Source of the DNA: Paenibacillus polymyxa
GTDB taxonomy: Bacteria > Bacillota > Bacilli > Paenibacillales > Paenibacillaceae
NCBI RefSeq assembly: GCF_015710975.1
Contig: NZ_CP049783.1
Coordinates: 3,329,501 to 3,393,500, forward strand
Direction of reading: 5' to 3'
Length of the DNA: 64,000 bases
Positions 1 through 64,000 of the stretch are shown piece after piece. Position numbers and translations under genes: made by a program. Position 1 is the stretch's first letter, and each line of letters starts with the position of its first letter. Under the pieces are notes generated by a model. That model was not told the DNA's origin, ran no database searches, and saw only the letters and a list, made by a program, of their open reading frames with translations.

Positions 1-1407
1 TTGGGCTCAGGCAGTATGATTAGCCTTGTGACAGACAAGGGGGAGTTTGTAGGTTCTAACAATGAGAGCTTGGCCGGGGGAAAGACAAAGCTGGATTACG
101 TTTCCAAGCTTGAAGGGATCGAAGGAAATCAAATTATGGAGCAGGTAGCAGATGGCAAAGAGCAAAGTGTGCTTACAGTTCATAATACACTGGGAACTTC
201 CAAATGGATTCTCGTGGGTGTAGTACCTGTATCTGAGCTGGTGAGGGACGCTAAGGGGATTCTAACTACGACATGGGTATTTGCTGCGGTGGCTGCACTC
301 ATTGCATTGTTCATCGGCCTGTGGATCGTGCGCCTCGTGGCTCGTCCACTGACACACCTGAAGGATTTAATGATTGAAGGCGCCAAAGGCAACTTGCAAA
401 TCCGAACGAACTATAAGGCTCAGGATGAAATTGGGCAGTTGTCCGCTAGCTTTGATACAATGATGGAGCAAATTACACTGCTGGTAGAACAGACGAATGC
501 ATCAGCACAGGAGGTACTGAATACAGCGACGGAACTGAGTGATGCCTCGAAGAAGACAGCCGTTTCAGCCAAAGAAATTGCAGCTGCGACGGAAGAGATT
601 GCTCATGGTGCCACCAGTTTAGCAACAGAGGCGGAACGTGGTAGCGGATTAACGGGGAATATATCCCAGCAAATGGATACGGTTATGACTTCTAATTATG
701 AAATGAGTCTGGTCGCACAAGAAGTTGAACAGTCCAGTGAAAAAGGGACAATTCAGCTGAAAAATCTATTGAGCAAGACTAAGGTTACGGAAGAAACTAC
801 GCATGCTTTGGTAGGCAAAGTAGATGAACTGAAGAAGACAACTTCCGATGTCTTTAAGGTGCTGGACGTATTGCAGGATATTGCTAAACAAACGAACATT
901 CTATCCCTGAATGCGACGATAGAAGCGGCACGAGCAGGGACAGCCGGGCGTGGTTTTATGGTGGTTGCAAATGAGGTCCGTCAGTTGGCAGAACAATCAC
1001 GTCAAGCCATTCGTACAGCTACAGGTATTACGAATAATATCGTCAATGAGATGAATGAAACGGTACAGGCGTTATCTGAAGTGTACCCGCTGTTCCGAGA
1101 GCAGATGGGAGCCGTACGAGAAACGACGGACATTTTCCAATCGGTGCAGCAGCAAATGGGCGAGTTCGCGCTTCGGTTGGGAACAGTCACCGCCTCCATT
1201 CATCATCTGAGTGAATCGCAGACTACTTTGTCTGAGGCAATGACCAATGTTAGTGCGGTAGCCGAGCAATCCTCTGCTACTTCGCAGGAAGTCGCTTCTC
1301 TCAGTAATGAGCAGGCCAATATCGGTAATCAGCTGGTAGGCTTGTCTGATAAGCTGGAAGGAGTTTCAGTGAATTTGAAAGAACAGCTTTCAAGGTTTAC
1401 AGTGTAG
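1..1407 (+). CDS. Methyl-accepting chemotaxis protein, 5' end outside window
   Basis: The C-terminal 468 residues of a transmembrane chemoreceptor; the frame is open at base 1, so the N-terminal membrane helix and most of the ligand-binding domain lie upstream. Visible in order: the end of an extracellular Cache-like sensor domain (residues 1-80), one membrane helix (about 89-112, rich in Ala, Val, Ile), a HAMP domain (about 113-165) and a cytoplasmic signalling domain. The receptor hairpin is at about 296-335, with the conserved QTNILSLNATIEAARAG core. Such receptors relay ligand binding to CheW/CheA and are tuned by CheR/CheB. The first TTG of the window is unlikely to be the true start. 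Family assignment is firm; the ligand cannot be told from this part. Confidence 0.93.
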   Translation: MGSGSMISLVTDKGEFVGSNNESLAGGKTKLDYVSKLEGIEGNQIMEQVADGKEQSVLTVHNTLGTSKWILVGVVPVSELVRDAKGILTTTWVFAAVAALIALFIGLWIVRLVARPLTHLKDLMIEGAKGNLQIRTNYKAQDEIGQLSASFDTMMEQITLLVEQTNASAQEVLNTATELSDASKKTAVSAKEIAAATEEIAHGATSLATEAERGSGLTGNISQQMDTVMTSNYEMSLVAQEVEQSSEKGTIQLKNLLSKTKVTEETTHALVGKVDELKKTTSDVFKVLDVLQDIAKQTNILSLNATIEAARAGTAGRGFMVVANEVRQLAEQSRQAIRTATGITNNIVNEMNETVQALSEVYPLFREQMGAVRETTDIFQSVQQQMGEFALRLGTVTASIHHLSESQTTLSEAMTNVSAVAEQSSATSQEVASLSNEQANIGNQLVGLSDKLEGVSVNLKEQLSRFTV

Positions 1408-1459
1408 GTGTTGTAAAATCAAGGTTATCAGGGAAATCTCTTGAGAAGGAAAGCAGATT

Positions 1460-1579
1460 ATGAATACAAACACAAAGTGGGCCTGGGTGGTTCTAGCCAT
1501 TACTATTTTTATAACGGTCTATTATTCGTTAGATGAAATATTAGGTTGGAGCCCATATTCATCACTAGATATCCAATAA
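1460..1579 (+). CDS. Small single-span membrane protein, 39 aa, unknown function
   Basis: A short frame with ATG at 1460, preceded by AAGGA at 1446-1450 with 9 bases of spacing, which is a good ribosome binding site. The product has a short polar N-terminus (MNTNTK), one hydrophobic helix (about residues 7-23) and a polar tail ending in SPYSSLDIQ. It lies 52 bases after the chemoreceptor and is followed eight bases later by a clear terminator at 1587-1625, so it is probably the last gene of that transcript. I do not recognise a family. The ribosome binding site, membrane helix and placement before the terminator support a real small protein, but chance cannot be excluded. Confidence 0.5.
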   Translation: MNTNTKWAWVVLAITIFITVYYSLDEILGWSPYSSLDIQ

Positions 1580-1586
1580 ATTTGGT

Positions 1587-1625
1587 AACCCATTCAACAT
1601 TACATGTTGAGTGGGTTTTCTTTTT
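1587..1625 (+). terminator. Rho-independent terminator
   Basis: A 14-base stem (1587-1600 with 1604-1617, one G-T pair) with a 3-base loop runs straight into a pyrimidine-rich TTTTCTTTTTC tract. It ends the chemoreceptor/small-protein transcript. Confidence 0.85.
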
Positions 1626-1665
1626 CCATCACCGGACATACTACTGGAAAAATGATGAAAGAAGG

Positions 1666-3440
1666 ATGAATGTGTCTAGGCGTCATAGCAGTTTCATTCG
1701 TCAACGTCGAATTGCATATATAGCCCTGGGGATCATGGTATCGCTACTGATTTTATGTTTCCGACTGGCTTGGATTCAGGGAACAGCAGGCATTCATTTG
1801 TCATTGTATGGGGGCATTCGCTTAAAGAAATGTCTGTACGTCAGCGACAGGAAGGAATCGCTATTGATACTGGGCGTGGACAGTTTACGGACCGACACGG
1901 GCAGCCCTTGACTGGAGGAGTCGTATGGACGCCAGTGCTTTTTCCCGATGTAGATGGCCGAGCAGCTTCGCATGGACAGGAACTGGCCAAGTTATTGCAT
2001 ACGAGTAAAGGGCAACTGTTGACGCAATGGAAGGGACTGCAATCTCCGCTCATATGGAGGGATGGACGTGGAGAGCCTGTACAAATCCATCCGAATGAAG
2101 CGGGCAGACTTCTGAAGTTAGCCCCTTCGCTCATAGAGCTTGTACCGTATGCGCAACGTTATAGGGACTTGCCCAATGGCAGACAATGGCTTGGTTTTAT
2201 GTATGAACGTGGTGAACGAGCAAGTGAACTGCCGATGGGGGCAGCTGGCCTGGAAAGAACGCTAGAGCCGCTGCTAAGCGGCGTTGGTGAGACATTCGTC
2301 TCTCGGTTTGTAGATGCTCAACGTCGTCCATTGACTCATGCCCCGCTTCGTGTCAGTGCTCCATCCAATAGTCACTATCCATTACAGGTGCAGACTACAA
2401 TTGATCTCCCGTTGCAGGAACAGATTGAGAAGCTGACAGAATCTAACCACTTGGCAGAAGGAGCAGTCGTTGTGCTTGATGCAGGTAACGCGGATGTTAT
2501 GGCGATGGTGTCTCGTCCTTTTTATAATCCCGCTCATGTTGATCCGCAGCAGAAAACAGACTGGTCTAATCGTGCTCTCAAAGCAGTAACGCCTGGTTCA
2601 ATTTTTAAGTTGGTTACGGCTGCGGCTGCACTTGAATCAGGTGTGGTTCAACCGCAGGAGCAATTTCATTGTCATGGAGCCTATGGCAAGTACGGCTTGT
2701 CATGCTGGAAAAAAGAAGGACACGGAACCCTGAACCTGGAGGAAGGGCTTGCCGTATCCTGTAATAGTGTGTTCGCCCATCTCGGCGAACGGCTTAACGC
2801 TGAGCAAATTCAGGCCGCAGCCTCTGCACTAGGATTGAGTCGAACCGTGGGCTGGCAGGACCGGGATCTGGCAGGGCTAGCTCAATTCAGACCGCTGGAT
2901 CACGAAGAAAAGGGAGCCGTATTCGGCTCCCATACGAATGCATCTGATCCAGGCGTACGTGTGCAGACAGCTATCGGCCAGCGTGATGTGCTGGTGACGC
3001 CTCTCCAAGCAGCTAACCTCATCGTCACCTTGCTGCACGATGGTCAAGTACATGCACCGCGCATCGTAAAACGCGTCAGCTACGCAGACGGAAGCACCTT
3101 GCTGGAGCTACCTGCTCACGCTGCTCCTTTACCCCAAGGCAGCCGCTCGATTCGCACATCCACAGCTCATACGCTTCGTGAAGCAATGGAACAAGTTGTG
3201 ACACACGGTACAGGTGCCTCCTTGCGTAACAAAATCTGGAAGCTGGCCGGTAAATCGGGTACGGCCCAAGCTTTAAAAAACGGTCGCCCCATAAATCACC
3301 AGTGGTTTATTGGTTACGGTCCGATAGAGCGGCCACGTTATGCGGTTGCCGTTCTTGTGCAAAATGCTTCAACGCATGCTGCAAATCAGGCCACAGCACT
3401 GTTCGGCCAAGTCATGGATCTGCTAGCTCAATCCTCTTGA
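1666..3440 (+). CDS. Penicillin-binding transpeptidase, frameshifted in this sequence
   Basis: A membrane-anchored class B-type penicillin-binding protein that would cross-link peptidoglycan. The N-terminus (ATG 1666 or, better placed behind AGAAGGA, GTG 1672) has basic residues and one membrane helix. The rest lies in another frame from about 1815. The frames join at a run of five G (1810-1814): one more G restores a continuous product through the sequence GHSLKEMSVRQRQEG. The transpeptidase domain is complete, with the active-site SIFK at about 2598-2609, SCN at about 2757 and KSGT at about 3252. The 3' end overlaps the convergent permease gene by 13 bases. The frameshift is probably a homopolymer sequencing error, although a real mutation would kill membrane anchoring. 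SpoVD or PbpI-like roles are possible; I cannot decide. Confidence 0.8.
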
Positions 3441-4582
3441 GTCCTGCGAGTAGCTTCACGCTCTTCCTCCTGAATTTTGACGATAAAAGGAGGTTCGTCA
3501 AATTCCTCAGTCGGAAACCGAATCCATTGCTGCAAATAACCTTGCTGCCACAATTCCTTGAGCAAAATGATCAGAATGGGGGATAGGATTAATCCGGCCA
3601 ATCCGAAGATGGATAACGATATAATGGCAAAGGAAAGCATTAGATAGGCAGATGAGACGCCGATGGAATTACCAGTAATTTTGGGCTCCGCCAACTGGCG
3701 CACAATCACGGTGACAGCCATGACAATAAGCAAGCCTACGGCCAAGCCGGTATTCCCCGTGATGAACAAATACACTGCCCACGGAATAAAGATAACAGGC
3801 ACACCCAACAACGGCAGAATATCAAACAAAGCTGCTACGAGCGCCAACGATAGGGCATTATCTACTTGCAAAATGAGTAAACCTATAAATACGAGCACAA
3901 AGGTAATTCCTACCAGTAAGGCTTGAGCCTTGAGAAAGGCGGAAATGGCTTTAAGTACATGATTTTTTAGAAAAAGGTACGCCGTTTTTAGTGTCTTCGG
4001 TGTTTTACTGCGGGCAATTCCTTTCCAGAGATTAATTTCCATACTCAAAAAGAACGCTAAAATGATGGCAACCGCAAAGTTGCCCATAAAAACAGTGAAA
4101 GAGCTGAGAAATTGAATGAAAAAAGATAACCCTAGCTGTGCCCATTTCGTAGCAATGGTGGTAGCAGTCGCAAAATAATCATTTACACGTTCGGTAACAC
4201 CCGGAGGCAAGGCGGCAATTTTATCTTGAGAAAGATGAAGAATCCGCGTGAATTCCGTTTGGATAATCTGGGTATAATGTGGGAGGTTTTGCGCGACTTT
4301 TGTAAATTGAGTAACCAGGATCAGGCCCAATCCGAAAAAAATAGCCATTAATAAGATGATAAACAGCAATACGGAGAGTGCGGAGGCAAAAGGCTTTTTC
4401 ATGCCTTTGCGATGAAAATAACGGGCAGCAGGTTCAATGCACCAAAACACGACGAATGAAAGGAACACAGGTGCGGCTAGCTGGTACAGTTTGCTGGATA
4501 CGAACATAATTAAATACACGGTTAATACGATCAGACCGATATCAAAAACAGTACGCCAATATTTTTTGTACAATGGAAGCAT
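3428..4582 (-). CDS. AI-2E family membrane permease (YtvI-like)
   Basis: A 384-residue integral membrane protein with about seven or eight hydrophobic helices: a pair near residues 10-45, one at 65-92, then a long soluble stretch (about 95-140), and more helices from about 145 to 350. This is the typical layout of the AI-2E/YdgG/PerM family, and the motif region with GVPVIFIPWAVYLF followed by a PKITGNSIGVSS-like segment fits it. Members have been linked to autoinducer-2 export, Na+/H+ exchange and, in Bacillus (YtvI), sporulation; the substrate here is unknown. The C-terminus is very charged (EEEREATRRTQED). ATG at 4582 follows a purine-rich AAAGGAG on the minus strand. It is convergent with and overlaps the penicillin-binding protein gene, without a terminator between them. 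Confidence 0.85.
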   Translation of the reverse strand: MLPLYKKYWRTVFDIGLIVLTVYLIMFVSSKLYQLAAPVFLSFVVFWCIEPAARYFHRKGMKKPFASALSVLLFIILLMAIFFGLGLILVTQFTKVAQNLPHYTQIIQTEFTRILHLSQDKIAALPPGVTERVNDYFATATTIATKWAQLGLSFFIQFLSSFTVFMGNFAVAIILAFFLSMEINLWKGIARSKTPKTLKTAYLFLKNHVLKAISAFLKAQALLVGITFVLVFIGLLILQVDNALSLALVAALFDILPLLGVPVIFIPWAVYLFITGNTGLAVGLLIVMAVTVIVRQLAEPKITGNSIGVSSAYLMLSFAIISLSIFGLAGLILSPILIILLKELWQQGYLQQWIRFPTEEFDEPPFIVKIQEEEREATRRTQED

Positions 4583-4760
4583 ATGTATACAACGACTCCT
4601 TTAAGATTTTTATTTATTGTACACTAAATTGAATCTCAATGCTGACCAGTAGCAATGGCAAAATCTCGGCATGCTTACATCATTGTGATAACATATAAGT
4701 AAGTGAGTTTTCTTCAGGAGGCCTGCTTGGAAGTTCAGAATAGAAAAGTGGGGATAAAAC

Positions 4761-6209
4761 GTGCAGACTTTGCTGTTATGGATGTTTTACATTTCAACTT
4801 TTTATGCTTTTATTCCGGCGCTGGTGAGTCGTATATTTGGTTTCCGGGTGTTTAGACGTGGCAAAAGTGACCAAGAATATGCGCTAACCTTTGATGATGG
4901 TCCTGATCCAGTCTATACACCACAGTTGCTCGATTTACTCAAGCGTTTTGATGCCAAGGCTACTTTTTTTGTTGTAGGGTTGAATGCCGAAAAACACCCT
5001 GAGCTTCTGAAGCGCATGCATGATGAAGGTCATCTGATCGGTATTCACAATTATGTGCACAAATCGAATTGGCTTATGCGGCCTGTTACTGTTAGAAGAC
5101 AAATTGCCCAGACAGAGTCAGTCATTCGTCGAGTAACTGGCGAAGGAACGACCTTTTATCGTCCACCTTGGGGGATTGTGAACTTTTTTGATATTTCCAA
5201 AAACAATGGTCGTCGAATCGTATTATGGTCCTCTATGTTTGGTGACTGGAAGGCCAGCATTGGAGCGAAACAATTAGCAGAAAGAATGCTCAAAAAGCTG
5301 AGGGGTGGCGAGGTGATGCTGCTCCATGACTGTGGTACGACATTGGGGGCAGACGCAGAAGCGCCACAGAATATGCTCATTGCGCTAGAGAAGCTATTGA
5401 GGGTCGCCCAGGAACGGCAATTACGCAGCGTCCGCGTGGATACATTGTTTTGCCGTCAATCTGGCTATCATTCCACTGTCTCCTGCTTGTCCAGTACAGA
5501 TTGGATGAAAAGAACGATGGTATTCGGATGGCTACAATACGAGCGCCTTTTTCACGCCTTGTTCCGCCTTCGTCCTGTTAGCAAGGATAACACGATCTTT
5601 TATTATCGTCGCCGTATCTATCATGGACCCAATATTAACATGGAGAATGGTAGGTTGCTGGAAAAAGGGGATCCTATAATTGAGCTTCATTTTGACAATA
5701 AAATGTTGTTTCAATTGGGATCGTCGGCAAAGTCCTTGGTACATCTAGCGATTCAATTGATTCGAGTTGTGAAAAGGCAACTGCCTGATCTTACTCAACG
5801 GGTTGTACATGATTCTGGTATGAAGGGTGTAAAGGCGATCTATGCAGTAAGTATGATTCATCGAGGACCTGAAAAATTAGGCTTTCAAGTTCGAGAGCTT
5901 CCCCAAGGACTGTTTAAGCATGTATCTACTGTATATTTAAAGCTGTTATTTCGTATTATCCATCCTTCGGGTTCAGAACAATTGAATGAAAAAAAAGAGG
6001 TCATGATACCGAAACTAATCGTGATGCCCATTGATACCTTGTTTGATCGTTTCCAACCGGGAGATTCGCACCGGGCAGACCAGGCTTTTGATCCAACTGA
6101 TCAAAGGGATGTTGTTCATACACTCAACAGTGAAATGATAGAAGAAGGTGACCCTATGTATGCTTCGATCAGGGCTTCACAAACAGCGGATACAGAATCA
6201 AGCAGTTGA
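4761..6209 (+). CDS. Polysaccharide deacetylase with YkoP-like C-terminal domain
   Basis: A membrane-anchored NodB-type carbohydrate esterase (family 4), expected to remove N-acetyl groups from cell-wall glycan or chitin-like substrates. The N-terminus has one hydrophobic helix (about residues 4-22). The catalytic domain (about 35-225) shows the motifs TFDDGPD (base and metal Asp), a metal-binding HNYVHKSN segment, RPPWG and LLHDCG. The C-terminal part (about 255-430) has no metal motifs and resembles the conserved domain of Bacillus YkoP, whose function is unknown. The start is GTG 4761 behind GTGGGGA. The gene stands alone between the divergent permease and a terminator at 6216-6258. Confidence 0.85.
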   Translation: MQTLLLWMFYISTFYAFIPALVSRIFGFRVFRRGKSDQEYALTFDDGPDPVYTPQLLDLLKRFDAKATFFVVGLNAEKHPELLKRMHDEGHLIGIHNYVHKSNWLMRPVTVRRQIAQTESVIRRVTGEGTTFYRPPWGIVNFFDISKNNGRRIVLWSSMFGDWKASIGAKQLAERMLKKLRGGEVMLLHDCGTTLGADAEAPQNMLIALEKLLRVAQERQLRSVRVDTLFCRQSGYHSTVSCLSSTDWMKRTMVFGWLQYERLFHALFRLRPVSKDNTIFYYRRRIYHGPNINMENGRLLEKGDPIIELHFDNKMLFQLGSSAKSLVHLAIQLIRVVKRQLPDLTQRVVHDSGMKGVKAIYAVSMIHRGPEKLGFQVRELPQGLFKHVSTVYLKLLFRIIHPSGSEQLNEKKEVMIPKLIVMPIDTLFDRFQPGDSHRADQAFDPTDQRDVVHTLNSEMIEEGDPMYASIRASQTADTESSS

Positions 6210-6215
6210 TCTAAT

Positions 6216-6258
6216 AAAAAAAGCCACTCAATCCTTTGTAGGGGTCGAGTGGCTTTTT
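6216..6258 (+). terminator. Terminator between convergent genes
   Basis: A 12-base stem (AAAAAGCCACTC with GAGTGGCTTTTT) carries A and T tracts on both sides, so it can serve both the deacetylase gene and the convergent ilvD gene. Confidence 0.88.
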
Positions 6259-6293
6259 AGTAATTCATATAATAATCTATATTGGCAAAGCAC

Positions 6294-7982
6294 TTAGATT
6301 TTCATAATTCCGCCGTTACTTGCGTTCGTCACCAGCTTGGAATAACGGGCCAGGTAGCCTGTCTTTACTTTCGGCTCGAAGCCTTTCCAATTGGCACGAC
6401 GACGGTCGAATTCTTCGTCCGTAATGTGAAGCTCAATCTTACGATTGTTCAGGTCTAGCTCAATGATATCGCCGTCCTCAACAAAAGCGATAGGTCCGCC
6501 TTCTGCTGCTTCGGGGGAAATATGACCGATGGAGATACCACGGGAAGCACCTGAGAATCGTCCGTCTGTAATCAGACCAACCTTGGCACCAAGCCCCATG
6601 CCCACGATTTGTGAAGTCGGAGCGAGCATTTCAGGCATACCAGGTCCGCCCTTAGGACCTTCATAACGAATAACAACAACATGTCCTTCGGCAATTTTAC
6701 CGTTAGCGATGCCAGCCAGTGCATCTTCCTGTGAATCAAAGCAGATGGCAGGGCCTTTGTGATAACCGCCAACAGAAGGATCAACCGCACCGACTTTAAT
6801 AATGGAGCCTTGTGGTGCCAAATTGCCGAATAATACAGCTAGACCGCCGCGCTCGGAATAAGGGTTGTCCAATTTGTGGATGACGTTAGTGTCCAAAATT
6901 TCCTGACCCTCTACGTTTTCACGAAGGGTTTTCCCAGTTACAGTAATACAGTCACCATGCAATGCGCCCGGTTTCTTCAATAGCTCATTCAGCACTGCGC
7001 TTACGCCACCTGCATTATGAACATCCTCAATGTGATAGTCGGAAGCAGGTGCCAATTTGGACAAATGAGGTACACGGTTCGCGACTTCATTGATGCGTTC
7101 GATAGGGTAGTCAACCTCAGCTTCATGGGCAAGTGCCAATGTATGCAATACGGTATTCGTAGAACCACCCATTGCCATATCCAGTGCAAATGCATTATCA
7201 ATGGCTTCTTTAGTCACGATATCACGTGGTTTGAGATCGAGCTTAATCAATTCCATCAATTGGCGCGCAGATTGTTTGACGAATTCTTTGCGTTCTTCTG
7301 CTACGGCGAGGATGGTGCCATTACCTGGCATAGCCAGTCCCATCGCTTCTGCGAGACAGTTCATAGAATTCGCTGTGAACATTCCTGAACAGGAGCCGCA
7401 AGTTGGACAGCCGTATTGTTCTAGCTCAAGCAAACTTTGATCATCGATTTTGCCAGCCTGGAATGCACCTACACCTTCGAAGACGGAAGTCAGGGAAATA
7501 GAGCGTCCGTTCTTATCTTTACCAGCTTTCATAGGACCGCCGCTGACGAAAATAGTCGGAATGTTAACACGCAATGCCCCCATCATCATACCAGGGGTAA
7601 TTTTATCGCAGTTAGGAATACATACCATGCCGTCAAACCAGTGAGCGGAAACGACAGTTTCCAAAGAGTCTGCAATAATTTCACGACTTGGCAGAGAATA
7701 ACGCATACCGATGTGTCCCATGGCAATGCCGTCATCTACACCAATAGTGTTAAATTCGAAAGGTACACCGCCTGCTTCACGAATGGCCTGCTTGACAATT
7801 TTGCCAAATTCCTGCAAATGGACGTGGCCCGGTACGATGTCAATATACGAGTTGCATACCGCAATAAACGGTTTGTCAAAATCTTCTTCTTTGACGCCCG
7901 CTGCGCGCAGCAAGCTGCGGTGAGGAGCGCGGTCAAAGCCTTTTTTAATCATATCGGAACGCATTTTCGTCTTAGCTGTCAT
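6294..7982 (-). CDS. ilvD: Dihydroxy-acid dehydratase
   Basis: Converts 2,3-dihydroxyisovalerate and dihydroxymethylvalerate to the 2-keto acids in valine, leucine and isoleucine synthesis, using an Fe-S cluster. The 562-residue product matches IlvD/Edd throughout: [19 protein letters not shown] near the N-terminus, the cluster cysteines in NCDKITPGM and [14 protein letters not shown], and GRFSGASRG near the C-terminus. I place the start at ATG 7982 behind a GGGGGGAAA ribosome binding site; the frame stays open to 8081, but that extension has no family similarity. The gene stands alone, away from other ilv genes. Two palindromes lie upstream. Confidence 0.96.
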
Positions 7983-8017
7983 GATGCTGGTTTCCCCCCA
8001 AAGTATAAAAATGGTAT

Positions 8018-8034
8018 GGCGTTCAATGAACGCC
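8018..8034. promoter_or_regulatory. Palindrome just upstream of ilvD
   Basis: GGCGTTCA-A-TGAACGCC is a perfect 8-base dyad around one central base, 36 bases before the ilvD start. A one-base loop cannot form an RNA hairpin, so a protein operator is the likelier reading. The regulator is unknown. Confidence 0.4.
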
Positions 8035-8134
8035 GTAATAGCGCAGATGTTTTCTAAAGAGTCTATCATAGTTGTGCGCATATTTCTACATATATGAGGA
8101 TTTTGAAAAAAGTATAGAAGTGTTCTGTAAGCAA

Positions 8135-8174
8135 CAATATATAGATAGGAACAGTTTTATTTATCTATATATTG
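8135..8174. repeat. 13-base perfect inverted repeat
   Basis: CAATATATAGATA and TATCTATATATTG face each other across 14 bases, about 155 bases before ilvD. There is no T tract beside it, so it is not a standard terminator. It may be an operator or a cruciform-forming AT-rich element. Confidence 0.5.
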
Positions 8175-8245
8175 CATCTGTAAGGATTTGAATTGGATTC
8201 TTCAAAACTCTGATATCCTGATATATTAGCCTATCGGATAAATAG

Positions 8246-8277
8246 GAAAAGCCCATTCCGTAATAAACGGAAGGGCT
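8246..8277 (-). terminator. Terminator of the KGG-repeat gene
   Basis: On the minus strand AGCCCTTCCG pairs with CGGAATGGGCT (one bulged base) over a 7-base loop and is followed by TTTTCC. It lies 47 bases after the stop of the small gene. Confidence 0.75.
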
Positions 8278-8323
8278 CAGGCTTGTTTTTATGTTAAAGG
8301 GGGGTGGAATATAAAACTATATT

Positions 8324-8572
8324 TTAATTTCTGCCACCTTTACGACCGATGTCTCTGTAGAAATTTTTGTCATGCGACTCAGCTGTAGCATCGCCGCCCT
8401 TTTTGCCGATTTCCTGATAAAACTCTTTATCATGTGAGTTTGCGGTTGCTTGTCCGCCTTTCTTGCCAATCTCCTGATAAAATTCCTTATTGTGCTTCTT
8501 GGAGGTAGCTTCCCCACCCATACGGCCTGCTTCTTCGCGACTCATTTTACCCTGATTTTGATTACGTGCCAT
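8324..8572 (-). CDS. KGG-repeat stress protein (GsiB/YciG-like)
   Basis: An 82-residue, very hydrophilic protein. After a short lead (MARNQNQGKMSREEAGRMGG) come three tandem units of about 20 residues, each ending in a KGG motif: EATSKKHNKEFYQEIGKKGG, then QATANSHDKEFYQEIGKKGG, then DATAESHDKNFYRDIGRKGG. This is the stress-induced KGG repeat found in Bacillus GsiB and Escherichia YciG, proteins linked to desiccation and general stress. A strong AAGGAGTGA site precedes ATG 8572. It is a single-gene unit with its own terminator. The exact biochemical role is unknown. Confidence 0.88.
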   Translation of the reverse strand: MARNQNQGKMSREEAGRMGGEATSKKHNKEFYQEIGKKGGQATANSHDKEFYQEIGKKGGDATAESHDKNFYRDIGRKGGRN

Positions 8573-8746
8573 TACAAATCACTCCTTATTAAAAAGTTGT
8601 TTTTTGTTGCGCGTATCATTTACTTACCACATCTTGCCTGTATGAAACAGGCACTATGCGCGAAGTAAAGAGGGGGAGACCCACTTCCATTCTCGTCTGT
8701 AAGTGGGTTGTCGCGTGCTGATTGTGACATATCAATGGATAAAAAG

Positions 8747-9781
8747 TTACGCAGACCGTCTAAAAAGATAAGGAGCGGGCTTCAACATCCACTCTACCTG
8801 TGGCTCAATCAGAGGCCGTGTTGCAGTTCGAACCCAAGGCATGGTCAACAGACAGCACAGACCTGTGGCGCACACTAGAATCAACATGACTTCCACAGGA
8901 GTATCTATATACTCGTAGACCCCCTTTGCAACAACGGAACGGACGATTAAGCCATGCAACAAAAAGACATATAATGTACGTCGTCCCATCTCGGTTATAC
9001 GTCCTGTGACGGCTGGAACAAAGCTTAGAAACGCCATAGATGCTATCCATTGAACTCCATAAATGCCGATACGGTAAATCCCTGCGTACCATTCGGTATG
9101 GCCCAGTTCACCATAAGTCATGTTGCCATATAGCCAGCCTGCCGGGATGCCAAAATACGACGTTCCCGCCAGTACCATAAGAAAAAGAGATACAATACCG
9201 GCGATGATACGGATAGGTGTTGTGAAGAAGCGTCGAACGTCCGCATAATGCAAATGATAACCTGCTACAAAGTAAGGCAAATAAACAAAGGTTCTGCATA
9301 CGCTTAGCCATATACCGTCTACAGGGAGATATCCGACAAGGATACCCAGCAGCACGGATATACCCAGTTGGAAGACTGGTGGTATTTTCTGAAAAGATAG
9401 CATCAGCAGTCTCCAGCAGATGTGGCTGGCAAGGAACCAAAGCAGCAGATAAGGAGCAAAAAAAGAATGATGGATATGGGGAACGTGAAAGATTACGACA
9501 TCCAAAATTGAATAAAGGGATTGGAAAATTAGATATTGCATACCGATCTGAAGCAGAACCTTTTGTCCTGCGAGACCCGTCAAAGTGGTTTTGGCAAAGT
9601 AGCCTGTAACGAGAACAAACAACGGCATATGAAACATGAATATCCAGCTGAACCATTGTTGGGCAAGATGAAGTGAACCGACTAATGGCTCCAGGGCGTT
9701 TCCTGCAAATACGCATATAATCAACAGAAATCGCAAATTGAGAAAAAAGCTTTCCCCTTGTACATCATGGCTTGTCGTCAT
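8747..9781 (-). CDS. Acyltransferase 3 family membrane protein
   Basis: A 344-residue integral membrane protein with about ten hydrophobic helices, of the OafA/fucose O-acetylase type that moves acyl groups to sugars of surface polymers. The N-terminal helix carries the family pattern with LRFLLIICVFAGNA, followed by the FMFHMPLFVLVTGYF segment whose histidine is expected to be catalytic. A HxxW-type signature is not obvious. GGAGGG lies upstream of ATG 9781 on the minus strand. The neighbours give no clear pathway. A possible Rex/CcpA site lies 90-120 bases upstream, between this gene and the divergent hydrolase. Confidence 0.82.
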   Translation of the reverse strand: MTTSHDVQGESFFLNLRFLLIICVFAGNALEPLVGSLHLAQQWFSWIFMFHMPLFVLVTGYFAKTTLTGLAGQKVLLQIGMQYLIFQSLYSILDVVIFHVPHIHHSFFAPYLLLWFLASHICWRLLMLSFQKIPPVFQLGISVLLGILVGYLPVDGIWLSVCRTFVYLPYFVAGYHLHYADVRRFFTTPIRIIAGIVSLFLMVLAGTSYFGIPAGWLYGNMTYGELGHTEWYAGIYRIGIYGVQWIASMAFLSFVPAVTGRITEMGRRTLYVFLLHGLIVRSVVAKGVYEYIDTPVEVMLILVCATGLCCLLTMPWVRTATRPLIEPQVEWMLKPAPYLFRRSA

Positions 9782-9869
9782 GTGTTTCCCTCCGAACGGC
9801 TTCTGCCGACTAAACTATTTAAAAAATAATTCTTTACATGGAACAAGGTACGATACTCTGGATTGTAAC

Positions 9870-9889
9870 ATTGTGATTTTATTCACAAT
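9870..9889. promoter_or_regulatory. Candidate Rex operator
   Basis: TTGTGATTTTATTCACAA (9871-9888) differs from the known Rex consensus TTGTGAA-N4-TTCACAA at one position. Rex represses fermentation genes when NADH is low. Confidence 0.55.
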
Positions 9890-9903
9890 AGTAAGCGTTA
9901 TCA
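9890..9903. promoter_or_regulatory. Candidate CcpA site (cre)
   Basis: AGTAAGCGTTATCA matches 13 of 14 positions of the cre consensus TGWAARCGYTWNCW and abuts the Rex-like site. It would bring carbon catabolite control to one of the two divergent genes. Confidence 0.5.
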
Positions 9904-10095
9904 TGTCCTTTTTATGTGGCGAAAGCTTGAACACGGAATAAAGATGGGCTTATGTCTGGAAACGTGTGCTAATTTGACCCTGTACAGGCAACGATGTTAC
10001 CCTAACAAGGTTATAGTTATGCTAACAAATACAGCGACACCATTTAGATTCAAGTTACGAATCACGAGGTACGAAAGGCGAAAGGAACTTATACG

Positions 10096-10901
10096 ATGAG
10101 AAGAAGAACAAGAAGATCATACAACTCCTATGGAACACGCGGATCTCGGAAAATATGGAAAATTCTTTTAGGCATCCTAATTGTCATTGTGCTAATTGCG
10201 GGTTGGGGAGCATGGAAGGTATTTACGCCTTATCAGCCTGACGAGACGGCTGCTGCTGCATTAGCCGAAATAGCAGATACTGTGAAAGTAGATGAGCAAG
10301 AGCATTGGTTAAGTTTTGAGCCTACCGAAGGAAGTGGATCAGGAGTCATTTTGTACCCAGGAGCGTTGGTTAAACCCGAAAGCTATGCGCCCTTGGCACG
10401 CCGTCTGGCAGAAAAGGGTCACCATGTGATCATTGTAAAAATGCCACTGAACCTTGCATTGATCTCACCGGATTTGGCGAATGAAGTGCTAAAGGCGTAC
10501 CCGAAGGAAGTCTTTGTTATTGGCGGACATTCGTTAGGTGGTGTGATGGCGGCCCGATATGCAGCTGCACATCCTGATCAGGTTAAAGGTGTATTTTTCC
10601 TTGCTTCCTACCCGGATAACAAGGGTAATTTAAAGGATAAAAATCTGCCAGTGATTTCTCTACTAGGAAGTGATGATGGAGTCATCCAGATGAAAAATGT
10701 CCAAAGTGGGAGAACTTATTTACCTGCCAACACGCTGTATTTTACAGTCGAAGGGGGAACCATGCCCAATTTGGCAGTTACGGTGCCCAGAAAGGGGATA
10801 ACCCTGCGAAAATTAGCGCCGTTGAGCAATGGAATCAGACGGTAACGGCTTTACAGGACTGGATGAAAGAGAGTGTAGATTCAGCTCCTAAGAACCCGTA
10901 A
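10096..10901 (+). CDS. Membrane-anchored alpha/beta hydrolase, frameshifted near the 3' end
   Basis: The N-terminus is very basic (MRRRTRRSYNSYGTRGSRK) and leads into one membrane helix (about residues 24-42). The hydrolase domain follows, with the nucleophile elbow GGHSLGG (about 143-149) and an acid in LLGSDDG (about 190). As read, the frame ends at 10845 with an unrelated tail. One extra G in the five-G run at 10753-10757 restores the catalytic-histidine motif GGNHAQFGSYG and a helical end reaching TAA 10899-10901. The apparent mutation thus removes the catalytic His, but a sequencing error is more likely. The substrate is unknown. It lies 14 bases before the HAD gene and may share its transcript. 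Confidence 0.8.
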
Positions 10902-10915
10902 AGGAGGTGTGATGC

Positions 10916-11686
10916 ATGTCTGAGCTGATCGTGCAGGGGAAGCGATACTCATGCCGTGGCATCTTATTCGATAAAGATGGCACACTACTGGATTTTATTC
11001 AGTTGTGGGGCCCTTGGGCTCGTTCTATACTGGATATGATGGAGCAGCATCTTGTCGTGGCGGGAGCCGGTTTTACGATGGAGAAAGGCAACATTCTAGG
11101 CACTGTTCACGATCAGGAGGGACGTGTGATCGGTTACGATCCTTCTGGTCCGCTGGCAATGGGGACGGTGGATGAAAGTACAGGTGTGCTGGCTTGGCAG
11201 CTTTATACTGCCGGTGTTCCGTGGAATGAAGCTGTGCGGCTTGTCCGCGAATTTAATAAAACAGCGATGGCTGACGTCCGCCGACATCGGGCAGCGAAGG
11301 TGTTTCCGGGGTTGCGGACCTTATTGGAGCAGAGTCGCCGTGCCGGATTGAAGCTGGCGGTTGTGACCTCTGACAGTACAGAGGCTGCACAAGAGCATCT
11401 GGAGTGGATGGGACTGACATCCTATTTTGACGAGATCATCGGACATGATAGGGTTACATACGGCAAGCCTGACCCGGAAATGGCTGAAACAGCTTGCGCG
11501 TTACTAGGACTGTCGCCAGCGGACGTGGTAATGATCGGAGACAGTAATGGGGATATGCAGATGGGCAAGCGTGCCGGAGTACGGCTAGCCATTGGATTTG
11601 CGCCGGAACCGGAGCGTTCCGGTCATTTGCTGGATGCGGATAAGGTGGTTCGTAGATATAAAGAGCTGGAGGTGCGTAGAGCATGA
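10916..11686 (+). CDS. HAD-superfamily phosphatase
   Basis: A soluble 256-residue hydrolase of the haloacid dehalogenase family, similar in shape to phosphoglycolate phosphatases. Motif I is FDKDGTLLD (nucleophile and acid Asp at 19 and 21), motif II is VVTSD, motif III is the Lys in YGKPDPEM, and motif IV is GDSNGDMQMG. A helical cap domain fills about residues 25-110. A strong AAAGGAGGT site lies before ATG 10916. The stop overlaps the start of the sirtuin gene (ATGA at 11683-11686), so the two are translationally coupled. The substrate cannot be read from the sequence. Confidence 0.9.
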   Translation: MSELIVQGKRYSCRGILFDKDGTLLDFIQLWGPWARSILDMMEQHLVVAGAGFTMEKGNILGTVHDQEGRVIGYDPSGPLAMGTVDESTGVLAWQLYTAGVPWNEAVRLVREFNKTAMADVRRHRAAKVFPGLRTLLEQSRRAGLKLAVVTSDSTEAAQEHLEWMGLTSYFDEIIGHDRVTYGKPDPEMAETACALLGLSPADVVMIGDSNGDMQMGKRAGVRLAIGFAPEPERSGHLLDADKVVRRYKELEVRRA

Positions 11687-12423
11687 AAGTTAATACGTTG
11701 GCGGATTGGATACAGCAATCGCAGAATATTGTTTTTTTCGGCGGAGCAGGGACATCGACGGAAAGTGGTATTCCAGATTTTCGTTCAGCAGCAGGCTTGT
11801 ATCAGAGCGAGGAAAAATTACCTTATTCTCCCGAGGTTATGCTTAGCCGCTCTTTTTTTGTGAAGCATCCTGAAGTATTCTTCGGTTTCTATCGCAGCAA
11901 AATGCTGCATCCCGATGCGAAGCCGAACGGCTGTCATCATTTCCTCGCGTCTTTGGAAAAGCAAGGCCGTCTTAAAGCGGTTGTGACGCAAAATATTGAC
12001 GGATTACACCAGGCTGCAGGGAGTATGAATGTAATGGAGCTTCACGGCTCGATACATCGCAACTACTGTATGGAATGCGGCCGCTTTTACGGTCTAAATG
12101 AAGTGATGAACAGTTCCGAGATTGTACCTAAATGTCCGTTAGATGGAGGAATGATTAAACCGGATGTCGTTTTATATGAGGAAGAGTTGAATCAAGATAC
12201 CCTTATGCAATCCATTCAGGCCATTTCTCAAGCAGATCTGCTGTTAATTGGAGGAACGTCACTAACAGTCCATCCTGCGGCAGGCTTGATTACTTATTTT
12301 CGCGGAAAACATACAGTGCTGCTGAATACAGACCCCACCTCATATGATCACAAGGCGGATCTTTTGATCACTGAACCGATCGGTAAGGTTATGGAAAAAC
12401 TTGCTCATCAATTGGGGTTGTAA
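11683..12423 (+). CDS. SIR2-family NAD-dependent protein deacylase
   Basis: A 246-residue sirtuin that would remove acyl groups from lysines using NAD+. The NAD-binding signature GGAGTSTESGIPDFRS is at about 20-35, TQNIDGLHQ at 103-110 and catalytic His at 121 in ELHGSIHR. The zinc site has Cys129, Cys132 and Cys151; the usual fourth cysteine is Asp154 (KCPLDGG), which is unusual and might weaken or change metal binding. The ending has the family pattern GTSLTVHPA. It is coupled to the upstream HAD gene by a 4-base overlap. SrtN-like function is likely. Confidence 0.92.
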   Translation: MKVNTLADWIQQSQNIVFFGGAGTSTESGIPDFRSAAGLYQSEEKLPYSPEVMLSRSFFVKHPEVFFGFYRSKMLHPDAKPNGCHHFLASLEKQGRLKAVVTQNIDGLHQAAGSMNVMELHGSIHRNYCMECGRFYGLNEVMNSSEIVPKCPLDGGMIKPDVVLYEEELNQDTLMQSIQAISQADLLLIGGTSLTVHPAAGLITYFRGKHTVLLNTDPTSYDHKADLLITEPIGKVMEKLAHQLGL

Positions 12424-12507
12424 TCGTTTTCTTGTCAACGCCCGGATAAAAGCGCTATGATGATGTTGTGATGGACATAACAATGTTTCGAGAGAGGCTG
12501 TGATAGC

Positions 12508-13527
12508 ATGGTTTATTTAGCTGGCGAAGATCGTTATGAAAGTATGAAATATAACCGTACAGGGAGATCAGGTCTTAAACTGCCCGCTATTTCGCTGGGC
12601 TTGTGGCACAATTTTGGCGGGATTAACAACGCGGAGAATGGTCGCAGCATGATTACTCGCTCCTTTGATCTGGGCATTACGCATTTTGATTTAGCTAATA
12701 ACTATGGTCCTCCTGCGGGTTCAGCTGAGGAATTTTTCGGACAAGTGTTAGCCAGTGATATGAAGCCGTACCGGGATGAATTGGTTATCTCCACCAAAGC
12801 AGGCTACCATATGTGGGAAGGTTCATATGGTGACTGGGGATCTCGCAAGTATATGATATCCAGTCTGGATCAGAGTCTGAAGCGAATGGGGCTGGACTAT
12901 GTCGATATATTCTACTCTCACCGCTTCGATCCGAATACGCCGCTGGAAGAAACGATGGGAGCACTGGATCATATCGTACGTTCCGGTAAAGCGCTGTATG
13001 TGGGTGTGTCTAATTATAGTGCAGAGCAAACGGCAGAAGCAGCTCGTATTTTGAAGGAGCTTGGCACACCGATGTTGATCCATCAGCCGAGATACTCTCT
13101 GCTTGACCGCTGGATTGAAAATGGATTACAAGATGTACTGGACGAAAACGGGATAGGCAGCATTGCCTTTTGTCCACTGGCTCAGGGACTGCTGACCAAT
13201 AAATATTTGAACGGAATTCCCGAGGATTCACGTGCAGCAAGCACATCGGTTTTCCTGAATGAGAACCATGTGACGCCTGAAACTCTTCGCAAGGTGCGCG
13301 CCTTGAACCAGATGGCTGCTGCACGTGGACAAAGTTTGGCTCAATTCTCACTGGCATGGGCTCTACGCGGTGAACGTCTGACCTCTGTCCTGATTGGGGC
13401 TAGCCGTGTAAGCCAAATCGAAGAAAATGTTGAGGCCTTATCCAATCTGGAGTTTTCACAGGAAGAGCTGGACCGGATTGATTCGATTCTAAATGCCGGG
13501 AACGGACAAGACGGCGGCACAGCCTAA
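12508..13527 (+). CDS. Aldo/keto reductase, YghZ-like (L-glyceraldehyde 3-phosphate reductase type)
   Basis: A 339-residue NADPH-dependent reductase. The opening VYLAGEDRYESMKYNRTGRS and the SLGLWHNFG segment match the YghZ/Gpr branch, which reduces L-glyceraldehyde 3-phosphate and methylglyoxal-like aldehydes. The catalytic tetrad is visible: Asp and Tyr in FDLANNYG, Lys in STKAGY and His in YSHRFD. The nucleotide-binding end GASRVSQIEENV is present. It lies 84 bases after the sirtuin gene and ends before a terminator at 13591. Annotation as a voltage-gated potassium channel beta subunit, common for this family, would be misleading. Confidence 0.9.
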   Translation: MVYLAGEDRYESMKYNRTGRSGLKLPAISLGLWHNFGGINNAENGRSMITRSFDLGITHFDLANNYGPPAGSAEEFFGQVLASDMKPYRDELVISTKAGYHMWEGSYGDWGSRKYMISSLDQSLKRMGLDYVDIFYSHRFDPNTPLEETMGALDHIVRSGKALYVGVSNYSAEQTAEAARILKELGTPMLIHQPRYSLLDRWIENGLQDVLDENGIGSIAFCPLAQGLLTNKYLNGIPEDSRAASTSVFLNENHVTPETLRKVRALNQMAAARGQSLAQFSLAWALRGERLTSVLIGASRVSQIEENVEALSNLEFSQEELDRIDSILNAGNGQDGGTA

Positions 13528-13590
13528 TGACAAAAGGCATTTCGGAGTCATTAACCTAATTTCACATTCTCTTATACGATATATACTTAA

Positions 13591-13627
13591 CAGCCCGCAT
13601 TCGCTTGAAGGATGCGGGCTGTTTGTT
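13591..13627. terminator. Terminator between convergent genes
   Basis: A perfect 10-base stem (CAGCCCGCAT with ATGCGGGCTG) and an 11-base loop lie between the reductase and the AraC regulator. The T tract is short on both strands. Confidence 0.7.
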
Positions 13628-13664
13628 ATTGGCAGGGAGCTAGGGAAACCTGCTAAAGCTTACT

Positions 13665-14531
13665 TTACAACTGAGGATACTGCTTAACCTTGCTCCGGTA
13701 CTCGGTTGGAGACTGACCACAGAAACGTTTGAATTGACGTGAGAAGTATAAAGCATCGGTTAAACCTACAGATGCAGCCACTTGCTCGACCGACAGCTCA
13801 GGACGTTCACGTAGCAGTTGACGTGATTTGTCGATCCGTAGCTTAAGCAGATAGGTGACGGGGGAGACGCCCGTTTCCTTTTTGAATATTCGTGATAAGT
13901 ATGCACGGTTATAACCAAGCCCTTCAGACATTTGCTCAATGGATACGGGATGTGCGTACTGAGTGGACATATATTGAACCATTTGTTTGACTGTTCGTCG
14001 AATTTGCGAATCCGCCCCAGACGGATCAGTCCAGTCACTCAGGTAATTACTTGCTTCCCCCATAATTAGGTACAAGTAGCCCAAGGCTGAGAGATGAGAG
14101 CTAGATTTTCTGCTGTAAAAGGCCAATTGCATTTGTTCCAGATAACCGGGAATAGGACTTTGATCAGCAGCATGGAAAACAGGCTGATGAACACGCAGTC
14201 CTGCCTCTTGCACCACCTGCTCCGTATGGTGTCCGGTAAAGGCAGACCAACGATAGCGCCACGGTTCCTCTTCATCAGAGGTATAGCTCACCAGCTGACC
14301 GGGATGAATAAGGAAAAAATCGTTTTTTTTAAGCTGATATGTGTGCTGTTCTGTTCGAAAGATGCCTTTGCCCGACTCTACAAAGTGGAGCAGATAGTAA
14401 TCATAGATTTTCGGCCCCACAGCATGACCGGATTTGGTCTGGCTCTCTCCTGCAAAAAGCACATGCAGCGGGCTATTTTCATAAAACACCGGATTAGAGG
14501 CGACAGCATAACTATATGAATGCGCTTGCAA
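13665..14531 (-). CDS. AraC-family regulator, likely of the gal operon
   Basis: A 288-residue transcription factor. The N-terminal half (about 1-150) is a cupin-like sugar-binding domain with the LIHPGQLVSY pattern. The C-terminal 100 residues carry two helix-turn-helix motifs (about 198-218 with LGYNRAYLSRIFKKETG, and about 246-268 with VGLTDALYFSRQFKRFCG). It is divergent from galK-galE-galT across a 220-base gap that contains nested dyads, so it probably responds to galactose, an alpha-galactoside or a related sugar and activates that operon. This role is inferred from position only. Confidence 0.88.
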   Translation of the reverse strand: MQAHSYSYAVASNPVFYENSPLHVLFAGESQTKSGHAVGPKIYDYYLLHFVESGKGIFRTEQHTYQLKKNDFFLIHPGQLVSYTSDEEEPWRYRWSAFTGHHTEQVVQEAGLRVHQPVFHAADQSPIPGYLEQMQLAFYSRKSSSHLSALGYLYLIMGEASNYLSDWTDPSGADSQIRRTVKQMVQYMSTQYAHPVSIEQMSEGLGYNRAYLSRIFKKETGVSPVTYLLKLRIDKSRQLLRERPELSVEQVAASVGLTDALYFSRQFKRFCGQSPTEYRSKVKQYPQL

Positions 14532-14601
14532 AATAGAGTCATCCTTCCTGCATTTGTGAATAGTTTAGCGGATGCGGTATACTTACATTGTACATGTCCA
14601 A

Positions 14602-14650
14602 GTCACATTTATCCATAGCTTAAACACATGGATGCATTACATTGTGTGAC
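14602..14650. promoter_or_regulatory. Nested dyads in the AraC-gal intergenic region
   Basis: GTCACA (14602-14607) faces TGTGAC (14645-14650), and inside it ATCCAT (14611-14616) faces ATGGAT (14628-14633). The outer right arm overlaps the space between the galK -35 and -10. Candidate operator for the divergent regulator. Confidence 0.35.
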
Positions 14651-14665
14651 GCTTTCATTTATACT
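14637..14665 (+). promoter_or_regulatory. Candidate sigma-A promoter of galK-galE-galT
   Basis: TTACAT (14637-14642), 17 bases, TATACT (14660-14665). The weak -35 fits an activator-dependent promoter. Confidence 0.5.
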
Positions 14666-14751
14666 GAAATCATAAGAGATGTCAACCTGATTAAGATATT
14701 ACAGGGAAATCAGGGAGACTTTTACTAACGGTAAATGAGGTGGATGCGGAT

Positions 14752-15930
14752 ATGAACTCTACTGAATTAAAGAAACATTTTATTGAAAAATATGGTGAAA
14801 GCAGCAATGAACTGCTGATATTTCATGCACCTGGGCGCGTCAATCTGATTGGAGAGCATATCGACTATAATGGTGGTTATGTACTCCCGGCTGCGCTGGA
14901 ATTTGGTACGACGCTGATCCTTCGTGCGCGCAATGATGACCAAATTCATTTTGCTTCGACAAACCTGTCGTACGAAGTGCCTATCCCCCGCGGAGAGATA
15001 GGTAAAAGCAAAACGGATGAGTGGGTGGATTATCCGGTGGGTGTGCTGGTGGAGTTGGCTCAAAAGGGAGTGTATCCTTCTAGCGGATACGATCTGCTCT
15101 ATCATGGAGAAATACCGAACGGAGCTGGATTATCCTCCTCAGCCTCGATTGAGGTCGTGACCGGCTACGCTTTCCTGACTACCGAGAAGCAGAAAACCGA
15201 CACAGTCGAAATTGCTTTGTTATCCCAGCGTGCAGAAAACAATTACGTGGGTGTCAATTGCGGCATTATGGACCAGTTCGCTGTAGCGAACGGAGCGGCT
15301 GATCATGCAATTCTGCTGATGTGCGATACGCTGGAGTACCGTAAAGTGCCATTCCGCACGGGAGCTTATAAGCTTGTGATCGGCAATACAAATAAGCGCC
15401 GCGGTTTGGTAGATTCAGCCTATAACGAGCGTCGCAGTCAGTGTGCCGAAGCGCTGTCCATTCTGCAGCAGCAGGAGTCGTCATTGGAATACCTTGCACA
15501 GCTGGATGAGGCTCGGTTTGGAGAGCTCCAGCATCATATTGCAGATGAAACAGTTCGCCGCCGGGCACAGCATGTGGTGGAGGAAAACGCTCGTGTGCTG
15601 GCCTCTGTCGAAGCTCTCGCGGCGAATGAACTTGCAGCTTTCGGTCAGTTAATGAACGCTTCTCACGATTCATTACGTGACCTGTATGAGGTCAGCTGCA
15701 CCGAGCTGGATGTTATGGTGGAAGAAGCACGACGCATTCCTGGCACGCTGGGTGCTCGCATGACAGGGGCTGGGTTTGGAGGTTGTACGGTTTCATTGGT
15801 TCATGAGGACGATGTGGAACGTTTTGTGAAGGAAGTCGGCGAAGCTTATCAGACCCGTACAGGGCTGGAAGCCAGCTTTTATGTATGCAAGGCAGGAGAC
15901 GGAGTTAAAGAACTGAAGGAGGACGAATAA
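14752..15930 (+). CDS. galK: Galactokinase
   Basis: Phosphorylates galactose with ATP to galactose 1-phosphate, the first step of the Leloir pathway. The 392-residue product has the signature PGRVNLIGEHIDYNGG (about 30-45), the ATP-binding loop GAGLSSSAS and the C-terminal TGAGFGGC motif. I prefer ATG 14752, 9 bases after GAGGTGG; the in-frame GTG at 14740 is inside that site. It is the first gene of galK-galE-galT, with one base between its stop and galE. Confidence 0.96.
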   Translation: MNSTELKKHFIEKYGESSNELLIFHAPGRVNLIGEHIDYNGGYVLPAALEFGTTLILRARNDDQIHFASTNLSYEVPIPRGEIGKSKTDEWVDYPVGVLVELAQKGVYPSSGYDLLYHGEIPNGAGLSSSASIEVVTGYAFLTTEKQKTDTVEIALLSQRAENNYVGVNCGIMDQFAVANGAADHAILLMCDTLEYRKVPFRTGAYKLVIGNTNKRRGLVDSAYNERRSQCAEALSILQQQESSLEYLAQLDEARFGELQHHIADETVRRRAQHVVEENARVLASVEALAANELAAFGQLMNASHDSLRDLYEVSCTELDVMVEEARRIPGTLGARMTGAGFGGCTVSLVHEDDVERFVKEVGEAYQTRTGLEASFYVCKAGDGVKELKEDE

Positions 15931-15931
15931 C

Positions 15932-16921
15932 ATGGCCATTTTAGTCACAGGTGGAGCTGGATATATCGGTTCGCATACCGTAGCAGAACTGTTGGATCTG
16001 GGAGAAGAAGTTGTTGTGCTGGATAACTTGCAAACCGGACACAAAGGAGCATTACTTGGAGGCAAGTTGTATGAAGGTGATTTGAGAGATAAAGAACTTC
16101 TGTCCAAACTGTTCTCTGAAAATAAAATCGACGCTGTTATTCATTTTGCAGCCAACTCGCTGGTTGGGGAAAGCATGCAAAATCCTGGGAAGTATTATGA
16201 CAACAATGTATTTGGTACGTTGAGCTTACTGGAGGCGATGAAAGATGCCGGCGTAAGCAAGATCGTATTTTCCTCAACTGCCGCTACCTATGGTGAACCG
16301 GAAAAGGTGCCGATTGAAGAAGGTGACCGTACTGAGCCAACTAACGTGTATGGTGAAACAAAGCTGATGATGGAGCGCATGATGTCCTGGTTTGATAAAG
16401 TATTAGGCATCAAATACGTGTCTTTACGGTATTTTAATGCGGCTGGTGCGCATGAGAGTGGCAAGATCGGTGAAGATCACCGTCCAGAAAGCCATCTGAT
16501 CCCATTGGTGCTCCAGACAGCGTTAAAACAGCGTCCACATATCGCTGTATTTGGTGAGGATTATGCGACACCGGACGGAACGTGTGTCCGTGATTACATT
16601 CATGTAAGTGATTTGGCGGATGCTCATGTGCGCGCAGTGAATTACTTGCGTGAAGGTAATGACAGCAACATATTTAATCTGGGCAACGGGCAGGGCTTCT
16701 CTGTAAAGGAAGTTATTGAAACGGCACGCAAGGTCACTGGGCTCGACATTCCAGTTGTTACAGAACCCCGCCGTGCAGGCGATCCAGCAATATTGGTTGC
16801 CTCTTCTGACAAGGCCCGTTCGGTGCTGGGCTGGAGCCCAAAACGTACCCAACTGGAGGATATTATTAGCGGAGCATGGGGATGGCATCAGTCACACCCT
16901 CAAGGCTACGGCGACGAATAG
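15932..16921 (+). CDS. galE: UDP-glucose 4-epimerase
   Basis: Interconverts UDP-galactose and UDP-glucose with bound NAD+. The Rossmann motif GGAGYIGSH is at residues 7-15. The catalytic Ser/Thr and Tyr-Lys are in FSSTAATYG and the YGETK motif at about 147-151. The 329-residue length is typical. It starts one base after galK and is followed 17 bases later by galT, so the three Leloir enzymes are co-transcribed. Confidence 0.96.
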   Translation: MAILVTGGAGYIGSHTVAELLDLGEEVVVLDNLQTGHKGALLGGKLYEGDLRDKELLSKLFSENKIDAVIHFAANSLVGESMQNPGKYYDNNVFGTLSLLEAMKDAGVSKIVFSSTAATYGEPEKVPIEEGDRTEPTNVYGETKLMMERMMSWFDKVLGIKYVSLRYFNAAGAHESGKIGEDHRPESHLIPLVLQTALKQRPHIAVFGEDYATPDGTCVRDYIHVSDLADAHVRAVNYLREGNDSNIFNLGNGQGFSVKEVIETARKVTGLDIPVVTEPRRAGDPAILVASSDKARSVLGWSPKRTQLEDIISGAWGWHQSHPQGYGDE

Positions 16922-16938
16922 ACGGGAGACGATGACAT

Positions 16939-18582
16939 ATGAGCGAGCGCCAATCCGTAGATAAAGACCAAGACCGGGAACTTTCCCGGCACTTGGCCCA
17001 TGACATCGACGAAACTGTACAGCAATCGGCTCTATATGCGGTGGAACAACTGGTTGCATTCGCGCAAAAAAAGGGCTTGATCGGTCTGCAAGATACAGAT
17101 TACAGTCGTAATCTGCTATTAGAGCAGTTCGGGTTTTCGGAGCCTTATTCCGGTGGGGAAGCAGGGGGCATTATTGCCCCCGAAGCTCTCCAGCCTGTGC
17201 TTAATGTATTGATAGATTATGGTTTTGCCATAGGGCTTATCCCTGAAAACACGGATACGTATCGTGATTTGCTGGATTCCAAAATCATGGGTCAGCTAAT
17301 GGCGAGACCGTCTGAAGTCATCCGTGACTTTCATCAAACGGAGGCTGAACGTGGTATAGAAGCGGCTACAGATGCTTTTTATCAATTATCCATCGATTCG
17401 AACTACATTCGAATGGATCGGGTAGCCAGCAATGTGTACTGGAATCAGTCAACGCCTTACGGAGATATGGAAATTACGATTAATTTGTCCAAGCCAGAAA
17501 AAAGTCCTAAGGAAATTGCAATGGCGAAGCTTTTACCGCCGCCTGTTTACCCCAAATGTCAATTGTGCCGTGAAAACGTTGGATATGCCGGGAGGGTAAA
17601 CCATCCGTCCCGCCAAAATTTGCGTATTATTCCGGTCGAATTGAATAGGGAACCGTGGTTTTTTCAATATTCACCTTATGTGTATTACAACGAGCATTGC
17701 ATTGTGTTCCATCATGATCATGTACCCATGAAGCTTACAAAGGATACGCTGCGGCGGTTGCTTGCCTTTACGAAAGCGTTTCCGCATTATTTCATTGGCT
17801 CTAATGCGGATCTGCCTATTGTCGGAGGGTCGATCCTAACTCATGATCATTTTCAGGGTGGTCGTCATACATTCCCAATTGAAAAAGCGGGTGTGGACGG
17901 CGTATACCATAATGAAGAGTTTCCGCAGGTTACGGCAGGTATTGTAAACTGGCCGATGTCGGTCATTCGTTTTACGTCAACAGATCCCGACGCACTGTTG
18001 GAGGCGGGGAATGCTGCTTTTGAAGCCTGGAAGGGTTATAGTGATCCATCGGTAGACGTTCTCTCTCATACCGAGCTGGAGGGGGAAACGATTCCGCATA
18101 ATACAGTAACGCCGATTGTGCGCCGGGACTCTGAAGGAAGATATCAGATGGATCTCGTACTTCGCAACAATCGAACGAGTGAAGAATACCCGGAAGGTAT
18201 TTTCCATCCCCATCGCGAGATGCATCATATCAAAAAGGAAAATATCGGTCTGATCGAGGTGATGGGGCTTGCCATCTTACCAGGTCGACTCAAGGATGAG
18301 CTGGATGGAATTGCTGATATCTTGTGTGGGGACGACGAATTGGCCGTGGCTATGCAGCAAGAAGGACATCCACTGTTTAAACATGCAGACTGGATTTACC
18401 AGTTGAATACCCGGTTCGGTCGCCTGTCTGATAAGGAGACGGCTGTTCGTACCGTACAAAATGAGGTTGGACTGAAATTCAGTGAAATTTTAGAGCACGC
18501 AGGAGTGTATAAACGGAATCCATCCGGTCAGCAAGCGTTTGGCCGTTTTATGAAACAATTGGGCTATACCTTGGGAGAATAA
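16939..18582 (+). CDS. galT: UTP--hexose-1-phosphate uridylyltransferase, Firmicute type
   Basis: Exchanges the UMP group between UDP-glucose and galactose 1-phosphate. The 547-residue product belongs to the second GalT class of Firmicutes, which is longer than the Escherichia enzyme. Visible are the cysteine pair in CQLCRENVGYAGR, the NEHCIVFHHDHVPM segment and the LTHDHFQGG motif holding the nucleophilic His. It closes the gal operon and is followed by a strong terminator. Confidence 0.95.
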   Translation: MSERQSVDKDQDRELSRHLAHDIDETVQQSALYAVEQLVAFAQKKGLIGLQDTDYSRNLLLEQFGFSEPYSGGEAGGIIAPEALQPVLNVLIDYGFAIGLIPENTDTYRDLLDSKIMGQLMARPSEVIRDFHQTEAERGIEAATDAFYQLSIDSNYIRMDRVASNVYWNQSTPYGDMEITINLSKPEKSPKEIAMAKLLPPPVYPKCQLCRENVGYAGRVNHPSRQNLRIIPVELNREPWFFQYSPYVYYNEHCIVFHHDHVPMKLTKDTLRRLLAFTKAFPHYFIGSNADLPIVGGSILTHDHFQGGRHTFPIEKAGVDGVYHNEEFPQVTAGIVNWPMSVIRFTSTDPDALLEAGNAAFEAWKGYSDPSVDVLSHTELEGETIPHNTVTPIVRRDSEGRYQMDLVLRNNRTSEEYPEGIFHPHREMHHIKKENIGLIEVMGLAILPGRLKDELDGIADILCGDDELAVAMQQEGHPLFKHADWIYQLNTRFGRLSDKETAVRTVQNEVGLKFSEILEHAGVYKRNPSGQQAFGRFMKQLGYTLGE

Positions 18583-18639
18583 AGTTGCTTATGTTGCCAC
18601 ATAATACAATACGAGAACCCTCCCAAGATGTGAAATGTA

Positions 18640-18670
18640 ACCATACTCCTTAAGGAGTATGGTTTTTTTT
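18640..18670 (+). terminator. Terminator of the gal operon
   Basis: ACCATACTCC and GGAGTATGGT form a 10-base stem with almost no loop (TTAA), followed by TTTTTTTT. Confidence 0.92.
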
Positions 18671-18686
18671 CTGAAAACAAAGCAAT

Positions 18687-18715
18687 TTGTTTCCTGTAAC
18701 CATAAAGGTTATAAT
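18687..18715 (+). promoter_or_regulatory. Sigma-A promoter of the alcohol dehydrogenase gene
   Basis: TTGTTT (18687-18692), 17 bases, perfect TATAAT (18710-18715), about 50 bases before the start codon. Confidence 0.75.
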
Positions 18716-18767
18716 AGAGTAGTTTCTTAACATTAAACTTTAGAAATATTGGAGGCGAACGTTTGCG

Positions 18768-19931
18768 ATGAAAGCATTCGAATTTTATAATCCTACACAA
18801 TTGATCTTCGGTAAAGGACAATTGGAGGCTCTCAAGCGTGAAGTTCCTAAATATGGAAAACGTGTACTGCTTGTATATGGCGGCGGCAGCATTAAGCGCA
18901 GCGGTTTGTACGATAATGTAATAAAATTGCTTGGTGAAATTGGTGCAGAGGTAACAGAACTGGCGGGTGTAGAACCAAATCCTCGCTTGTCTACGGTACA
19001 TAAGGGTGTTGAATTGTGTAAAACAAATCAAATCGACCTTGTACTGGCTGTGGGCGGTGGTAGTGTACTGGATTGCTCCAAAGCTATTGCTGTCGGTGCA
19101 AAATATGATGGGGACATGTGGGATTTTGCAGAGCGTAAAGCGGCTCCCAAAGCAGCCTTGCCATTAGGTACGGTTCTGACCATGGCTGCAACCGGCTCTG
19201 AAATGAACGCAGGTTCTGTTATTACAAACGAAAAAACTCAGGAAAAATTGGGCTGGGGTAGCGTACATGCGTTTCCTGCGTTTTCCATTCTTGATCCGGT
19301 GAACACATACTCTCTGCCACAAAATCAAACGGTTTACGGAATTGTGGATATGATGTCACATACGCTCGAGCATTATTTCCATTTGGAATCCAATACTCCG
19401 GTTCAATTGGGCTGGTGTGAAACGATTTTGCGTACGGTCATAGATGCGGCGCCGGGACTGGTTAACAATCTGGAAAACTACGAGCTGCGTGAAACCATTA
19501 TGTATTGTGGTACGATGGCACTGAACGGCTTCCTGAACATGGGGCTGACAGGTGACTGGGCTACGCATAATATTGAGCATGCTGTGTCTGCTGTTTATGA
19601 TATTCCGCATGGTGGAGGACTGGCTATTCTGTTCCCGAACTGGATGAAACATAACCTGCATGTGAAGCCTGAACGCTTCAAACAGCTGGCTGTGAATGTG
19701 TTCCATGTAAACCCAGAAGGTAAGAGTGATGAAGAAGTAGCGTTGGAGGGTATTCAAGCGTTGCGTGATTTCTGGAGCTCGATTGGTGCACCAAGCCGTC
19801 TGGCTGATTACGATATTGATGCGTCCCAAATTGATGTAATGGCTGATAAAGCTGTGAAATTCGGACCTTTCGGTGGCTTTAACAAGCTCAATCGCGAAGA
19901 TGTAGTCGAAATTTACAAAGCATCCCTGTAA
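18768..19931 (+). CDS. Iron-containing alcohol dehydrogenase (YugJ/BdhA-like)
   Basis: A 387-residue group III dehydrogenase that reduces aldehydes such as butyraldehyde or acetaldehyde with NAD(P)H. The nucleotide-binding motif [12 protein letters not shown] is at about 96-107. The iron ligands are in the region with [11 protein letters not shown] and in [19 protein letters not shown]. The Bacillus YugJ/YugK and clostridial BdhA enzymes are the closest type I can name. A GGAGG site precedes ATG 18768. It is a single-gene unit between a gal-operon terminator and its own terminator. Confidence 0.93.
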
Positions 19932-19952
19932 ACAGCGGTTGGAGCATAATAG

Positions 19953-19992
19953 GCACGTTTGTGCGTCATTAGACGTACGAACGTGCTTTTTT
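19953..19992 (+). terminator. Terminator of the alcohol dehydrogenase gene
   Basis: A 15-base stem (19953-19967 with 19972-19986, two G-U pairs) is followed by TTTTTT. Confidence 0.9.
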
Positions 19993-20023
19993 GGGTTTAA
20001 TTTGGAATATAGGAGGTAAATTT

Positions 20024-20049
20024 TGAAACTTTTTAAGGTTGAATACGTA
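20024..20049 (+). promoter_or_regulatory. Sigma-W-type ECF promoter for nfeD-floT
   Basis: TGAAAC (20024-20029), exactly 16 bases, CGTA (20046-20049). This is the known sigma-W consensus, and the orthologous yuaF-floT operon of Bacillus subtilis is under sigma-W. Confidence 0.75.
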
Positions 20050-20104
20050 AACATAGTTATAGACTGGAAACCAGACTGAAAAGGTGCATGGAAGGAGGAG
20101 TCGC

Positions 20105-20623
20105 ATGGAAACCTTATTTTGGTGGTTATTGGCAGGAGGGGCAATCTTTACCGTGGTTAGCGTGTTGATCGGGGATGTACTCGGTAGCTGGCTGGATGGG
20201 GCGTTAGAACTGCCGGGCCTTGATTGGTTCAGACCTGTCGTTCTACTTGGGGCTATGACTGCTTTTGGCGGGGCTGGAGTACTACTGACAAAGTATACTG
20301 GGCTGACCATGGGCTGGGTCGTTGTGCTTGCTTTAGGGATTGCACTTGTTATTGGAGTGCTAGTGTTTTTTGCGTTTATCAAGCCTATGGCGAATTCAGA
20401 GGTATCCAGTGGCTTCTCAATGCGTGAACTAACTGGCAGAATCGGTGAGGTCACCATTCCTGTACCTGAGGTTGGTTACGGGGAAGTTATGATCCGCTTG
20501 GGTGCAGGCAACACCATACATACAGCATCTAGCTTTGATCACAAACCGCTTGCTGCGGGAACCCGTATTGTCGTGGTTGAGGTCGCAGAGGGCGTCGTCC
20601 GCGTAGCGTACCTGGACACATAG
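20105..20623 (+). CDS. yuaF: NfeD-like membrane protein, YuaF type
   Basis: A 172-residue partner of flotillin. Three membrane helices (about 5-22, 42-62 and 66-90) are followed by a C-terminal soluble OB-fold (about 105-170) with the pattern LTGRIGEVTIPVP. The start is ATG 20105 behind GGAGGAG; an earlier in-frame ATG at 20084 has no such site. It lies 39 bases before floT, as in the yuaF-floT-yuaI operon of Bacillus. The pair acts at membrane microdomains under cell-envelope stress. Confidence 0.87.
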   Translation: METLFWWLLAGGAIFTVVSVLIGDVLGSWLDGALELPGLDWFRPVVLLGAMTAFGGAGVLLTKYTGLTMGWVVVLALGIALVIGVLVFFAFIKPMANSEVSSGFSMRELTGRIGEVTIPVPEVGYGEVMIRLGAGNTIHTASSFDHKPLAAGTRIVVVEVAEGVVRVAYLDT

Positions 20624-20662
20624 ACGGCGCATTCGCTTAACTTGAAGGGAGCGTGATCGGGA

Positions 20663-22207
20663 GTGTCAAGTTTGCAAGATATTGTGTTGATCCCTGGAAT
20701 TGTTGTCATTGTTATTGTCATATTAGGGATTGCTTTTTGGGCCCGTTACAAAACGGTAGGACCGGATGAAGGAATGATTGTGACAGGTTCTTTTCTGGGA
20801 AATAAAAATATTTCCGAGGATGATTCTGGTCGCAAGATTAAAATTGTACGTGGTGGGGGCGCTTTCATTTGGCCTATTTTCCAGCAGTCCGAATTTATCT
20901 CTCTGTTGTCTCACAAATTGGACGTAACTACACCGGAAGTATATACAGAGCAAGGAGTACCCGTGATTGCGGATGGTGTGGCGATCATCAAGGTTGGCAG
21001 TTCCATTGAGGATGTAGCCACAGCAGCCGAGCAGTTCATCGGAAAGCCGCTGGAAGCGCTTAGAGGAGAGGCTCAAGAAGTGCTGGAGGGACATTTGCGG
21101 GCAATCCTCGGCTCCATGACGGTAGAGGAAGTATATCGTAATCGGGATCGGTTTGCGCAGGAAGTACAGGGCGTGGCTGCGCGCGATCTGAAAAAGATGG
21201 GCTTGCAGATCGTTTCATTCACCATCAAAGACGTGCGTGATAAACATGGGTATCTGGATGCGCTTGGTAAGCCGAGAATTGCTGCTGTGAAAAGGGATGC
21301 AGAGATTGCAGAAGCCGAGGCAGTGCGGGATGCCCGAATTCAGAAGGCACAAGCAGAACAGGAAGGACAGAAGGCCGAGCTGTTGCGGGATACGAATATT
21401 GCCGAGGCAGCCAAGGAGAAGGAACTGAAGGTGGCTTCGTTTAAGAAAGAACAGGATACTGCCAGAGCAGAAGCCGATCAGGCTTATCACATTCAGGAGG
21501 CCCGTGCCAAGCAGACTGCCGTCGAAGAACAGATGAAAGTCGAGTTGGTACGTAAGGAACGGGAGATTGATATTCAAGCCAAGGAAATACAGGTACGTGA
21601 AAAGCAATATGATGCGGAAGTGAAAAAGAAGGCGGAAGCCGATCGGTACGCAGTAGAACAAGCGGCGGAAGCTGACAAATCGCGTAAAATGCGTGAGGCG
21701 GAATCGCTGCAATACTCGATTGAAACACAGGCTAAAGCGTCAGCTGAACAAAAACGTCTAAACGGGCAAGCAGAAGCGGATGCAGAACGGGCCAAAGGTA
21801 CAGCCGATGCAGATGTCATCCGTTTGCGTGGTCTCGCGGAAGCTGAGGCCAAGGAAAAACTGGCGGAGGCGTTCCAGAAGTTTGGAGAGGCCGCCGTGCT
21901 CGATATTATCGTGAAAATGCTGCCGGATTTGGCCGGACGCATTGCCGAACCGATTGCATCCATTGATAAACTGACTGTTGTGGATACGGGTAAAGGGGAA
22001 GGGGCAACGCGTGTCAGCAATTATATCACCGAACTGATGGCGACGGCTCCTGAGATGCTTAAGAGTGTATCCGGTATTGATGTAGAGCAGTTGATCAAGG
22101 GACTAACCACTGGAAAAAAAGGCATTCATTCCGTACCTTCCTCCGATGATGCGAACAAGCTACACAATCCAGCCTCGGTTGAGGTGGCACTAACGGATAA
22201 AGAATAA
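20663..22207 (+). CDS. floT: Flotillin-like membrane scaffold
   Basis: Organises functional membrane microdomains and helps membrane fluidity and protease or kinase assembly. The 514-residue product has an N-terminal hydrophobic hairpin (about 8-27), an SPFH/PHB domain (about 30-200), then a long Ala/Glu/Lys-rich coiled coil (about 200-400) with repeated AEA motifs typical of flotillins, and a variable tail. The start is GTG 20663, with GGGAG upstream. It is coupled to the NfeD gene and controlled by the sigma-W-type promoter. Confidence 0.93.
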   Translation: MSSLQDIVLIPGIVVIVIVILGIAFWARYKTVGPDEGMIVTGSFLGNKNISEDDSGRKIKIVRGGGAFIWPIFQQSEFISLLSHKLDVTTPEVYTEQGVPVIADGVAIIKVGSSIEDVATAAEQFIGKPLEALRGEAQEVLEGHLRAILGSMTVEEVYRNRDRFAQEVQGVAARDLKKMGLQIVSFTIKDVRDKHGYLDALGKPRIAAVKRDAEIAEAEAVRDARIQKAQAEQEGQKAELLRDTNIAEAAKEKELKVASFKKEQDTARAEADQAYHIQEARAKQTAVEEQMKVELVRKEREIDIQAKEIQVREKQYDAEVKKKAEADRYAVEQAAEADKSRKMREAESLQYSIETQAKASAEQKRLNGQAEADAERAKGTADADVIRLRGLAEAEAKEKLAEAFQKFGEAAVLDIIVKMLPDLAGRIAEPIASIDKLTVVDTGKGEGATRVSNYITELMATAPEMLKSVSGIDVEQLIKGLTTGKKGIHSVPSSDDANKLHNPASVEVALTDKE

Positions 22208-22246
22208 CGCTAAGCCTTTGGGGAGTAGATTCTCAGCCTTCAAAAG

Positions 22247-22300
22247 AACGCTTTTCATCACAGCATTTCCTGGAAATTGTGATGAAAAGCGTTTTCTTTT
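22247..22300 (+). terminator. Terminator of nfeD-floT
   Basis: A perfect 16-base stem (22247-22262 with 22279-22294) runs into TTTTCTTTTT. Confidence 0.92.
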
Positions 22301-22354
22301 TATTGACCTTTAGCGGAATATTTGGTACTTTAACGTGGATTCCTCTGAGCTTCA

Positions 22355-22363
22355 TGCTATAAT
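22355..22363 (+). promoter_or_regulatory. Extended -10 promoter of glcT
   Basis: TGCTATAAT is a perfect extended -10 element 37 bases before the glcT start; no good -35 is visible. Confidence 0.6.
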
Positions 22364-22399
22364 TCTTAGGATCAAGGTTCTGATAAAAGAGGTGCGGAT

Positions 22400-23275
22400 G
22401 TGAGCAGCCTAAAAGTGGCCAAAGCGCTGAATAACAATGTGATTATAGGGATGCATCCCGAGCATGATGAGGTTGTTGTGATTGGAAAAGGAATCGGTTT
22501 CAATCGCAGAGCTGGCGATCTTATCTCGTTGGATTCAGTTGAAAAATTATTTATATTAAAAAGCCATGAAGAGCAGGAGCAATACAAACGATTGCTTCCT
22601 GAGCTGGATGAAAAGCTCATTGAGGTCATCGGTGAGGTGCTTCATCTTGTTCAGCTTCAAGCAAAGAAGCCTCTAAATGAGCACATACTGATAGCTTTAA
22701 CTGACCATATTGCCTTCTCCATCAACCGTCAAAAACAGGGGATTACGATTCATAATCCATTCTTGTATGAAACTAGGGAAATATATCCTCAGGAATACAA
22801 GATGGCTGAGCAGGCTGTTGCTTTGATCAAGGACAAGATGGACGTGGATCTGGGAGAAGATGAAATCGGATTCGTAGCTCTGCATATTTATAGTGCTATG
22901 ACGAACCAACATATCTCCGAGGTTAGGAAGGATTCTCGTCTGATTGCTGACATGGTTCAGGTTGTCGAGACGACACTGGATTATCGAATTCCTCTCCAAT
23001 CCCTTGATTATTCTCGACTGCTGACTCATCTGAGGTTTGCGATTGAACGTGTACGACGAGGAGAAATTGTGCAGGAGATTTACCGATTGGACAAGCTTTT
23101 GAATGAAGAATATCCAGAAATGTATATGCTGGCCTGGAAACTTACGAAGATTATGGAGAAAAGGCTACGTAAACCGGTGTATCCAGCTGAAGTTAGCTAT
23201 TTAACGATGCATCTGCAGCGTTTGTCCCAACGCAAGGAGCAGGGAGAGCAACAAACTGTGATAAAACCCGAGTAA
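22400..23275 (+). CDS. glcT: Transcriptional antiterminator GlcT (BglG/SacY family)
   Basis: Binds nascent ptsG leader RNA at the RAT hairpin and prevents termination when glucose is being taken up. The 291-residue product has the N-terminal RNA-binding CAT domain (about 1-60, with NNNVIIG and GKGIGF) and two PRD domains (about 70-170 and 175-285) whose histidines are targets of the PTS. The start is GTG 22400 behind AAAGAGGTG. The gene sits just before ptsG as in Bacillus. Confidence 0.94.
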   Translation: MSSLKVAKALNNNVIIGMHPEHDEVVVIGKGIGFNRRAGDLISLDSVEKLFILKSHEEQEQYKRLLPELDEKLIEVIGEVLHLVQLQAKKPLNEHILIALTDHIAFSINRQKQGITIHNPFLYETREIYPQEYKMAEQAVALIKDKMDVDLGEDEIGFVALHIYSAMTNQHISEVRKDSRLIADMVQVVETTLDYRIPLQSLDYSRLLTHLRFAIERVRRGEIVQEIYRLDKLLNEEYPEMYMLAWKLTKIMEKRLRKPVYPAEVSYLTMHLQRLSQRKEQGEQQTVIKPE

Positions 23276-23282
23276 AAAAGTA

Positions 23283-23311
23283 TTGCCTCGCATTTAGCGT
23301 GGTGCTATAAT
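23283..23311 (+). promoter_or_regulatory. Sigma-A promoter of ptsG
   Basis: TTGCCT (23283-23288), 17 bases, TATAAT (23306-23311). It lies about 40 bases before the RAT element, so the leader contains the whole antitermination switch. Confidence 0.8.
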
Positions 23312-23344
23312 CAATTTTGCAATGAGGAAGACAACAACTAAACA

Positions 23345-23470
23345 TTTTAACGTGTTACTGATTCGATCAGGCATGAGTTGTTTTAAGTTATGATTGTTTA
23401 CAGCCTACTGGGGTATGCTATATCTCAAGGTTGTGTTCAAACATACTTAAATCGGCTCATGCCTTTTTTG
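23345..23470 (+). promoter_or_regulatory. RAT antiterminator and overlapping terminator in the ptsG leader
   Basis: The RAT element (about 23349-23379, with CGTGTTACTGATTCGATCAG) closely follows the GlcT target of Bacillus ptsG. Its 3' half GGCATGAG (23370-23377) can instead pair with CTCATGCC (23456-23463), extended by TTAAGT (23383-23388) with ACTTAA (23445-23450), and followed by TTTTTTG. The two folds exclude each other: GlcT bound to RAT allows ptsG expression. Confidence 0.88.
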
Positions 23471-23514
23471 TTGTTTTGCCTCTGTTCTAAATTTCAGAGA
23501 AGGATGTGGAAGGT

Positions 23515-25560
23515 ATGTTCAAAAAGCTTTTCGGCGTTTTACAGCGTGTCGGTAAAGCGTTAATGCTTCCAGTAGCCATTTTGCCAGCTGCGGGGCTTTT
23601 ATTGGGTATCGGCAACATGCTGGTCAATCCTGATTTTCTCCAGTACATCCCTGCGTTAAATGCGGGCTGGGTTCAATCGGTAGCGACAATCATGATGAAC
23701 GCCGGACAAATTGTTTTTGATAATCTGGCGCTGTTGTTTGCAGTCGGCGTAGCCGTCGGTCTGGCGGGCGGCGAAGGTGTAGCAGGTTTGGCTGCGATCA
23801 TCGGTTACCTCGTAATGAACATTACGCTGGGTACAGCTGTAGGTGTTACACCTGGTCTGATTGCTCAAAAAGTACCGGGTTATGCGAATGTGTTGGGTAT
23901 TCCTACACTTCAAACCGGGGTGTTCGGCGGGATTATCATCGGTATACTGGCCGCTGCTATGTACAACCGATTTTTCAAAATCGAGCTTCCTTCGTACCTG
24001 GGCTTTTTTGCGGGTAAGCGCTTTGTTCCAATTGCAACGGCAGTATCTTCACTGATTGTCGGACTGGCACTGGTTTTGATCTGGCCCCCAGTTCAACAAG
24101 GGCTTAACGCAGTATCTCACTTTATGGTGTATTCCAACCCGACTTTGTCGGCGTTCCTGTTCGGGGTTATCGAACGTGCGCTCATTCCGTTTGGTTTGCA
24201 TCACATCTGGTACTCACCGTTCTGGTTTGAGTTTGGTGAATATGTTAACAAAGCAGGTCAAACCATTCACGGTGACCAGCAGATCTTCTTCAATCAGCTT
24301 CGCGACGGCGTGGCACTGACAGCAAGTACGTTCCAAGTAGGTAAGTTCCCATTCATGATGTTCGGATTACCGGCAGCAGCACTTGCGATGTATCATGAAG
24401 CAAGACCGGAACACAAAAAATATGTAGCAGGTATCATGGGTTCAGCTGCCTTGACTTCGTTCCTGACAGGTATTACGGAGCCACTGGAATTTTCCTTCCT
24501 GTTCGTAGCTCCATTGCTGTTTGCAGTACACTGTGTATTTGCAGGTTTGTCATTTATGACGATGCAAATTTTGAATGTTAAAATCGGTATGACGTTCTCA
24601 GGTGGATTTATTGACTTCCTGATATTCGGGATTATTCCAACCCGTACGCCATGGTGGTATGTAATTATCGTCGGTCTGATTTTGGCGGTTATTTACTACT
24701 TCGGATTCCGATTCATCATACGGAAATTCAACTTGAAGACACCAGGACGTGAAGAAGCTACAGATAATGTGGAGGGTGCAGCAAGCGGTAGCAGTGACGA
24801 GCTTCCACATAACATTTTGGCTGCTTTCGGTGGTTCATCGAATATCAAGCATCTGGATGCATGTATTACACGTCTTCGGATCGAAGTTAATGAAAAATCA
24901 AACGTGGATAAAGCTCGTCTGAAACAACTTGGCGCTTCAGGTGTCCTTGAAGTTGGTAACAATGTACAGGCGATCTTCGGTACCCGTTCCGATACGATTA
25001 AAACCCAAATGGCTGATATCATGGCAGGACGTACACCTGCACCTGCTCCTTCAGAACCAGCTCCACAAGAGGAAAAGGAAGCCGGAGAACAAAAGCAAAC
25101 AATCGTTGTGGAAGATATCGTGATGCCAGTAAACGGTGAATTGGTTGACATCTCGACCGTTCCCGATCCGGTCTTTGCAGAACGCATGACAGGTGATGGA
25201 TTTGCAGTTGTGCCAAATGATGGAACCATTGTTTCTCCTGTTTATGGTAAAGTATTTAATGTATTCCCAAGCAAGCATGCGGTTGGTATTCAATCCGATG
25301 GTGGTAAAGAAGTGCTTGTTCATATCGGGGTGAATACAGTGAAGCTTAAAGGTCAAGGATTTGACGTTTTGGTGAACGAAGGCGATCTTGTGTCAGCCGG
25401 CCAGCCTATTATGAAAGTAGACCTGGAATACGTGAAGGCAAACGCTAAATCCATCATCTCACCTGTCATTTTTACCAACCTTCCAGAAGGATCTTCGGTA
25501 ACTTTAAACAAAACTGGAGTATTGAAGGCTGGCGAAGATGGTATAATTACGATAAAATAA
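23515..25560 (+). CDS. ptsG: PTS glucose transporter, EIICBA
   Basis: Imports and phosphorylates glucose. The EIIC membrane domain (about 1-400) starts with FKKLFGVLQRVGKALMLPV, as in Bacillus PtsG. It is followed by a linker, EIIB (about 425-505, active Cys in DACITRLR) and EIIA (about 540-680, active His in VHIGVNTV). I take ATG 23515 by comparison with Bacillus; an in-frame GTG at 23506 lies three codons earlier. Expression is governed by GlcT through the leader RAT, and the general PTS genes ptsH-ptsI follow. Confidence 0.95.
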   Translation: MFKKLFGVLQRVGKALMLPVAILPAAGLLLGIGNMLVNPDFLQYIPALNAGWVQSVATIMMNAGQIVFDNLALLFAVGVAVGLAGGEGVAGLAAIIGYLVMNITLGTAVGVTPGLIAQKVPGYANVLGIPTLQTGVFGGIIIGILAAAMYNRFFKIELPSYLGFFAGKRFVPIATAVSSLIVGLALVLIWPPVQQGLNAVSHFMVYSNPTLSAFLFGVIERALIPFGLHHIWYSPFWFEFGEYVNKAGQTIHGDQQIFFNQLRDGVALTASTFQVGKFPFMMFGLPAAALAMYHEARPEHKKYVAGIMGSAALTSFLTGITEPLEFSFLFVAPLLFAVHCVFAGLSFMTMQILNVKIGMTFSGGFIDFLIFGIIPTRTPWWYVIIVGLILAVIYYFGFRFIIRKFNLKTPGREEATDNVEGAASGSSDELPHNILAAFGGSSNIKHLDACITRLRIEVNEKSNVDKARLKQLGASGVLEVGNNVQAIFGTRSDTIKTQMADIMAGRTPAPAPSEPAPQEEKEAGEQKQTIVVEDIVMPVNGELVDISTVPDPVFAERMTGDGFAVVPNDGTIVSPVYGKVFNVFPSKHAVGIQSDGGKEVLVHIGVNTVKLKGQGFDVLVNEGDLVSAGQPIMKVDLEYVKANAKSIISPVIFTNLPEGSSVTLNKTGVLKAGEDGIITIK

Positions 25561-25581
25561 ACTCTATGTGTTTCGGATTAG

Positions 25582-25611
25582 TTGATTAGGCGGCTTAGGC
25601 CGTCTGATCAA
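25582..25611 (+). other. RNA hairpin between ptsG and ptsH
   Basis: A 13-base stem (25582-25594 with 25599-25611, two G-U pairs) and a TTAG loop, without a following T tract. It may stabilise or process the ptsGHI transcript rather than end it. Confidence 0.55.
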
Positions 25612-25670
25612 TTATCTGGTATGCTGCGTGTAAACAAATATTATTTTTAGGAAAGTGGGAGGAACAAATT

Positions 25671-25946
25671 ATGCAAACAACTTTTAGAATTACGGATGAA
25701 GACGGTATCCATGCACGTCCTGCAACTGCGCTGGTAAATACAGCTAACAAATTCAGCGGTGCTGAATCTTTCGCCGAAGCTAACGGTAAAAAAGTAACTT
25801 TGAAATCCATTCTGGGTGTATTGTCTCTTGGTCTGGAACAAGGGGATACTATTAACATTATCTGCGAAGGCGCTGAAGCTGCTGAAGCATTGAAAGCTCT
25901 TGAAAATGTAATCGTTAACGAAGGGCTGGGCGAAATTCATGCTTAA
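25671..25946 (+). CDS. ptsH: PTS phosphocarrier protein HPr
   Basis: Carries phosphate from Enzyme I to sugar-specific EIIA domains. The 91-residue product has the catalytic His14 in GIHARPAT and the regulatory Ser46 in [11 protein letters not shown], whose phosphorylation by HPr kinase makes it the CcpA co-repressor. A GGGAGGA site precedes ATG 25671. It overlaps ptsI by 8 bases. Confidence 0.97.
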
Positions 25947-27651
25947 AATTTCCGGGATTGCCGCTTCGGCAGGCATAGCCATTGCCCGGGCGTTTATCTT
26001 GGAGCATCCGAATTACGCTGTAGAGAGACGCGCGGTTGGTGATGTTGAAGCTGAAATCGCAAGATTGGATGCGGCTTTGGCACAATCTCAAACCGAATTG
26101 GAATCGATTAAGGAGAAAACGCTTCGTGAGCTGGGTGAGAAAAAAGCAGAAATTTTTGCATCTCACCTCCTCATTCTGAATGATCCTGAATTGATCGATC
26201 CGGTTAAAGCTAAAATCAGAGACGAGCAGCTTAATGCTGACTATGCTTTGAATGAAGTAGCTACACAGTTTATTTCCATGTTTGAGAACATGAAAAGTGC
26301 ATATTTGCAAGAACGCGCATCGGACATGCGTGATGTAACCAAACGGGTGCTCAATCATCTGCTTGGTGTTCATTTTGTCAGCCCTGCAGAAATTGCCGAA
26401 GAAACGATTGTACTTGCAGAAGATTTGACACCTTCCGACACAGCTCAGCTGAACCGTGAATTTGTTAAGGGTTTTGCAACGAATATCGGCGGACGCACTT
26501 CACACTCGGCTATTATGGCTCGTTCATTAGAAATTCCTGCTGTTGTAGGAACAAAAAATATATTGTCTCAAGCTAAAAGCGGCGATTTGATTATCGTCGA
26601 TGGTCTGGATGGTCACGTGTTCGTGAATCCTACCGAAGAAATCGTTGCAGAATACCGCGCTAAACAAGTGGCATATGACAAGCAACGCGAAGAGTGGCGT
26701 AAGCTGCGCGGCGAAGCTACGGTTTCCGTCGATGGTGTCCATGTCGAACTGGCAGCCAATATTGGTACGCCTAACGATGTAGCTGGTGTTCTAGACAACG
26801 GTGGTGAAGGCGTTGGCTTGTATCGTACGGAGTTCTTGTACATGGGACGCGACAAGCTCCCATCCGAAGAAGTACAATATACAGCTTACAAAACGGTTCT
26901 GGAAAGAATGGAAGGCAAACCGGTTGTAGTCCGTACTTTGGACATCGGTGGAGATAAAGAACTTCCTTATCTGGATCTGCCGAAAGAAATGAATCCGTTC
27001 CTCGGATTCCGTGCTATTCGTCTGTGTCTGGATCGCCAGGATATTTTCCGCACTCAATTGCGTGCTTTGTTGCGTGCAAGCGTGCACGGTAACCTGCGCA
27101 TTATGTTCCCAATGATTGCTACGCTGAACGAATTCCGTGAAGCTAAAGCTGTTTTGTTGGAGGAAAAAGAAAAGTTGGTAGCCGAGGGTGTATCCGTATC
27201 TGAAGAAATTCAGCTGGGCATCATGGTAGAAATTCCTTCCACAGCGGTATTGGCTGACCAATTCGCAAAAGAAGTGGATTTCTTCAGTATCGGTACTAAC
27301 GATCTGATTCAATACACCATGGCAGCGGATCGTATGAACGAGCGGGTTTCTTACCTGTATCAACCATATAATCCATCCATTTTGCGTCTGGTGAAAATGG
27401 TTATTGATGCCGCTCACCGTGAAGGACGTTGGGTTGGTATGTGTGGTGAAATGGCAGGAGACACAACAGCAATTCCGTTGCTGCTGGGTCTGGGACTGGA
27501 TGAGTTCAGCATGAGCGCAACTTCCATTCTGCCAGCACGTAGTCAAATCTCTAAGTTGTCCCGTGCGGACATGGAGAAATTGGCTGCAAAAGCTCTGGAT
27601 ATGCAAACAGCCGAGCAGGTTGTTGAATTGGTTCAAAGCATCGAAGCATAA
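25939..27651 (+). CDS. ptsI: PTS Enzyme I (phosphoenolpyruvate-protein phosphotransferase)
   Basis: Takes phosphate from phosphoenolpyruvate and passes it to HPr. The 570-residue product has an N-terminal phosphohistidine domain with His189 in [12 protein letters not shown] and a C-terminal PEP-binding barrel with [12 protein letters not shown] and the active Cys in GMCGEMAGD. It is translationally coupled to ptsH through an 8-base overlap and followed by a strong terminator. Confidence 0.97.
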
Positions 27652-27715
27652 GGAAGGGTATCACATTTTCAAAGGTTATATCTTTTTCCAACAAAAATTG
27701 CTGTATACATACAGC

Positions 27716-27747
27716 AGCCGGTATCTCAACAGATACCGGCTTTTTTG
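27716..27747. terminator. Terminator after ptsI
   Basis: AGCCGGTATCT with AGATACCGGCT, a 4-base loop and TTTTTT. A second small hairpin (GCTGTAT-AC-ATACAGC) precedes it at 27700-27715. The gcvPB gene converges from the other side. Confidence 0.92.
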
Positions 27748-27779
27748 TATGCTTTGGATGGTTGTGTTTGAATTTAACC

Positions 27780-29276
27780 TTAACTACATGCGCAATTCAG
27801 CACAGGCTTACGGGCTGCAGTGGTTTCATCCAGGCGTGTGACTGGAGTGGTATAGGGTGCATTGAGCACCAGCTCAGGGTTCTCCTCGGCTTCGCGCGCA
27901 ATATGAATCATAGTGTCGACAAAAGCATCCAGCGTCTCTTTGCTTTCTGTTTCCGTCGGCTCGATCATGATGCATTCCTCTACATTTAGCGGAAAATAAA
28001 TGGTAGGCGGATGGTAACCGAAATCAAGCAATCGTTTGGCTACATCCAGCGTGCGTACTCCAAATTTCTTCAAACCTCGCCCCGACATGACAAATTCGTG
28101 TTTACAATGCCCAGGATAAGGCAGGTCAAAGTGCGGAGCCAGCCGATGCATCATGTAGTTGGCATTGAGTACAGCGCATTCGGACACTCGCTTCAAGCCA
28201 TCAGGACCGTAGCTGCGGATATAGGCATAGGCTCGGACGAGAATGCCGAAGTTTCCGTAAAAGGCTTTGACCCGCCCAATAGAATCTCCCTGCTCCCGAT
28301 CCCAGCGGTACACACCCTGCGAATCACGTACGACAAACGGCTTGGGCAAATAGGGTATCAGCCGCTGCTTTACGCCGACGGGTCCAGCGCCAGGGCCGCC
28401 TCCACCGTGCGGAGTACTCATCGTTTTGTGCAAATTGAGATGCACCACATCGAAGCCCATGTCCCCGGGGCGGGTAATCCCCATGATGGCATTGGAGTTT
28501 GCCCCGTCATAGTAAAGCAGACCACCTGCGTCATGCACGATCGCGGCAATGTCAGTAATTTGCTTCTCGAACAAGCCCAGCGTGTTCGGATTGGTCAGCA
28601 TGAGCGCAGCGGTGTCGTTGCCTACCGCTTGGCGGAGCGCGTCCAGATCCACCAGCCCCTCAGGGGTGGAGGGAAGGGTGATTGTTTCGAAGCCCGCGAC
28701 GGTTGCACTGGCGGGGTTCGTACCGTGCGAGGAATCCGGCACGAGCACCTTGGTACGTCGCTCACCACGTGCCTCGTGGTACGAGCGAATCATCATCAGC
28801 CCGGTCCATTCGCCATGGGCGCCAGCAGCGGGCTGGAGCGTGACGGCATCCATGCCGGTCAACGCAGCCAGATCGTTTTGGAGCGTATGCAGCAGCTCCA
28901 TAGCCCCCTGGATGCTATTCTCCGGCTGATATGGATGAATTTTAGCGAAGCCTGCGTAACGGGCGACATCCTCATTCACTTTTGGATTGTATTTCATCGT
29001 ACACGAGCCAAGCGGATAAAACCCGTTGTCGACGCCGAAGTTGCGCTGGGACAGGGCGGTATAATGGCGAATAACATCTACTTCGTATACCTCGGGTAAT
29101 GCCGCAGGTTCGCTGCGCAGCGCATAATCCGGCAAAAGCTCTGCCACCGGGCGACGAGGAACGTCGCACTCGGGAAGGGAATAAGCGATGCGACCCGGAC
29201 GGCTCAATTCAAAAATGAGCGCTTGATCGTGTTCCTTCAACAGCTCTTGTTTCTGGTCCGGTCCGGTGTGTGTCAT
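27780..29276 (-). CDS. gcvPB: Glycine dehydrogenase (decarboxylating), subunit 2
   Basis: Half of the two-part P-protein that decarboxylates glycine and hands the aminomethyl group to the H-protein lipoyl arm. The 498-residue product carries the PLP lysine in [20 protein letters not shown]. The start ATG 29276 overlaps the gcvPA stop by 4 bases. It is the last gene of gcvT-gcvPA-gcvPB. A long open frame on the opposite strand (28011-29099) is a shadow. Confidence 0.96.
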
Positions 29277-30628
29277 AGCAATCCCTCCAAGGTGTGTACA
29301 AATTGGTCAATCTCTTCTTTGGTTCTTTGCTCCGTCACGGCAATCAGCATGTGACCCGCAAGTTCCGGATAGTCCCGGCCCAAATCATAGCCTGCGATAA
29401 ATCCGGCAGCTAGCAGATTGTCCTGAAGTTGGCTCACATCCGTACCTTCAGGCAGCCTAAGGGCAAACTCGTTAAAGGTCGGTGCGTGAAATGAGGCAGT
29501 TACGCCTTTCAAGCTCAGCAATTGTTCTAACGCATAGCGGCTTTTATGCAAATTCAGCTCGGCTACTTCCTGGATGCCCTGTCTCCCCATGACGGACAAG
29601 TACACAGATGCAGATAATGCAAGCAACGCTTGATTGGAGCAAATGTTAGACGTGGCCTTTTCGCGGCGGATATGCTGTTCCCGCGCTTGCAAGGTCAGCA
29701 CGAAGCCGCGTTTGCCGTTACGGTCTGTGGTTTGGCCTACGATACGCCCAGGGATACGACGCATATGTGCCTGAGAAACGGCAAAGTAACCGCAGGTCGG
29801 ACCGCCGAGGGAGGACGAGATCCCAAGCGGCTGCGCGTCTCCTACAACAATATCCGCGCCCTGCTTGCCGGGCGCCTCCAGCAAGCCAAGTGCCAATGGG
29901 TTGGCACTGACGACCATTAGCCCCTTGTGTGCATGGATCAGGTCAGCCATCGGCTTCAGATTTTCCACGGCTCCAAAAAAGTTGGGGCTTTGGATCAAGA
30001 CAGCCGCCGTCTGTTCCGATACGGCCGCGGCAAGCGCATCGACATCCGTTACGCCGTCCGAACAGCCGATCTCCACGATGTCCAAGTCCAATCCGCGCGC
30101 ATAGGCTGCCAATACCTGGCGTGCCTCTGGATGGACAGACCTTGATACAATAAGCTGTTTACGGCGCGTGGCTGCGGCGGCCAGTGAGCCCGCTTCCGCC
30201 AGAGCTGTCGCTCCATCGTACATACTGGCATTAGCTACTGCCATGCCTGTCAATTCGCAAATATACGACTGAAATTCAAAAATGGCTTGCAGCTCGCCCT
30301 GGCTTACTTCCGGCTGATAGGGGGTGTAGGCTGTGTAAAATTCGGAACGTGAGGTGATGTGCTGAATGACGGACGGAATATGATGATCATAAATACCTGC
30401 ACCAAGAAAGCTGGCATGTGTATCTGTATTGGCATTGTGCCCGGCCAGCTCGGCCATGTGGCGAGTTAGGGCTCTTTCGTCGAGCCGAGAGGAAAGAGGG
30501 AGTTCCCCTTGGTATCGAATTGCCTCTGGAATGTCACTGAATAAATCATCAATGGATGATACGCCCACCACACGCAGCATTTCGGTTTGATCTTGTTCGG
30601 TCATGGGGAGATAGCGATGCTGCTTCAT
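29273..30628 (-). CDS. gcvPA: Glycine dehydrogenase (decarboxylating), subunit 1
   Basis: The partner subunit of the split P-protein, 451 residues. Typical segments are [20 protein letters not shown], the [14 protein letters not shown] motif and the glycine-rich [20 protein letters not shown]. The start ATG 30628 follows AAAGGAGCC. It lies 41 bases after the apparent gcvT end and overlaps gcvPB. Confidence 0.96.
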
Positions 30629-30669
30629 AAGTTCTGGCTCCTTTCGAAAAGCAAAATTTAGATAGTAAA

Positions 30670-31851
30670 TTAGCTAATACATAATCGTAGTTGGAAAATC
30701 CAGAATTTCGTATCTGACATGATCGCTTTTTTAGAGTGAAGAGGATTAAGATCAGCGTGACCGTTTATAAAAGGGGCTGGGACCACTTCCGCACGCAGGC
30801 GTTTACCTCGAATTTCGACCTCTAACGGTGTAGATAGGGTGCTAAAACGACTGTCCACCAGGGCTAGCCCCAAATTACGCTTCAAGGTGGGCGATTGAGT
30901 CCCCGTTGTGACCTCACCAATGTGTTGGCCTTCCGCGAAGACTGGATAATGAGCGCGCGGGATACCGCGGTCAATCATTTCCAGCCCGATCAACTTGCGA
31001 GGAATTCCTTGTTCTTTCTGGTGTTGCAGTGCTTCTCTGCCGATAAAATCTCCTTTATTCAGCTTGACGAAGAAACCTAAACCAGCCTCAAGCGGTGAAA
31101 TGGTGGCAGATAACTCTTGTCCGTACAGCGGCAGCCGTGCCTCAAACCGCAGTGTATCGCGAGCACCAAGCCCAGCGGGAATTAGCCCATACGATTCACC
31201 GCAACGAAGCAAACCATTCCACACGGCGGGTGCTTCCTCAGCAGGTATATAAAATTCAAAACCGTCTTCCCCGGTATATCCGGTTCGGGAGACGAGTGCT
31301 TTTGCTCCGAACAATTGCACGTTCTCATGGAATCGGAAAGATGCCAGATTCGTAATATCTGCATCTGTCACGGCTGCGGCAATATGTGCTGCTTCCGGTC
31401 CTTGTAATGCCAGCAATGCGATCGCATCAGACACATTCTCCAGATGAACCGATGCAGGTACGTGGCGCATGAGCCAATCCCAATCTTTGTCGATGTTGGA
31501 GGCATTCACAACGAGCATGTAGCGCTCTGGTCCTTTGCAGTATACAAGCAAGTCATCCACTACGCCTCCATCGGGGTAACACAGGAGTGAATATTGTGCC
31601 TGGCCCGGTTCCAACTGGCTGACATCATTCGTGGTTACCCATTGCAAAAAAGCCTCGGCTTCTTTGCCCTCAACCAAAAACTCGCCCATGTGCGAGACAT
31701 CGAATAAACCCGCGCGTTGCCGGACGGCCTCATGCTCTTTTTGGATGCCGCTAAACTGAACGGGAAGCTCCCACCCGCCAAAGTCAATACAACGAACCCC
31801 GGGCTGCGTCCCGTAGGACGAAAATAATGGTGTTCTTCGCAAATTAGACAT
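30670..31851 (-). CDS. gcvT: Glycine cleavage T-protein (aminomethyltransferase), frameshifted C-terminus
   Basis: Releases ammonia from the aminomethyl-lipoyl H-protein and passes the one-carbon unit to tetrahydrofolate. The product aligns with GcvT from [14 protein letters not shown] through GGWELPVQF and [12 protein letters not shown], but its last 30 residues are unrelated to the family. Reading one extra base in the run of four G on the plus strand (30773-30776) gives the normal ending PAPFYKRSR and a stop at 30752-30754. So the true gene is probably 30752-31851, about 366 residues. It is the first gene behind the glycine riboswitch. Confidence 0.92.
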
Positions 31852-31884
31852 TTTTTCACTCCTATCCAGTGTAATCGGCTAAAC

Positions 31885-31946
31885 AAAAAAGACAGGCTGA
31901 AAGAAACGTATAGACGGCAGTCCATACTCTTCTTTCAGCTCTGTCC
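31885..31946 (-). terminator. Riboswitch expression-platform terminator
   Basis: On the minus strand a long stem (GCTGAAAGAA region with TTTCTTTCAGC, 31894-31942) ends in TTTTTTG and lies between the second glycine aptamer and gcvT. The left arm overlaps the aptamer end, so folding can depend on glycine. Confidence 0.8.
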
Positions 31947-32230
31947 TTGATACCAGAAAGTTACCCCGGTGTGAACCAGGTTTCCCCTTGGGTGATCCGC
32001 TCTAATCGCGAATGCTCTCCAGAGATGCGTCCGGCAGAGGTCCTTTTGCCTGAGAGATTCACCTGCAATGCAAGTTTACTCCTTCGGCGCTACCTTTTGG
32101 ATCAACGGTAGGTTACCCGGTTTTGCAGGTAACAACTTGATCCGAGTTCGCGTGCACAACTGTCTCAGAAACGACAACAGCTATGCGAATCTTTTGGGTA
32201 GTCTCTCCCTCCGCGTTCATCCGCGTTTGC
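31936..32230 (-). promoter_or_regulatory. Tandem glycine riboswitch
   Basis: Two aptamers precede gcvT on the minus strand. Aptamer I has GGGAGAGACTACC, GCGCCGAAGGAG and CTCTCAGGCAAAAGGAC. Aptamer II has CTCTGGAGAGC, CACCCAAGGGGAAACC and TGGTATCAAGGACAGAG. Glycine binding switches on the gcv genes. The stretch between the aptamer I arms CTACC (32197-32201) and GGTAG (32090-32094) is 102 bases and holds at least two extra hairpins, much longer than I expect for this peripheral stem. Confidence 0.92.
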
Positions 32231-32269
32231 AGTTGTCGGGGTATTTCCAAAAGCATTTGCTATAACCCA

Positions 32270-32298
32270 TTAATACGCAAATTCATTCAAAATGTCAA
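32270..32298 (-). promoter_or_regulatory. Sigma-A promoter of the gcvT riboswitch transcript
   Basis: On the minus strand TTGACA (32298-32293), 17 bases, TATTAA (32275-32270), a few tens of bases before aptamer I. Confidence 0.7.
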
Positions 32299-32430
32299 TA
32301 AAAATGTCATATAAAACAATCCAAAAAACATTTAATGTATAAATAAGGATATGTAAGCGTTTGTTACAAGTTATCATTTTTTAATATTCTATGCTATATG
32401 AGATAACATGAAGTATTTTTGTTAGTATTA

Positions 32431-32458
32431 TTGACATGAGTGTTCATGTTGTCATAAT
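32431..32458 (+). promoter_or_regulatory. Sigma-A promoter of gcvH
   Basis: TTGACA (32431-32436), 16 bases, CATAAT (32453-32458). A small dyad CATGA-GTGT-TCATG (32435-32448) overlaps the -35 and spacer and could be an operator. No second glycine riboswitch is seen on this side. Confidence 0.65.
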
Positions 32459-32522
32459 CTTAACCTGTCTAATACAGGTGATTAAAAGCATTTTATTCAT
32501 GTGGAAGTGAGGCGAAAGCAGG

Positions 32523-32921
32523 ATGAGTGAAGTGAAACGGGAACTTTGGTATACAGACGAACATGAGTGGGTTCAGCGCACAGCAGACGGGACGTTGCGG
32601 ATCGGCATTACAGACTTTGCACAGCATCAACTGGGTGATATTGTTTTTGTGGAATTACCTGGGGCGGGAGCAACGATTGAACAGGGGGCAGAGATTGGTA
32701 CAATTGAATCGGTGAAGACCGTATCCGACCTTTTTGCTCCGGTGGCGGGAACCGTATTGAAAGTAAATGAAGCTCTGGAAAGCACACCTGAGCTGGTGAA
32801 TGAATCTCCCTATGAAAAGGGTTGGATGATTGAAGTAGAGATGGGCAATGATGTCGAGGAAGCTCTGAGCAAGCTGCTGTCTGCGGATCAGTACGAGCAG
32901 TTGATTTCGGATGAACAATAA
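32523..32921 (+). CDS. gcvH: Glycine cleavage H-protein
   Basis: Lipoyl carrier shuttling the aminomethyl group between the P, T and L proteins; in Firmicutes it also donates lipoyl groups to other complexes. The 132-residue product has the lipoylated Lys65 in IESVKTVSD and the usual N-terminal WYTDEHEWV. It is divergent from gcvT-gcvPA-gcvPB rather than in that operon, which gives it regulation separate from the glycine riboswitch. AGTGAGG lies before ATG 32523. Confidence 0.95.
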   Translation: MSEVKRELWYTDEHEWVQRTADGTLRIGITDFAQHQLGDIVFVELPGAGATIEQGAEIGTIESVKTVSDLFAPVAGTVLKVNEALESTPELVNESPYEKGWMIEVEMGNDVEEALSKLLSADQYEQLISDEQ

Positions 32922-33339
32922 TGAGCAATATAAGATGGAATATTAGCGCTTTATTCTAAATTTTTATATGGATATTGAATTGAATAAAAGCATCGTTAGT
33001 CCGCTCGTTTTGTGTATATAATAGTCGCTATGATCTGACATGGCGGCTATTTTTTTGTTGTCTTTTAGAAGGCGTAATTACGTCGATTATTAGATTTAGA
33101 GGTGAGCTCCTCTACATAAGGTGCAGATTTACAGCACTGTTTTTTCGACTAATTTCTATTGTTATCGTTCATATTAAGAAGAATTATGCAGGTATAATAC
33201 GTTATTTTAAATTTAAATATTGTCATCAACGTTCATGACGAAAGTACGTTTTCATTTCGTTGATGAAGATAGCGCTGTCATTTAGTATGAATTTTAAGAA
33301 AAGGTAGTGATGCTATTTACTCACAAGGAGGATATGAAT
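32922..33339 (+). other. Intergenic region between gcvH and mtlA, 418 bases
   Basis: Holds the gcvH terminator (33021-33057), a dyad TTGTCAT-N8-ATGACGA (33220-33241) that could bind the mannitol activator, a cre-like sequence AGATAGCGCTGTCA (33267-33280, 11 of 14) and possible -10 elements TATAAT (33193-33198) and TATGAA (33286-33291) without good -35 partners. Confidence 0.45.
33021..33057 (+). terminator. Terminator of gcvH
   Basis: A 12-base stem (33021-33032 with 33039-33050, G-U pairs) followed by TTTTTTTG. Confidence 0.85.
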
Positions 33340-34818
33340 ATGAGCACAGTGGACACAAAGTCCAGTCCAAACGGTGGCGCTCGTGTCGCCGTACAACGTT
33401 TTGGCCGTTTTCTCAGCGGTATGGTGATGCCGAATATGGGAGCCTTTATTGCGTGGGGATTAATTACAGCACTCTTTATTCCGACCGGGTGGTTCCCGAA
33501 CGAGGGTTTTGCACAACTGGTTGATCCGATGAAAAATTATTTGCTGCCGCTGCTGATCGGTTACACAGGAGGCACGATGATTCACGGACAGCGCGGAGGT
33601 GTGATCGGTGCCATTATGACGATGGGTGTCATTGTGGGGGCCGATATCCCGATGTTCCTGGGTGCGATGGTAGCTGGTCCGCTGGCTGCATGGATATTGA
33701 AGAAGTTCGATAAGGCCATTGAAGGCAAAGTCAGATCAGGCTTTGAAATGCTGGTCAATAATTTCTCGGCTGGGATTATCGGTGCCATTCTAGCACTGCT
33801 AGCGCATGTAGCGATCGGTCCGGTCGTTCAAACCATCAGCCAAGTATTGTCGACAGGGGTACAGTTTCTCGTAAATGCAGGGCTCTTGCCGCTTGTCAAC
33901 CTCATTATTGAGCCCGGAAAAGTATTATTTCTTAACAACGCATTGAATCACGGAGTATTGAGCCCGATTGCGTTGGAGGAAGCTGCAAGAACAGGAAAAT
34001 CCGTTTTGTTCATGCTTGAATCCAATCCTGGTCCGGGGCTCGGCATTTTGCTGGCCTATTGCCTGTTCGGTAAAGGCTCTGCGAAGTCGTCTGCTCCTGG
34101 TGCAGTTATCATTCATTTTTTCGGCGGGATTCATGAAATTTATTTCCCTTACATTTTGATGAAGCCGATTCTAATTCTCGCTGCTATAGCAGGGGGCGTT
34201 GTGGGAACCTTCTGTTTTATGTTGACAGGTGCCGGACTGGTTGCTGCTCCTTCACCAGGCAGTATCATTGCTTATTTCCTGATGACACCAAAAGGCGGGT
34301 ATTTGCCGATGCTGAGCGGTGTAATCGCTGCTGCAGTCGTATCCTTTGCTGTTGCCGCAGTATTGCTCAAGACAGGTAAGCAAAAGGAAGAGGGGCTGGA
34401 GGAAGCTGCATCCCGCCTGAAAGATATGAAAAATCAAAGCAAGGGTGCAAGTGCTAACGCCACTGTAATGGAAGATAACCACGCATCTGATCGTGCTGCT
34501 GAGATTGCCGGAGATCGAATGCTCAAGGATAAATCCGAAGTGAACAAAATTGTCTTTTCCTGTGATGCAGGTATGGGTTCAAGTGCCATGGGAGCTTCAA
34601 TTTTACGCAAAAAAATGAAACAGGCGGGCGTGGGCGTTACGGTAACGAATACGGCAATCAGTGAAATTCCACAGGATGCAGACATTGTCATTACGCAAAA
34701 AACATTAACAGACCGGGCTAAAACGGTAGCCCCGAATGCTGAGCACATTTCCATTGACAATTTTCTGAAAAGCCCTGAATACGAAGCGCTGGTTGACCGT
34801 CTGAAATCCGACTCTTAA
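33340..34818 (+). CDS. mtlA: PTS mannitol transporter, EIICB
   Basis: Imports mannitol and phosphorylates it to mannitol 1-phosphate. The EIIC membrane domain (about 15-345) includes MPNMGAFIAWGLITALFIPTGW and the conserved GGIHEIYFPYILM segment. The EIIB domain (about 395-490) has the active Cys in VFSCDAGMGSSAMGAS. The EIIA part is separate (mtlF). The start is ATG 33340, 8 bases after AAGGAGG; earlier in-frame codons lack that spacing. It is the first gene of mtlA-mtlR-mtlF-mtlD. Confidence 0.95.
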   Translation: MSTVDTKSSPNGGARVAVQRFGRFLSGMVMPNMGAFIAWGLITALFIPTGWFPNEGFAQLVDPMKNYLLPLLIGYTGGTMIHGQRGGVIGAIMTMGVIVGADIPMFLGAMVAGPLAAWILKKFDKAIEGKVRSGFEMLVNNFSAGIIGAILALLAHVAIGPVVQTISQVLSTGVQFLVNAGLLPLVNLIIEPGKVLFLNNALNHGVLSPIALEEAARTGKSVLFMLESNPGPGLGILLAYCLFGKGSAKSSAPGAVIIHFFGGIHEIYFPYILMKPILILAAIAGGVVGTFCFMLTGAGLVAAPSPGSIIAYFLMTPKGGYLPMLSGVIAAAVVSFAVAAVLLKTGKQKEEGLEEAASRLKDMKNQSKGASANATVMEDNHASDRAAEIAGDRMLKDKSEVNKIVFSCDAGMGSSAMGASILRKKMKQAGVGVTVTNTAISEIPQDADIVITQKTLTDRAKTVAPNAEHISIDNFLKSPEYEALVDRLKSDS

Positions 34819-34900
34819 TCCCTATAAAGTCAGCCGTCTGTGTACAGTTTGTATTTCCTGCTGAAAGGGAATAGAGCTTGGGAAGGAACGGTATGCGCTT

Positions 34901-36979
34901 ATGAATATTACGAAACGACAATCTGACATCGTGGAGTATCTTTTGGAGCAGCCCCATGAGGTTACGGCCGGAGAAATTGCCGAGAAGATTAATGTCAGCA
35001 CAAGGACGGTCCATCGGGAACTTGGCGCAGTCGAGTGCTGGTTGGCGGCTCATGAGGTAAAGCTGGAGAAAAAATCAGGGATCGGTATCTATGTGGATGC
35101 CGACCCGAATCAGCTTGCAAGTCTACGGGAGCAGTTGCTGCAAACGAAGTCAGACGATTACTCGGCTGAGGAGAGAAAGATTGTAGTGCTGTGCATGCTG
35201 CTGGATACACAGGAGCCGATCAAGTTACTGGCGCTGGCATCGGATTTGAAAGTCACAGTAACTACGGTCAGTCATGATCTGGACGAATTACGAGGCTGGA
35301 TTGCAGATCGAGGGCTCGTGCTAGTGCGCAGACGGGGATACGGTGTCGAGATTACAGGACGGGAGATAGACAAAAGACGGGCGATTTCTGAGCTGGCTCT
35401 CGAATATTTGGATGAATCGGCTCTGTTTTCCGGTCGTGAGGAGCTTCGTCCGGTGACACGTGTCACTGAAAAGTTGCTGGAGATGATGGGCAGGGAGAAC
35501 TTGCTAACCGTGGAGAACGCCCTCTGGCAGCCTCATGATCAATGGCTGAAAAACATGGTGGAAAGCAAATATATGGAGTTGCTGATTCAAATTTGCGTGT
35601 CACTGGCACGTCTACGACTCGGGTACGTTGTAGATCATCGTCTCTCGTATTCGAAAACAGATTCAGAGGAGAATATCATGCTGCGCACAGCTATGGTGGA
35701 ACGCATATGTGGAGAATTGTCAGCAGCGCTGGATATTGAGTTTCCAGAATCGGAGCGATGTTATTTCGGGCTGCTGTTCCGTGATGCTGAGGATCATTCC
35801 ACCCGCTTGCTGCCACTGGATGATCTTGTACTGCTGGAGTCGGTTCATGAGTTGATTCGTCGTGTGGAGGCAGAGACTGGCACACCACTTGCAGAGGACC
35901 GCGTTCTGCGTGAAGGGCTGATTGCCCATATGACTCCAGTATTCAAACGTTTGAGGGAAGGGAGGTCCATCCGCAACCCCCTCCTTCAGCAAATCCGCAA
36001 GGATTACGGCAGTTTATTCGATTCGGTCAAAAAGGCTGCGGCGGATATGACCGAAATGGAAGTACCAGATGAAGAGATCGGATTTCTGGTCATGCATTTT
36101 GGCGCTTCGCTGGAGCGGCTGAGACAGTTGCAACGGGAGGTGCGGGCGATCGTAGTCTGCACGAGCGGGATTGGATCTTCCAGACTTCTGGCAACCAGAC
36201 TGGCCAAGGAGCTGCCACAGATCAAAATCGTGGATAGGGCCTCATGGTACGAGGCGACGCGAATTCCCAAGGAGGATTATGATCTGATCATTTCGACAGT
36301 GGAGCTGCCGCTTGAACCGGATCGATATCTCAAAATCAGCCCGCTGCTAACGCAAGAGGAGAGTGACCGTCTGCGTCATTTCATCCAGCATATTACACTC
36401 AATCAACTCAATGACCATCGTCAGGAACAGGCTGTTCTGCCTAGTCAGGGCATGGAGTGGCTTACTGGTCTACGGAAAAGCCTTGAGGAGATTGTACACA
36501 TTGTACAGCAATTTCAAGTATACCCGCTGGAAAATCAAGGGATGGATATGTCAGCCACTATAGAGGCTATCTGCATGTTGGAGGCAGTGCGGGGAAATGT
36601 CACAGAGCCTTCTGTTGTTGCTGAACAACTTGTAGAAAGAGAGCGTCAAGGGAGTCAGGTGATTTCTGATACCTCCGTTGCTTTGATTCATACGCGCAGT
36701 CCCTATGTTCGCCAGCCTTCGCTGACCTTGTATAGGCTGGCTGAGCCGCTGCTGGCGGATGTAGATGAGCAGGTAGAATGCGTTCTGCTGATGTTGGGAC
36801 CTCGTGAGTTGCCGAAAGAAAGCTTGGAGGTATTGAGCGAGATTAGTGCATTACTGTTGCAGGAAGACATGATTACGCTACTGGAACACGGTAGCAGGGA
36901 TCAGATTGCCAATTATATATCGAGTGAGCTGGCTGAATTTTTCCACAGTAAATTAGGGACAGGGAGGAATCTAACGTGA
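34901..36979 (+). CDS. mtlR: Mannitol operon activator with PRD, EIIB-like and EIIA-like domains
   Basis: A 692-residue PTS-controlled DNA-binding activator. It has two N-terminal helix-turn-helix domains (about 1-60 and 75-140, the first with VSTRTVHRELG), two PRDs (about 180-290 and 295-400), an EIIB-like domain with a Cys in VCTSGIGSSRLL (about 410-500) and an EIIA-like domain (about 540-685). Phosphorylation of these domains by HPr and the mannitol EII proteins sets activity. It lies between mtlA and mtlF, and its stop overlaps the mtlF start. Confidence 0.93.
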   Translation: MNITKRQSDIVEYLLEQPHEVTAGEIAEKINVSTRTVHRELGAVECWLAAHEVKLEKKSGIGIYVDADPNQLASLREQLLQTKSDDYSAEERKIVVLCMLLDTQEPIKLLALASDLKVTVTTVSHDLDELRGWIADRGLVLVRRRGYGVEITGREIDKRRAISELALEYLDESALFSGREELRPVTRVTEKLLEMMGRENLLTVENALWQPHDQWLKNMVESKYMELLIQICVSLARLRLGYVVDHRLSYSKTDSEENIMLRTAMVERICGELSAALDIEFPESERCYFGLLFRDAEDHSTRLLPLDDLVLLESVHELIRRVEAETGTPLAEDRVLREGLIAHMTPVFKRLREGRSIRNPLLQQIRKDYGSLFDSVKKAAADMTEMEVPDEEIGFLVMHFGASLERLRQLQREVRAIVVCTSGIGSSRLLATRLAKELPQIKIVDRASWYEATRIPKEDYDLIISTVELPLEPDRYLKISPLLTQEESDRLRHFIQHITLNQLNDHRQEQAVLPSQGMEWLTGLRKSLEEIVHIVQQFQVYPLENQGMDMSATIEAICMLEAVRGNVTEPSVVAEQLVERERQGSQVISDTSVALIHTRSPYVRQPSLTLYRLAEPLLADVDEQVECVLLMLGPRELPKESLEVLSEISALLLQEDMITLLEHGSRDQIANYISSELAEFFHSKLGTGRNLT

Positions 36980-37410
36980 GTATTATGACGATAGACAAAA
37001 TAAAAATGAACGCAACCGCCAAAGACAAATATGAGGCGATTCGTATGGCAGGACAAATTCTGCTGGATGCAGGACATATTACAAGTGAGTATATTGACAA
37101 GATGCTTGAACGCGAGGAGATCGTATCCACCTATATTGGGAACGGGCTGGCTATTCCACATGGTACCAAGGAATCCAAGACGCTTGTTCAATCCACTGGC
37201 ATCTCCATCGTTCAGTTCCCGCAAGGCGTAGATTTCGGGGAAGAAAAAGCATACATGGTGATCGGTATTGCAGCCCAAGGCGGCGATCATATGGAGATTT
37301 TGACGAGTATCGCTGTGGTATGTGCGGAGGAAGAGAATATGGACAAACTTCGCAACGCAGTGGCTCCACAGGAAATTATAGATCTGTTCGAAAGTGAGCT
37401 GGAGTTATGA
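36976..37410 (+). CDS. mtlF: PTS mannitol EIIA component
   Basis: A 144-residue phosphocarrier passing phosphate from HPr to the EIIB domain of MtlA. The active His62 is in LAIPHGTKES. The start is GTG 36976 behind GGGAGG, overlapping the mtlR stop; an ATG three codons on is less well placed. The 3' end overlaps mtlD by 4 bases. Confidence 0.95.
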   Translation: MSIMTIDKIKMNATAKDKYEAIRMAGQILLDAGHITSEYIDKMLEREEIVSTYIGNGLAIPHGTKESKTLVQSTGISIVQFPQGVDFGEEKAYMVIGIAAQGGDHMEILTSIAVVCAEEENMDKLRNAVAPQEIIDLFESELEL

Positions 37411-38552
37411 GAGCCGTTCACTTTGGAGCAGGAAATATCGGTCGTGGCTTTATTGGGCTGATTTTGTCGCGTGCAGGCTATGAGGTTGTCTTTTCAGATG
37501 TCAACGAGACCCTTGTATCTGAGTTACGCCGCCGCAAGCAGTATACGGTAGAGTTGGCGAATGACACGAAGGATACGGAGACAGTTACGAATGTAACCGC
37601 GATTGACGGCAGAGATGCATCGGCTGTAGCAGACGCGGTAGACCATGCTGATCTGGTCACGACCGCGGTAGGAGTTAGCATCCTCAGGCATATTGCAGCA
37701 GGTATTGCCGAGGGCATAGCGCGGCGGGTAGAGCGAGGGGCAGGCCCGCTGCATGTGATTGCTTGCGAAAATGCAATTGGAGGCAGCGCCCAACTGAAAG
37801 AGCATGTTTTTGCGCTACTGGATGAGGCGACTCGTGCCAAGGCAGAGGCTTCGGTTTATTTTCCCAATGCCGCTGTAGACCGGATTGTGCCGATTCAGCA
37901 TCATGAGGACCCGTTGCATGTGCAGGTAGAGCCTTTTTACGAGTGGGTTGTGGATCGCTCGCAAATGGCTCCTGATCATCAAGAGATTGAAGGCATTCTT
38001 TACGTGCAGGATCTGGAGCCTTACATTGAACGCAAGCTGTTCACGGTGAATACGGGCCATTGCGTGGCAGCCTATATTGGTTATGTCGCAGGTTATGCCA
38101 CGATCCAGGAGGCCATGAAGGATACCAAGGTGGTGGACTCCATACACGGGGCGCTGGAGGAAACAGGAGCGGTGCTTGTAAAGCGCTTCGGTTTGAATCA
38201 AGGGGAGCATAAGAAGTACATCGCTAAAATTTTGGATCGCTTCCGCAATCCTAATCTGACAGACGAGGTTACTCGGGTCGGACGTTCACCGCTGCGCAAG
38301 CTGTCTCCCAATGACCGTCTTGTACGTCCCGCGCTGCAAGCGCAGGAGTATGGTATCCCGACCGATCATCTGGCGTTGGGAATGGCTGCCGCCTGTAAAT
38401 TTGATATTACAGAAGACCCCGAAGCGGTTGAGCTTCAGCAGGTGATTCGCAGCCAAGGGGTGAGTGAAGCGCTGACACGTTATACGTCCATACCTGCAGA
38501 TGACCCGTTACATCGGCAGATATTGGAGCAATATGATATTATAAGTTCGTAA
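37407..38552 (+). CDS. mtlD: Mannitol-1-phosphate 5-dehydrogenase
   Basis: Oxidises mannitol 1-phosphate to fructose 6-phosphate with NAD+, feeding glycolysis. The 381-residue product has the Rossmann start AVHFGAGNIGRGFIG and the long-chain dehydrogenase pattern KLFTVNTGHCVAAYIGY with the catalytic Lys. It is the last gene of the mannitol operon and is followed by a compound hairpin terminator. Confidence 0.96.
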   Translation: MRAVHFGAGNIGRGFIGLILSRAGYEVVFSDVNETLVSELRRRKQYTVELANDTKDTETVTNVTAIDGRDASAVADAVDHADLVTTAVGVSILRHIAAGIAEGIARRVERGAGPLHVIACENAIGGSAQLKEHVFALLDEATRAKAEASVYFPNAAVDRIVPIQHHEDPLHVQVEPFYEWVVDRSQMAPDHQEIEGILYVQDLEPYIERKLFTVNTGHCVAAYIGYVAGYATIQEAMKDTKVVDSIHGALEETGAVLVKRFGLNQGEHKKYIAKILDRFRNPNLTDEVTRVGRSPLRKLSPNDRLVRPALQAQEYGIPTDHLALGMAAACKFDITEDPEAVELQQVIRSQGVSEALTRYTSIPADDPLHRQILEQYDIISS

Positions 38553-38581
38553 AACAACGCAATAACACGCACTTATTTTGA

Positions 38582-38655
38582 TAATCCTCTTGAAGACAAA
38601 ACATCTACATGAGCACAAAAGTGTTCTGTAGAGTTGAACTTCAAGAGGATTTTTA
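38582..38655 (+). terminator. Terminator of the mannitol operon
   Basis: AATCCTCTTGAAG pairs with CTTCAAGAGGATT (13 bases, 38583-38595 with 38639-38651), followed by TTTTA. The loop itself folds through TCTACA/TGTAGA and GCAC/GTGT. Confidence 0.82.
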
Positions 38656-38702
38656 TATGCGTGATTTACATCACATAACAACCTGACTAAATTATATATA
38701 TT

Positions 38703-38721
38703 GATAATGATTATCATTATC
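38703..38721. promoter_or_regulatory. Fur box
   Basis: GATAATGATTATCATTATC matches the classical 19-base Fur consensus GATAATGATAATCATTATC at 18 positions. It lies 42 bases before the first ABC transporter gene, so the operon should be repressed by iron. Confidence 0.85.
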
Positions 38722-38762
38722 TATAAAATATCATTAACAGTATATATATTAGGGGGATTACA

Positions 38763-40916
38763 GTGAAACCGATTTATATTACCTTAGGGTTTTTATTTTT
38801 GGCGCTTGGAGTGATTGGCGTAGTGGTGCCGTTGCTGCCGACTACACCGTTTCTGCTGCTGGCAACCTTTTTCTTTATGCGGGGGTCTGAAAGGATTCAT
38901 CAGTGGTTTTCGAATACATCTTTGTACCATAAGTATCTGGAAAGTTTTGTACAAACCAGGTCGTTGAAGCTGTCTACAAAATTTACGTCATTGGGCTTAG
39001 CGTCAGCTATGCTCATTACAGGCTTTATCTTTACCCCCATTGTGTGGGGCAAGGCGCTCATCGTTTTGGTCATCCTGTTCAAATATTATTATTTTATATT
39101 CCGAGTCGGAACTGTGAGGGAAGGTAAGGCGGAAACTCCGTCTTCATCTGAAGCCGTCCCTACTCCGAAAAAAAGGTCTAAAATGGTCGACAGTCGTCTA
39201 CTAGGCCTGGTGGAGCATTCTCGAAAATATATCATCTTGGGTGTGCTCGTACAGTGGATCGGTCTTTTAGGGAGTATAGCCGCCGTTTTGTCTATGGCCT
39301 TTGTGATGCAGCAAGCATGGGAAGGACAAGTAACTCGCCAGCTAATTCTATCCATGACAGTCATTGTTATTGCTGCCATTGCCGTTCGCTTCCTGAGTAA
39401 TTACGCAGCCAGTATGTTGTCCTATCGGGCTTCAATCAATGCTAAAAAAACGCTGCGCTCGCAGATTTACAGCAAGCTGTTAAAGATGGGATCCTCTTAT
39501 ACGGATCATACCTCCACCTCAGGGGTTATTCAGGTTGCTGTAGAAGGGGTGGAGCAGCTTGAAACCTATTTTGGTAGATACATGCCTCAGCTATTTTATA
39601 GTCTGCTTGCACCTGTAACGTTGTTCATCACCCTCTCTTTTGTCAGCTTCAAAGCGGCTATCATTCTATTGATCTGCGTTCCCTTAATTCCAGTGTCCAT
39701 TATTGTTATTATGCGGATGGCTAAAAAGCTGTTTCGGAAATATTGGGGCAGCTACGTCAATTTGGGCCACAGCTTTTTGGAAAATGTACAAGGTCTGACT
39801 ACGCTCAAAATTTATGGGACAGATCAGAATAAACATCAGGAAATGAACACAGCGGCTGAGGATTTTCGCAAAATGACAATGAAAGTCCTGACCATGCAGT
39901 TAAACTCCGTAGCTGTCATGGATCTTATCGCATTTGGTGGTGCCGCCGCAGGTGTGCTGGTCGCGGTTAGCGAATATTCTTCGGGTCACATTGGCTTGGC
40001 GGGAGCGCTCATCATTGTGTTGCTGTCGGCAGAGTTTTTCATCCCGCTTCGTCTGCTCGGTTCCTACTTTCATATTGCCATGAACGGAATGGCAGCAAGT
40101 GACAAAATATTCGAAATGTTGAGTACAGAGGATCTTGTACAAGGACAACAAAGCATAGAAGCTACAGACATTCGATTGGAACGGGTAAATTTTGCTTACG
40201 ACGAAAGAGATACCTTGCGTAATATAACCATGGACATTCCTCAAGGCAGCTTCGTTTCCATTGTTGGAGAATCAGGCTCAGGTAAAAGTACGGTAGCCGG
40301 ATTGATCGTTGGACATCATGAGGGTTATCAAGGAAGCCTGACGATCGGAGGAACCGAACTGACCTTCATTTCGGAAGAAAGCCGCATGCGTCATATGACC
40401 TGGATCGGTTTTAACAGCTATATTTTTAAAGGCACCGTCGAAGCAAATTTGAGAATGGGCAATGAGCACGCGGATGAGCTACAAATGCTGGAGGCGTTGC
40501 GGCAAGTGAAGCTGTATGATTTCATTCTCTCCGAGGGAGGATTGGAGGCAGAGATAGAGGAGCAGGGAGCGAATCTGTCAGGAGGACAGCGTCAACGTCT
40601 AGCACTGGCCAGAGCGTTGCTGCACGACAGTCATGTATATATTTTTGATGAGGCTACTTCTAACATTGACGTTGAGAGTGAGGAAGGAATCATGGAGGTC
40701 ATACATGCACTGGCAGGTCAAAAAACAGTGATTCTCATCTCTCACAGACTGGAAAATGTGATCCAATCTGACTGTATTTATGTGCTGCAAAATGGTTTGG
40801 TGGCAGAATCCGGAACGCATCAGGAACTGTTGAGCAAGCAGGGACATTATGCGGAGATGTATCTCAGTCAGCATCGGATGGAACAGTTTGTAAAAGGGGG
40901 TGCAGTATATGCGTAG
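38763..40916 (+). CDS. DUF454 (YbaN)-ABC exporter-fold fusion protein
   Basis: A 717-residue membrane ATPase. Residues 1-115 are a YbaN/DUF454 domain with about three membrane helices and the family pattern GVVVPLLPTTPFLLLA. A Ser/Pro/Lys-rich linker (about 118-142) joins it to a CydD-like six-helix membrane domain (about 150-440) and a nucleotide-binding domain with GESGSGKST, LSGGQRQRLALARALL and VYIFDEATSNID. The partner half-transporter follows with an 8-base overlap. The Fur box upstream ties it to iron, perhaps moving a siderophore, haem or a thiol. The start is GTG 38763 behind GGGGGAT. An internal start at 39183 is possible but weaker. Confidence 0.82.
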   Translation: MKPIYITLGFLFLALGVIGVVVPLLPTTPFLLLATFFFMRGSERIHQWFSNTSLYHKYLESFVQTRSLKLSTKFTSLGLASAMLITGFIFTPIVWGKALIVLVILFKYYYFIFRVGTVREGKAETPSSSEAVPTPKKRSKMVDSRLLGLVEHSRKYIILGVLVQWIGLLGSIAAVLSMAFVMQQAWEGQVTRQLILSMTVIVIAAIAVRFLSNYAASMLSYRASINAKKTLRSQIYSKLLKMGSSYTDHTSTSGVIQVAVEGVEQLETYFGRYMPQLFYSLLAPVTLFITLSFVSFKAAIILLICVPLIPVSIIVIMRMAKKLFRKYWGSYVNLGHSFLENVQGLTTLKIYGTDQNKHQEMNTAAEDFRKMTMKVLTMQLNSVAVMDLIAFGGAAAGVLVAVSEYSSGHIGLAGALIIVLLSAEFFIPLRLLGSYFHIAMNGMAASDKIFEMLSTEDLVQGQQSIEATDIRLERVNFAYDERDTLRNITMDIPQGSFVSIVGESGSGKSTVAGLIVGHHEGYQGSLTIGGTELTFISEESRMRHMTWIGFNSYIFKGTVEANLRMGNEHADELQMLEALRQVKLYDFILSEGGLEAEIEEQGANLSGGQRQRLALARALLHDSHVYIFDEATSNIDVESEEGIMEVIHALAGQKTVILISHRLENVIQSDCIYVLQNGLVAESGTHQELLSKQGHYAEMYLSQHRMEQFVKGGAVYA

Positions 40917-42564
40917 ACCCGGTTTACGAATCATGGGTCAATTGTTGGTCTTGGCAGGACCTCTTTTACCTGTGCTGCTTATCACGATTGTTACAGGAGT
41001 GCTTGGCTTTGCTTGTGCTATTGGCATTATTGTGTACGGGGCCCTTGCCCTACTGACAGCAACAGGCATCACGACAGGATACAGCATGACATTTTTGCTG
41101 ACTGCCATCGTGCTATGTGCTGTATTGCGCGGTGTATTTCGTTATGGCGAGCAAATGAGTGGTCATTATCTCGCTTTCAAGCTGCTGGCTGTGCTGCGAG
41201 ACAAGGTGCTTCAAGCCTTGCGTAGATTGGCCCCAGCCAAGCTTGAAGGCAAGGACAAAGGGAATCTGATATCGCTGATTACAAGTGATATTGAGCTGCT
41301 GGAAGTATTTTATGCGCATACGATAGCGCCTGTTATGATTGGCATCATCACTTCACTGCTCATGGTATTTTTTATAGGTTCTTATGAGCCTTTACTAGGC
41401 TGGATCGCTGCGCTTGCTTACATAACCGTCGGTTTGTTTATTCCCCTACTTACGACACGTATGGGCAAGCGCCAAGGGATGGAATACCGGAGCAGCTTCG
41501 GCCAGCTGAGTAGTTATTTTTTGGACAGCTTACGCGGGATGAAGGAAATTGTTCAATATGGGCAAGGGGAACAACGATTAAATGAAATTAACCGTCGTAC
41601 GGATCAGTTGGATGCCAAGCAGAAGGACTTGAAGCATCACGAAGGCATCACAAGAGCGATCACAGATGCGGCTGTAGTCGGATTTTCATTCTTGATGCTG
41701 CTAGCTGGATTGTATGGCATGTCTAAGGGGCAGATGGATTTTACAAGTATGCTGATTTCAGTCATTGCCCTGTTTAGTTCATTTGGTCCGGTGGTCGCGC
41801 TGAGCAATTTGTCTAACAATTTGCTTCAGACGCTGGCAAGCGGGGAACGAGTGCTGAGTCTGCTGGAGGAGACCCCGGAGGTAGAAGAAAATATGGATGG
41901 AATGACTGTTGGCTTTACTGGAGCGCAGATAGAAAAGGTGACTTTTGCATACGATGGTCAAACGGTGCTGAAGGACGTAAGTCTCACGATACCGCCCAAA
42001 CGAATTATAGGTATTCAGGGTAAAAGCGGCTCCGGCAAGTCAACGTTGTTGAAGTTGCTGATGCGATTCAGGGACCCGCAACAAGGTGGAATTTTGCTAT
42101 CTGAACACGATTTAAAGGACATTGAGACCCGACATTTGAGAAGCTTGCAAAGCTATGTCGATCAGCATACATTCCTGTTTGATGATTCCATTGCAGCTAA
42201 TATCAAAATTGGAAAGCCTGATGCTACACATCAACAGGTTGTAGAAGCAGCCCGTAAGGCATCAGTGCACGATTTTATTATGACATTGCCTCAAGGATAT
42301 GACAGCCGAGTTGGAGAGTTGGGGGACAGGCTGTCTGGTGGAGAACGTCAGCGCTTGGGACTGGCCAGAGCCTTTGTTCATGATGCGCCCCTCTTACTGC
42401 TGGACGAACCAACTAGCAATTTGGACAGTTTGAACGAAGCGATTATTTTAAAATCGTTAAAAGAACAGCAGCAAGATAAAACAATTATCCTTGTATCGCA
42501 TCGAAGCTCTACCATGCGAATGGCTGACGAAATTTTTCAAATGGATAACCGCCGACTCTCCTGA
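40909..42564 (+). CDS. ABC exporter-fold half-transporter, CydC-like partner
   Basis: A 551-residue protein with six membrane helices (about 10-310) and a C-terminal ATPase with GKSGSGKSTLLKLL, LSGGERQRLGLARAFV and LLLLDEPTSNLD. It forms a heterodimer with the product of the overlapping upstream gene. I prefer ATG 40909, 8 bases after GGGGGTG, over the in-frame GTG 40900. It could be named CydC by similarity, but no cytochrome bd genes are nearby and the Fur box suggests an iron-linked substrate. Confidence 0.85.
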   Translation: MRRPGLRIMGQLLVLAGPLLPVLLITIVTGVLGFACAIGIIVYGALALLTATGITTGYSMTFLLTAIVLCAVLRGVFRYGEQMSGHYLAFKLLAVLRDKVLQALRRLAPAKLEGKDKGNLISLITSDIELLEVFYAHTIAPVMIGIITSLLMVFFIGSYEPLLGWIAALAYITVGLFIPLLTTRMGKRQGMEYRSSFGQLSSYFLDSLRGMKEIVQYGQGEQRLNEINRRTDQLDAKQKDLKHHEGITRAITDAAVVGFSFLMLLAGLYGMSKGQMDFTSMLISVIALFSSFGPVVALSNLSNNLLQTLASGERVLSLLEETPEVEENMDGMTVGFTGAQIEKVTFAYDGQTVLKDVSLTIPPKRIIGIQGKSGSGKSTLLKLLMRFRDPQQGGILLSEHDLKDIETRHLRSLQSYVDQHTFLFDDSIAANIKIGKPDATHQQVVEAARKASVHDFIMTLPQGYDSRVGELGDRLSGGERQRLGLARAFVHDAPLLLLDEPTSNLDSLNEAIILKSLKEQQQDKTIILVSHRSSTMRMADEIFQMDNRRLS

Positions 42565-42873
42565 AAATGGTACATGGTTTAGCATGCTTTTTTCAGTCTA
42601 GTCTATAAGTGATAAAAGCTAGAAAATAAATGTGATGCTTTGGAGGCGAAAGCTGTAGCCTGTTCATCATTTTGTCATAAAATGGAGTGTGCGCGTTGAA
42701 ATGAGAGTGTCATCCTTATTTAAATCATCCAGCTTTTCAAGCTTGTCTTATTTTGATAGCCTATGAGGTGAGGATTTTGCAAATCCTGAGGTATATTGAC
42801 AAGTCATAAACATCATAAATGATGGATGAACAGAGGCTATAAGCCGATGTATAGAAATGGGTGGTGAACAGGA
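42565..42873 (+). other. Intergenic region before the pullulanase gene, 309 bases
   Basis: A possible promoter TTGACA (42796-42801), 16 bases, AATGAT (42818-42823) is seen, with a 7-base inverted repeat AGGATTT-TGC-AAATCCT (42771-42787) immediately upstream. No gene and no clear terminator for the ABC operon are visible. Confidence 0.45.
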
Positions 42874-45402
42874 ATGTCTGATTTCAATCAGCTCAAGGGA
42901 CTTGAGCACACAGCATATCCCATATATGAAGGCTATGATTTGGGTCTTACTTATACGCCTGCGGGCAGCAAATTTAAGGTATGGGCACCGACTGCACAGC
43001 AGGTTCATATCGCGTTGTATACCGACGCAGGGGTGTACGATCAGGAAGGAATCGTTCAGGAGCACGGCGGTGGTCAGGAATTTCTCATGAATCGTGATGG
43101 TCACGGAGTATGGTCTATAGAGCTGGAAGGCGACTGGAACAGATATTATTACATGTACAGGCTGGAGTGGGCGGACCACAGCATTCATTATGCTACCGAT
43201 CCATATGCCAGAGCGGTATCAGCCAACGGGCAACGTACGGCTATCATTGATTTGGATCGAACGAACCCGGATGGATGGGAACAGGATGAGGGACCCGTAC
43301 TTGAGCGTACGACAGATGCTATTATCTATGAGCTTCATGTGCGTGATTTTTCGATGGACCCCGATTTTAATACGGGTATAAAAGATTTATCTACTGCTCA
43401 GGGGCGGTTTGCAGCCTTTACGTATACGGGATTAATGGATTCCGAGGGTAACAGTGTCGGACTGGATCATTTGCTGGAGCTGGGCATTACACATGTTCAT
43501 TTGCTTCCAGTGGCTGACTTTCATACGGTGAATGATTTTTCGGAATTAGGAACTGAATATAACTGGGGCTATGATCCGCAGCATTATAATGTGCCGGAGG
43601 GATCTTACTCTTCCAATCCAGCTGACCCGGAGATGCGTATACGAGAGCTGAAACGGCTGGTACAGTCTCTGCATACTGCTGGCATTGGTGTCATTATGGA
43701 TGTTGTGTACAATCATACGTATTCGGTGGAAAAGGGTCCGTTTGAGCCGATTGTACCAGGATATTATTACCGTACGGATGAGCAAGGGAAGCTCACCAAT
43801 GGATCAGGTGTAGGTAATGAACTGGCAACCGAACGTCCGATGGTGCGCAAGTATATCAAGGATTCACTACGCTATTGGGCAGAGGAATATCACATAGATG
43901 GCTTCCGGTTTGATTTGATGGCGTTAATTGATACACCGACTGTAGAGCAGCTTACCCGAGAGCTTCGCGCTGAAATACGTCCCGATCTGCTGATCTATGG
44001 TGAGCCTTGGACGGGTGGGGAGTCCCCGCAGCCTTTGCTTACATTAAAAGGAACGCAGCGGGATAAGGGCTTTGCCGTTTTTAACGACAATTACCGCTCT
44101 GCCATTAAGGGAGATAGCGACGGTACCGGGAATGGGTTTGCCACGGGGGCGGAAAATCAGGAGGAACGGGTACTTCAAGGTGCTTTTGGAGCTATCTATG
44201 ATTTTACAGCTCATCCATCAGAGACCGTCAATTATGTAACGGCCCACGATAATCTCAATTTGTGGGATAAAATTTTGACGGTGAGACATGTGCGGGAGAA
44301 CTGTCGTTTTCCGCAATGGGAGCAGGGGAACCCCAAAGATGGAAGGACAGCCGAACAAGCCGTAGCTGAAGCAGACCCGTATCAGGAACTGGATGAAAGT
44401 AACCTACTTGAAAACGAAACTGTACGTAAGTCTCTGTTGGCTAACGGCATGATTCTGACATCGCAAGGTATTCCTTTTATCCATGCAGGAGATGAACTGC
44501 TGCGTTCCAAATATGGAGACCATAACAGCTACCGAAGCTCTGATGTGGTAAACGCTATCCGGTGGAATAACAAGGCGAGGTTTCGATCCGTGTTTGACTA
44601 CTACCAGGGCTTAATTGCTTTGCGGCGCAGTCATCCGGCATTCCGTATGGATCAGCGTGAGCTGGTGGAGCAGCATATGGAAGTCCTGCAAAGCAGTGGG
44701 CATGTGGTGGCTTTTGCATTGAGGCATCATGCTAACGGCGATGCCTGGAATTATATTGTGGTGATTTATAACGGTTCGGATACAGAGCAGACAATATCAT
44801 TGCCTGCGGAATCGGATCGTTGGCATGTGGTCGTGGATGCACACGGGGCCGGGAATGAGACACGCTATGAAGTGGTAGGCCATCGTGTGACTGTATCGCG
44901 CTGGTCGATGATGGTGTTGTATGATCAGGCTGGACCTCCCCAAGCCTCCTTTTTGACTGAGCAAGATCAAGCTAACGAGCAAGTGGATAACGAAACGAAG
45001 GGCTTAGATGAGGGGACGAATCAAGAGATTGCAGGTACAGCAATGACAGATGCCCAGCGAGGAAACGATAGAGCGGTTATTCCGTTTCGTACGATTGAAC
45101 TGATCTACGAGCGTGCAGACCGGCAATACTCTGGCTGGAATGTGTGGGTATGGGGCACCGGACACCAGGACGGACATGTTGAATTTCACGATTGGGATGA
45201 TGGTCGGGCAGTAGCCCGCATTCGGGTGGCTCCTGATGTACAGCGAATTGGCTACATTGTCCGCCTGAATCACTGGGATGCCAAGGATGTGGAGGCAGAT
45301 CGATATATTGATGTAGATCCGACCCAGTCTGTGATGCAGGTATTGATTCATAGTGGCAGAGAGGAATATTTATTACTGGTTAACGATAACCGGGCGGGAT
45401 AG
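42874..45402 (+). CDS. pulA: Type I pullulanase with C-terminal CBM41-like domain
   Basis: Cleaves alpha-1,6 branches of pullulan, glycogen or starch-derived dextrins. The 842-residue protein has no signal peptide, so it is probably intracellular. In order: a CBM48-like N-domain (about 20-130), the GH13 catalytic barrel (about 145-600) with the pullulanase signature YNWGYDP, DVVYNHTY, DGFRFDLMA (nucleophile Asp), YGEPW (acid Glu) and VTAHDN, then a beta-sandwich (about 610-690). A Gln/Asn/Glu-rich linker precedes a PUD/CBM41-like domain (about 735-840). That module is usually N-terminal in pullulanases. The start is ATG 42874. Confidence 0.92.
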   Translation: MSDFNQLKGLEHTAYPIYEGYDLGLTYTPAGSKFKVWAPTAQQVHIALYTDAGVYDQEGIVQEHGGGQEFLMNRDGHGVWSIELEGDWNRYYYMYRLEWADHSIHYATDPYARAVSANGQRTAIIDLDRTNPDGWEQDEGPVLERTTDAIIYELHVRDFSMDPDFNTGIKDLSTAQGRFAAFTYTGLMDSEGNSVGLDHLLELGITHVHLLPVADFHTVNDFSELGTEYNWGYDPQHYNVPEGSYSSNPADPEMRIRELKRLVQSLHTAGIGVIMDVVYNHTYSVEKGPFEPIVPGYYYRTDEQGKLTNGSGVGNELATERPMVRKYIKDSLRYWAEEYHIDGFRFDLMALIDTPTVEQLTRELRAEIRPDLLIYGEPWTGGESPQPLLTLKGTQRDKGFAVFNDNYRSAIKGDSDGTGNGFATGAENQEERVLQGAFGAIYDFTAHPSETVNYVTAHDNLNLWDKILTVRHVRENCRFPQWEQGNPKDGRTAEQAVAEADPYQELDESNLLENETVRKSLLANGMILTSQGIPFIHAGDELLRSKYGDHNSYRSSDVVNAIRWNNKARFRSVFDYYQGLIALRRSHPAFRMDQRELVEQHMEVLQSSGHVVAFALRHHANGDAWNYIVVIYNGSDTEQTISLPAESDRWHVVVDAHGAGNETRYEVVGHRVTVSRWSMMVLYDQAGPPQASFLTEQDQANEQVDNETKGLDEGTNQEIAGTAMTDAQRGNDRAVIPFRTIELIYERADRQYSGWNVWVWGTGHQDGHVEFHDWDDGRAVARIRVAPDVQRIGYIVRLNHWDAKDVEADRYIDVDPTQSVMQVLIHSGREEYLLLVNDNRAG

Positions 45403-45434
45403 ACTTGTATGCCTGGTTGCCATATATACACGAG

Positions 45435-45476
45435 AAATAGCATTTTTCGATCATTTCGAGAAATGCTATTTTTTTA
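45435..45476 (+). terminator. Terminator of the pullulanase gene
   Basis: AAATAGCATTT pairs with AAATGCTATTT, extended by TCG/CGA, followed by TTTTTTT. Confidence 0.9.
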
Positions 45477-45636
45477 TGCAAATGTGCGTCAGTTTCAGAA
45501 AAAAGGGGTAAAATAGAATTATGGACTTGTTTAGTTTTGCCAGCTTGCTGGCTTATATTCTGTAGTACGACTGGTAAACAAGCAAGATTCTTGGAGGAAA
45601 ATCATTTGTAAGGTAACCTGAAGGAGGTTGTATATC

Positions 45637-46278
45637 ATGAGTTCTAATGGAGGAAGTATTCAACTAACCGCCCAGCCGAGAACAGAGAAGAAGGGTTCGG
45701 CCATTCGTGGATTGAGGTTAAAAGGACGGATTCCAGCTGTGGTTTACGGCTCTGAAATCGAGGGAACCCCTGTACATGTCGATGCCAAGGAATTTAATAA
45801 AGTAATCAGAACCGGACGTTCAGAGGTTTTTAATCTCACAGTAGAAGGCGGAGAAACGATTCCAGTCATTATTAAAGATTATCAACAGCGTGACAACCAA
45901 TGGTTGCATGCCGACTTTTTGAAAATTTCCAAAAACAAACCGCTTCGCGTGCGTGTTTCGATTGATTATCAGGGTACGCCTGTAGGTACAAAATCAGGCG
46001 GTATTCTGCAAGTTCAAGAAACAGAAGTCGAGGTTGAAGGTTTGCCTTCTGACTTGCCGTCCACTATTGAAGTGGATGTATCCGCACTGGATATTGGCGA
46101 CAAGCTGAGCGCAAGCGACTTGAAGCTTCCTAAAGGCGTGACGCTGCATGTCTCTGAAGAGGAGTTGCTGGCATCCGTGATCGTTCCGCGTGCAGTCGAA
46201 GTAGAGAATGCTGCTGTGGAAGGTGATGCAGCGGCAACTGAAGGTGCTGAAGAGGCTTCCGAAAACAAGGAATCTTAA
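45637..46278 (+). CDS. ctc: Ribosomal protein L25, Ctc type
   Basis: A 213-residue 50S protein that binds 5S rRNA and is induced by stress in relatives. The N-terminal L25 domain (about 5-95, RTEKKGSAIRGLRLKGRIPAV) is followed by the longer TL5/Ctc beta domain (about 96-185) and an acidic Ala/Glu-rich tail (about 190-213). The start is ATG 45637, 9 bases after AAGGAGG. It is a single-gene unit. I looked for a sigma-B promoter and found no good spacing. Confidence 0.94.
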   Translation: MSSNGGSIQLTAQPRTEKKGSAIRGLRLKGRIPAVVYGSEIEGTPVHVDAKEFNKVIRTGRSEVFNLTVEGGETIPVIIKDYQQRDNQWLHADFLKISKNKPLRVRVSIDYQGTPVGTKSGGILQVQETEVEVEGLPSDLPSTIEVDVSALDIGDKLSASDLKLPKGVTLHVSEEELLASVIVPRAVEVENAAVEGDAAATEGAEEASENKES

Positions 46279-46337
46279 TGGATTCAGCAGGCACATTAAA
46301 CGTTTGCTAATTAAAGAAAATGATTAAACTGTGAATT

Positions 46338-46368
46338 AAAACCGTTCCCTGTTAGAGGGGCGGTTTTT
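46338..46368 (+). terminator. Terminator of ctc
   Basis: AAACCG-TTCCCT pairs with AGGGGCGGTTT over a short loop and runs into TTTTTG. Confidence 0.88.
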
Positions 46369-46486
46369 GTCTTTAAAGTACGACCATCATTCAATACGCG
46401 TTCTGATATGACGATATATATAGTATGGTATTTACATTTTTATTTTATAAATACCTAATATATCTCTAAGGAGCGCGTACACAATC

Positions 46487-47983
46487 ATGGACAGAACGAA
46501 TGAATTGTTGTGGCAAAGAAACAAATTGGTGATCATTATTTTTTGGATTATGACTTTGAGCAGCATCATCCCGGCAGTATCTAATCCCTCGATGTGGATA
46601 TCTAGCGGTGTAGGATTAGTAGTCGCGGCAGTTTTGACGATTCTGAATATACAAAAGATAGGAATCCGGCTTATTCCTTGGATTATTACATTTTATAGTG
46701 CATTAATATGTATATTTGTGAACTTATCTAGTGTGGAGGTAGTGACTACGATCTTTATTTGTTCATTGTTGCTACTCTACCCATCTTATCCATATTTTCT
46801 GGTAGCTATGACTTTAAATTTATGTAATATTTTTATACAAATTACGATCGGTACGCCTGCAACTCTGCCAGCTACCGGTTCTTTGCGTTATGTACATGAA
46901 TTTATTATTGTAGGGCTGATTGGGTTACTATTGTTAGTGGTATCGGTGTTAAACCAAAAGCAGTTTAAGATAACGGAGGAACAAAATAAAAATATGGATG
47001 CCACAAGGCAACGTATTGAATTTCTATTTGAGCAAGTGAGGCAAGCTGTAGCGGGATTACATAGCTTTACAGAACGATTCAGGAATCAAGTGGATGCTAC
47101 AGGCAACGTGACGAATGAAGTCGCTATCGGGTTTCAGGAGGTTGCCAAAGGGGTAGAAATGCAAGCTTCGAATATCACTGAGGTAACCGATAACTTGGCT
47201 CAGTCTGATCGGCACGTGCGCGAGGTTGCCGATCATTCCCGAGAGCTGAAGCAGCTCTCCGAAGATACGAAAAATGCCGGGGGTAGAGGGAGCAGTCAAC
47301 TACTTGCACTAACATCTCAAATTAAGGATTTGGGTCGGGTGATGAGTCGTACCAAAGAAGAATTAGATGAGTTTAAAGTGCAGAGTGACAATATGTCTTC
47401 CATGCTTAAAGATATTACTCAAATCTCAAAGCAAACCAATTTGCTGTCCTTGAATGCATCCATTGAGGCTGCCAGAGCAGGAGAGCATGGGAAAGGATTT
47501 GCGATTGTGGCTGGAGAAGTGCGTAATTTGGCTGAAATGGTTGGAAACACCTCAGTGGCGATGGAAGGTATTTTGGAGCAGCTGAGAACTCAGATGGATT
47601 CTGTTGTAAGTCAATTTGACATGGGACAGGAAAGATTACAGCAAAGCATGGAGTCGGCACATTCGACCGAAATTGTACTGGAAGATATCCTGCAAAATGC
47701 CAATAAAGTATTGGTGCAGGCTGTGGAGGTAGAGTCCAGTACGAATAGTATGCAACAATTTTCGTCTCAGGTCGTTCAAGAGATGATGGAATTTTCCAGT
47801 GTGACAGAACAAGCAAGTGCAGCGTCTGAACAAATTTTGGCTGGAGTAGAAGAGCAGCAAAATATAACCTCCAATATGGTGGCGGGATTTAGTGAGCTGG
47901 AGGCATTGATTATTCAGTTGAAAGAGCTGGTCCATGATCAGAATGAGAACAACAGCTCTAGTGAAATCGGCAAAAGTAAATAA
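46487..47983 (+). CDS. Methyl-accepting chemotaxis protein with membrane-embedded sensor
   Basis: A 498-residue receptor. Instead of the usual two helices around an external domain it has five or six closely spaced membrane helices (about residues 12-160) with almost no extracellular loop. The cytoplasmic signalling domain follows (about 180-490) with the hairpin core [18 protein letters not shown] at about 320. I see no HAMP domain. Such receptors sense membrane state, hydrophobic ligands or energy level. A weak AAGGAGCG site precedes ATG 46487. It is a lone gene between terminators. Confidence 0.92.
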
Positions 47984-48012
47984 CCGAAAAGCATCATCAT
48001 CGGACTAGAGAT

Positions 48013-48051
48013 CCGGGGCTTATCGCTAACAAGCGGTATCCCCGGTTTTTT
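48013..48051 (+). terminator. Terminator of the chemoreceptor gene
   Basis: CCGGGG pairs with CCCCGG and CGCT with AGCG inside, followed by TTTTTT. Confidence 0.88.
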
Positions 48052-48165
48052 ACTTCTTATTGGGAAGAAGGGAATGAAGTGGGAAGTTTTAGAAGCTATA
48101 ATTAGATGGAAGTTGATGGTATAATTTGTGGCAGTTTAAATGCTTTGGAACAAGGGGGAATGACG

Positions 48166-49152
48166 ATGATGATGGGAAAGCAAGCACCTAAATTAAAAGC
48201 AGGAGACGAGATACGCATTCTTTCGCCATCCCGAAGCTTGTCTATTGTTTCTGAGGAAAATCGACTGATTGCTCAGAGTAGACTGGAGGCGCTTGGGTTT
48301 AAAGTGAGCTTTTCACAGCATGTGCTGGAAAACGATGACTTTGCATCTTCTTCGATAGAGTCTAGAGTAGCTGACTTGCACGAAGCTTTTGTCGATCCAA
48401 AGGTAAAGGGCATTCTGACCTCAATTGGGGGCTATAATGCCAATCAGCTTCTAGCCCATCTGGATTATGATCTGATCGGCGCTCATCCTAAACGATTATG
48501 TGGCTATTCGGATATAACGGCGTTAAGCCATGCGATTTATGCCAGAACAGGGCTTATCACGTATGCAGGACCTCACTTTTTGACGTTCGCCATGTTGCGA
48601 GGAAATGAATATACGACGACTTATTTCCAAAGGTTAATGTTGGAAGAGGGTAGCATTCAAATCCAATCGTCGCCAGAGTGGAGTGACGATGCTTGGTATC
48701 AGGATCAGGATCAAAGAAGCTTTCACCGCAATGCGGGTCCATATGCGATTCATGAAGGCGAAGCAGAGGGTACGATTGTGGGCGGAAACTTGTGTACTCT
48801 GAATTTGTTACAGGGAACCCCATACATGCCAAGTCTAAAAGGAACCATAGTGTTTGTTGAGGATGATTACGAAAGCTCTCCCGCTACATTTGACCGGGAT
48901 TTGCAATCATTGTTGCACCAGCCTGAATTTGATCAGGTTAAAGGAATCATCATAGGTCGATTTCAGAAGGCTTCGCATATGACAGAAGAATTGCTGCGGC
49001 AAATCATTCGTTCGAAAAGAGAATTGGCATCTATTCCTGTGATTGCAGATGTCGATTTTGGTCATACCACGCCGCAGTTTACATATCCGATTGGCGGGAA
49101 GGTGCTTATTCGTGCCCGTAATGGCAGGGTAGGAATTGAAATATGTGAATAA
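48166..49152 (+). CDS. LD-carboxypeptidase family S66 (MccF/LdcA-like)
   Basis: A 328-residue cytoplasmic serine peptidase that trims L,D-bonds of recycled murein peptides, or hydrolyses microcin C-like acyl-adenylates in the MccF branch. The catalytic triad regions are visible: Ser in GYSDIT, Glu in [10 protein letters not shown] and His in [15 protein letters not shown]. Several ATG codons lie in a row; I choose 48166, 7 bases after AAGGGGGA, though 48160 and 48169 are possible. The gene ends 26 bases before the lytS-like start and may share a transcript with it. Confidence 0.88.
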
Positions 49153-49178
49153 TGGGTTTTTATTTGGGAGGAACGCAT

Positions 49179-50840
49179 GTGAACGCCTTGCTGGAAATGC
49201 TGATGCAGCTCTTTGAGCGCGCAGCATTGTTGCTGATTTGTTTGTTTTTTATTACACGTATCCCCCGATTTAAGGAAACCTTGCAGAAGAACAGTCATTC
49301 TCCGGCAGAGCTGACTTTACTAACATTGATTTTCTGTATGTTTGCCCTGTTTGGTACCTACACCGGGATTGAAGTTGAAGGCTCGCTGGTTAACGTTCGA
49401 ATCATTGCAATTATGGCGGGCGGTATTTTGTTCGGACCCTGGGTTGGGATCATTACAGGTATTGTATCGGGGATCCATCGTTATCTAATTGATATCGGGG
49501 GAGTGACCTCGATTCCGTGTTTGATTACAAGTATTCTGGCAGGTGTGGTGTCAGGATATATCGGCCGCCGGGTCAATCGTTCCAAGAGATGGCTGGTCGG
49601 CATCGCTGCAGGTATGGTCTGTGAAGCGTTGACGATGCTGCTCATTCTGGTAATGGCAGAACCTCACGGCCTTGGTGTGGACATCGTTTCCAAGATCGGT
49701 CTACCGATGATTATCGGAGAGGTCAGTATCGGTTTAATCGTTCTATTGATCCAAAGTGTAGAGGGGGAAAAGGAGAATATCGCAGCAAGACAGGCCAAGC
49801 TGGCATTGGATATTGCCAACAAGACGTTGCCTTATTTTCGTTCGATTAATGCGGAATCCTTGCATACGATTTGCTCGATTATAAAAGAAGACATCAAGGC
49901 AGACGCGGTGGCGATTACGGATACCCGAGATGTACTGGCTTACGTCGGATTTGGCGAAGAACGCTATCATATCGGGGATGAAATTATTAGCGATGTGACT
50001 AAATCGACGATCCGCAGTGGTAAAATCACGATCCGCAACCATATTGCTGACGACAAAACGCCCCAAATCCAGTCTCTGCTCATTATCCCGTTAGAGGAGC
50101 GGGGAGAAGTAACCGGAACCCTAAAGATTTACTACCGAAAAGCTTATAAAATCACGTATCCGTTGCAGACGATGGCGATTGGCTTGTCTCAGATCATTTC
50201 TACGTTAATGGAAGTGTCGCGTGTGGAGCAAATTAAGGAAGCGGCGAATAAGGCCGAGTTAAAGGCACTCCAGACGAAGATCAACCCTCATTTTCTGTTC
50301 AACGCGTTGAATGCCATTGCCTCGACGACGCGCACCAAACCGGATAAGGCGCGAGAGCTGATTATTAATTTGTCAGGCTATCTGCGTTATAATTTGGAGC
50401 TGAATGATGATTTGATCGAAATTCACAAGGAGCTTCAACAGGTGTCGGATTACGTAGAAATTGAAAAAGCTCGCTTCGGCAATCGGCTTCAGGTGGAGTA
50501 TGTAATGGATGAGGTGTCCGTGCGCATTCCGAGCCTAATTATCCAGCCCCTAGTTGAGAATGCGATTAATCATGGAATCCTCAAGAAAAAAGGGCCAGGT
50601 ACAGTAACCATTTCTGTAAAAGACCGTGGCGAAAAGGTGCGTATTTCTGTAGCTGATACCGGGGTGGGTATACGGGACGATGTAGTGGATAACCTATATC
50701 ATGATCAAGTTCCGGCTAAACAGATCGGCTTGTACAATGTGCACAGAAGACTCAAGCTGATGTACGGTGAAGGAGTCATTATTCTTAAACATGATCCGGG
50801 CACCGAAGTATATTTTGACATACCAAAGGAGAAGTCATGA
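49179..50840 (+). CDS. lytS: LytS-family sensor histidine kinase
   Basis: A 553-residue kinase with five or six membrane helices of the 5TM-LYT type (about 5-190, including the pattern [21 protein letters not shown]), a GAF domain (about 210-340) and a HisKA_LytS/ATPase end. The phospho-acceptor His is in [13 protein letters not shown] and the N box is [14 protein letters not shown] 49179 is preceded by GGGAGGA at 8 bases and gives a LytS-like N-terminus; the earlier ATG 49152 is not served by a site. It overlaps lytT by 4 bases. The nearby YhjX-like gene suggests it senses pyruvate, as Escherichia YpdA/BtsS and Bacillus LytS do. Confidence 0.92.
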
Positions 50841-51601
50841 AGGCCATAATTGTAGAAGACGAACTTCCGGCACGTGAAGAGCTGGAGTATCTTATTCAGA
50901 CTCATAGCAGTATTGAGGTGACCGATAGTTTCGAGGATGGACTGGATGTATTCCGGTTTCTGCAAGATCAGGAGACGGATGCGATCTTTCTGGACATTAA
51001 CATTCCTTCATTGGACGGGATGCTATTGGCACAGAACATTAGCAAATTTGCTAAAAAGCCCTATATTATTTTTACGACCGCCTATAAAGAACATGCGGCG
51101 CAGGCTTTTGAACTGGAGGCGTTCGACTACATTCTCAAGCCATATGATGAAAAACGGATCGCATCCATGCTGCATAAGCTCGAAAATGCTTATGAGCAGC
51201 GAAACGCTCAAATACAGGAACCTGTCCAGGCTGGGCAACCCCGAGCTGCTGAAACCAGTACCGTTGCTGCTCCGGGGCGTATTAATCTGCTGAAAAATGA
51301 CAAAATTATCGTAACGGATGCAAACGATATTTACTATGCGTGTGCGCAGGAAAAGGTAACTCGTGTCTTTACAAGGCACGAAGAATATACGATGCCGATG
51401 AGCATTTCGGAATTTCATGCCCGGTTGCCGCAGCAGGACTTCTTTCGCTGTCACCGATCGTACACGGTTAATCTGTCGCAAATCCGTGAGATTGTACCCT
51501 GGTTCAATCATACGTATCTCCTGCGATTGCGTGGACTAGAAGCAGAAATTCCGGTGAGTCGTAGTAAGGCCAAGGAGTTTCGGCAAATTATGCGACTTTA
51601 A
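50837..51601 (+). CDS. lytT: LytTR-family response regulator
   Basis: A 254-residue DNA-binding regulator. The receiver domain (about 1-118) has the phospho-acceptor Asp53 in FLDINIP and the Thr/Lys switch in [13 protein letters not shown] and LKPYDE. A Gln/Pro/Ala-rich linker leads to a LytTR domain (about 145-252). Its stop lies one base before a perfect two-turn direct repeat (51603-51633) that matches the known YpdB/LytTR site, so it probably activates the transporter gene downstream. Confidence 0.93.
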
Positions 51602-51602
51602 A

Positions 51603-51633
51603 GGCATTTCATTCCGCTATATGTGCATTTCAT
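51603..51633 (+). promoter_or_regulatory. LytT (YpdB-type) direct-repeat activator site
   Basis: GGCATTTCAT-N11-TGCATTTCAT: two copies 21 bases apart, or about two helical turns. The repeat identity extends to TCC after each copy. As I recall it, the YpdB motif at Escherichia yhjX is GGCATTTCAT-N11-GGCATTTCAT, so only one base differs. The site ends 32 bases before the -10 element. Confidence 0.85.
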
Positions 51634-51665
51634 TCCTCAAACGATTTCTGGCTGACATGCAGGGT

Positions 51666-51671
51666 TATAAT
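51666..51671 (+). promoter_or_regulatory. -10 element of the OFA transporter gene
   Basis: TATAAT with no good -35, as expected for an activator-dependent promoter; the direct repeat lies just upstream. Confidence 0.65.
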
Positions 51672-51790
51672 AACCGTGTAAACAGAATCCTTACAGAATT
51701 GCTCTTTCACAGGCGCAAAGCGTACTGGATTCACGGTTATCATCATAACAAATGGATGCTGTAGAGCCGGAATGAAAAGAGGAGATCAAT

Positions 51791-53044
51791 ATGAAATCAA
51801 ATAGCGGAAATCGCCTGCTGGTCGTACTGGGAACGATTATTGTCCAGATGGGCTTAGGTACCATTTACACATGGAGCTTATTTAATCAACCGTTGGTGGA
51901 CCGCTTTGGCTGGAACCTCAGTTCGGTCGCTATTACCTTTTCAATTACCAGTTTTGCACTCGCGTTTGCTACGTTATTCGCAGGCAAGCTACAGGATAAA
52001 TGGGGACTTCGTCGTCTGATTTTGTGTGCAGGTGTCGTACTAGGGGCAGGGCTCATGCTCAGTTCACAGGTAACTTCGTTATCCCTGCTGTACATTTTGG
52101 CAGGTATTGTCGTAGGTTTTGCGGATGGAACGGCATATATTACATCACTGTCAAATCTGATTAAATGGTTTCCTGAGAAAAAAGGACTTATTTCCGGTAT
52201 TTCAGTTGGGGCCTACGGTACAGGCAGTCTGATATTTAAGTATATTAACGGTTCGCTGATTCAGTCTGTTGGCGTATCGCAGGCATTTCTATATTGGGGT
52301 ATCATCGTGCTGATCATGATCGTCGGTGGTTCTTTCCTGGTGAAAGAAGCAGTAGTTGTGAACAAACCTTCGGAACAAAATGGGGCTGTACAGCGGGACT
52401 ATACCGTTAAAGAAATGCTGCGCACCAAGCAGGCATACCTGCTGTTCGTCATGTTCTTTACCGCTTGTATGAGTGGTCTCTACCTGATCGGAGTGGTCAA
52501 AGATATCGGTGTACGGATGGCTGGCTTGGATGTAGCAACAGCCGCCAATGCGGTCGCTATGGTCGCTATTTTCAACACGGCGGGTCGGATTATATTAGGT
52601 GCGCTATCGGACAAGGTAGGTCGTCTGAAAGTGGTAGCAGGTGCACTTTTAACAACAGCAGTTGCAGTTACAGTACTGAGTCTGGTACCCCTGAATTTTG
52701 GTTTGTTCTTTGCCTGTGTAGCAGGAATTGCTTTTTGCTTCGGTGGCAATATTACCGTCTTTCCTGCCATCGTAGCTGATTTCTTCGGTCTGAAGAACCA
52801 AAGCAAAAACTATGGTATTGTGTATCAGGGCTTTGGCCTTGGTGCGCTGGCGGGGTCATTTATCGCTGCCTTGCTCGGCGGATTTATCCCGACCTTTACC
52901 ACAATTGCTGTGCTGTGCGTCGTATCGTTCCTGATTGCCCTCACCATTCGCACTCCAGAACAAGGTAAAGGCAAACTGCGCAGCGAACGGAAGAAAAATA
53001 CCAACGGTGTGCGCAGCATGAAGCCAGGCACAAAATTAGGTTAA
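51791..53044 (+). CDS. MFS transporter, OFA family, YhjX-like (probable pyruvate transporter)
   Basis: A 417-residue protein with twelve predicted membrane helices, of the oxalate/formate antiporter family. The opening LLVVLGTIIVQMGLGTIYTW and helix 5 segment SVGAYGTGSLIF are typical. Escherichia YhjX belongs to this branch and is linked to pyruvate and controlled by YpdA/YpdB. Here too a LytS/LytT pair lies directly upstream with the matching binding site. The charged C-terminus (RSERKKNTNG) is cytoplasmic. GAGGAGATC precedes ATG 51791. Confidence 0.88.
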   Translation: MKSNSGNRLLVVLGTIIVQMGLGTIYTWSLFNQPLVDRFGWNLSSVAITFSITSFALAFATLFAGKLQDKWGLRRLILCAGVVLGAGLMLSSQVTSLSLLYILAGIVVGFADGTAYITSLSNLIKWFPEKKGLISGISVGAYGTGSLIFKYINGSLIQSVGVSQAFLYWGIIVLIMIVGGSFLVKEAVVVNKPSEQNGAVQRDYTVKEMLRTKQAYLLFVMFFTACMSGLYLIGVVKDIGVRMAGLDVATAANAVAMVAIFNTAGRIILGALSDKVGRLKVVAGALLTTAVAVTVLSLVPLNFGLFFACVAGIAFCFGGNITVFPAIVADFFGLKNQSKNYGIVYQGFGLGALAGSFIAALLGGFIPTFTTIAVLCVVSFLIALTIRTPEQGKGKLRSERKKNTNGVRSMKPGTKLG

Positions 53045-53081
53045 ACGATTTGAGAAAATAGGACCAGATGAATGCCAAAAG

Positions 53082-53130
53082 ACCTGTCATCATTTCTCTA
53101 AGGGAGATTATGGCAGGTTATTTGTTTTTC
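53082..53130 (+). terminator. Terminator of the transporter gene
   Basis: ACCTGTCAT pairs with ATGGCAGGT, with partial pairing inside, followed by TTATTTGTTTTTC. Confidence 0.8.
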
Positions 53131-53148
53131 CAATAACCTGATTTACGG

Positions 53149-53154
53149 TATAAT
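53149..53154 (+). promoter_or_regulatory. -10 element of the kinase gene
   Basis: TATAAT 68 bases before the start codon. The -35 region is poor (TTTTCC at about 16 bases). Confidence 0.5.
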
Positions 53155-53221
53155 AAAAAGACGTGTAATAAGCCGATATATACAAAAGACATAAGCTAAG
53201 AACCTGACAGGAGGACGAGTC

Positions 53222-54133
53222 ATGATCGTGGATACAAGCGGGAATCTGCTTGCCCGCAATACGAAGCTGCGAAATACATATCAAATTCGAAGCGCCTTGT
53301 CCCGCAGTGAGCTGGCCATCGTGTATACGGCAAGGCTGTTGGATAACCGAGAAAAGGTGATTGTAAAGGAATTTTTTCCGAATGCGCTGGCTTTGCGGGG
53401 GATGGATCGAAAAACGGTCACTTGTAGCGCTTCTATGCAATCCAAATATGTAGAGTTTATGCATTATTTCTTGCGTGAAGGGCAAATGTTGAAGGAATTA
53501 AATCATCCGGGGGTTGTCGGTTATATAGATCACTTTGAGGAAAATGGAACTGCTTATCTGGTCATGGAATACTGTGCAGGCAAGACGCTGGATCGAATGA
53601 TGCAAGAAGAAGCTGTGCCAACGTCTGATCCTACTTTTTTGTACCAAACGCTGCTGCCATTAATTGATGCCTTGGAGTATATACACAACAAAGGAATTAT
53701 TCATCGGGACATTAAGCCAGGCAATATTATGGTTGGGGAACATGGCAACATCAAGCTGATTGATTTTGGCTCTGCTGTGCATTTTGAAGGCAAGGAGCAT
53801 CCGATCTTCACGACGGCAGGCTATTCTCCGCTGGAATTTTACTCTAACCGTTCGCGGCAAGGACCTGTATCGGATATTTATAGCTTGGCCGCAACGCTGT
53901 ATTATTGCCAAAAAGGATCACCCCCACCGGATGTGCCAGGCAGATTATTTGCAGATCGGACCGAACGGATTCGGATCGAAAATGCAGGGATTTCACTACT
54001 GCCGTACGTGATTCGGCGTGGCCTGGAGGTACAGGCTAACAAGCGTTGCCGCTCACTTCGATGGTTTAAAGCCGCACTACGTGCGGAATATTGGATAAAA
54101 AAAGGGAAGCGCCCTACTCTTACGGTTCGTTAA
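53222..54133 (+). CDS. Ser/Thr protein kinase of the type VI-like cluster
   Basis: A 303-residue soluble kinase domain without membrane helix or sensor domain. Catalytic parts are present: Lys49 in VIVKEFF, HRDIKPGN at 161-168, DFG at 181-183 and an activation segment ending in TAGYSPLEFY. The usual glycine-rich loop is replaced by ALSRSELAIVY (25-35), with no glycine, which is odd and may affect nucleotide binding. AGGAGG precedes ATG 53222. Together with the PP2C and FHA genes downstream it resembles the PpkA-PppA-Fha control set of type VI secretion. A TerY-type triad is an alternative. Confidence 0.87.
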   Translation: MIVDTSGNLLARNTKLRNTYQIRSALSRSELAIVYTARLLDNREKVIVKEFFPNALALRGMDRKTVTCSASMQSKYVEFMHYFLREGQMLKELNHPGVVGYIDHFEENGTAYLVMEYCAGKTLDRMMQEEAVPTSDPTFLYQTLLPLIDALEYIHNKGIIHRDIKPGNIMVGEHGNIKLIDFGSAVHFEGKEHPIFTTAGYSPLEFYSNRSRQGPVSDIYSLAATLYYCQKGSPPPDVPGRLFADRTERIRIENAGISLLPYVIRRGLEVQANKRCRSLRWFKAALRAEYWIKKGKRPTLTVR

Positions 54134-54160
54134 TCGTAAGAGTAGGTGCTTCTCTTTTTT
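54107..54160. terminator. Bidirectional terminator between kinase and VWA genes
   Basis: CCTACTCTTACG (54113-54124) pairs with CGTAAGAGTAGG (54135-54146), extended by AAGC/GCTT. T tracts lie on both strands. The left arm overlaps the end of the kinase gene. Confidence 0.88.
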
Positions 54161-54173
54161 ATTCCGACGGACG

Positions 54174-56264
54174 TTATCCTGTCGGAGCTTGAATATGGTC
54201 GGTGTACACTGAAGTGTTCGGCTTAATCGCCTTGTACCGCAGCTCAATTTCAGTGACGCCGTCCTCAAACGTGATGTACAGTTTATCACCATACGCCATG
54301 ACCGCTTTTTTGTTACGGGTCAATCTGATTTTTCCATGCTGCAGGGCGCAACGTGTATCATGTTTCACGATCAGAGTCCCTTTTTTACCTGCGGAAAATA
54401 GGATTCGTTCCGCTTCTGGTAATGGTTCGTGAACGTCAAGCGTACGGAATAACTCCTGCAAGCTGACCTTATGACCCGGAAAGGAGGTCAGCGGCCAAGA
54501 TTTTACCGGAATCTCCTGTCCACTCGCTGTAGCGAGAAAATATCCTTCGATTCTTCCAGCAAACTGCGGCTTCGGTCGCAAGAACCAATACAGAAGAGCA
54601 GCTATCACAATGCTGATGGCTACCGTCCATTTAATGGCTGTATACCGGGATTGGACTGAAACGGTCAGTGTAGCGCTACTGGATGCACCTTCTGGATCGG
54701 TAGCGGTAATCTTTAGCTTCGTGTCACCTGTGTGAAGCTTGGATAGCAGCAGATCATTACCATTAATCTCGGCATTAATTGTATCCTCAGAGGCTCCTGA
54801 ATCCAGCTTATAATTCAGCTTGTCATGATTGGGATCAACAATAAAATCCTCTAAACTTCGACGGGAGTCACCGTCTTCTTTTACCAGATGTATCGTCAGG
54901 TCTTTTAAAGCTTGTGGTGCTGCATTGGTGGCGTGAACTTTATGTACAATTCCCTTACGGTACCACTGCGGACTATCCAGAGATAGCTGCCATGTATAAT
55001 CACCCGTTTGTGGGAACGCATATTCGGTATGAAAGGCTCCTGACTTATAGGTCATAGGCACCTTTTTAGCTGTACCGCCTTTTACAGGGGTAACTATAAT
55101 ATGGGCTTGAAGAGATGTATATACGGCCTCATCTGTAAGATTTTGGCCATCCGGTAACAGGAGCTGAGCTTGAAATGGTGTCGCTTGTCCCTTCAGCAAT
55201 TGCATAGGCTTGTCGCCATGAGTTGCTGTTGTTTGCGTTCCTCCTATAGTAGCTTCAGCTTCCAGTCGGTAGCTGCCAAGTAAATTGATTTTAACCAAAT
55301 CTCCGCGTATGCCTCGTAATTTCAACTTCACTTTACCTGCTTGTGGATGCTCAATTTTCAAAATTGCATATCGGCTCGACTTGTACCTACGGACATTTTC
55401 TGAATTGGAGTATAGCTGGGTTTCCAGCAGGGGATGCTCCGACAAAAGCACCAGATTGGCTTCCTCCATACTAGAGTCCGGTAGAGTCACCGTTAATTCT
55501 TGCATCTCGCCAGTGGTCGTAATTGCAGCAACTGGAACGAGTTTGGAGCGAATTTGACTGGCAAAAATACGATTCAGAATTTCCGGTAGATCCTCAGCAC
55601 TACTCGTAATAAAAGAAGCTCCTCCCGTTTGAGAAGCGATCCGTTCGAGTTCTTGCCGGTTTACCGTGCCATCATGGTTCAGGCCAATCGTATACACCGG
55701 GTATCCCTTGGTCTGTGCAGATTTGATGACAGAGGATACATCGTTATTCGAGTCACCCTTGGACCGAGAACCAGAAGAGGCACCAAAATCAGTCTCTCCA
55801 TCTGACAATAAAATCATAAAAGGCTGACGCCCTTGGGATGCTCCGGCAGCTAGCAGTTCTGAGCCTTTACGCAGCCCAAGTCCCAAATCTGTATAGCCAG
55901 AACGGTTCAACATTCTGATTTCCTGCTGAATTTGCGATTTTTGCGCTGCCACGCCAATCGAGGTAAGTGGTTTTGAGGCGACAACATGATGGTTGTAGGC
56001 GACGAAACCTACGCGTGTACGGTCTGCATCACTTAAGTCCATAAACATACTAATGACTTCGGCGGCAATACCCTCGGGATCCGTGTCTCTCATGGAATAG
56101 CTGGTATCCAGTACAAAAACAGCATCGTAACCCTCAATCGGAGCAGTCCCCGAAGATGCTGCATTAGCCTGATTTACAGTGCAAATGACCCCGTTTAAGC
56201 TCATTTGGAAAAATAGTACAAAAGTCATGAAAATGATAATTCCTAGTTTCCTTATTCTGAACAT
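54174..56264 (-). CDS. Secreted-side VWA-domain membrane protein
   Basis: A 696-residue protein. It has a signal peptide (about 1-36, ending NQANA-A), a VWA domain (about 45-235) with a complete MIDAS start (Asp53, Ser55, Ser57 in DTSYS), then a long beta-rich stretch (about 240-535) with a last Ig/cadherin-like repeat. One membrane helix (about 541-562) and a roughly 130-residue cytoplasmic domain follow. The layout puts a metal-dependent adhesion domain outside the cell and a small domain inside. I choose ATG 56264 behind GGAGGAG; the frame is open to 56288. It lies antisense between the kinase and sheath-like genes, so its link to them is positional only. Confidence 0.8.
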   Translation of the reverse strand: MFRIRKLGIIIFMTFVLFFQMSLNGVICTVNQANAASSGTAPIEGYDAVFVLDTSYSMRDTDPEGIAAEVISMFMDLSDADRTRVGFVAYNHHVVASKPLTSIGVAAQKSQIQQEIRMLNRSGYTDLGLGLRKGSELLAAGASQGRQPFMILLSDGETDFGASSGSRSKGDSNNDVSSVIKSAQTKGYPVYTIGLNHDGTVNRQELERIASQTGGASFITSSAEDLPEILNRIFASQIRSKLVPVAAITTTGEMQELTVTLPDSSMEEANLVLLSEHPLLETQLYSNSENVRRYKSSRYAILKIEHPQAGKVKLKLRGIRGDLVKINLLGSYRLEAEATIGGTQTTATHGDKPMQLLKGQATPFQAQLLLPDGQNLTDEAVYTSLQAHIIVTPVKGGTAKKVPMTYKSGAFHTEYAFPQTGDYTWQLSLDSPQWYRKGIVHKVHATNAAPQALKDLTIHLVKEDGDSRRSLEDFIVDPNHDKLNYKLDSGASEDTINAEINGNDLLLSKLHTGDTKLKITATDPEGASSSATLTVSVQSRYTAIKWTVAISIVIAALLYWFLRPKPQFAGRIEGYFLATASGQEIPVKSWPLTSFPGHKVSLQELFRTLDVHEPLPEAERILFSAGKKGTLIVKHDTRCALQHGKIRLTRNKKAVMAYGDKLYITFEDGVTEIELRYKAIKPNTSVYTDHIQAPTG

Positions 56265-56536
56265 AAGCTCCTCCATCGGCGAGACCAATGTGGGCGTGCC
56301 AACTCTCCTAATCCTTGGGATATAAGGGATAAAGGATCAAAACAGCTGAAAACCCTCACATTAGCCATGAATTTGATACTTTTACGCTTATCAGAAATAT
56401 CCAATGAACTTCTATCGGCAATTGGATTCCATTTGTGAATATTTCCCTGAAGAAACAGGTCTAACATATCATAAAAATTACGTAATCACGCATAAAATGA
56501 GCCAAAATGCCCTATTTCAATCTGAGACTACAGAAA

Positions 56537-56566
56537 TTGACAAAACTAAAGGGTGCTTTGTATGAT
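56537..56566 (+). promoter_or_regulatory. Sigma-A promoter of the sheath-tube operon
   Basis: Perfect -35 TTGACA, 18 bases, -10 TATGAT. Confidence 0.6.
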
Positions 56567-56800
56567 AGCTCTCGTATCAACGGCAAAAATTGGGATTGAA
56601 GTTAGGAATACGAAATCATAAATTTGAAGTTTCTGTGTTATATGACTTTTGATTTTGAATTTTATCTCATTTGAATGCCTTGCCGTTAAAAGCCGAATAG
56701 CGCTTCGGACCGATTTTCGAGGTTATATGCCTGTACCGTAAATGTGGTATAAGCTCAATCCTTTGACGAATTTAAATGTTAAGTAGGGGGGAGGAGGCAA

Positions 56801-56809
56801 ATGAACTAA
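56801..56809 (+). other. Two-codon upstream frame (Met-Asn-stop)
   Basis: ATGAACTAA lies 3 bases after GAGGAGG (56791-56797) and 2 bases before the sheath-like start ATG 56812, which is itself 14 bases from that site. It may set translation by termination-reinitiation. Confidence 0.35.
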
Positions 56810-56811
56810 AA

Positions 56812-59070
56812 ATGAATATTCGTCCGTTTCAAATTGGACATCCCATGTCCGAATATGGAGCAATGGACCTATACTCAAACTTTATTCATTTGTCGACAGC
56901 GATGGAAATCATTTATCAAACCAACCGGACAATGCTTTTTGAAGAGATTAACCCGGAAAAGCTGGACCTGATCACCATTGTAGGTGATGTGAAGGGTATC
57001 GACAGCTTGAGCGATGAGAAGATCAAGGAAATTAATCAGCACCTTCTGGTGCGCAGCTTTGACGAATTTTTGGATAAGTTTTCACCGACCGTGTATTCAT
57101 TTTTTAACGCGGCCAATCAAAAGGTCGTCTACACCCTTAAAAAGCCTGAGGGAATTGATGAGGATAGCATTTCTGAAATTCGTATCAATCAAAGCAATGA
57201 TTTTCTGAAAATGTTGTTTACGCTCATTGATACTAAGCGCAGTCAAGGTATCACCAATGTAGATTTCAAGTTTGAAAATCTGCTGGATATGATTTCACCG
57301 AAAAAGGTTATGGATGATATTCGTCAAGTCCGCAAAGAAATTCACTATATGTACGGTGAATACGACAAGCTGGATGATGGCGATCCGAAGAAACTCGACA
57401 TGGGTGACAAACTGAATGCCATGTTCGAGGAAGCGAGCCAGAACTATAACAACGTTATGGCTATGCTGCCACTGGCCATTGAGGACATCAAAACCCGACT
57501 TCTGCTCGGTGGGGCCCAAGAGGAAAACGCCGGTGAGTTGATCCAGGTGGGTATGCTCTCCATTGGGGAAAGCGGCGAACTGAAAATTATTGAAGCGCCG
57601 AAGAGCGAAAGTACTGAACTGATGCTGTTGGATGAGAACAGCACTGGCGATCTCTCCCAAGTATTCGAAGAAGATTACAACTCTATCACAGATACGCCTT
57701 CTGACTATGTGAAGGACTTGGTGGTTCGCACGTTTGTGCCACTGCCAGCTGTTCAGACCAAGGTTGACACAGCGGTTGAAGTTCAGAACTACAACACGTA
57801 TCTGGAGTTCTATAAAAATGCCAAGGATGATTTTGTAAAGGCGGTTAAGCCGCTGGTAGAAAAAATCCTCGGTGTCAAAATGTTCTTCGATCAATATGCG
57901 ACGAAGAGCAAAGGGATGCTGCCGACAATGCTGGTGGCGAATAACAAGCTAGACATGCTGGTGAAAAGTAGCAATATCCCGCGTCTGGAAACGTACCTGA
58001 ACACCGTAAATGCCAAAAATGAATTCAGCGACACCATCTGGTTCGGGATCGTTCCATCTATCGAGCTTGAAGCAGCCGGTAAGGTAAAAGTTTCTCGTGA
58101 ACGCTTTAAGGGCAACGAGAAGGTCATAAAGCAGGGCGGAAATTCGATGGAATCGCTTTCGATGCTGCTGCAAGTCGTGAAGGATTACAAAATTCAAATG
58201 TTCTTTAACTTTGAATCCGGTGAAGAGACGACCTTCAACAGTATGGCGACAGCAGGCATCGATAAATATGTCGATAAATGCGCCAGTCTTGTACGCAGAG
58301 AATATAGCGAATTTGCGATTCCTTGTGTACCGAACTTTACCATTATTCCGAAGGATAAATCGGGTGTCATTATTGATAGCAAAATGCTACAGACCGAAGA
58401 CGGTGTGCAGCTCTCCAAGGAAAAAGAAGATATTCTCAAGCTGTGGATCGAGGGCGTATATGTGGGCGCTGCCTATGTGGCCGCTGGCTTGGTCGCTTCC
58501 TATCAATGTCCTGAATACCTGCGTGAGACGTTCAAAACGGTCAATAAAAACTTCCCGGGTGTACGCTTCGACATTGAAGCTGGAGACAACAGTCTGCGCA
58601 CGGTGACGACGATGGCCAAGGAAATCACTGGGTTCACCAACACGATCAAGGATGCCATCAACCGTAAAAACTTTGGCTTTGTATTTTCGTCCGAGAATGC
58701 TCAGATTCAGGATAAGGATATCCGCCGGATTACTGTCTACAAGGCAAGAAGCATGGCGATGTCCGAGGACGGCTTTGACTCTATCTACAAAACGCTGGTC
58801 AGCACGTACATTGAACGTATTTTGCGCTACCAAACAGGTGACTTCAAGCACGAAAATATCGTCCGCTTCTTTAGTAACAATCCGAGCAGCCAGAAGAGCA
58901 AGTGGCTGAGCAGCAGAGGATCTGTGAACTCGATCATTCAGGACGGAGATGATATGAGCTTCATTATTGACGAGAAAAGCAATATGTGTCATATCGATCT
59001 GGTCTTCAATGGTAATGTGAAGAACCTGGAAGTCATGATCACTAAGGGAACCAGCTCGGTCAAATCATGA
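56812..59070 (+). CDS. Probable single-chain contractile sheath protein (TssB-TssC-like)
   Basis: A soluble 752-residue protein with no signal or membrane helix. Residues about 45-190 follow the TssB pattern: LDLITIVGDVKG, then RSFDEFLDKFSP, then DFKFENLLDMISPKKVMDDI and a helix. An acidic, less ordered middle follows (about 190-330). Residues about 440-745 follow the TssC pattern: WIEGVYVGAAYVAAGLVAS, GVRFDIEAGDN, FGFVFSSENA, a helix with LVSTYIERILRYQTGDF and a terminal strand pair ending HIDLVFNGNVKNLEVMI. In type VI systems TssB and TssC are separate. ATG 56776 is an alternative start without a ribosome binding site. It is followed 119 bases later by a tube-like gene. The assignment is by eye and not certain. 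Confidence 0.55.
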   Translation: MNIRPFQIGHPMSEYGAMDLYSNFIHLSTAMEIIYQTNRTMLFEEINPEKLDLITIVGDVKGIDSLSDEKIKEINQHLLVRSFDEFLDKFSPTVYSFFNAANQKVVYTLKKPEGIDEDSISEIRINQSNDFLKMLFTLIDTKRSQGITNVDFKFENLLDMISPKKVMDDIRQVRKEIHYMYGEYDKLDDGDPKKLDMGDKLNAMFEEASQNYNNVMAMLPLAIEDIKTRLLLGGAQEENAGELIQVGMLSIGESGELKIIEAPKSESTELMLLDENSTGDLSQVFEEDYNSITDTPSDYVKDLVVRTFVPLPAVQTKVDTAVEVQNYNTYLEFYKNAKDDFVKAVKPLVEKILGVKMFFDQYATKSKGMLPTMLVANNKLDMLVKSSNIPRLETYLNTVNAKNEFSDTIWFGIVPSIELEAAGKVKVSRERFKGNEKVIKQGGNSMESLSMLLQVVKDYKIQMFFNFESGEETTFNSMATAGIDKYVDKCASLVRREYSEFAIPCVPNFTIIPKDKSGVIIDSKMLQTEDGVQLSKEKEDILKLWIEGVYVGAAYVAAGLVASYQCPEYLRETFKTVNKNFPGVRFDIEAGDNSLRTVTTMAKEITGFTNTIKDAINRKNFGFVFSSENAQIQDKDIRRITVYKARSMAMSEDGFDSIYKTLVSTYIERILRYQTGDFKHENIVRFFSNNPSSQKSKWLSSRGSVNSIIQDGDDMSFIIDEKSNMCHIDLVFNGNVKNLEVMITKGTSSVKS

Positions 59071-59189
59071 TCCGAGCACTACGAAAGATGGTAGAGGCGT
59101 TTCTATCCAGAACCGCCTTTATACATAAATCGCGGAGAAGCCCTGCTTCTTCCGCCATCATTTTACCTAATATCAAGGAGGCAACACAC

Positions 59190-59615
59190 ATGGGATTCAG
59201 ATTGAAAGTAGAAGGACAAGAAACAATCGAGCTGGGCTTGGATAACATCCAAACGGTTATTTATGACACCGATACACCGGACGATTCCAATGCACGCTCC
59301 ACTGACGTAGGCTCCACGCTGCGCATCAGCGGTAAAATCATCACAGCAGTAGATGGTGACAGCGCGGATGACACACTGAAACTGGCTTTGTGGTCTCTGG
59401 TTCCTGCTGAAAAAGCAGACAGCTACCGTAAAGTAACACTGGAAGTTATCGCAGCCGATCAAGTGGTGCGTAAAATCTACTTCCCGAATGCTTTCGTTGT
59501 AGACTACAACGAGCACTTCGGCGACACAGAAGGTGTAGGTGCGTTTACACTCTACATCAAACAAAAGAAAGACAAAACCGAGTTGGCTACTATCGACGGC
59601 GGATATCCGGTTTAA
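59190..59615 (+). CDS. Probable tail-tube protein (Hcp/TssD-like)
   Basis: A 141-residue, mostly beta protein. Its layout follows Hcp/TssD of Bacteroidetes type VI systems: an opening strand MGFRLKVEG, an RISGKI strand, a short helix with LKLALWSL, VTLEVIAADQ, IYFPNAFVVDYNEHF and a last strand FTLYIKQKKDK. The C-terminus is ATIDGGYPV. The start is ATG 59190, 8 bases after AAGGAGG; the frame is open to 59067 but the extra part overlaps the preceding gene and has no site. Annotations such as membrane-associated protease would not be supported by any catalytic motif. A strong terminator follows, as expected for a highly expressed structural gene. Confidence 0.6.
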   Translation: MGFRLKVEGQETIELGLDNIQTVIYDTDTPDDSNARSTDVGSTLRISGKIITAVDGDSADDTLKLALWSLVPAEKADSYRKVTLEVIAADQVVRKIYFPNAFVVDYNEHFGDTEGVGAFTLYIKQKKDKTELATIDGGYPV

Positions 59616-59681
59616 GCTTAACGTCTTAACGTTAAGCGTAGCTTAAACACACACTCACCCGGCGCATACGTGAAGGGTGGA

Positions 59682-60195
<514 letters not shown>

Positions 60196-60227
60196 TGATT
60201 TCAGGATAGAAACGGGGGAAGCAAGCA

Positions 60228-60776
60228 GTGAAAACGGCGCAGAGCAGATGGGTTTTCATCATAGATGTTGCCATGTTCGGGCTGATGCTGGCGATCGCCT
60301 TTTATGTGTTTAATCGTACAGGCTACAGCGGTTTGAAGACTGTGGTCGCGATAGGTATTGGGATTAGCGTGCTTGTATACATACTGCGCAATCTGGTGTC
60401 CGTGGTACCTGTGCCCAAGCCAAAGGCAGAGCGTAAACGGATTACCAAGCTGGTGTTGATTGATGAAGAGGGTGAGTCCGTTAAAGAATGGTACATCGAA
60501 AGCGAAACATCATTGTTAATCGGCAAAACGACATCACGCTCTGAGGCAGATATTGATTTAGCAGGTACAGATTATGCTTCCTTGGTAAGTGTGGAGCATG
60601 CGGTACTTAACCGGGTAAACAGCGACTGGTTTGTGGAGGATGTGGATTCCGGCAACGGTACCGGGCTACGGTCTGCGAACGAAAGTGTCACCAAAAAACT
60701 GGAAAGTGGCGAACCTTACCGAATTTACTCAGGAGATTTGTTATATATTGCCAATACCAGGCTGCTCGTTAAATAG
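60228..60776 (+). CDS. Membrane-anchored FHA-domain protein
   Basis: A 182-residue protein with two N-terminal membrane helices (about 9-28 and 36-58), a basic linker and a C-terminal cytoplasmic FHA domain (about 90-180). The FHA pattern has LLIGKTTSRSEADI, then VSVEHAVL (Ser-x-x-His) and DVDSGNGTGL, and would bind phosphothreonine. The start is GTG 60228 behind GGGGGAA, 32 bases after the J-domain gene. It is a natural target or reader for the cluster kinase. Confidence 0.85.
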   Translation: MKTAQSRWVFIIDVAMFGLMLAIAFYVFNRTGYSGLKTVVAIGIGISVLVYILRNLVSVVPVPKPKAERKRITKLVLIDEEGESVKEWYIESETSLLIGKTTSRSEADIDLAGTDYASLVSVEHAVLNRVNSDWFVEDVDSGNGTGLRSANESVTKKLESGEPYRIYSGDLLYIANTRLLVK

Positions 60777-60840
60777 AAGAAATTGCACAACACGTAGATC
60801 GCTGTAAAGATAATCAAGACAATGGGGGAAGGAACCGACT

Positions 60841-61368
60841 ATGAGTTTGACAAGATGCCCGAACGGACACATGTTCAGTACACGAAAGCACGGAAATACG
60901 TGTCCTTATTGTAATTCGGTAGTAAATATAGCCGCACCCAAGAGCGCGGAACCAGCAGCGAAAACAAACGTTGCGGGAGACGATGACAAAACCATGCCGT
61001 ATTTAGGCGAGACGGTAGGGATTCACCCGGTAACCGGATGGCTGGTATGTATCGAAGGAGCACAGGTGGGTCAGGACTATCGCATTATGGCAGAAAAAAA
61101 CTTTATCGGGCGCGCAGAGGAAATGCATGTCCGTATTATCGGAGACAACACGATTTCCCGCAGAAATCATGCGGTCATTGTGTATGATCCGAAGAAACGC
61201 AACTTTTACTTGCTGCCAGGCGATTCGTCAGGCTTGGCGTATCACAATAACGAGGCGGTATATTCACCAGTGGAGCTGGCTGCTTATGACGTGATTCAGC
61301 TCGGACGCAGCAAATTTATCTTTATTCCGCTGTGCGGCGCTCATTTCGAGTGGGATAACGAAAATTAG
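60841..61368 (+). CDS. Zinc-ribbon FHA-domain protein
   Basis: A 175-residue soluble protein. The N-terminus has a zinc-ribbon-like set (Cys6, His10 and the CPYC pair at 21-24 in TCPYCNSVV), then an Ala/Lys linker with DDDKTMPYLGET, whose Thr could be phosphorylated. The FHA domain (about 60-170) has NFIGRAEEMHVRI and ISRRNHAVIVYD. This looks like the Fha/TagH type of regulator in type VI clusters, where phosphorylation of an Fha protein triggers assembly. GGGGGAAGG precedes ATG 60841. Confidence 0.86.
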   Translation: MSLTRCPNGHMFSTRKHGNTCPYCNSVVNIAAPKSAEPAAKTNVAGDDDKTMPYLGETVGIHPVTGWLVCIEGAQVGQDYRIMAEKNFIGRAEEMHVRIIGDNTISRRNHAVIVYDPKKRNFYLLPGDSSGLAYHNNEAVYSPVELAAYDVIQLGRSKFIFIPLCGAHFEWDNEN

Positions 61369-61403
61369 AACGGAAGTGGGCAATGGTGCAGGGAGGTAAC
61401 GAG

Positions 61404-62234
61404 ATGCAGCCTTATTTTGTTGTATGTGGAGCTGCGGTGCTGTTCGCTGTTCTTCTCATCATCCGTATACGACTGACGCGAAGTTCCAGCAGCCGTACCG
61501 TGAGTGGAATTGAGATTGGAAATGGTCAAACGATCGGGAGCCGGAGCGAGCAGGATGATTATTTCTCCAGTATGACCACTCCTGTGGGTACGCTGGCTGT
61601 TGTTGCAGACGGGATCAGTGGGCTGGCTAATGGACGTATGTCCAGTACCTTGGCTGTGACGACTTTTACGAAGGCATTTGCCAAGTTAGAAGATGCAACG
61701 AATTTGAACGGATATTTTGCAGAGGCGGCAACCCAAAGCAATCGCGGTATTTTGCAAAATTTGAATGGGCAGGGCGGGGGAACGACGCTCGCGGCGGTCA
61801 TTGTGTGCGGCTATCAGCTGTATTACGGAGCGGTGGGCGACAGCTTGATTACAATTTACCGCAATGGTCACTTTCAGACAGTCAATTCCAAGCATACAGC
61901 GGAAATACTGCTGGAGGAACGAGTGCTTGCTGGACAAATGACCTCGGAGGAAGCTAAAACGAGTCCTGTACGCAATCAACTGGTCAACTACTTGGGTTAT
62001 GAAGGCTTTGAGAGCATGGAACTGGGGAATGCACCGATTCGCCTGTATTCGGGTGATTATGTGCTGCTGTGCAGTGATGGCATTCAGGAGGCGCTGACTG
62101 AGATTGAGCAGGAAGAGATCATGCGCAAGGGCGGAACACCGCAGGAAATGGCGGATGCCATGATCGACACCATTAACGATAAAGGGTTTAAAAGTCAGGA
62201 TAATGCGACAGTGCTTATTTTGGCGATAGGATGA
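61404..62234 (+). CDS. Membrane-anchored PP2C-type protein phosphatase
   Basis: A 276-residue phosphatase with one N-terminal membrane helix (about 4-22) and a complete cytoplasmic PP2C domain: SRSEQDDYF (about 47-54), VADGISGLANG (67-77), GGGTTLAA, GAVGDSLITIY (142-152), LLCSDGIQEAL (221-231) and SQDNATVLILA (264-274). The metal-binding Asp residues are all present, so it should be active and oppose the cluster kinase. The start is ATG 61404 behind GGGAGG; the upstream ATG 61383 lies before that site. It is followed 22 bases later by the degenerate phosphatase gene. Confidence 0.9.
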   Translation: MQPYFVVCGAAVLFAVLLIIRIRLTRSSSSRTVSGIEIGNGQTIGSRSEQDDYFSSMTTPVGTLAVVADGISGLANGRMSSTLAVTTFTKAFAKLEDATNLNGYFAEAATQSNRGILQNLNGQGGGTTLAAVIVCGYQLYYGAVGDSLITIYRNGHFQTVNSKHTAEILLEERVLAGQMTSEEAKTSPVRNQLVNYLGYEGFESMELGNAPIRLYSGDYVLLCSDGIQEALTEIEQEEIMRKGGTPQEMADAMIDTINDKGFKSQDNATVLILAIG

Positions 62235-62256
62235 AACAAGAAAGACGGGGGTAGCG

Positions 62257-64000
62257 ATGCGCAAGGACAACAGCGATTTTAGTACCGCCTTTGTGTCGGA
62301 AGCGGGCTCTTATATAGATAACCGGGACTATTTTGCATTCATGGAGACGGACGACATGGCCTGTTATGTCCTCGCAGACGGTCTGGATTCGGATCAGGAG
62401 ATGCGCAGCGCAGAAATGGTAGTCAAAACGGTGCTGGAAAACTTTATGGAGAAGCCTTCCATGTCCAAGCGGCGTTTGATGAGAGATCTGCGTGAAGCGC
62501 AGGAATGGCTGCAATTTGAAAGCCGTCGTGTCCGGCTTAAGGCCAGTCTACTGATGGTAGTGACCAACTACAACAAAATGGTGTACGTTTCGTGCGGTAA
62601 TGTGCGGCTATATCATTTTCGCAATGGAAGGCTTAATTTTCGCAGTAAGGATCATAGCCTGGCTCAGTCACTGGCAGATGATGGTCGTATTCCAGACGAA
62701 GCGACCAGTACACACGAGGAACGGGGGAATCTGCTGGAATACTTGGGGAATCCGAATGGGGTTCATGCCCATTACGCCAAAAAGACACAGCTTGCAGATG
62801 GAGATGTCATGCTGCTCGCTACATCTGGGATGTGGGAGGACGTTGAACTGGCGGAAATGCTGGGTGCGCTGGAGGAAGCGAAGGACCCGGGTATGCTGAC
62901 GGATACGTTGGAAGAGGTCCTGCTGAGCAAACAGCGCCGGACGGTGAATAATTACACGGCTGCCGCCATTTATGTAAACAAAGTTTTCCAGGAAAAGCCT
63001 AAAAACCGTCGTAAGCTGATCAAACGGATTTTGATTGCGTTGCTCGCCTTTGTAATCGTGGGCGGGGGAGCATGGATTACACTGGCGCGTATGGCTGCGA
63101 ACAAAGCGGCTGCGCTGGAAACGATGATCGAATCGGCTCAGGCTGCGGATGATTATGCAAGAGCTGGCGATTATGCAAAAGCGCTCAAATCCTACAGCGA
63201 AGCGAAAAACGCGGCAGTTAAGATTAATGATAAAATTCACAAGCGGTTGTACACGGCAGAGCAGAAAGTATCTCAATTGATGGTCGACGGAGACGGCTAT
63301 GTGGAAAAGGCCGATTTTACCAAAGCTGAAGCCAGCTACGATAAAGCACGGAAAAGCGCCGGGCTATATCCACCCTTTAATGTGAAGGACATTGAGCATA
63401 AAATCGACCAACTGGACAGCTATGCCGAGACGGCGAGCTGGATGAAGGACGGAGATTTAAAATTCCAGGGTGGCGATTACACAAATGCACTCAAGCTGTA
63501 CAAAAAAGCAAATAAGGCTGCGATGGAATCCGGCTATACGTCCGCGCAAAAAGAGCTGGAGAAGAAGATTACAGAGACCAATGATAAATTGACAGCTATT
63601 CAGCAGCAGCTCAAGGAAATTCAAGCTGGCAAGCTTCAGGCCAAAGGGGATCGGCTGATGAAAGATCTCGATTATGAAGGGGCCATTGATGCTTATAGCG
63701 GGGCACAGGAGATTTATCAGGAGATTGATAAGCTCGAAAGTGTTCTGGCGCTGGAGCGGAGCATAGCCAAGGCGGAGGAAAAGCAGAGCGCGGAGCAGCA
63801 GAAAAATGGACAGCTTCCTGCTGGATTGGGATTGTCTGACGGAGTGTTGAACGACACAGATGCTGGAGACGCAGCGAGTGAAGCTTCATCTTCCGCTGCG
63901 GCAACCTCTGCCACAGCATCGCAAGCGAAGGCTGCGCCGACGGCTTCAGCGGGTGCTACGCCCGCGAAGAGGGAAGCCTCTCCGACTGCAAAAAGTGGTG
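62257..64000 (+). CDS. Degenerate PP2C-TM-TPR protein, 3' end outside window
   Basis: At least 581 residues, still open at the window end. Residues 1-245 have the PP2C fold pattern but lack key metal residues: the usual GDS is GNV (114-116), SDG is TSG (189-191), and DN near the end is NNY (231-233), while ADG (40-42) remains. It is probably a pseudophosphatase that binds but does not cleave. One membrane helix (about 256-277) leads to a long helical region (about 280-500) with several TPR-like units such as AGDYAKALKSYSEAK, then an Ala/Ser/Thr/Pro-rich tail. The helical part should lie outside the membrane. GGGGGTAGCG precedes ATG 62257. Confidence 0.8.
   Translation, partial: MRKDNSDFSTAFVSEAGSYIDNRDYFAFMETDDMACYVLADGLDSDQEMRSAEMVVKTVLENFMEKPSMSKRRLMRDLREAQEWLQFESRRVRLKASLLMVVTNYNKMVYVSCGNVRLYHFRNGRLNFRSKDHSLAQSLADDGRIPDEATSTHEERGNLLEYLGNPNGVHAHYAKKTQLADGDVMLLATSGMWEDVELAEMLGALEEAKDPGMLTDTLEEVLLSKQRRTVNNYTAAAIYVNKVFQEKPKNRRKLIKRILIALLAFVIVGGGAWITLARMAANKAAALETMIESAQAADDYARAGDYAKALKSYSEAKNAAVKINDKIHKRLYTAEQKVSQLMVDGDGYVEKADFTKAEASYDKARKSAGLYPPFNVKDIEHKIDQLDSYAETASWMKDGDLKFQGGDYTNALKLYKKANKAAMESGYTSAQKELEKKITETNDKLTAIQQQLKEIQAGKLQAKGDRLMKDLDYEGAIDAYSGAQEIYQEIDKLESVLALERSIAKAEEKQSAEQQKNGQLPAGLGLSDGVLNDTDAGDAASEASSSAAATSATASQAKAAPTASAGATPAKREASPTAKSG

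Follow-up and report, generated by a model that had tools for sequence, protein, structure and literature searches.

The end of a 64,000-nucleotide stretch of the Paenibacillus polymyxa genome raises the question of whether Gram-positive bacteria could build a contractile injection machine of their own. As of 2016, according to PMC5349215, type VI secretion had been described only in Gram-negative bacteria, and both that paper and PMC8651086 (2021) report PAAR-like genes in Gram-positives and speculate on an unknown translocation system. Our analysis of this 64-kb stretch (the window) and its relatives suggests that its operon encodes a type VI-like contractile injection machine of Bacillota, attached to the cell and gated by phosphorylation, a reading to which we assign a probability of roughly 0.8. 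Computational support comes from a sheath fold, a tube fold, operon-linked spike genes, toxin domains on the spike, a conserved gene set and searches that found no phage relatives. The operon may be the machine guessed at by these earlier papers. We found no description of the system in the open-access literature; subscription papers or preprints may hold one.

The locus comprises the following genes, with occurrence counted over 80 loci read with flanks of up to 10 kb each:

53222..54133, plus strand: Ser/Thr protein kinase without a TM segment (PF00069, E 7.4e-35; 72/80 loci)
54174..56288, minus strand: vWA protein (PF00092, E 1.6e-21; 56/80 loci)
56902..59070, plus strand: contractile sheath protein, 722 aa, assigned from its predicted structure (an upstream ATG at 56812 would give 752 aa)
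59190..59615, plus strand: tail tube or Hcp-like protein, 141 aa, assigned from its predicted structure (the longest open frame begins at 59067)
59746..60195, plus strand: J-domain (DnaJ) protein (PF00226, E 2.4e-26; 79/80 loci)
60228..60776, plus strand: FHA protein with two TM segments (PF00498, E 6.1e-8; 79/80 loci)
60841..61368, plus strand: soluble FHA protein with an N-terminal cysteine cluster (PF00498, E 3.7e-7; 79/80 loci)
61383..62234, plus strand: PP2C phosphatase with an N-terminal TM segment (PF13672, E 3.3e-15; 79/80 loci)
62257..64134, plus strand, crossing the window end at 64000: pseudo-PP2C-TM-TPR protein (PP2C_2, E 1.6e-4, below cut-off, and weak TPR matches; 79/80 loci)
64181-65500, beyond the window: p439 (77/80 loci)
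65491-66186, beyond the window: p231 (77/80 loci)
66218-68869, beyond the window: Hsp70-like p883 (76/80 loci)
68890-69444, beyond the window: RDD
69673-70449, beyond the window: p258 (34/80 loci)

All genes named in an earlier note on this DNA are in place within the window, and Pfam confirmed its kinase, two FHA proteins, PP2C, J-domain protein and degenerate PP2C, the last as a sub-threshold PP2C match. One correction concerns the vWA gene, which lies on the minus strand and separates the kinase from the sheath. The order sheath-tube-DnaJ-FHA-FHA-PP2C-pseudoPP2C/TPR-p439-p231-p883 is kept in nearly all of the 80 loci, which span at least seven genera, and the sheath is ~80% identical between genera. 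This conservation speaks against a domesticated prophage remnant or a chance cluster without delivery function. Sheath and tube folds are indeed common to phage tails, but Pfam and PHROGs revealed no phage packaging or capsid families among the operon genes, the sheath matched nothing in phages (50,697 records) or plasmids, viral contigs yielded no confirmed relative, and the operon is tightly linked to DUF4280 genes (see below). We thus regard a prophage or chance origin as highly improbable.

Sequence searches alone would have missed the two central proteins. Searches of Pfam, NCBIfam and PDB sequences gave no sheath-family match for the sheath, the sole Pfam trace of the tube was a PF17642 (TssD) match below cut-off (E 0.0018), and PHROGs offered a functional family for neither. 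A PDB match of the sheath to 2d1l (E 0.0079, profile positions 107-214) was taken as chance. It was the predicted structures, obtained at moderate model confidence (pLDDT 77 for the sheath and 76 for the tube), that revealed a sheath fold and a tube fold and so bore out what the earlier note had proposed for both proteins. The sheath alignment (72 rows) drew on 19 of the 120 listed relatives, three further loci and 49 of 50 proteins from a divergent set, leaving out P0289, a piece of 408 aa; the tube alignment drew on 66 of the 120 listed relatives. Translation of the sheath probably starts at 56902 rather than 56812, since many homologues among the matches listed have 722 aa and begin there. 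The top structural scores of the sheath came from single-chain sheaths of extracellular contractile injection systems (eCIS), to which it aligned from residues 1-9 to ~705, whereas type VI sheath entries aligned only from residue 244-316 onward, both as judged by the first and last aligned residue only. Moreover, no second sheath gene is conserved beside it in the 80 loci. The sheath thus appears to be a single chain rather than the two-chain TssB and TssC. In public databases many of these sheaths are named 'transcriptional regulator' and many tubes 'membrane-associated protease 1', which may explain why the system was overlooked.

The sheath gene occurs patchily, in 41 of 197 genomes of the family. 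The system is widespread in Bacillota and not unique to this host. A divergent sheath branch includes MAGs of Selenomonadaceae, which have an outer membrane; most of the hosts found belong to genera that lack one.

The earlier note expected spike genes beyond base 64000. This holds for relatives, in which VgrG and PAAR-like genes come after the operon. A DUF4280 (PAAR-like) gene was present in all 41 sheath-bearing genomes of the family sample (n = 197), and in 37 of these it lies 13.6-16.8 kb downstream of the operon on the same strand (53 match rows were used for this count, excluding those from sheath-less genomes, other contigs or far places). Chance co-occurrence of sheath and DUF4280 was rejected by Fisher tests, which ignore relatedness. 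The expectation failed for the present genome: the sequence just past base 64000 gave no spike gene, and its DUF4280 genes sit in three remote islands unlinked to the operon. Of its seven VgrG-like genes, likewise remote from the operon, one has a deaminase-like tail. The genome also carries a phage-type sheath gene at C1:599846, so its VgrGs alone do not prove a partnership with the operon; PF17482 gave no match in G217, G039 and G248. The VgrG profile and DUF4280 were both found in six of six operon genomes, three of which were sources of that profile. Toxin domains are fused to VgrG, a DUF4280-toxin fusion occurs as well, and an Imm11 match adjoins the spike genes of G066. Contractile sheath, tube of Hcp fold, and VgrG with a PAAR-type tip, the general criteria for a contractile injection system, are thus all present, and we consider sheath, tube and spike well supported. 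The earlier note had named confident non-sheath and non-tube folds, or a lack of spike genes, as evidence against its proposal; neither was found.

The toxins also bear on the idea that the structure remains within the cell that builds it and acts on the fate of that cell, in stress or sporulation, rather than injecting neighbours. The host is monoderm, and contractile systems of Streptomyces are tied to sporogenic differentiation and osmotic stress in the accessible portions of PMC11126660 and PMC10286715, both of which would fit such a role. However, toxin-tailed VgrGs, the DUF4280-toxin fusion and the Imm11 match of G066 resemble weapons against others, and the patchy presence in 41 of 197 family genomes likewise argues against it; we consider an own-fate device very unlikely.

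DUF4280 without a detected sheath was found in 25 of the 156 sheath-less family genomes, one of which (G300) falls below the Pfam cut-off, and in two genomes of the phylum sample, 27 in all. Five of these were inspected, three of them from the family's 25. G222 carries an eCIS, and G412 and G289 are eCIS-like; G374 contains a deleted operon, from which the sheath, tube, DnaJ and both FHA genes are missing; and in G118 (81% complete) DUF4280 stands alone. The sheath profile gave no match in G118 and G222.

Elsewhere in the phylum and the family, genomes carry separate eCIS-type loci with a DUF4280 of their own, which counts against an eCIS or tailocin, a particle that forms in the cytoplasm and leaves when the cell lyses. 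The baseplate family gp25 (PF04965) was found in none of six operon genomes versus both eCIS-type genomes (G222 and G412), and three conserved membrane proteins are encoded in the operon. The VgrGs also carry fused toxin domains, whereas in the PVC-type pathway VgrG is never toxin-fused, according to the accessible portion of PMC3482391. Together with the lack of phage and confirmed viral relatives described above, these points make a released particle unlikely in our view. Pfam gave no match to Baseplate J, an AAA+ ATPase, a tape measure or fibres in the operon proteins; distant versions would escape such a search. We favour a machine that would stay in the cell.

How might a cell-attached machine be controlled? 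The kinase homologues retain HRD and DFG in 74 of 75 by pattern count, but just 20 of the 75 match a loose pattern for the lysine (VK.[FHY]); we propose the protein as the sensor or trigger kinase. Two TM segments are predicted in 63 of 83 FHA-TM homologues, one in 19 and none in one; we regard it as a candidate phosphothreonine-reading membrane anchor, although the incomplete retention of its FHA motif patterns (S..H in 68/82, NG[TSV] in 53/82) counts against this. The soluble FHA protein shows S[RK]..HA in 76 of 82 homologues and has TagH as its best type VI profile (probability 54.8). The main motifs of the PP2C are intact (ADG, GD[SC] and [SC]DG in 82/83 each) and all 83 homologues possess one TM segment; the N-terminal metal-site pattern was matched by 0/83, a pattern that does not fit the EQDD of the window protein. 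None of 82 pseudo-PP2C homologues contains [CST]DG[LMVI], and in this protein a TM segment (258-276) is followed by the TPR and a Ser/Ala-rich tail. The J-domain protein, a possible co-chaperone, keeps its HPD in 82 of 83 homologues. The vWA gene lies on the opposite strand in each of the 56 loci carrying it; its product has hydrophobic segments at 8-26 (N-terminal, whence it is probably exported) and 552-570 (C-terminal TM). It is an optional part of the locus and may act as an outside sensor. In the divergent operon of G248, no FHA, PP2C or DnaJ homologue was found in the surrounding 40 kb, placing this module outside the universal core.

We then compared the operon with type VI secretion. 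TssM/IcmF (PF06761) was found in none of six operon genomes, in agreement with the earlier note, and was positive in the E. coli control. TssE/gp25 was likewise missing from all six and positive in G222, G412 and the controls E. coli and Synechococcus. No protein of the six exceeded the ClpV cut-off (TIGR03345, 884.95 bits), which the E. coli control did; the nearest were full-length Clp proteins of G248 (862.8) and G105 (812.8), taken as ClpB, and the best of the present genome reached 419.2. The ATPase gene that the earlier note anticipated beyond 64000 was thus not found as a ClpV above cut-off. Baseplate genes had been expected there too: TssE was not among them, and the candidates p439, p231 and p258 are not recognisable by sequence. 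None of the three resembled a type VI profile, and neither Pfam nor PDB sequences matched them above chance level, weak Pfam matches of one or two members per alignment (A5-A7) being judged chance, and PHROGs assigned them no functional family. In hhalign comparisons with 16 type VI profiles from E. coli W and nine plasmid loci, their best probability was below 1, and sheath (1.7) and tube (0.7) were missed as well, which makes this comparison a weak test; the only matches were VgrG (96.1) and FHA/TagH (54.8, 65.1). Because p439, p231 and p258 still accompany sheath, tube, VgrG and p883 in the most divergent of the relatives read, we infer that they are candidate baseplate proteins. The p439 match of G039 is divided between two frames. 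All 68 p883 homologues carry D[CT]GGGT and G[QG]S[CA], and 50 of the 68 carry DFGTSNT. These motifs, the conserved HPD and the lack of a ClpV above cut-off would fit a replacement of ClpV by the Hsp70/actin-like ATPase p883 together with the J-protein, an idea that we reserve for the bolder version below. Against this pairing, the G248 operon retains p883 and no J-protein was found nearby.

Taken together, we envisage a single-chain sheath that would polymerise around an Hcp-like tube, tipped by VgrG and the DUF4280 PAAR-like protein, which would bear polymorphic toxins as fused tails or cargo. With p439, p231 and p258 as its putative baseplate, the machine would remain cell-bound; the FHA-TM, PP2C-TM and pseudoPP2C-TM-TPR proteins would fix it to the membrane, the last of them perhaps reaching into the wall through its TPR and Ser/Ala-rich tail. 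The kinase would switch on assembly or firing, the FHA proteins would read the signal and PP2C would reset it, much as threonine phosphorylation controls certain type VI systems; this switch and the membrane FHA/TPR anchor, both suggested by the earlier note, we infer from the gene content. p883 may help to build or dismantle the structure where type VI secretion relies on ClpV, and the targets would most likely be rival bacteria. A bolder version, possible but rather doubtful, is a cell-anchored weapon fired by phosphorylation and independent of type VI in baseplate, anchor and recycling engine, in which pseudophosphatase-TM-TPR and FHA-TM proteins replace TssL/M as a wall-spanning anchor, p439, p231 and p258 form a new baseplate, and the Hsp70/actin-fold ATPase with the J-protein replaces ClpV in sheath disassembly.

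With this operon, Gram-positive PAAR-like spikes gain a sheath, a tube and a conserved set of companion genes, and Gram-positive injection becomes a question that can be tested directly in soil bacteria amenable to laboratory work, Paenibacillus and Brevibacillus among them. The system would be an example of a contractile machine that does without TssM, gp25 or any ClpV above cut-off, and a starting point in the search for new anchors, baseplates and recycling ATPases.

As TssM and gp25/TssE are absent and ClpV is below cut-off in six of six genomes, and the sheath looks single-chain, the operon can be filed neither as type VI nor as eCIS. With eCIS (Afp, PVC, MAC and Streptomyces CIS) it shares the single-chain sheath fold and, with some, a DUF4280 tip; unlike them, its genomes lack gp25, its sheath has no phage_sheath Pfam match, and it possesses envelope and phosphorylation proteins and VgrG-fused toxins. 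The Firmicutes PAAR_H2 (DUF4280)-Phage_GPD pairs in the accessible portion of PMC8651086 represent the identical spike-family pair in the same phylum; the present analysis adds its linkage to sheath and tube genes and to a conserved operon undetected by the sequence models used. The Francisella pathogenicity island encodes a highly divergent type VI-like set whose tip protein IglG is a DUF4280 protein (PMC5349215; accessible portion of PMC5014421); the comparison covered this shared family, and its host is Gram-negative. Unlike type VI systems, the operon has an apparently one-chain sheath instead of TssB and TssC, p439, p231 and p258 in place of TssF/G/K, if they form the baseplate, and p883 with a J-protein. 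In Tistrella, the PP2C, kinase and vWA genes of the type VI system are consecutive. Type VI systems with threonine-phosphorylation control, whose control proteins are named PpkA, PppA and Fha, share with the operon a sheath, an Hcp-like tube, a toxin-tailed VgrG and a PAAR-like tip, and in both the kinase, PP2C and FHA genes lie in one locus.

The genes that the earlier note had named were all confirmed in place when the genes of the window were read. Between the kinase and the sheath gene, a Pfam search shows a vWA gene encoded by the opposite strand. The genome holding the window comprises 5.96 Mb. Over query residues 1-723 its sheath protein matches the Paenibacillus ottowii one with 100% identity, and identity to the sheaths of other relatives from the P. 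polymyxa group is 98-99%. We also read the region beyond base 64000, using a fetched stretch (L001) whose positions plus 63500 give window coordinates:

3' end at 64134, past the window end: pseudo-PP2C gene
64181-65500: p439
65491-66186: p231, sharing 10 bases with p439
66218-68869: p883
68890-69444 (L001:5390-5944), beyond the window: RDD membrane protein gene, between p883 and p258
between the RDD gene and p258: a 51-codon frame
69673-70449: p258

The RDD gene recurs in one of 80 other loci, many of whose flanks stop short of that point. Upstream of the kinase, 49152-51601 and 51791-53044 hold genes that, by sequence, resemble a membrane histidine kinase, a response regulator and a transporter, and such genes are found upstream in 12-14 of the 80 loci. 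They might provide transcriptional control. Elsewhere in the window, tandem glycine riboswitch aptamers lie at 31931-32114 on the minus strand, both scoring over the Rfam gathering score.

To describe the conservation of the operon, genome contigs were scanned for sheath relatives, and the best 80 of the 216 found were kept for synteny, with flanks no longer than 10 kb and, for some loci, a contig that ends early. Within these limits, sheath and tube occur in 80/80 loci, and DnaJ, FHA-TM, the soluble FHA2, PP2C and pseudo-PP2C-TPR in 79/80. Next in frequency are p439 and p231 (77/80), p883 (76/80), the kinase (72/80), vWA (56/80) and p258 (34/80). Gene blocks are permuted in genome G217, which retains everything except vWA, while G039 carries two VgrG genes between tube and p439, and its p439 match falls in two frames. 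The order in G248 reads DUF4280-toxin, a 189 aa protein, sheath, tube, VgrG, p439, p231, p883 and p258, with a kinase ~8 kb beyond p258. The 40 kb read at this divergent operon contain no FHA, PP2C or DnaJ homologue. The smallest shared set is thus sheath, tube, VgrG, DUF4280, p439, p231, p883 and p258, and the phosphorylation and J-protein block is an addition in operons not of the G248 type. Upstream of the G248 operon lies a second protein with weak Hsp70 similarity (994 aa; L014 4595-7579). Hosts of the divergent branch include Selenomonadaceae, which possess an outer membrane; the machine is therefore not confined to monoderms.

Spike genes accompany the sheath. Downstream of p258 in G066, of the same genus, come a 229 aa protein, a VgrG (Phage_GPD E 4.2e-8; Phage_base_V over cut-off; DUF2345 weak), a pentapeptide protein, an Imm11 match and DUF4280. 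DUF4280 was found in 6/6 sheath-bearing genomes of the phylum sample, in 8/249 genomes of that sample overall and in 0/14 control genomes. In the family sample, 41/197 genomes carry the sheath and 66/197 carry DUF4280 (65 over cut-off), including all 41 with the sheath. The nearest DUF4280 lies 13.6-16.8 kb downstream, on the same strand, in 37 of these 41, the exceptions being G342, G292, G279 and the P. polymyxa genome of the window, where DUF4280 is located on contig NZ_CP049783.1 (C1) at:

C1:1636017: DUF4280
C1:2205564: DUF4280
C1:2634712: DUF4280

This genome encodes seven VgrG-like genes (nine match rows, one of them weak and one gene being divided between two frames); the split gene lies at L031 8014-11125. 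Two of the three DUF4280 islands also contain, by Pfam, a pentapeptide protein next to VgrG; a neighbouring protein of ~180 aa gave no Pfam match in the one case tried. A cassette of pentapeptide-repeat protein, ~180 aa protein, VgrG and DUF4280 recurs in stretches L030, L031, L009 and L141, with an Imm11 match for the ~180 aa protein in L009 only. The pentapeptide-repeat and ~180 aa proteins may be loading adaptors. A VgrG from outside these islands has a match to YwqJ-deaminase at its C-terminal end (24.8 bits vs a cut-off of 25.9), a VgrG-like protein of G105 carries a clear C-terminal AHH nuclease (E 1.2e-19), and the DUF4280 protein of G248 includes a fused AHH-like stretch (22.2 bits vs 22.3). 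Computation supports a sheath, a tube, a spike, toxin tails and a conserved operon. The earlier note's proposal of a type VI-like contractile system is supported in its core.

DUF4280 also occurs where no sheath was detected (25/156 family and 2/243 phylum genomes), and we read its neighbourhood in five of these 27 genomes. G222 holds an eCIS locus in which Phage_sheath and gp19 tube genes adjoin DUF4280. Baseplate_J adjoins it in G289, and G412 has a similar neighbourhood, with gp25 ~16 kb and a phage sheath ~25 kb away. Stretches L139, L140 and L143 are eCIS or eCIS-like loci with DUF4280 from genomes lacking the operon. G374 (L144 8151-20000) carries an operon that lacks sheath, tube, DnaJ and both FHA genes in the interval from vWA to PP2C but is otherwise complete and still followed by a spike cassette; G118 has a lone DUF4280.

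Within the smallest core, p883 shows weak Hsp70/DnaK similarity, under Pfam and NCBIfam cut-offs, and keeps two actin/Hsp70 ATPase motifs in 68/68 homologues; our guess is that it could act in assembly or recycling. The candidate baseplate proteins p439, p231 and p258 gave no match beyond chance in Pfam, NCBIfam, PHROGs or PDB.

We infer that the machine would be attached to the cell. PP2C has one TM segment in 83/83 homologues, pseudo-PP2C one in 78/83, and FHA-TM two in 63/83 and one in 19/83. Since a basic stretch precedes the TM segment of pseudo-PP2C, the positive-inside rule suggests that its phosphatase-like part lies inside and its TPR and Ser/Ala-rich tail outside. Of the kinase homologues, 74/75 retain HRD and DFG, and 82/83 PP2C homologues retain the main motifs, so that the chemistry would allow a phosphorylation switch; conservation is poorer for the FHA-TM motifs (S..H in 68/82).

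DUF4280 has been noted in Gram-positives, with a phage-like translocation system raised as a possibility (PMC5349215). The accessible text of PMC8651086 describes Firmicutes Phage_GPD adjoining PAAR_H2 at sites where T6SS and eCIS genes are lacking in the vicinity, and it speculates on an unknown system; a table in PMC3482391 enters firmicutes in its T6SS row, with no accompanying description in the part available. A description of the operon was not found in the literature searched, which was mainly open-access, with few subscription papers and bioRxiv preprints outside it.

Among the six operon genomes, IcmF/TssM, gp25/TssE and ClpV above cut-off each occur in 0/6; full-length Clp proteins of G248 and G105 fall somewhat under the ClpV cut-off and are taken as ClpB. 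gp25 was matched in G222 and G412. A phage-type sheath (PF17482) is present in the window's genome (C1:599846-600169), G066 and G105; it was not found in G217, G039 and G248, where the operon sheath is the only one detected. The window's genome holds this separate phage-type sheath gene yet no gp25 family match. Searches of 50,697 phage and 72,556 plasmid records gave no match to the operon sheath, and viral contigs yielded no confirmed relative. The operon can therefore be filed neither as T6SS nor as eCIS; it appears to be a contractile injection system of a separate lineage, operating in the manner of a T6SS. Among nine fetched plasmid T6SS stretches, six carry an FHA gene together with a kinase and/or PP2C gene, and one of the six also has vWA.
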